Below, piece after piece: positions 1-11,557 of a stretch of 11,557 nt of DNA. The notes beneath the pieces were generated by a model, which was not told the origin of the DNA, made no database searches, and saw only the letters and a list, made by a program, of their open reading frames with translations. The DNA lies in the NCBI GenBank assembly GCA_028711875.1, contig JAQTRJ010000037.1:1-11557 (forward strand). Direction: 5' to 3'. Within the stretch, counting starts at the first letter, position 1; each line of letters begins with the position of its first letter. A program made the translations under genes and the position numbers. Origin of the DNA: a bacterium. Lineage in GTDB: Bacteria; Electryoneota; RPQS01.

Positions 1-1124
1 TAGCGCTCGATCAGCCGCGACGCCACGATCCCGATCACGCCCGGATGCCAGCCTTCGCGCGACAGCACGATCGAACGCGCCTCGAACGGATTCATCGTGC
101 GCTCGATTTCCGACACCGCCTCCTCGAGCGTCCGGTTGTCAATGTCCTTGCGGCGGCGGTTCTCGTCTTCGAGCACCATGGCGATCTCGCGCGACGAACT
201 CCGGTCGCGCGTCGTTAGGAGCTTCACCGCCCTGAGCGCGCTGCCCAGGCGTCCCACGGCGTTGATCCGCGGCGCGATCCCGAACACGATGTCGCCGACC
301 TCGATCTTGCCCGACTTGATGCAGGCCGTCTCGATCAGCGAAGCCAATCCCACTTCCGGCAGCGTGTTGATCTTCTCGAGTCCGAGCTTGACGAACACCC
401 GGTTTTCGTCCACCAGCGGCACGATGTCGGCCGCGCTCCCCAGCGCCACCAGATCGAGATATTTCTCGGAATACTCGTCGTCCAGATGGAGCTTGCGGAT
501 CAGCCCCTGCGTGATCTTATAGGCCACCCCCACTCCGGAGAGTTCCTTGAACGGATAGCCGCAGTCTTCACGCTTGGGATCGCAGACGGCGTGCGCCTCG
601 GGGATGGCGTCGCCCGGTTCGTGGTGGTCGGTGATGATCAGGTCAATGCCCTGCGTGGCCGCGAATTTCGCTTCCGCGATCGAAGTGATTCCGCAGTCCA
701 CCGAGACGATCAGTCCGGCTCCGCCCTTAGCCAGTTCCGCGATGCCGGTGTCGGAAATTCCGTAGCCTTCATTCTGCCGGTCGGGAATGTAGGGTACGAC
801 GTCGCCGCCGAGGTCCTTGAGGAAAAGATACATCATCGAGGCCGCCGTGATCCCGTCTACGTCGTAGTCGCCGTAAATCGCGATCCGCTCGCGCCGCTCG
901 AGTGCCAGGATGATCCGGTCTACGGCCTTTTCCATATCGGCCATGAGAAACGGATCATGCAGGTGCGTGTTCAGCGGATTGAAGAACTTGTCCACCTGCT
1001 CGGCGGTCTCAAGCCCGCGATTGATCAAAATCCGGGCGATCGTGTACGGGATGTCGGACTCTCGACTTAGGCGCTCGATCTCCTCATGGGGCCGGCTCTC
1101 CACCAGTTCCCATTTTGGTTGCAT
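1..1124 (-). CDS. recJ: RecJ single-stranded-DNA-specific 5'-3' exonuclease, N-terminal part (cut by window edge)
   Basis: RecJ degrades single-stranded DNA from the 5' end in recombination and mismatch or base-excision repair, using Mn/Mg ions in the cytoplasm. About 374 codons are present and the C-terminus runs off the left edge. The translation carries the DHH phosphoesterase motifs in order: IYGDYDVDGIT near residues 83-93, VDCGI near 142-146, TDHHEPGD near 165-172, PRINAVGRLG near 285-294, and the HPGVIGIVASR motif near 359-369 that opens the DHHA1 part. The ATG start at 1124 is supported by an AGGA Shine-Dalgarno-like sequence about 8 bases upstream and by the normal RecJ opening. The gene follows an unknown secreted-protein gene after 53 bases. 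No strong promoter is visible in that gap, so read-through from upstream is possible. No damage is seen in the visible part. Confidence 0.96.
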   Translation of the reverse strand, partial: MQPKWELVESRPHEEIERLSRESDIPYTIARILINRGLETAEQVDKFFNPLNTHLHDPFLMADMEKAVDRIILALERRERIAIYGDYDVDGITAASMMYLFLKDLGGDVVPYIPDRQNEGYGISDTGIAELAKGGAGLIVSVDCGITSIAEAKFAATQGIDLIITDHHEPGDAIPEAHAVCDPKREDCGYPFKELSGVGVAYKITQGLIRKLHLDDEYSEKYLDLVALGSAADIVPLVDENRVFVKLGLEKINTLPEVGLASLIETACIKSGKIEVGDIVFGIAPRINAVGRLGSALRAVKLLTTRDRSSSREIAMVLEDENRRRKDIDNRTLEEAVSEIERTMNPFEARSIVLSREGWHPGVIGIVASRLIER

Positions 1125-1177
1125 GATTGGTCCTGTCTATGTTTCATAACACAAAAAAATCAAGTTGGAAAATCCGC

Positions 1178-1981
1178 TTACTGCACGATGCGCCCATGAA
1201 CAAGATACCAGATCTCGTCGCGCCTGGCGTAGAAGGCGAATTCATCGGCATAGACGAGAGGGTTCGACACGGCTTCCCCGCAGCAATGACCGTGAAAAAA
1301 CTCGTCGAAATCCGTCACCGTTTCCACACCAGCGTAATTCCAGCCTAACAGACTGTCGCGGCGAAAAAGAAAAAACGGTTTGCCGTCCAAGTAACGGTAT
1401 TCAAAGGTCCCGGAGCAATGATACCTGTCGCTCAGAAACTCGCCATTTACGATCACTTGAAATCCACGGGTTGGCGTGTATCTCTTGGTCGTATCTTCGG
1501 CATCTCGATATGCCCACGACTCGATCCACCAATCATAGCCCCGAACATAGAAGAGCGGATCTTCTGCTCCGACACAATCTCGAAATTGAAAGACAACCGT
1601 ATCGTTGCGGCAAAGCGAAAACAGGTCGCAGCTTGAGAATTCCCGATGCACCTCGCGCGTCCAGATGTTTCTATGAACATCTGAGGTCGGAGCAACCGGC
1701 CTGCCCTTGATGCTTGGCCCATCTGGTACACCGTGAAGCAGCGTGTCCTTTGAGCTAAGGGTTCCCCCTTGGGCATGAAAGCCGATCAAGTCTCTGATCG
1801 GTCTTCCCACATGCGCCTCGAACTCCATCCATCCCGGCTGCCAATAGCCAATGACGGAGTCACTCTCGATTCTCTCGACTCTCGGCAAACGGTATTCCGT
1901 GATTTCGAGTCGGCTTGGTGGCGGCTCTGCCAGAACAACGTTGCCAAGAACCAGTAGTATCAGCAACGGAAGTGGCTTCAT
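1178..1981 (-). CDS. Secreted protein of unknown function
   Basis: This is a 267-residue protein I do not recognise as a named family. Residues 1-18 form a classic signal peptide (MKPLPLLILLVLGNVVLA, cleavage after VLA), so it is probably exported to the periplasm or beyond. The mature part is rich in aromatic residues and has six cysteines near residues 118, 124, 136, 189, 233 and 234, including a CC pair near the C-terminus, which fits a disulfide-stabilised extracytoplasmic domain. The ATG is chosen because the signal peptide begins there. It lies inside the first unit of a TTCATCC heptamer tract, so the ribosome-binding region (AAGG just before ATG) is repeat-derived. The ATG is only about 28 bases beyond the RNase P RNA 3' end and no terminator lies between them, so it may be transcribed by read-through from rnpB. 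Its coding reality rests on the intact reading frame and signal peptide. Confidence 0.8.
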   Translation of the reverse strand: MKPLPLLILLVLGNVVLAEPPPSRLEITEYRLPRVERIESDSVIGYWQPGWMEFEAHVGRPIRDLIGFHAQGGTLSSKDTLLHGVPDGPSIKGRPVAPTSDVHRNIWTREVHREFSSCDLFSLCRNDTVVFQFRDCVGAEDPLFYVRGYDWWIESWAYRDAEDTTKRYTPTRGFQVIVNGEFLSDRYHCSGTFEYRYLDGKPFFLFRRDSLLGWNYAGVETVTDFDEFFHGHCCGEAVSNPLVYADEFAFYARRDEIWYLVHGRIVQ

Positions 1982-2004
1982 CCTTCATCCTTCCGCCTTC
2001 ATCC
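1977..2004. repeat. Heptamer tandem repeat, unit TTCATCC, four units
   Basis: Four exact 7-base steps are present (units at 1977, 1984, 1991 and 1998). Three are TTCATCC and the third is TTCCGCC. The tract fills the gap between the RNase P RNA 3' end and the secreted-protein gene and includes that gene's start codon. The same unit recurs at 9067-9087. Confidence 0.85.
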
Positions 2005-2009
2005 TTTTC

Positions 2010-2519
2010 TTCGAGTCCGCCGGTAAGCCGAATTCTGTCCCCTCCGTTCGCCGAGCCGGGCGTCCTCGCCCGGCCGGAATCAGGAGAGTGGCGATCATCT
2101 ATCTGGGATCGCGATTACTCGCGACCTCACGCGACCTACCCGCCGCGTCTTTCGCTCTCCGGGCAAGAGAGACTCGCGGCTTACTTGGTCTTGCTCCGGG
2201 CGGGGTTTGCCCTGCCGCGAGTGTTACCACTCGCGCGGTGCGCTCTTACCGCACCTTTTCACCCTTACCGAAGGCGAAATGAGAAACTCGAAATTAGAAA
2301 TGAGAAAGCGACAACGTTTCTTTCTAATTTCTCATTTCTGATTTCTAATTTTCTTCGCCTCCGGCGGTATCTTTTCTGTGGCACTGTCCGTTGCGTCGCC
2401 GCACCCGGCCGTTAGCCGGCGCCCTGCCCTACGGAGTTCGGACTTTCCTCAGACATGTTCGCCGCGCGGGGTCGCTGACCCCGCCGGAACCATGCCCGCG
2501 ATCGCCTGGCGGACTCGAA
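2010..2519 (-). ncRNA. rnpB: RNase P RNA (bacterial type A)
   Basis: This is the catalytic RNA of RNase P, which matures tRNA 5' ends. The conserved core is clear on the minus strand: GAGGAAAGTCCGAACTCC (2450-2433), GGGCAGGGCGCCGG, GGTAAGGGTGAAAAGGTGCG followed by GTAAGAGCGCACCGC (about 2269-2236), GGTAACACTCGCGGCAGG, AGATAGATGATCGCC, and ACAGAATTCGGCTTACCGG at the 3' end. Helix P1 closes the molecule perfectly: 2508-2519 pairs with 2010-2021 over 12 bp. Ends are set by P1 and could be off by a few bases. At ~510 nt it is longer than the usual 350-400. The extra length includes a heptamer-repeat palindrome in helix P12 (2280-2352), a long P3 arm ending in a perfect 8-bp hairpin (2466-2484), and a perfect 8-bp hairpin (2055-2074) where many bacteria carry P19. 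I found no clear promoter or terminator. Confidence 0.96.
2280..2352. repeat. Heptamer palindrome inserted in helix P12 of RNase P RNA
   Basis: Read on the plus strand, the left arm is a run of 7-base units of type TNAGAAA and the right arm a run of type TTTCTNA, about four units each, around a short GC-containing loop (GCGACAACG). The arms are imperfect reverse complements, so in the RNA they extend helix P12 as a long hairpin. The ordinary P12 base is intact on both sides: CCGAAGGCG (2269-2277) pairs with CGCCTCCGG (2356-2364), with one G-U. A close relative of this element occupies 3863-3940. Confidence 0.88.
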
Positions 2520-2528
2520 AATCTATTC

Positions 2529-2598
2529 CCGACACGCCGGAGCGTGTCGGCTAGTAATCAGAATTCTACCCACTAGGCAACACGCTCCTGCGTGTTGC
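2529..2598. repeat. Two perfect 9-bp hairpins upstream of rnpB
   Basis: Hairpin one pairs CCGACACGC (2529-2537) with GCGTGTCGG (2542-2550) around a CGGA loop. Hairpin two pairs GCAACACGC (2577-2585) with GCGTGTTGC (2590-2598) around a TCCT loop. Neither is followed by a T-run, so neither looks like a normal terminator. They belong to a set of small tetraloop hairpins seen across the window, and they occupy the place where the rnpB promoter would be expected. Confidence 0.7.
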
Positions 2599-2629
2599 TC
2601 GCCCGTGTTGCTCGCGCCCGCATCGTGCA

Positions 2630-2710
2630 TTACAAACCAACATCTCCCCCCTTCCCATCCATCGCCTGATTCACCAGCTTGTCTGCGTCCCTGTTCTCCT
2701 CGCGCGTGAT
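2630..2710 (-). pseudogene. Remnant of an RNase HI-like gene 3' end
   Basis: Read on the minus strand, this encodes TREENRDADKLVNQAMD and then a short divergent tail to a TAA at 2630-2632. It matches the C-terminus of the intact RNase HI gene next door (PREKNKEADKLVNQAMD, residues 121-137). At the DNA level, 28 bases (2656-2683) are identical to 3452-3479, and about 41 of 46 bases agree over the wider stretch. It starts directly after the HEPN stop codon and has no start of its own. It is therefore a fragment left by duplication or recombination, not a gene. The two copies bracket the nucleotidyltransferase-HEPN pair. Confidence 0.82.
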
Positions 2711-2713
2711 AAC

Positions 2714-3094
2714 TTAATCCCCCAACAGGTGCAGCAACGCTTCGCGCAATCTCAAACTCACATCCACCACATCCTTCGCTTCCTCGAAGTCCGCCGTCTC
2801 CCCGGGATACCGGAAGTCCACCGCCGCCCGCGTCAACAACTGCAAATCCTCTTTGTCTGCCGTCCAATCGGAACAAACCGGCCGCAGCAATTCATCCAAC
2901 GCCAGCAACCGATGCGTTTTCGGCGGCATGACTCCCACATGAATCAGCAGCGCCTTCATGAGCTTTTCGACTCCCTGCTGCGCGTGAAAACAGACGGCAT
3001 CGTAGTTGGGATAGTCGGTCACCTGCAACTCGCGCTTGGCTGTCGCGAAATCCGCCTCCGCTTTGTCCACCCACTCCTTAACCGTTTCGTTCAT
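2714..3094 (-). CDS. HEPN domain protein, partner of the adjacent nucleotidyltransferase
   Basis: This 126-residue all-helical protein belongs to the HEPN group encoded next to minimal nucleotidyltransferases (COG2250/PF05168-like). The family hallmark FHAQQGVEKLMKALL, followed by PPKTHRLLALDELL, is plain in the middle, and RYPGE comes near the C-terminus. The start is ATG at 3094, not the alternative codon at 3115, because GGGGGAAGG sits about 6 bases before it. It overlaps the nucleotidyltransferase reading frame by 17 bases, so the two are translationally coupled. Such pairs are often toxin-antitoxin modules, with HEPN as RNase and the partner as AMP-transferase. However, I do not see the R-X4-6-H catalytic motif of HepT-type toxins here, so RNase activity should not be assumed. 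A tolerance or regulatory role is equally possible. Confidence 0.88.
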   Translation of the reverse strand: MNETVKEWVDKAEADFATAKRELQVTDYPNYDAVCFHAQQGVEKLMKALLIHVGVMPPKTHRLLALDELLRPVCSDWTADKEDLQLLTRAAVDFRYPGETADFEEAKDVVDVSLRLREALLHLLGD

Positions 3095-3395
3095 AGAGAA
3101 CCTTCCCCCGGTCAAGGGCTTCTCGAATCAGCGGATCGCCTTCGGCATAGCGGCGTTGGGTGTCCTCGGGACGGCGCGCGATAATATCCACGTCGAAAGA
3201 CGGCTTGCATTTCCTCCAAATCTCCAGCGACTTGCGGAAACCGCGTCCCTCGAACGGCATAATGACCAGCAAGTCCACGTCCGATTCGCGCCGCGGAACC
3301 CCGTAAGCATACGATCCGAACAGCACGATCTTTTCCGGCTGATATTCCCGTGCGATCCGATGCGATAATTCCTGGATGGCGGCTATACTGACCAT
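3078..3395 (-). CDS. Minimal nucleotidyltransferase (MNT / MntA-like)
   Basis: This 105-residue pol-beta-fold nucleotidyltransferase carries the family signature GSYAYG (residues 27-32) followed by SDVDLLV (38-44). D39 and D41 are the metal ligands, and FDVDII (67-72) supplies the third carboxylate at D70. The catalytic set therefore looks complete. In studied MNT-HEPN pairs the enzyme AMPylates its HEPN partner and neutralises it. The ATG at 3395 gives the normal family length, although its ribosome-binding site is weak. It lies 42 bases downstream of the RNase HI stop in the same direction and overlaps the HEPN start by 17 bases, so all three could share a transcript. A small hairpin (3422-3434) lies in the gap without a T-run. 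Confidence 0.9.
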   Translation of the reverse strand: MVSIAAIQELSHRIAREYQPEKIVLFGSYAYGVPRRESDVDLLVIMPFEGRGFRKSLEIWRKCKPSFDVDIIARRPEDTQRRYAEGDPLIREALDRGKVLYERNG

Positions 3396-3437
3396 GGCAT
3401 CACTAAAACATTACACCTCGACGGTCGGAGACCGCCG

Positions 3438-3863
3438 CTAGTTTTTCTGTGCATCCATCGCCTGATTCACCAGCTTGTCCGCTTCCTTATTCTTCTCCCG
3501 CGGAACGTGGCGGATGCGCAGCGCGAACGGCAATTCGTCTTTGACCTTCTGCACGTCGTCGTAGAGCGCGCGCAGTCGCGGCTCCTTGATCTTCCATTTG
3601 CCGGTGATCTGCATGACGAGCAGCGTGCTGTCCGAGCGGACATGCAGCGTCTTGGCTCCACTCGCCCGCAGCACCGGATCGCTCGCGCATTTTTCAAGCA
3701 AATGGATCAGCGCCTGATACTCGGCCTCGTTGTTGGTGGCGTGGCCGATGGTCTTCCCCTCTTCGAACAGCACGTTGCCGTCCGCGTCCCGCACGACCAC
3801 CCCGATCGCCGCCGGGCCCGGATTCCCGCGCGCCCCGCCGTCAATGAAAGCGAAGATATCCAA
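3438..3863 (-). CDS. rnhA: Ribonuclease HI family protein
   Basis: This 141-residue RNase H-fold enzyme would cleave the RNA strand of RNA-DNA hybrids such as R-loops and primers. The four catalytic acids are in place: D8 (IDGGARGNPGP), E48 (TNNEAEYQAL), D78 (VRSDSTLLV) and D129 (NKEADKLV), with the active-site histidine H119 (RIRHVPRE). It lacks the basic insertion of the E. coli enzyme, as in the shorter COG0328 proteins common outside proteobacteria. The start is a TTG at 3863. The frame is closed by an upstream stop, and the family normally has only one or a few residues before this segment. The TTG is the last bases of a heptamer-repeat element that fills the whole upstream spacer, and no Shine-Dalgarno sequence is visible. 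The zinc-ribbon gene precedes it, a pairing seen in many genomes. A decayed copy of its 3' end lies at 2630-2710. Confidence 0.93.
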   Translation of the reverse strand: MDIFAFIDGGARGNPGPAAIGVVVRDADGNVLFEEGKTIGHATNNEAEYQALIHLLEKCASDPVLRASGAKTLHVRSDSTLLVMQITGKWKIKEPRLRALYDDVQKVKDELPFALRIRHVPREKNKEADKLVNQAMDAQKN

Positions 3864-3940
3864 ATTAGAAATGAGAAATGAGAAACGAGAAAACAGAAAT
3901 CACAGCATTTTTCTCATTTCTAATTTCTGGTTTCTCATTT
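3863..3940. repeat. Heptamer palindrome filling the zinc-ribbon/RNase HI spacer
   Basis: The left arm has five 7-base units of the type TNAGAAA, then a short loop near 3900, then four units of the type TTTCTNA/TTTCTGG. The arms are near reverse complements, so the transcript can form a long AU-rich hairpin. The element runs from the rnhA start codon to the stop codon of the zinc-ribbon gene, leaving no other spacer sequence. It shares AAATTAGAAATGAGAAA exactly with the element inside rnpB. Confidence 0.88.
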
Positions 3941-4668
3941 TACGGCACAATGATCCGTCCGCACGTCTCGCACAGCACGATGTCCGTCATCTTGCGGATG
4001 TTCACCTGCGTCTGCGGCGGAATCACGGCGAAGCAGCCGCCGCACGCGCCGTCGAGAATCCGCGCCACGCCCCGGCCGTCCTTCGCCTTGCGGATTCTCT
4101 CATAGTGAGCGTAAAGCGGTTTCGGCAGGCGCACGACTACGTTTTCGCGGCGATGCTGGAGCTGCCGTTCGTCCTGCTCGGTCTCGGCCAGCTTCTCGTT
4201 CAGTTCCGCGCCCTTCGTCTTCTCCTCGGCCCGCGTCTTCTCGAGCGTGACCAGCCGCTCCTCCACCTGCTTGGTCAAGTCGGTCTTGCGGTGAATCGCG
4301 CCCGTAATGTCCGTCTCGAACTTGCCGATCTCATCCTTGACGAAGTTGAACTCGGCGGTGATGGCGTCGTATTCGCGCGTCGTCTTGACCGCGTAAAGCT
4401 GCTCTTGCAGTTTGGTCTGGCGGACTTTCGCCTCCTCCAGCTCGCCCGTGCGGTCCGTGAGCAGATGGGCGGTCTCCTCAAGCGCCTGCTTGCGCTCGGC
4501 GATGAACGCCTCCATCGCCCCGATGTCCGCCCGCAACCGCTCCACCTCCTCGGGCAGATCGCCGCGCTCCAGCGCGATATCCATCAGCTCGTCGTCAATC
4601 CCCTGCAGCTCCGTCAGGAGCTGAATCGCCTCGCGTGCCTTGGTTTCCAAGCCTGCTTCCGTACTCAC
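3940..4668 (-). CDS. Coiled-coil protein with C-terminal C4 zinc ribbon (COG1579 / zf-RING_7)
   Basis: This is a 242-residue cytoplasmic protein. Residues ~15-175 are charged and heptad-like and should form a long antiparallel coiled coil. The C-terminal ~45 residues hold a zinc ribbon with C209-GG-C212 and C233-ET-C236. This is the layout of the COG1579 family, proposed to bind nucleic acid, but whose exact role is unsettled. The start is GTG at 4668, with GAGG about 6 bases upstream. Downstream comes RNase HI, a recurring neighbour of this family, separated only by a 76-base heptamer-repeat palindrome. A terminator-like hairpin lies upstream at 4709-4739, so this gene should have its own promoter just before 4668, though I could not identify a convincing one. 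Confidence 0.92.
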   Translation of the reverse strand: MSTEAGLETKAREAIQLLTELQGIDDELMDIALERGDLPEEVERLRADIGAMEAFIAERKQALEETAHLLTDRTGELEEAKVRQTKLQEQLYAVKTTREYDAITAEFNFVKDEIGKFETDITGAIHRKTDLTKQVEERLVTLEKTRAEEKTKGAELNEKLAETEQDERQLQHRRENVVVRLPKPLYAHYERIRKAKDGRGVARILDGACGGCFAVIPPQTQVNIRKMTDIVLCETCGRIIVP

Positions 4669-4701
4669 GAATGCCTCATCCGGTTTGGTCTAAATTTTAT
4701 C

Positions 4702-4739
4702 GAAAGAAAAGGTGTGCGGAAACGGTTCGCGCACACCTT
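4702..4739 (-). terminator. Probable rho-independent terminator
   Basis: A perfect 10-bp stem (AAGGTGTGCG at 4709-4718 pairing with 4730-4739) has an 11-base loop. On the minus strand it is followed by TTCTTTC. It lies downstream of the tRNA and would insulate the zinc-ribbon gene. The T-run is interrupted, so this is moderately supported. Confidence 0.5.
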
Positions 4740-4850
4740 GTGATCTGTCAGTCGCGCCACAGAGTCGCCCGTGAATTCGTTGTTCAACGACAGGGAGGGC
4801 CAAATCCGTTTTGCTGAAGTGTGAGAGAAGGAACGTCATCTATGCGTGGG

Positions 4851-4880
4851 AAAAAGTCCGCGTGCTGCATGAGGCAGCGG
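4851..4880 (-). terminator. Terminator candidate directly after the tRNA
   Basis: On the minus strand, the base after the tRNA begins CCGCTGCCTCATGCAGC, a short hairpin (4864-4868 with 4874-4878, extendable by CCGC/GCGG). It is followed within a few bases by TTTTT (4855-4851). Its position immediately past the tRNA 3' end fits termination of a single-tRNA transcript. Confidence 0.55.
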
Positions 4881-4953
4881 TGGGCCCACCAGGATTCGAA
4901 CCTGGGACCGACGGATTATGAGTCCGCTGCTCTAACCGCTGAGCTATGGGCCC
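4881..4953 (-). tRNA. tRNA with CAU anticodon, probably tRNA-Ile2 (lysidine type)
   Basis: The 73-base cloverleaf is complete. The acceptor stem GGGCCCA pairs with TGGGCCC, the D arm is TAGCTCAGCGGTTAGAGCA, the anticodon stem-loop is CGGACTCATAATCCG with anticodon CAT, and the T arm is CCCAGGTTCGAATCCTGG. CCA is not encoded: ACCG follows instead, so CCA must be added afterwards. CAU could mean Met or Ile2. The C4-G69 and C5-G68 acceptor pairs are those recognised by TilS in E. coli, which favours Ile2 reading AUA after lysidine formation, but this is inference. A strong promoter (5043-5070) and a terminator candidate (4851-4880) make it a stand-alone unit. Confidence 0.95.
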
Positions 4954-5042
4954 TTCGCGCTCCGGCGGCCCCGCGAGCACGAGGCGGGCCGCAGGCGGGT
5001 TGGTCGCCCCCCGTTTCAACGGCGGCCGCAGCTAATTCCTAA

Positions 5043-5070
5043 AATATAGGAAACATGCGGTGAATGTCAA
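5043..5070 (-). promoter_or_regulatory. Sigma-70-type promoter for the tRNA
   Basis: On the minus strand, TTGACA (5070-5065) and TATATT (5048-5043) are separated by 16 bases. Transcription would start near 5036, giving a GC-rich leader of about 80 bases before the tRNA. Confidence 0.75.
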
Positions 5071-5146
5071 GGGGATCACAGTCTCAGTTTGCCACGTATC
5101 TCATTAAAAATACGTCAAGAAACAACGACTGCCTATCCCTTCCCTC

Positions 5147-6190
5147 TCAGAAACGATTTATTTTATTCACGCCGCACTCCAGAATCGGTTCCAGGACTTC
5201 CCTGATCCGTTCCGCCGGCGAGAATTCCATGGTCACATCGAGCACCCGAAGCGGCAATTCCCCTGTCCATTCCGGCAAACGGATCGCATCCTTCGCGGTG
5301 GTAACGATGGCTTGTGCTCCAGCGTGAATTGCGCTGTGGATAACCTGTCGAATATCCCTGTGGCAAAAGTGGTGATGATCGCGAAATGCGCGCCCGCCTA
5401 CAACGTTTATTCTCATATTTTTTAATATATTATAAACTCTCGACGGTCGGGCAATGGAAGTCAGCAGAAAAACTGGTGTGGAAGGGTTTGTGGATAACTC
5501 GCAGGGAATGACCGTCTTCGGGCGAGCGGTTATCCACATCAGCCCCATCTCCCGAGCCAGCTTTTCGGCTTCCACAGCCGTCTCCCCCACACCGACCAAA
5601 ACGGATGCGCGCCGCAGCGATTCGGCTGGCTCGCGCAGCGGCCCCGCGGGAAGACACCAGCCGTTCCCCAGCGGAGACTCTCCGTCCACCAGAACCAGAT
5701 CGAGATCGCGGGCCAACCGGCGATGCTGAAATCCGTCGTCGAGGATAATCAGCCGCGCGCCAAGCTCTTGGGTCGCGTGCGCGGCGCTGAAAAAACGATC
5801 CGCGTGAACCACCACCGCCGCATTCGGCAGCGCGCGTTTGATCAGCAGCGGCTCGTCCCCGCACTCGCGATCATCCATCTGCGCTTCCACGACGACCAAG
5901 TCCGTGCGCGTGCGCCGATAGCCGCGGCTGAGCACGGCGATCGCGTTCGGCGCGGCCAGCTCGGGAGCGATCTCCGCGATGAGCTTACCCAGCGCGATTA
6001 CCGTCGGCGTCTTTCCGCTTCCGCCGACCACGATATTCCCGACCGAGATCACCGGCACGGAAGCGCGTCCCGCGCGCGCCCGATCAAAGCGCGCGTGATA
6101 GCGTCTCGCCAGCGCGCGATACGCGAGCGAGGCGGGCACGGTCAGCGGCGCGGGACAGGCCGGGCGGTCAGGCGGAAACTCGCCGCTCAA
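5147..6190 (-). CDS. lpxK: Tetraacyldisaccharide 4'-kinase
   Basis: LpxK phosphorylates the 4' position of the lipid A disaccharide at the inner membrane, the step that yields lipid IVA. The 347-residue protein shows the P-loop GNIVVGGSGKTP (residues ~51-62), LSRGYRR (~87-93), GDEPLLI (~111-117), DDGFQHRRLARDLDLVLVDG (~151-170), GNGWCLPAGPLREP, and the C-terminal FRDHHHF and TTAKDAIRL motifs. The start is taken as TTG at 6190, which overlaps the preceding gene's stop as TTGA and gives the family's usual length with a hydrophobic N-terminal segment. A GTG 17 codons further in is an alternative. The frame continues far upstream, but that part is antisense-like to the DUF5020 gene and is not LpxK. 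The segment 5405-5440 is strikingly A/T-rich with rare AUA/AGA codons, and three DnaA boxes lie nearby, yet the protein motifs are intact. Confidence 0.95.
   Translation of the reverse strand: MSGEFPPDRPACPAPLTVPASLAYRALARRYHARFDRARAGRASVPVISVGNIVVGGSGKTPTVIALGKLIAEIAPELAAPNAIAVLSRGYRRTRTDLVVVEAQMDDRECGDEPLLIKRALPNAAVVVHADRFFSAAHATQELGARLIILDDGFQHRRLARDLDLVLVDGESPLGNGWCLPAGPLREPAESLRRASVLVGVGETAVEAEKLAREMGLMWITARPKTVIPCELSTNPSTPVFLLTSIARPSRVYNILKNMRINVVGGRAFRDHHHFCHRDIRQVIHSAIHAGAQAIVTTAKDAIRLPEWTGELPLRVLDVTMEFSPAERIREVLEPILECGVNKINRF
5335..5538. other. DnaA-box cluster with A/T-rich core inside lpxK
   Basis: Three perfect TTATCCACA boxes lie within 204 bases: 5335-5343 and 5489-5497 (both on the minus strand) and 5530-5538 (plus strand). 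Between the first two, 5415-5436 is 22 consecutive A/T bases within 5408-5439 (28 of 32 A/T). Clustered DnaA boxes around an A/T-rich unwinding element are the hallmark of oriC or of a DnaA-titrating locus. The location within a coding sequence is odd, and function is unproven. Confidence 0.45.
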
Positions 6191-6885
6191 AAATCCACGC
6201 GCAGAAAAACTGTCGGATGAGTGTACCACGTGTGATAGGCGAAGCCGTTCTTTTCGGTGTACGCGCCGGTGAAATTGCGGGAGATTTCCAGTTCCATTCC
6301 GATCGCCCATGGCCCGCGCCGATACTGCAACTGCGGTTCGGCCTGCAGCGAGTTCGGCTGATCTCCCGTCTGATTCGAATTCACGTCCACATAGCCTAAG
6401 AATTCCAGCGGAGTCCTTCGGATCGGGCAATACCAGACCGCCGTCAATTGCCAGCCCAAGTCCGCCGCGAACTCCTGCCGCGCGAGCGCCTGCAATTCAA
6501 TCGCCGCCGGTCCGAGCGGAATCTCCGAAAGCGCGATTCCACCCAGCGCTGTGCGGGGAATTCCTTTGCCGAGCGCCGCGTCCGTGGGCAGCACGCCGTC
6601 ATTGTATTGCAGAGCGAGATTCCATTTCGCCTGTCGCATCCTGAGCACGAAAAAATTGCGCGCGATCTCGAAATAACTCGCCTGCTGCCCGGTCGAACCG
6701 AAATCGAAATCGGTGAAAAAGAATGTCGTGCCCCAGCGATCCTGCTCGAAAATTTCCACCGTGGACGTGAACAGATCGCGGTGAACATCGCGATGGAGCT
6801 GAAGGTTCGTCCACAGATTCTTCTCCTGCGCTCGCGGAGCGGAAGAACAAGCACAGAGAGCGAGTAGCAAAAGGAGATACTTCAT
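6187..6885 (-). CDS. DUF5020-like outer-membrane protein
   Basis: This 232-residue protein has a signal peptide (MKYLLLLLALCACSSAPRAQ; cleavage before or after the final Q, with LCAC as a weaker lipobox alternative). The mature part alternates polar and aromatic residues and includes STVEIFEQDRWGTTFFFTDF and ASYFEIARNFFV, which recall the DUF5020 family of small beta-barrel outer-membrane proteins in Bacteroidota. It ends in a beta-barrel-style aromatic residue (RVDF). The family assignment is from memory of motifs. The start is the second of two adjacent ATGs (6888 is the other). The frame extends upstream through palindromic repeats, but that stretch has no signal peptide and is judged non-coding. 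Its stop overlaps the lpxK TTG, so the two are probably coupled, which suggests an envelope role. Confidence 0.75.
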   Translation of the reverse strand: MKYLLLLLALCACSSAPRAQEKNLWTNLQLHRDVHRDLFTSTVEIFEQDRWGTTFFFTDFDFGSTGQQASYFEIARNFFVLRMRQAKWNLALQYNDGVLPTDAALGKGIPRTALGGIALSEIPLGPAAIELQALARQEFAADLGWQLTAVWYCPIRRTPLEFLGYVDVNSNQTGDQPNSLQAEPQLQYRRGPWAIGMELEISRNFTGAYTEKNGFAYHTWYTHPTVFLRVDF

Positions 6886-6940
6886 CATTCCGGTTTTGTT
6901 GGTTTGTCGAGGTTGTCCGGCACTCGACATTCTTCGCCGA

Positions 6941-7164
6941 GGCACCCGTCCTCGGGTGCCCGGAATCCTTCCGTCTTGTAGGGGCCGATTTATCGCGCCC
7001 GATTCATGCGTAGCGCTGCACTGCTGTGCGCCACTTCCCGCGGCGGCGAATCTCCCGATTCGCCCCACTTATTTCCCACTCTGTAGCGGCGCGATTCATC
7101 GCGCTCGTCTGTGGTTTCATCCCGACGTTTCGGGATGTTCTGTAGGGGCCGATTCATCGCGCCC
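6941..7164. repeat. Cluster of small palindromic hairpin repeats
   Basis: This 320-base gap between the secreted repeat protein and the DUF5020 gene is nearly all short hairpins. GGCACCCG/CGGGTGCC (6941-6960, loop TCCT), GGCGAATC/GATTCGCC (7045-7064, loop TCCC) and CATCCCGA/TCGGGATG (7118-7137, loop CGTT) are perfect 8-bp stems. Three units of the form GTAGNGGCNCGATTYATCGCGC lie near 6979, 7083 and 7142. A CGTAGCGCTGCACTGCTGTGC unit (7010-7030) leads into a 41-base stretch (7027-7067) identical to 9383-9423. No promoter or gene was recognised in it. Confidence 0.8.
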
Positions 7165-7175
7165 TCTTTTCTGCG

Positions 7176-7205
7176 TTCAGCTTTCAGCTCTTCAGTCTTT
7201 CAGCT
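7176..7205. repeat. Heptamer tract, unit TTCAGCT
   Basis: Two exact units (7176 and 7183) are followed by CTTCAGT and one more TTCAGCT (7199-7205) slightly out of phase. The tract abuts the stop codon of the secreted repeat protein (7208). Confidence 0.6.
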
Positions 7206-7207
7206 TT

Positions 7208-8674
7208 TTACTTCAAGAGCACCATCTTCCTCGTCTGCACAAATCCGTCCGTTTGCATACGGTACAAATACACTCCCGAAGCCAAACCCGATCCTTCGAA
7301 AACCACCGTGTGCATCCCCGCCGCTTGCACTTCATCCACCAAACTCGCCACTTCCTCTCCGAGGAGATTGAAGACCGCCAGCGTCACCCGGCTCGCTTTC
7401 GGCAGTTCATACCCAATCTGCGTCGTTGCATTGAAGGGATTCGGAAAATTCGGATGAAGCACGTACTCTTTCGGCGCAATCACGGAAATCGGCTCCGCGT
7501 CCAATTGATCCGGCCCCGTCTTCACCAGATAAAAATCAGTTTGGCCCGCGCCGAAAGACATGGTAGCACCCGCGATAATATAGCCTCCGTCGGCAGTCGG
7601 CTGAACGGAAAAAGCTCGGTCATCTCTATCCCCCCCATAGGTGCGCGTCCAGAATGTATCCCCTTGGCTATTCGTTTTTACCAACCAGCTATTCACCCAA
7701 GTTGGGGTACCCAAGCCGAAAGAGGTGGTAGATCCCGCGACAATATACCCACCATCAGCCGTCTGCCGAACGGAAAAGGCCTCCTCTCCATTGCTTCCCC
7801 CATAGGTGCGCGTCCATAGTGTGTCGCCTTGACTGTTTGTCTTCACAAGATAGAAATCTTCCGAGCCGGTAACAAAAGAATAGGTGTATCCTGCCACGAC
7901 ATAGCCTCCGTCGGTGGTCTGTTGAACGGAAAAAACGTCATCCCAATCGCTTCCTCCATACGTGCGCGTCCATAGCGTATCACCGAGGCTGTCCACCTTC
8001 ACCATATAGATGTCGGTGGACCCCGCACCGAAAGACTCGGTATGTCCCGCCACAATATAGCCGCCGTCCTCCGTCTGCTGAACGGAATAGGCCCAGTCCC
8101 AACTGCTCCCGCCATATGTACGCGTCCACAACGTGTCCCCCAAATTATCCGTCTTCACAACATAGAAATCATAGTACCCCGCGCCAAAAGACATGGTCCG
8201 CCCCGCAACGACATTGCCTCCATCCGTCGTCTGCTCAATGGAAAAAGCCTCTTCAACATTGCCCCCTCCATAGGTGCGTGTCCACAGTGAGTCTCCTTGG
8301 CTGTTTGTCTTCACCAAGTAGAAATCATCTTCGCCCGCACCGAAAGAATCGGTCCATCCCGCCACGACATAGCCTCCGTCGCTGGTCTGCTGAACAGAAT
8401 AGGCTTCTTCGTCGTCACTCCCCCCATACATCCGCGTCCAAAGCGTGTCCCCTTGGCTATTCGTCTTCACAAGATACATATCATATCCGCCTGTACCAAA
8501 GGAACTGGTGTATCCTGCTATGATATAGCCTCTGTCGGTTGTCTGCTGAACAGAATGGGCGCGATCATAGTCGCTCCCCCCATAAGTGCGCGTCCACAGC
8601 GTGTCGGGATAGGGCTGCGCCCACGCCGTGACCAGAAAAGAAATCGTAAGAAAAAGAATAGTGATCGCCTTCAT
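7208..8674 (-). CDS. Secreted seven-repeat (beta-propeller-like) protein with type IX-type C-terminal domain
   Basis: This 488-residue protein begins with a signal peptide (residues 1-19, cleavage after TAWA). Residues 24-390 are seven near-identical repeats of 52 residues (the sixth is 55), each running DTLWTRTYGGS, SVQQTTDGGYIVAG, SFGAG, DFYLVKTNSQG. Seven such units suggest a seven-bladed beta-propeller. Residues ~400-488 form the C-terminal sorting/FlgD-like Ig domain with FPNPFN (410-415), FNLLGEEV, GMHTVVFEG, ASGVYLYRMQ and a final RKMVLLK, typical of type IX secretion cargo or cell-surface proteins in FCB bacteria. The start ATG has GGGGAG 8 bases upstream, and a good promoter lies at 8705-8733. 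The ligand or role is unknown. Similar proteins occur in multi-copy families, and recombination between the 156-bp DNA repeats could change blade number. Confidence 0.93.
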   Translation of the reverse strand: MKAITILFLTISFLVTAWAQPYPDTLWTRTYGGSDYDRAHSVQQTTDRGYIIAGYTSSFGTGGYDMYLVKTNSQGDTLWTRMYGGSDDEEAYSVQQTSDGGYVVAGWTDSFGAGEDDFYLVKTNSQGDSLWTRTYGGGNVEEAFSIEQTTDGGNVVAGRTMSFGAGYYDFYVVKTDNLGDTLWTRTYGGSSWDWAYSVQQTEDGGYIVAGHTESFGAGSTDIYMVKVDSLGDTLWTRTYGGSDWDDVFSVQQTTDGGYVVAGYTYSFVTGSEDFYLVKTNSQGDTLWTRTYGGSNGEEAFSVRQTADGGYIVAGSTTSFGLGTPTWVNSWLVKTNSQGDTFWTRTYGGDRDDRAFSVQPTADGGYIIAGATMSFGAGQTDFYLVKTGPDQLDAEPISVIAPKEYVLHPNFPNPFNATTQIGYELPKASRVTLAVFNLLGEEVASLVDEVQAAGMHTVVFEGSGLASGVYLYRMQTDGFVQTRKMVLLK

Positions 8675-8704
8675 GATCGAATCTCCCCGATTGGTTCATG
8701 ATTC

Positions 8705-8733
8705 AATGTAGGTATGACCAACGCGAATGTCAA
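8705..8733 (-). promoter_or_regulatory. Sigma-70-type promoter of the secreted repeat protein
   Basis: On the minus strand, TTGACA (8733-8728) and TACATT (8710-8705) are separated by 17 bases. The start site would lie near 8698, giving a leader of about 25 bases that includes the GGGGAG ribosome-binding site. Confidence 0.72.
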
Positions 8734-8769
8734 CGGTGTCAGTACTTGCACTCCAGCCGATGATTCCTC

Positions 8770-8871
8770 TATCGCTCATCGCTTATCGCTTATCGCTTCG
8801 CCGATCCCTCATCCCTCTCCTCTCGCCTTTTTCTTCTTTTCCATTTGTAATTTGAAGTTTTGAGTTTTCTT
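8770..8871. repeat. Two heptamer tracts between divergent promoters
   Basis: 8770-8818 holds seven consecutive 7-base units: four of type YATCGCT (8770, 8777, 8784, 8791), one TCGCCGA, then TCCCTCA and TCCCTCT. 8844-8871 holds four more: TTTGTAA, TTTGAAG, TTTTGAG and TTTTCTT. The period of seven is kept while the unit sequence changes. The tracts fill the interval between the minus-strand promoter at 8733 and the plus-strand promoter at 8879. Confidence 0.7.
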
Positions 8872-8878
8872 TTCCCTC

Positions 8879-8907
8879 TTGACATTGATCCAGTAATATA
8901 CTATATT
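8879..8907 (+). promoter_or_regulatory. Strong sigma-70-type promoter with no obvious gene
   Basis: TTGACA (8879-8884), a 17-base spacer, and TATATT (8902-8907), facing the HAD gene 850 bases away. The predicted start coincides with an ATG at 8914 that opens an 8-codon ORF (MKWFSRTL, ending TAA at 8940) with no ribosome-binding site. The product may be a short RNA or the long leader of the downstream operon. Confidence 0.7.
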
Positions 8908-8960
8908 TCCAACATGAAATGGTTCTCGCGAACCTTATAATAAACATCACCGGCCCCATA

Positions 8961-9030
8961 TTCCCCCCGCTTCAGCGGGGGGATCAAGGGGGGCTTCTCT
9001 TCCTTCCCCCCCTTATTCTAAGGGGGGAAT
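8961..9030. repeat. C/G-rich hairpin element
   Basis: CCCCCCGC (8963-8970) pairs with GCGGGGGG (8975-8982) around TTCA. CCCCCCTTA (9007-9015) pairs with TAAGGGGGG (9019-9027) around TTC. A further G6 run (8988-8993) can pair with the C7 run. The element resembles the mobile-looking C6/G6 hairpin elements of other bacterial intergenic regions and is related to 9153-9235. Confidence 0.7.
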
Positions 9031-9066
9031 CGAAGCGCACGAAGATGCAGGGAACAAAGGTTCTTC

Positions 9067-9087
9067 TTCATCCTTCATCCCTCATCC
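9067..9087. repeat. Heptamer tract, unit TTCATCC
   Basis: Three consecutive units are present: TTCATCC at 9067 and 9074, and CTCATCC at 9081. This is the same unit as at 1977-2004, seven kilobases away. Confidence 0.75.
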
Positions 9088-9120
9088 TTCCTCGTGATGC
9101 CGACGCGGCCCCGCCCCACT

Positions 9121-9145
9121 CCTCTCGCTACGCACCGATATAAAG
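9121..9145. repeat. 25-bp direct repeat, copy 1
   Basis: The 25 bases starting CCTCTCGCTACGCACCGATA are repeated exactly at 9276-9300. The two copies flank the C/G-rich hairpin element at 9153-9235, seven bases to the left and about forty to the right. Confidence 0.88.
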
Positions 9146-9152
9146 AGTGTCA

Positions 9153-9235
9153 CCCCCCCTACCCCCCCAAAACCAGTTTTGGGGGGGAGAGAGTTTTCCC
9201 CCCAAATCTTCGATTTGGGGGGAATAAAAGGGGGG
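9153..9235. repeat. C/G-rich double-hairpin element
   Basis: Stem one pairs CCCCCCCAAAA (9162-9172) with TTTTGGGGGGG (9177-9187), loop CCAG, 11 bp perfect. Stem two pairs CCCCCCAAATC (9198-9208) with GATTTGGGGGG (9212-9222), loop TTC, 11 bp perfect. Outer C7 (9153-9159) and G6 (9230-9235) runs can close a three-way junction. No open reading frame or transposase is associated. Confidence 0.82.
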
Positions 9236-9275
9236 TTGGCTATGTTGCCGCCGAGAATCCCGCGCCCTTACCAGC

Positions 9276-9300
9276 CCTCTCGCTACGCACCGATATAAAG
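9276..9300. repeat. 25-bp direct repeat, copy 2
   Basis: Exact copy of 9121-9145. It is followed by GTTGTGCGATC and a perfect 8-bp hairpin TTCACGGA/TCCGTGAA near 9321-9351. Confidence 0.88.
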
Positions 9301-9364
9301 GTTGTGCGATCTTTGACATACTTCACGGAAAACCGCGCGGTCACTCCGTGAACCCACCGCTCCC

Positions 9365-9481
9365 CGTAGCGCCGCATGGATATGCGCCACTTCCCGCGGC
9401 GGCGAATCTCCCGATTCGCCCCAACGACCCTACCCGTAGCGCCGCACTGCTGTGCACTCTTCCGTAGCGCCGCATGGACAT
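9365..9481. repeat. CGTAGCGCCGCA hairpin repeat cluster
   Basis: Three units start with CGTAGCGCCGCA (about 9365, 9441 and 9466), and a fourth lies at 7010. Each continues into a small stem whose sequence differs but still pairs: GCAT/ATGC around GGAT, GCAC/GTGC around TGCT, and a degenerate ATG/CAT version. 9383-9423 is identical to 7027-7067 and contains the GGCGAATC/GATTCGCC hairpin. Confidence 0.78.
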
Positions 9482-9693
9482 CCACTCCCGCCGAGCCGGG
9501 TTCAGCGCCGACAGTGTCTCGACAACCACACCCTCCTCGCGCGCAACCCGGCCGGAATCCCGCCTAAAAAACGGGCTAATTGCGCCTCGCTTTCCCCGCC
9601 CGACAGAGACACCCGGCCGTGCGAAACTGCGATCTTCTGTTTTTCGCCTTTTCGCCTGCTCGCATTTGCTTCCCCCTTCCCCCCTCCAAGCCC

Positions 9694-9722
9694 TTGATTT
9701 TGTGCCGGAAAGGGGATAAATT
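9694..9722 (+). promoter_or_regulatory. Weak promoter candidate for the HAD operon
   Basis: TTGATT (9694-9699), a 17-base spacer, and TAAATT (9717-9722), each matching consensus at four of six positions. The position about 40 bases before the HAD start is right, but the match is ordinary. Between 9482 and 9693 I see no gene or clear signal. Confidence 0.35.
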
Positions 9723-9761
9723 GTTGAAATTGAATAAGCAAAAGATGACCGGGAAGCTCCT

Positions 9762-10460
9762 GTGAAACTCCTGATTTTCGATATAGATGGCACGCTGACG
9801 CACCTCGACGGAGCGACCCGTACCGCCTTTGACACCGCCTTTCTACGATTGTTCGGCAGAAACGCCCGGATCGCCGGAATCAAGATGCACGGCCGCACCG
9901 ACCCGATGATCTTCCGCGACTGCTATCGCGAAAGCGGCCTCGGCGACGACTGGCCAGACGCCTACGCGAAATTCCGCAGCATCTATATCGAAGAGCTTCC
10001 CGCGGCGATCCGCGCGCGCGGCGACAGCGTGCGACTCCATCTGGGCGTCCGCGAGTTGATCCGAGCGCTTCATGCGATGCCCGAGCGCGCCGCGCTGGCC
10101 CTCGGCACAGGCAACATGGAAGCCGGCGGTCGCGCGAAAATCGCCCACTTCGGACTGAACGACTTTTTTTCCGTAGGCGGTTTCGGCGACGACCACCACC
10201 AGCGAGTGGACATTCTGCGCGACGCGATCCGAAGCGCGGAAGCTCACTGGCGGCGAACCTTCGACGCGCACGACACGTGGGTGATCGGCGATACGCCCCA
10301 CGACGTCGAAGCGGGTCAAGCCCTCGGCCTGCGCACACTGGGAGTCGCGACCGGCGGCGCGTTTACGCTTACGGAACTTGCGGCCACTCAGCCCGACGCG
10401 CTGTTCGCGGATTTGTCCGACACGGATCAGGTGCTCCGTGTGTTCGGATTGAGATCGTAG
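9762..10460 (+). CDS. HAD-superfamily phosphatase, phosphoglycolate-phosphatase-like
   Basis: This 232-residue cytoplasmic hydrolase of the haloacid dehalogenase superfamily has motif I FDIDGTLT (D7 nucleophile, D9 acid/base), a helical cap inserted after residue ~15, motif II LGTGN (T116), motif III lysine K126 in GGRAKIAHFGL, and motif IV GDTPHD (D177, D181). The cap size and C1-type position match Gph/beta-phosphoglucomutase-like enzymes, but the substrate cannot be read from sequence. Phosphoglycolate or another small phosphate ester is the family default. The start is GTG at 9762, with GGGAAG about 5 bases upstream. It begins the plus-strand cluster and is followed after 4 bases by the EamA transporter. 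Confidence 0.92.
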   Translation: MKLLIFDIDGTLTHLDGATRTAFDTAFLRLFGRNARIAGIKMHGRTDPMIFRDCYRESGLGDDWPDAYAKFRSIYIEELPAAIRARGDSVRLHLGVRELIRALHAMPERAALALGTGNMEAGGRAKIAHFGLNDFFSVGGFGDDHHQRVDILRDAIRSAEAHWRRTFDAHDTWVIGDTPHDVEAGQALGLRTLGVATGGAFTLTELAATQPDALFADLSDTDQVLRVFGLRS

Positions 10461-10464
10461 TCTG

Positions 10465-11415
10465 ATGCTCGCGCGCTTCCGTTCCTCGATGATCGCGCTG
10501 ATGACCGCGCACGTGTGCCTGAACTCGGGCGGCTATCTGTTCGCGAAAATCGGACTCAGCGAGTTCTCGCCGTTCGCCTTCGCCTTCTGGAGATTTCTGA
10601 TCGGCCTCGCGGGACTCTCCGCCGTCCTGCTGCTGCGGCGGGTGCGGCTGCGGATCGAGCGCCGCGACTGGCCGAGAATTCTGCTGCTCGCGGCCTGCGC
10701 CGTTCCGGCCAATCAATTGCTCTATCTCAACGGCATGCGCTGGACGGTCCCGTCGCACACCTCGCTGCTCTACGGTTCAACGGCGGTTTTCGCGCTTGGA
10801 TTGTCGGCGATTTTAGGCTATGAAAAGCTGCGGCCCTATAAAATCGCCGCGATTCTGCTGGCCGTGGCGGGAATCGCGCTGGTCGTCTCGGAAAGCCCGA
10901 CGCGGCTCATCGGCAGCGAAAATTTCGCCGGCGACGTGCTTATCGCTCTCAGCGTGGTCATGTGGGCGGCCTACACGGTATTGGCCAAACCGATGGTGGA
11001 AAAATACGGCGCGGTGAAGACGACGCTGGCCTGCTTGATGCTCGGTTCGGTCATGACGCTGCCGTTTTTGGTGATTCCCGCTCTCGCGCAGGATTATTCC
11101 ATCATCACGTGGCGCGGCTGGGCCGGACCGATTTACACGGGGATCATGGTCACTACGATTTCATATACGCTTTGGTTCGCGATGCTGAAGCGGCTTGATC
11201 CGTCGCAGGTGGCGATTCTGACCACGCCGCAGCCGGTGGTGACGACGATTTTGTCCGTGCTGATTCTGGGCGAGACCATCGGCGTTTCGCTGTTCATGGG
11301 CGGAGCGCTGGTGATCGGCGGCGTCTGTCTCATGCAGATTCCCGCCCTGCGCAAAATTCCCGACGGAGTCCACGCGGCGATCGGCACGTCTTTCAGGAAT
11401 CAAACGGGCGCGTGA
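10465..11415 (+). CDS. EamA-family (DMT superfamily) transporter
   Basis: This 316-residue inner-membrane protein has about ten hydrophobic helices (near residues 10-28, 36-57, 70-86, 99-117, 126-141, 155-173, 186-206, 217-238, 247-268 and 273-291) in two homologous EamA halves. The short charged loops with arginines fit the usual orientation. Family landmarks include FWRFLIG after the second helix start, the LGYEKL end of the first half, and the matching ILGETIG in the second half (LTTPQPVVTTILSVLILGE). EamA proteins export metabolites such as amino acids or purine derivatives, but the substrate here is unknown. The ATG at 10465 lies 4 bases after the HAD stop and has no clear ribosome-binding site, so translation is probably coupled. 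Met9 or Met13 are possible later starts. Confidence 0.93.
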   Translation: MLARFRSSMIALMTAHVCLNSGGYLFAKIGLSEFSPFAFAFWRFLIGLAGLSAVLLLRRVRLRIERRDWPRILLLAACAVPANQLLYLNGMRWTVPSHTSLLYGSTAVFALGLSAILGYEKLRPYKIAAILLAVAGIALVVSESPTRLIGSENFAGDVLIALSVVMWAAYTVLAKPMVEKYGAVKTTLACLMLGSVMTLPFLVIPALAQDYSIITWRGWAGPIYTGIMVTTISYTLWFAMLKRLDPSQVAILTTPQPVVTTILSVLILGETIGVSLFMGGALVIGGVCLMQIPALRKIPDGVHAAIGTSFRNQTGA

Positions 11416-11440
11416 TCCGACGCCGCCCCGGCCAGAGACC

Positions 11441-11557
11441 ATGACTCGTCAAGACGCCGCCGATCTGCTCCGAAAGCACGCCGTTCTGCTCGAACTTCTC
11501 GGTGAAGAGAGTTTCCGCGCCCGCGCCTTCGAGAACGCGGCCCGCAATCTTGAAGCG
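11441..11557 (+). CDS. polX: PolX-type DNA polymerase/3'-5' exonuclease, N-terminus (cut by window edge)
   Basis: Only 39 codons are present, reading MTRQDAADLLRKHAVLLELL then GEESFRARAFENAARNLEA. This matches the opening helix-hairpin-helix region of bacterial family X polymerases (typically ...LLELKGENPFRVRAYRNAARAIE...), which act in base-excision repair with a C-terminal PHP nuclease domain. The polymerase and PHP parts lie outside the window, so the assignment rests on this short segment. It starts 25 bases after the EamA stop with a weak AGAG upstream, continuing the plus-strand cluster. Confidence 0.82.
   Translation, partial: MTRQDAADLLRKHAVLLELLGEESFRARAFENAARNLEA

Follow-up and report, generated by a model that had tools for sequence, protein, structure and literature searches.

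A heptamer hairpin in P12 of RNase P RNA

The DNA analysed here, a stretch of 11,557 nt that we call the window, carries a complete class-A rnpB gene on the minus strand (2008–2517), which cmscan assigns to RF00010 by a full-length covariance match (model positions 1–367, 303.9 bits against a gathering score of 100, E = 3.1e-99). It is the single RF00010 match in the window's assembly (genome G000, 91.8% complete). Between rnpB and an RNase H-like gene lie, also on the minus strand, a HEPN gene (2714–3115) and a nucleotidyltransferase gene (3078–3395) that overlap, both identified with Pfam; we take them to resemble a HEPN/MNT toxin–antitoxin pair, and they occupy the place where two relatives, G001 and G009, have a Y1_Tnp gene beside rnpB.

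Within rnpB, an insertion of 77 nt separates positions 136 and 137 of the covariance model, in the apical loop of P12, and the flanking P12 pairs are kept. The whole extension, from the conserved GCC to GGT, is 93 nt long (2270–2362, minus strand). In the RNA, the 5′ arm of the hairpin consists of four TNAGAAA heptamers (2319–2352, minus strand), and the 3′ arm, as delimited by the sequence and the predicted pairing, of TTTCTNA heptamers with one variant unit, TTTCGAG (2280–2308, minus strand). The heptamer insertion of about 73 bases at 2280–2352 that a preliminary description had reported is real, the arms together spanning 2283–2352 according to a de novo array caller, and its proposed seat in P12, above a base that still pairs, is borne out by the covariance search, which maps it within P12 and not outside. 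The 113-nt P12 region (2265–2377) has a predicted fold of −40.9 kcal/mol (z = −5.6), as good as that of 0 of 200 dinucleotide shuffles, and lag-7 identity inside the arms reaches the lowest p value that 20,000 shuffles allow (5e-5; row L019). Pairing between the arms is interrupted by mismatches every few pairs, many of them at the variable N. The gene contains two further palindromic inserts: a GC-rich 25-nt insertion in P3 that is similar to a REP-like repeat (2463–2487, minus strand, from the cmscan alignment) and, in the variable region near the 3′ end, a P19-region repeat of the form ATTCCGGC-palindrome-CTCGGCG (2048–2080, minus strand), which fits the REP-like pattern.

Heptamer arrays elsewhere in the genome

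Three tandem copies of TNAGAAA occur 49 times in G000 (21 forward, 28 reverse), 2 of these in P12, against 0 for a reversed-pattern control. The insertion has two features of the STRR class: it sits inside rnpB, by its placement in the P12 loop, and is built of tandem heptamers with many genomic copies. A second TNAGAAA hairpin, found by the array caller, lies in the window between the RNase H-like and CT398/Zn-ribbon genes (3859–3936; genes by Pfam), and a pattern search located a GGATGAA/GGCGGAA heptamer array directly past the rnpB 3′ end (1977–2004, minus strand); GGATGAA ×2 is found 18 times in G000, one of them just beyond that end (1977–1990). Among 33 clusters of TNAGAAA ×2 in the window and 20 contigs selected for containing TNAGAAA matches, 4 are two-armed by strict units. 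Some one-armed TNAGAAA arrays of G000 (L201 5600–5627, L202 2791–2818, L216 2248–2275) stand beside or between the halves of another hairpin, about ATTCTGGAC..GTCCAGAAT.

A stricter version of the de novo caller, applied to 152 kb of round-numbered (random) contigs of G000, returned two arrays each at lags 6, 7 and 8. In 400 kb of one G002 contig, six lag-7 arrays, one of them that of P12, compared with one each at lags 6, 8 and 9; 250 kb of G001 gave five lag-7, two lag-8 and two lag-9 arrays, and 200 kb of Spirosoma G082 gave five lag-7 and two lag-10 arrays. No lag-7 array was called in 400 kb of G007 or in 200 kb of Spirosoma G101, both of which have no P12 insert, and shuffled controls of the G000, G002 and G007 stretches yielded 0 lag-7 arrays.

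P12 repeat units differ among relatives

RF00010 was matched in 57 of 61 genomes, and 50 of these rnpB genes were examined (30 + 20 loci). Lag-7 periodicity at p ≤ 0.01 in sliding 35-nt windows was confined to six of them (G000, G001, G002, G003, G006 and G008) and, within these, to P12; the P12 of G008 also reaches lag 6 (p = 0.007). In the window's family, rnpB was detected in 10 of 11 genomes, whose P12s comprise six heptamer hairpins (extensions of 89–105 nt), one other palindrome and three short forms (G005, G007 and G010). Four or five unit types are used by the six hairpins, and they differ even inside one genus: TNAGAAA in G000 and GGATGAA in G001 of the same genus, ACTTGAA-type units in G002 and G006, NTATGAA in G003, and TNARAAA, close to the window's unit, in G008. 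The other palindrome, in G009, is GC-rich and non-heptameric, and was missed by our survey pattern for P12 extensions of 61–121 nt; outside the family, G012 (same order) has a long P12 that is likewise a non-heptamer palindrome, and the P12s of the more distant G024 and G033 (same phylum) are long but non-periodic. Heptamer hairpins make up six of the seven long P12s of relatives that match the survey pattern, G012 being the seventh, so unrelated non-repeat extensions are not the rule. A tree of the family's rnpB cores (13 sequences, without G009 and G016, both missed by the P12 pattern) is poorly resolved except for the insert-less clade G005+(G007,G010), with support 100.

The P12 unit was found again elsewhere in the genome in G000, G001, G002 and G006. 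Across the 11 family genomes, TNAGAAA ×3 occurs 49 times in G000, 9 each in G001 and G009, 6 in G010, 3 in G008, 2 each in G003 and G006, and 0 in the other four; counts of GGATGAA ×2 are 113 in G008, 62 in G001, 58 in G003, 55 in G006, 45 in G009, 18 in G000, 16 in G004, 8 in G005, 6 in G002 and 0 in G007 and G010. ACTTGAA ×2 numbers 54 in G002 (41 in one long array), 6 in G003, 3 each in G004 and G006, 1 in G007 and 0 in the rest, with 1 match of the reversed control (G010), and TATGAA ×3 numbers 5 in G005, 4 in G002, 4 in G003 (3 of them in P12), 1 in G004 and 0 in the rest. P12 thus tends to carry a unit already used by the genome, though not strictly its commonest.

Filled and empty P12 sites in Spirosoma

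In the genus of Spirosoma fluviale, rnpB is present in all 36 genomes examined. P12 is long (76–198 nt) in 26 of them, 24 of these inserts measuring 76–115 nt, and short in 10, seven of which have the bare tetraloop GCC-GAAA-GGT. At p ≤ 0.001, 17 of the 26 long P12s are 8-periodic and 6 are 7-periodic, and none is periodic at lags 5, 6, 9 or 10; the remaining three are G084 (p = 0.0025, lag 8), G109 (0.01) and G091 (0.07, both lag 7). On a tree built from the rnpB core alone, four sister pairs differ in P12 state: G101 (short) and G083 (long), with support 100, G092/G112 (100), G099/G097 (88) and G095/G114 (82). Parsimony on the maximum-likelihood tree requires 9 changes between short and long, about equal to the mean for shuffled labels (9.0), and P12 state is therefore not conserved along this tree; collapsing weak branches also gives 9 changes, with polytomies treated as hard, so this is not a lower bound. 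In a list of the 25 most similar pairs, likeness of the long inserts is 91–97% in five pairs whose cores are 95–99% alike, 88% in G072/G104 (core 89%) and 51% in G094/G107 (core 96%). An octamer pattern from P12 of Spirosoma was not found outside rnpB in the approximately 556 kb searched.

Periodic P12s in several phyla

The survey pattern, designed to avoid the cyanobacterial form of the 3′ flank, gave 119 stretches from named organisms among the matches listed, including S. arboris HMF4905, S. telluris HMF3257, S. fluviale DSM 29961 and S. utsteinense LMG 31447. Judged by 20,000 within-arm shuffles, 18 of these listed P12s are periodic at lag 7 and 6 at lag 8 (p ≤ 0.001); lags 3–6 and 9–13 account for at most 2 each, and lag 14 for 14. 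By the orders and genera named in their record titles, the 24 periodic P12s so listed belong to Planctomycetota (14), Bacteroidota (5; four Spirosoma, one Flavobacterium), Deltaproteobacteria (3), Nitrospirae (1) and Acidobacteria (1).

In the rest of the surveyed genes, 17 periodic windows in 13 loci fall outside P12, some of them in the 5′ flank; at a threshold of about p = 0.01 per gene and lag, 2 or 3 such windows would arise by chance. Located by their position relative to conserved motifs, those within rnpB lie in P3 (L122, L156), in the stretch before CACAGAAA (L112, L082) and in the P16/17 region (L184, L120); in the L122 RNA, GGATGAA units in P3 coexist with CGCGGAA-type units in P12. 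Counts of GGATGAANGATGAA in 23 of the 24 genomes with periodic loci (that of L107 was left out) are 51 for L184, 39 for L122, 32 for L156, 23 for L134 and at most 5 for the other 19; GGATGAA is thus frequent in the L122 and L156 genomes, whose rnpB genes carry it. Recurrence of P12 11-mers elsewhere in their own locus (count of at least 3) did not separate the classes, being found for 6 of the 24 periodic P12s and for 16 of the 95 that are not periodic.

A common architecture and polarity

The hairpins are alike in architecture, not in sequence: they have units of 7 or 8 nt, are mostly 75–115 nt long and place the purine-rich arm first. In 26 of 30 periodic inserts, the left arm matches the reverse complement of the right more closely in register than at an offset of one unit, a result that selection for pairing would equally be expected to give; in the window's insert the preference is nearly absent (0.40 versus 0.37). 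Of 50 periodic inserts, 47 have the higher purine content in their 5′ arm, compared with 30 of 95 non-periodic ones. By group, this polarity holds for 6 of 6 inserts in the window's family, 17 of 20 from named organisms other than Spirosoma, and 24 of 24 in Spirosoma, which are related species and from which G109 and G091 were omitted as not periodic. Outside rnpB, all 12 two-armed heptamer hairpins in the G000, window, G002 and G082 stretches are purine-first, as are 18 of 22 in named loci when those in rnpB are included, and at least 16 adjacent opposite-strand pairs of GGATGAA matches less than 150 bp apart, among the matches listed, all run plus then minus as judged by eye. No shared central or loop motif rose above the shuffled level in 30 periodic P12 inserts. 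On this evidence, and with units that differ between genomes, the P12 hairpin shows no conserved REP sequence or fixed ends.

REP-like repeats and Y1_Tnp genes

The family also has a distinct set of REP-like repeats, which occur, in exact or similar form, in the rnpB of relatives as well: in P19 of G001, P3 and P19 of G002, P3 and P12 of G009, and P12 of G012. Matches to the REP-like pattern, whose wide gap lets in chance matches, number 61 in G000, 168 in G002, 121 in G006 and 2 each in G007 and G008. Y1_Tnp (RAYT-like) genes occur in 10 of 11 family genomes; one adjoins rnpB in G001 (L015 2099–2587, minus strand) and in G009 (L020 946–1410, plus strand), and REP-like repeats flank two Y1_Tnp genes among the matches listed (G010:C2, G002:C7). 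In the window, a REP-like palindrome with the same ATTCCGG/TCGGCGA ends as the P19-region repeat also lies near 6950 (6934–6966, minus strand).

Comparison with known repeats

The STRR heptamers of cyanobacteria reportedly sit in P12 of rnpB. In the parts available of two later papers, Vioque 1997 (NAR 25:3471) is cited for STRR repeats in rnpB of heterocyst-forming cyanobacteria (PMC2858038, PMC4046671) and, in PMC2858038, for P12 being sometimes dispensable there. Like the window, these cases have an RNase P RNA gene that contains tandem heptamers. The present hairpins differ in lying outside cyanobacteria, in having 8- as well as 7-nt units, in changing unit within a genus, in alternating at a defined site with bare-tetraloop forms within a genus, and in their common, scored polarity. 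Among the publications listed we found no non-cyanobacterial case of P12 repeats, though such cases may have been published.

Heptamers are reported to outnumber other long simple repeats in most of the genomes examined, and polymerase slippage has been proposed as their source (Mrazek 2007, as reported in parts of PMC4679880 and PMC4692102). Those intergenic arrays share the dominance of 7-nt units with ours; as described there, they are direct repeats near genes, whereas the rnpB repeats pair into two-armed hairpins within an essential RNA that codes for no protein. TAACTGA direct repeats, known from Beggiatoaceae, Cyanobacteria and Bacteroidetes, are likewise one-unit heptamers scattered genome-wide and over phyla, and the L082 rnpB has TAACTG-type units; in the available part of their description (PMC4679880), they precede start codons and comprise 170 sets with 1 inverted, and so are mostly one-armed, unlike the P12 hairpins. 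REP/REPIN elements with their RAYT transposases (PMC3116915, seen in part) are palindromic dispersed repeats, to which the family's REP-like repeats and Y1_Tnp genes, found even in or beside rnpB, correspond. Unlike REP/REPIN, the P12 heptamer hairpin has neither fixed REP ends nor a conserved core sequence.

Origin and tolerance of the hairpins

We propose that P12 of the window ends in an STRR-class hairpin and that such hairpins appear, disappear and change at the outward helix tips of rnpB, above all P12, in several phyla, as near-neutral products of slippage and template switching (probability about 0.72). STRR in rnpB is then best read as a process that is widespread and recurs at a helix tip where insertions are tolerated; relatives often differ in hairpin presence and sequence, and P12 therefore looks like a tolerated address. 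By extending P12 along its own axis, the hairpin would not disturb the conserved core, and the gene could stay functional; the RNA presumably works and retains the insert, which is probably near-neutral. Replication slippage in units of 7–8 nt would be the most likely origin, with template switching keeping the arms complementary; these two processes would explain the unit length and the mirrored arms, and the tolerance of P12 would explain where survivors are seen. In some genomes the P12 hairpin may have been seeded by arrays elsewhere; the evidence speaks for dispersal in some genomes, though Spirosoma provides no such support. The preliminary description had left a choice between an independent case of the cyanobacterial arrangement and a wider mobile repeat class using P12 as a neutral site. 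The data favour the wider class, through the unit differences in one genus, the Spirosoma sister pairs and the 24 periodic P12s among the 119 listed; mobility and neutrality we infer. A bolder version, which we offer tentatively and would sooner doubt than assert, is that architecture itself defines a bacterial repeat class, namely two-armed hairpins with the purine-rich arm leading, built of units of 7 or 8 nt and in most cases about 75–115 nt long, which a replication-linked process would repeatedly write, rewrite and erase at helix tips, with P12 as the most visible essential-gene address across phyla.

Several observations count against our preferred explanation: the equal rarity of strong lag-6, lag-7 and lag-8 arrays in random G000 contigs, the confinement of the Spirosoma octamer to rnpB in the sequence searched, the weak register preference of the window's insert, and, among unit counts, the greater abundance of GGATGAA in G008, which has another P12 unit, than in G001, the single occurrence of TATGAA ×3 outside P12 in G003, and the 23 GGATGAA pairs in the L134 genome, whose P12 unit is different. 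Some of this would suit a purely local origin, in which slippage and intrastrand template switching built each hairpin at P12 and no sequence passed between loci, array matches merely reflecting a shared mutational bias: the Spirosoma octamer, the two different units in the one L122 RNA and the mirroring of the arms in register all fit. We nevertheless regard it as unlikely, if the most credible of the rivals, since TNAGAAA ×3 is so abundant in G000, whose P12 has the exact unit, versus at most 9 copies in any of the 10 other family genomes, and since the L122 and L156 genomes are in the top three of 23 for their own rnpB unit.

Close sister species with a 4-nt loop and a 100-nt hairpin at one site make it improbable that selection favours a long P12 for its role in folding, stability or protein contact, the repeats serving only as raw material. 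The clustering of lengths, at 89–105 nt in six family genomes and 76–115 nt in most long Spirosoma P12s, and a predicted helix that stays straight and paired speak for such selection, but two-armed hairpins elsewhere are similar in length, which may thus belong to the repeat class. Slimmer still are the chances of two further explanations. In the first, a transposase, for example one of the family's Y1 enzymes, would have moved a REP- or MITE-like element into P12, a view that draws on the distribution of Y1_Tnp, including its place beside rnpB in G001 and G009, and on the REP-like repeats inside rnpB and flanking some of these genes; the transposase is tied to that other repeat class, however, the heptamer hairpins have no fixed ends or common motif, and G010 and G005 have Y1_Tnp but no P12 hairpin. 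Intervening sequences in 23S rRNA are hairpins cut out by a double-strand RNase, and by analogy the P12 hairpin might be excised to leave a two-piece RNase P RNA, as long uninterrupted duplexes in some inserts (for example, L156) would allow; the P12 of the window and several others are mismatched every few pairs, which argues against it.

On our preferred reading, a phenomenon cited from cyanobacteria becomes a comparative system in which, within one genus, the empty site can be recognised (GCC-GAAA-GGT) and filled sites take many forms. With both at one site, direct tests become possible of how bacterial heptamer repeats arise and how well an essential ribozyme tolerates insertions. In such groups, the length of rnpB and the structure of its P12 make unreliable markers for taxonomy.

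Minor features of the window

Farther along the window, a minus-strand gene (7208–8674) encodes a repeat protein in which Pfam identifies DUF5122 propeller repeats and, at the C terminus, a Por secretion domain. Two ACACGC..GCGTGT palindromes lie beside the 5′ end of rnpB (2532–2547 and 2577–2598), and a similar palindrome occurs in P3 of G001 and G006.
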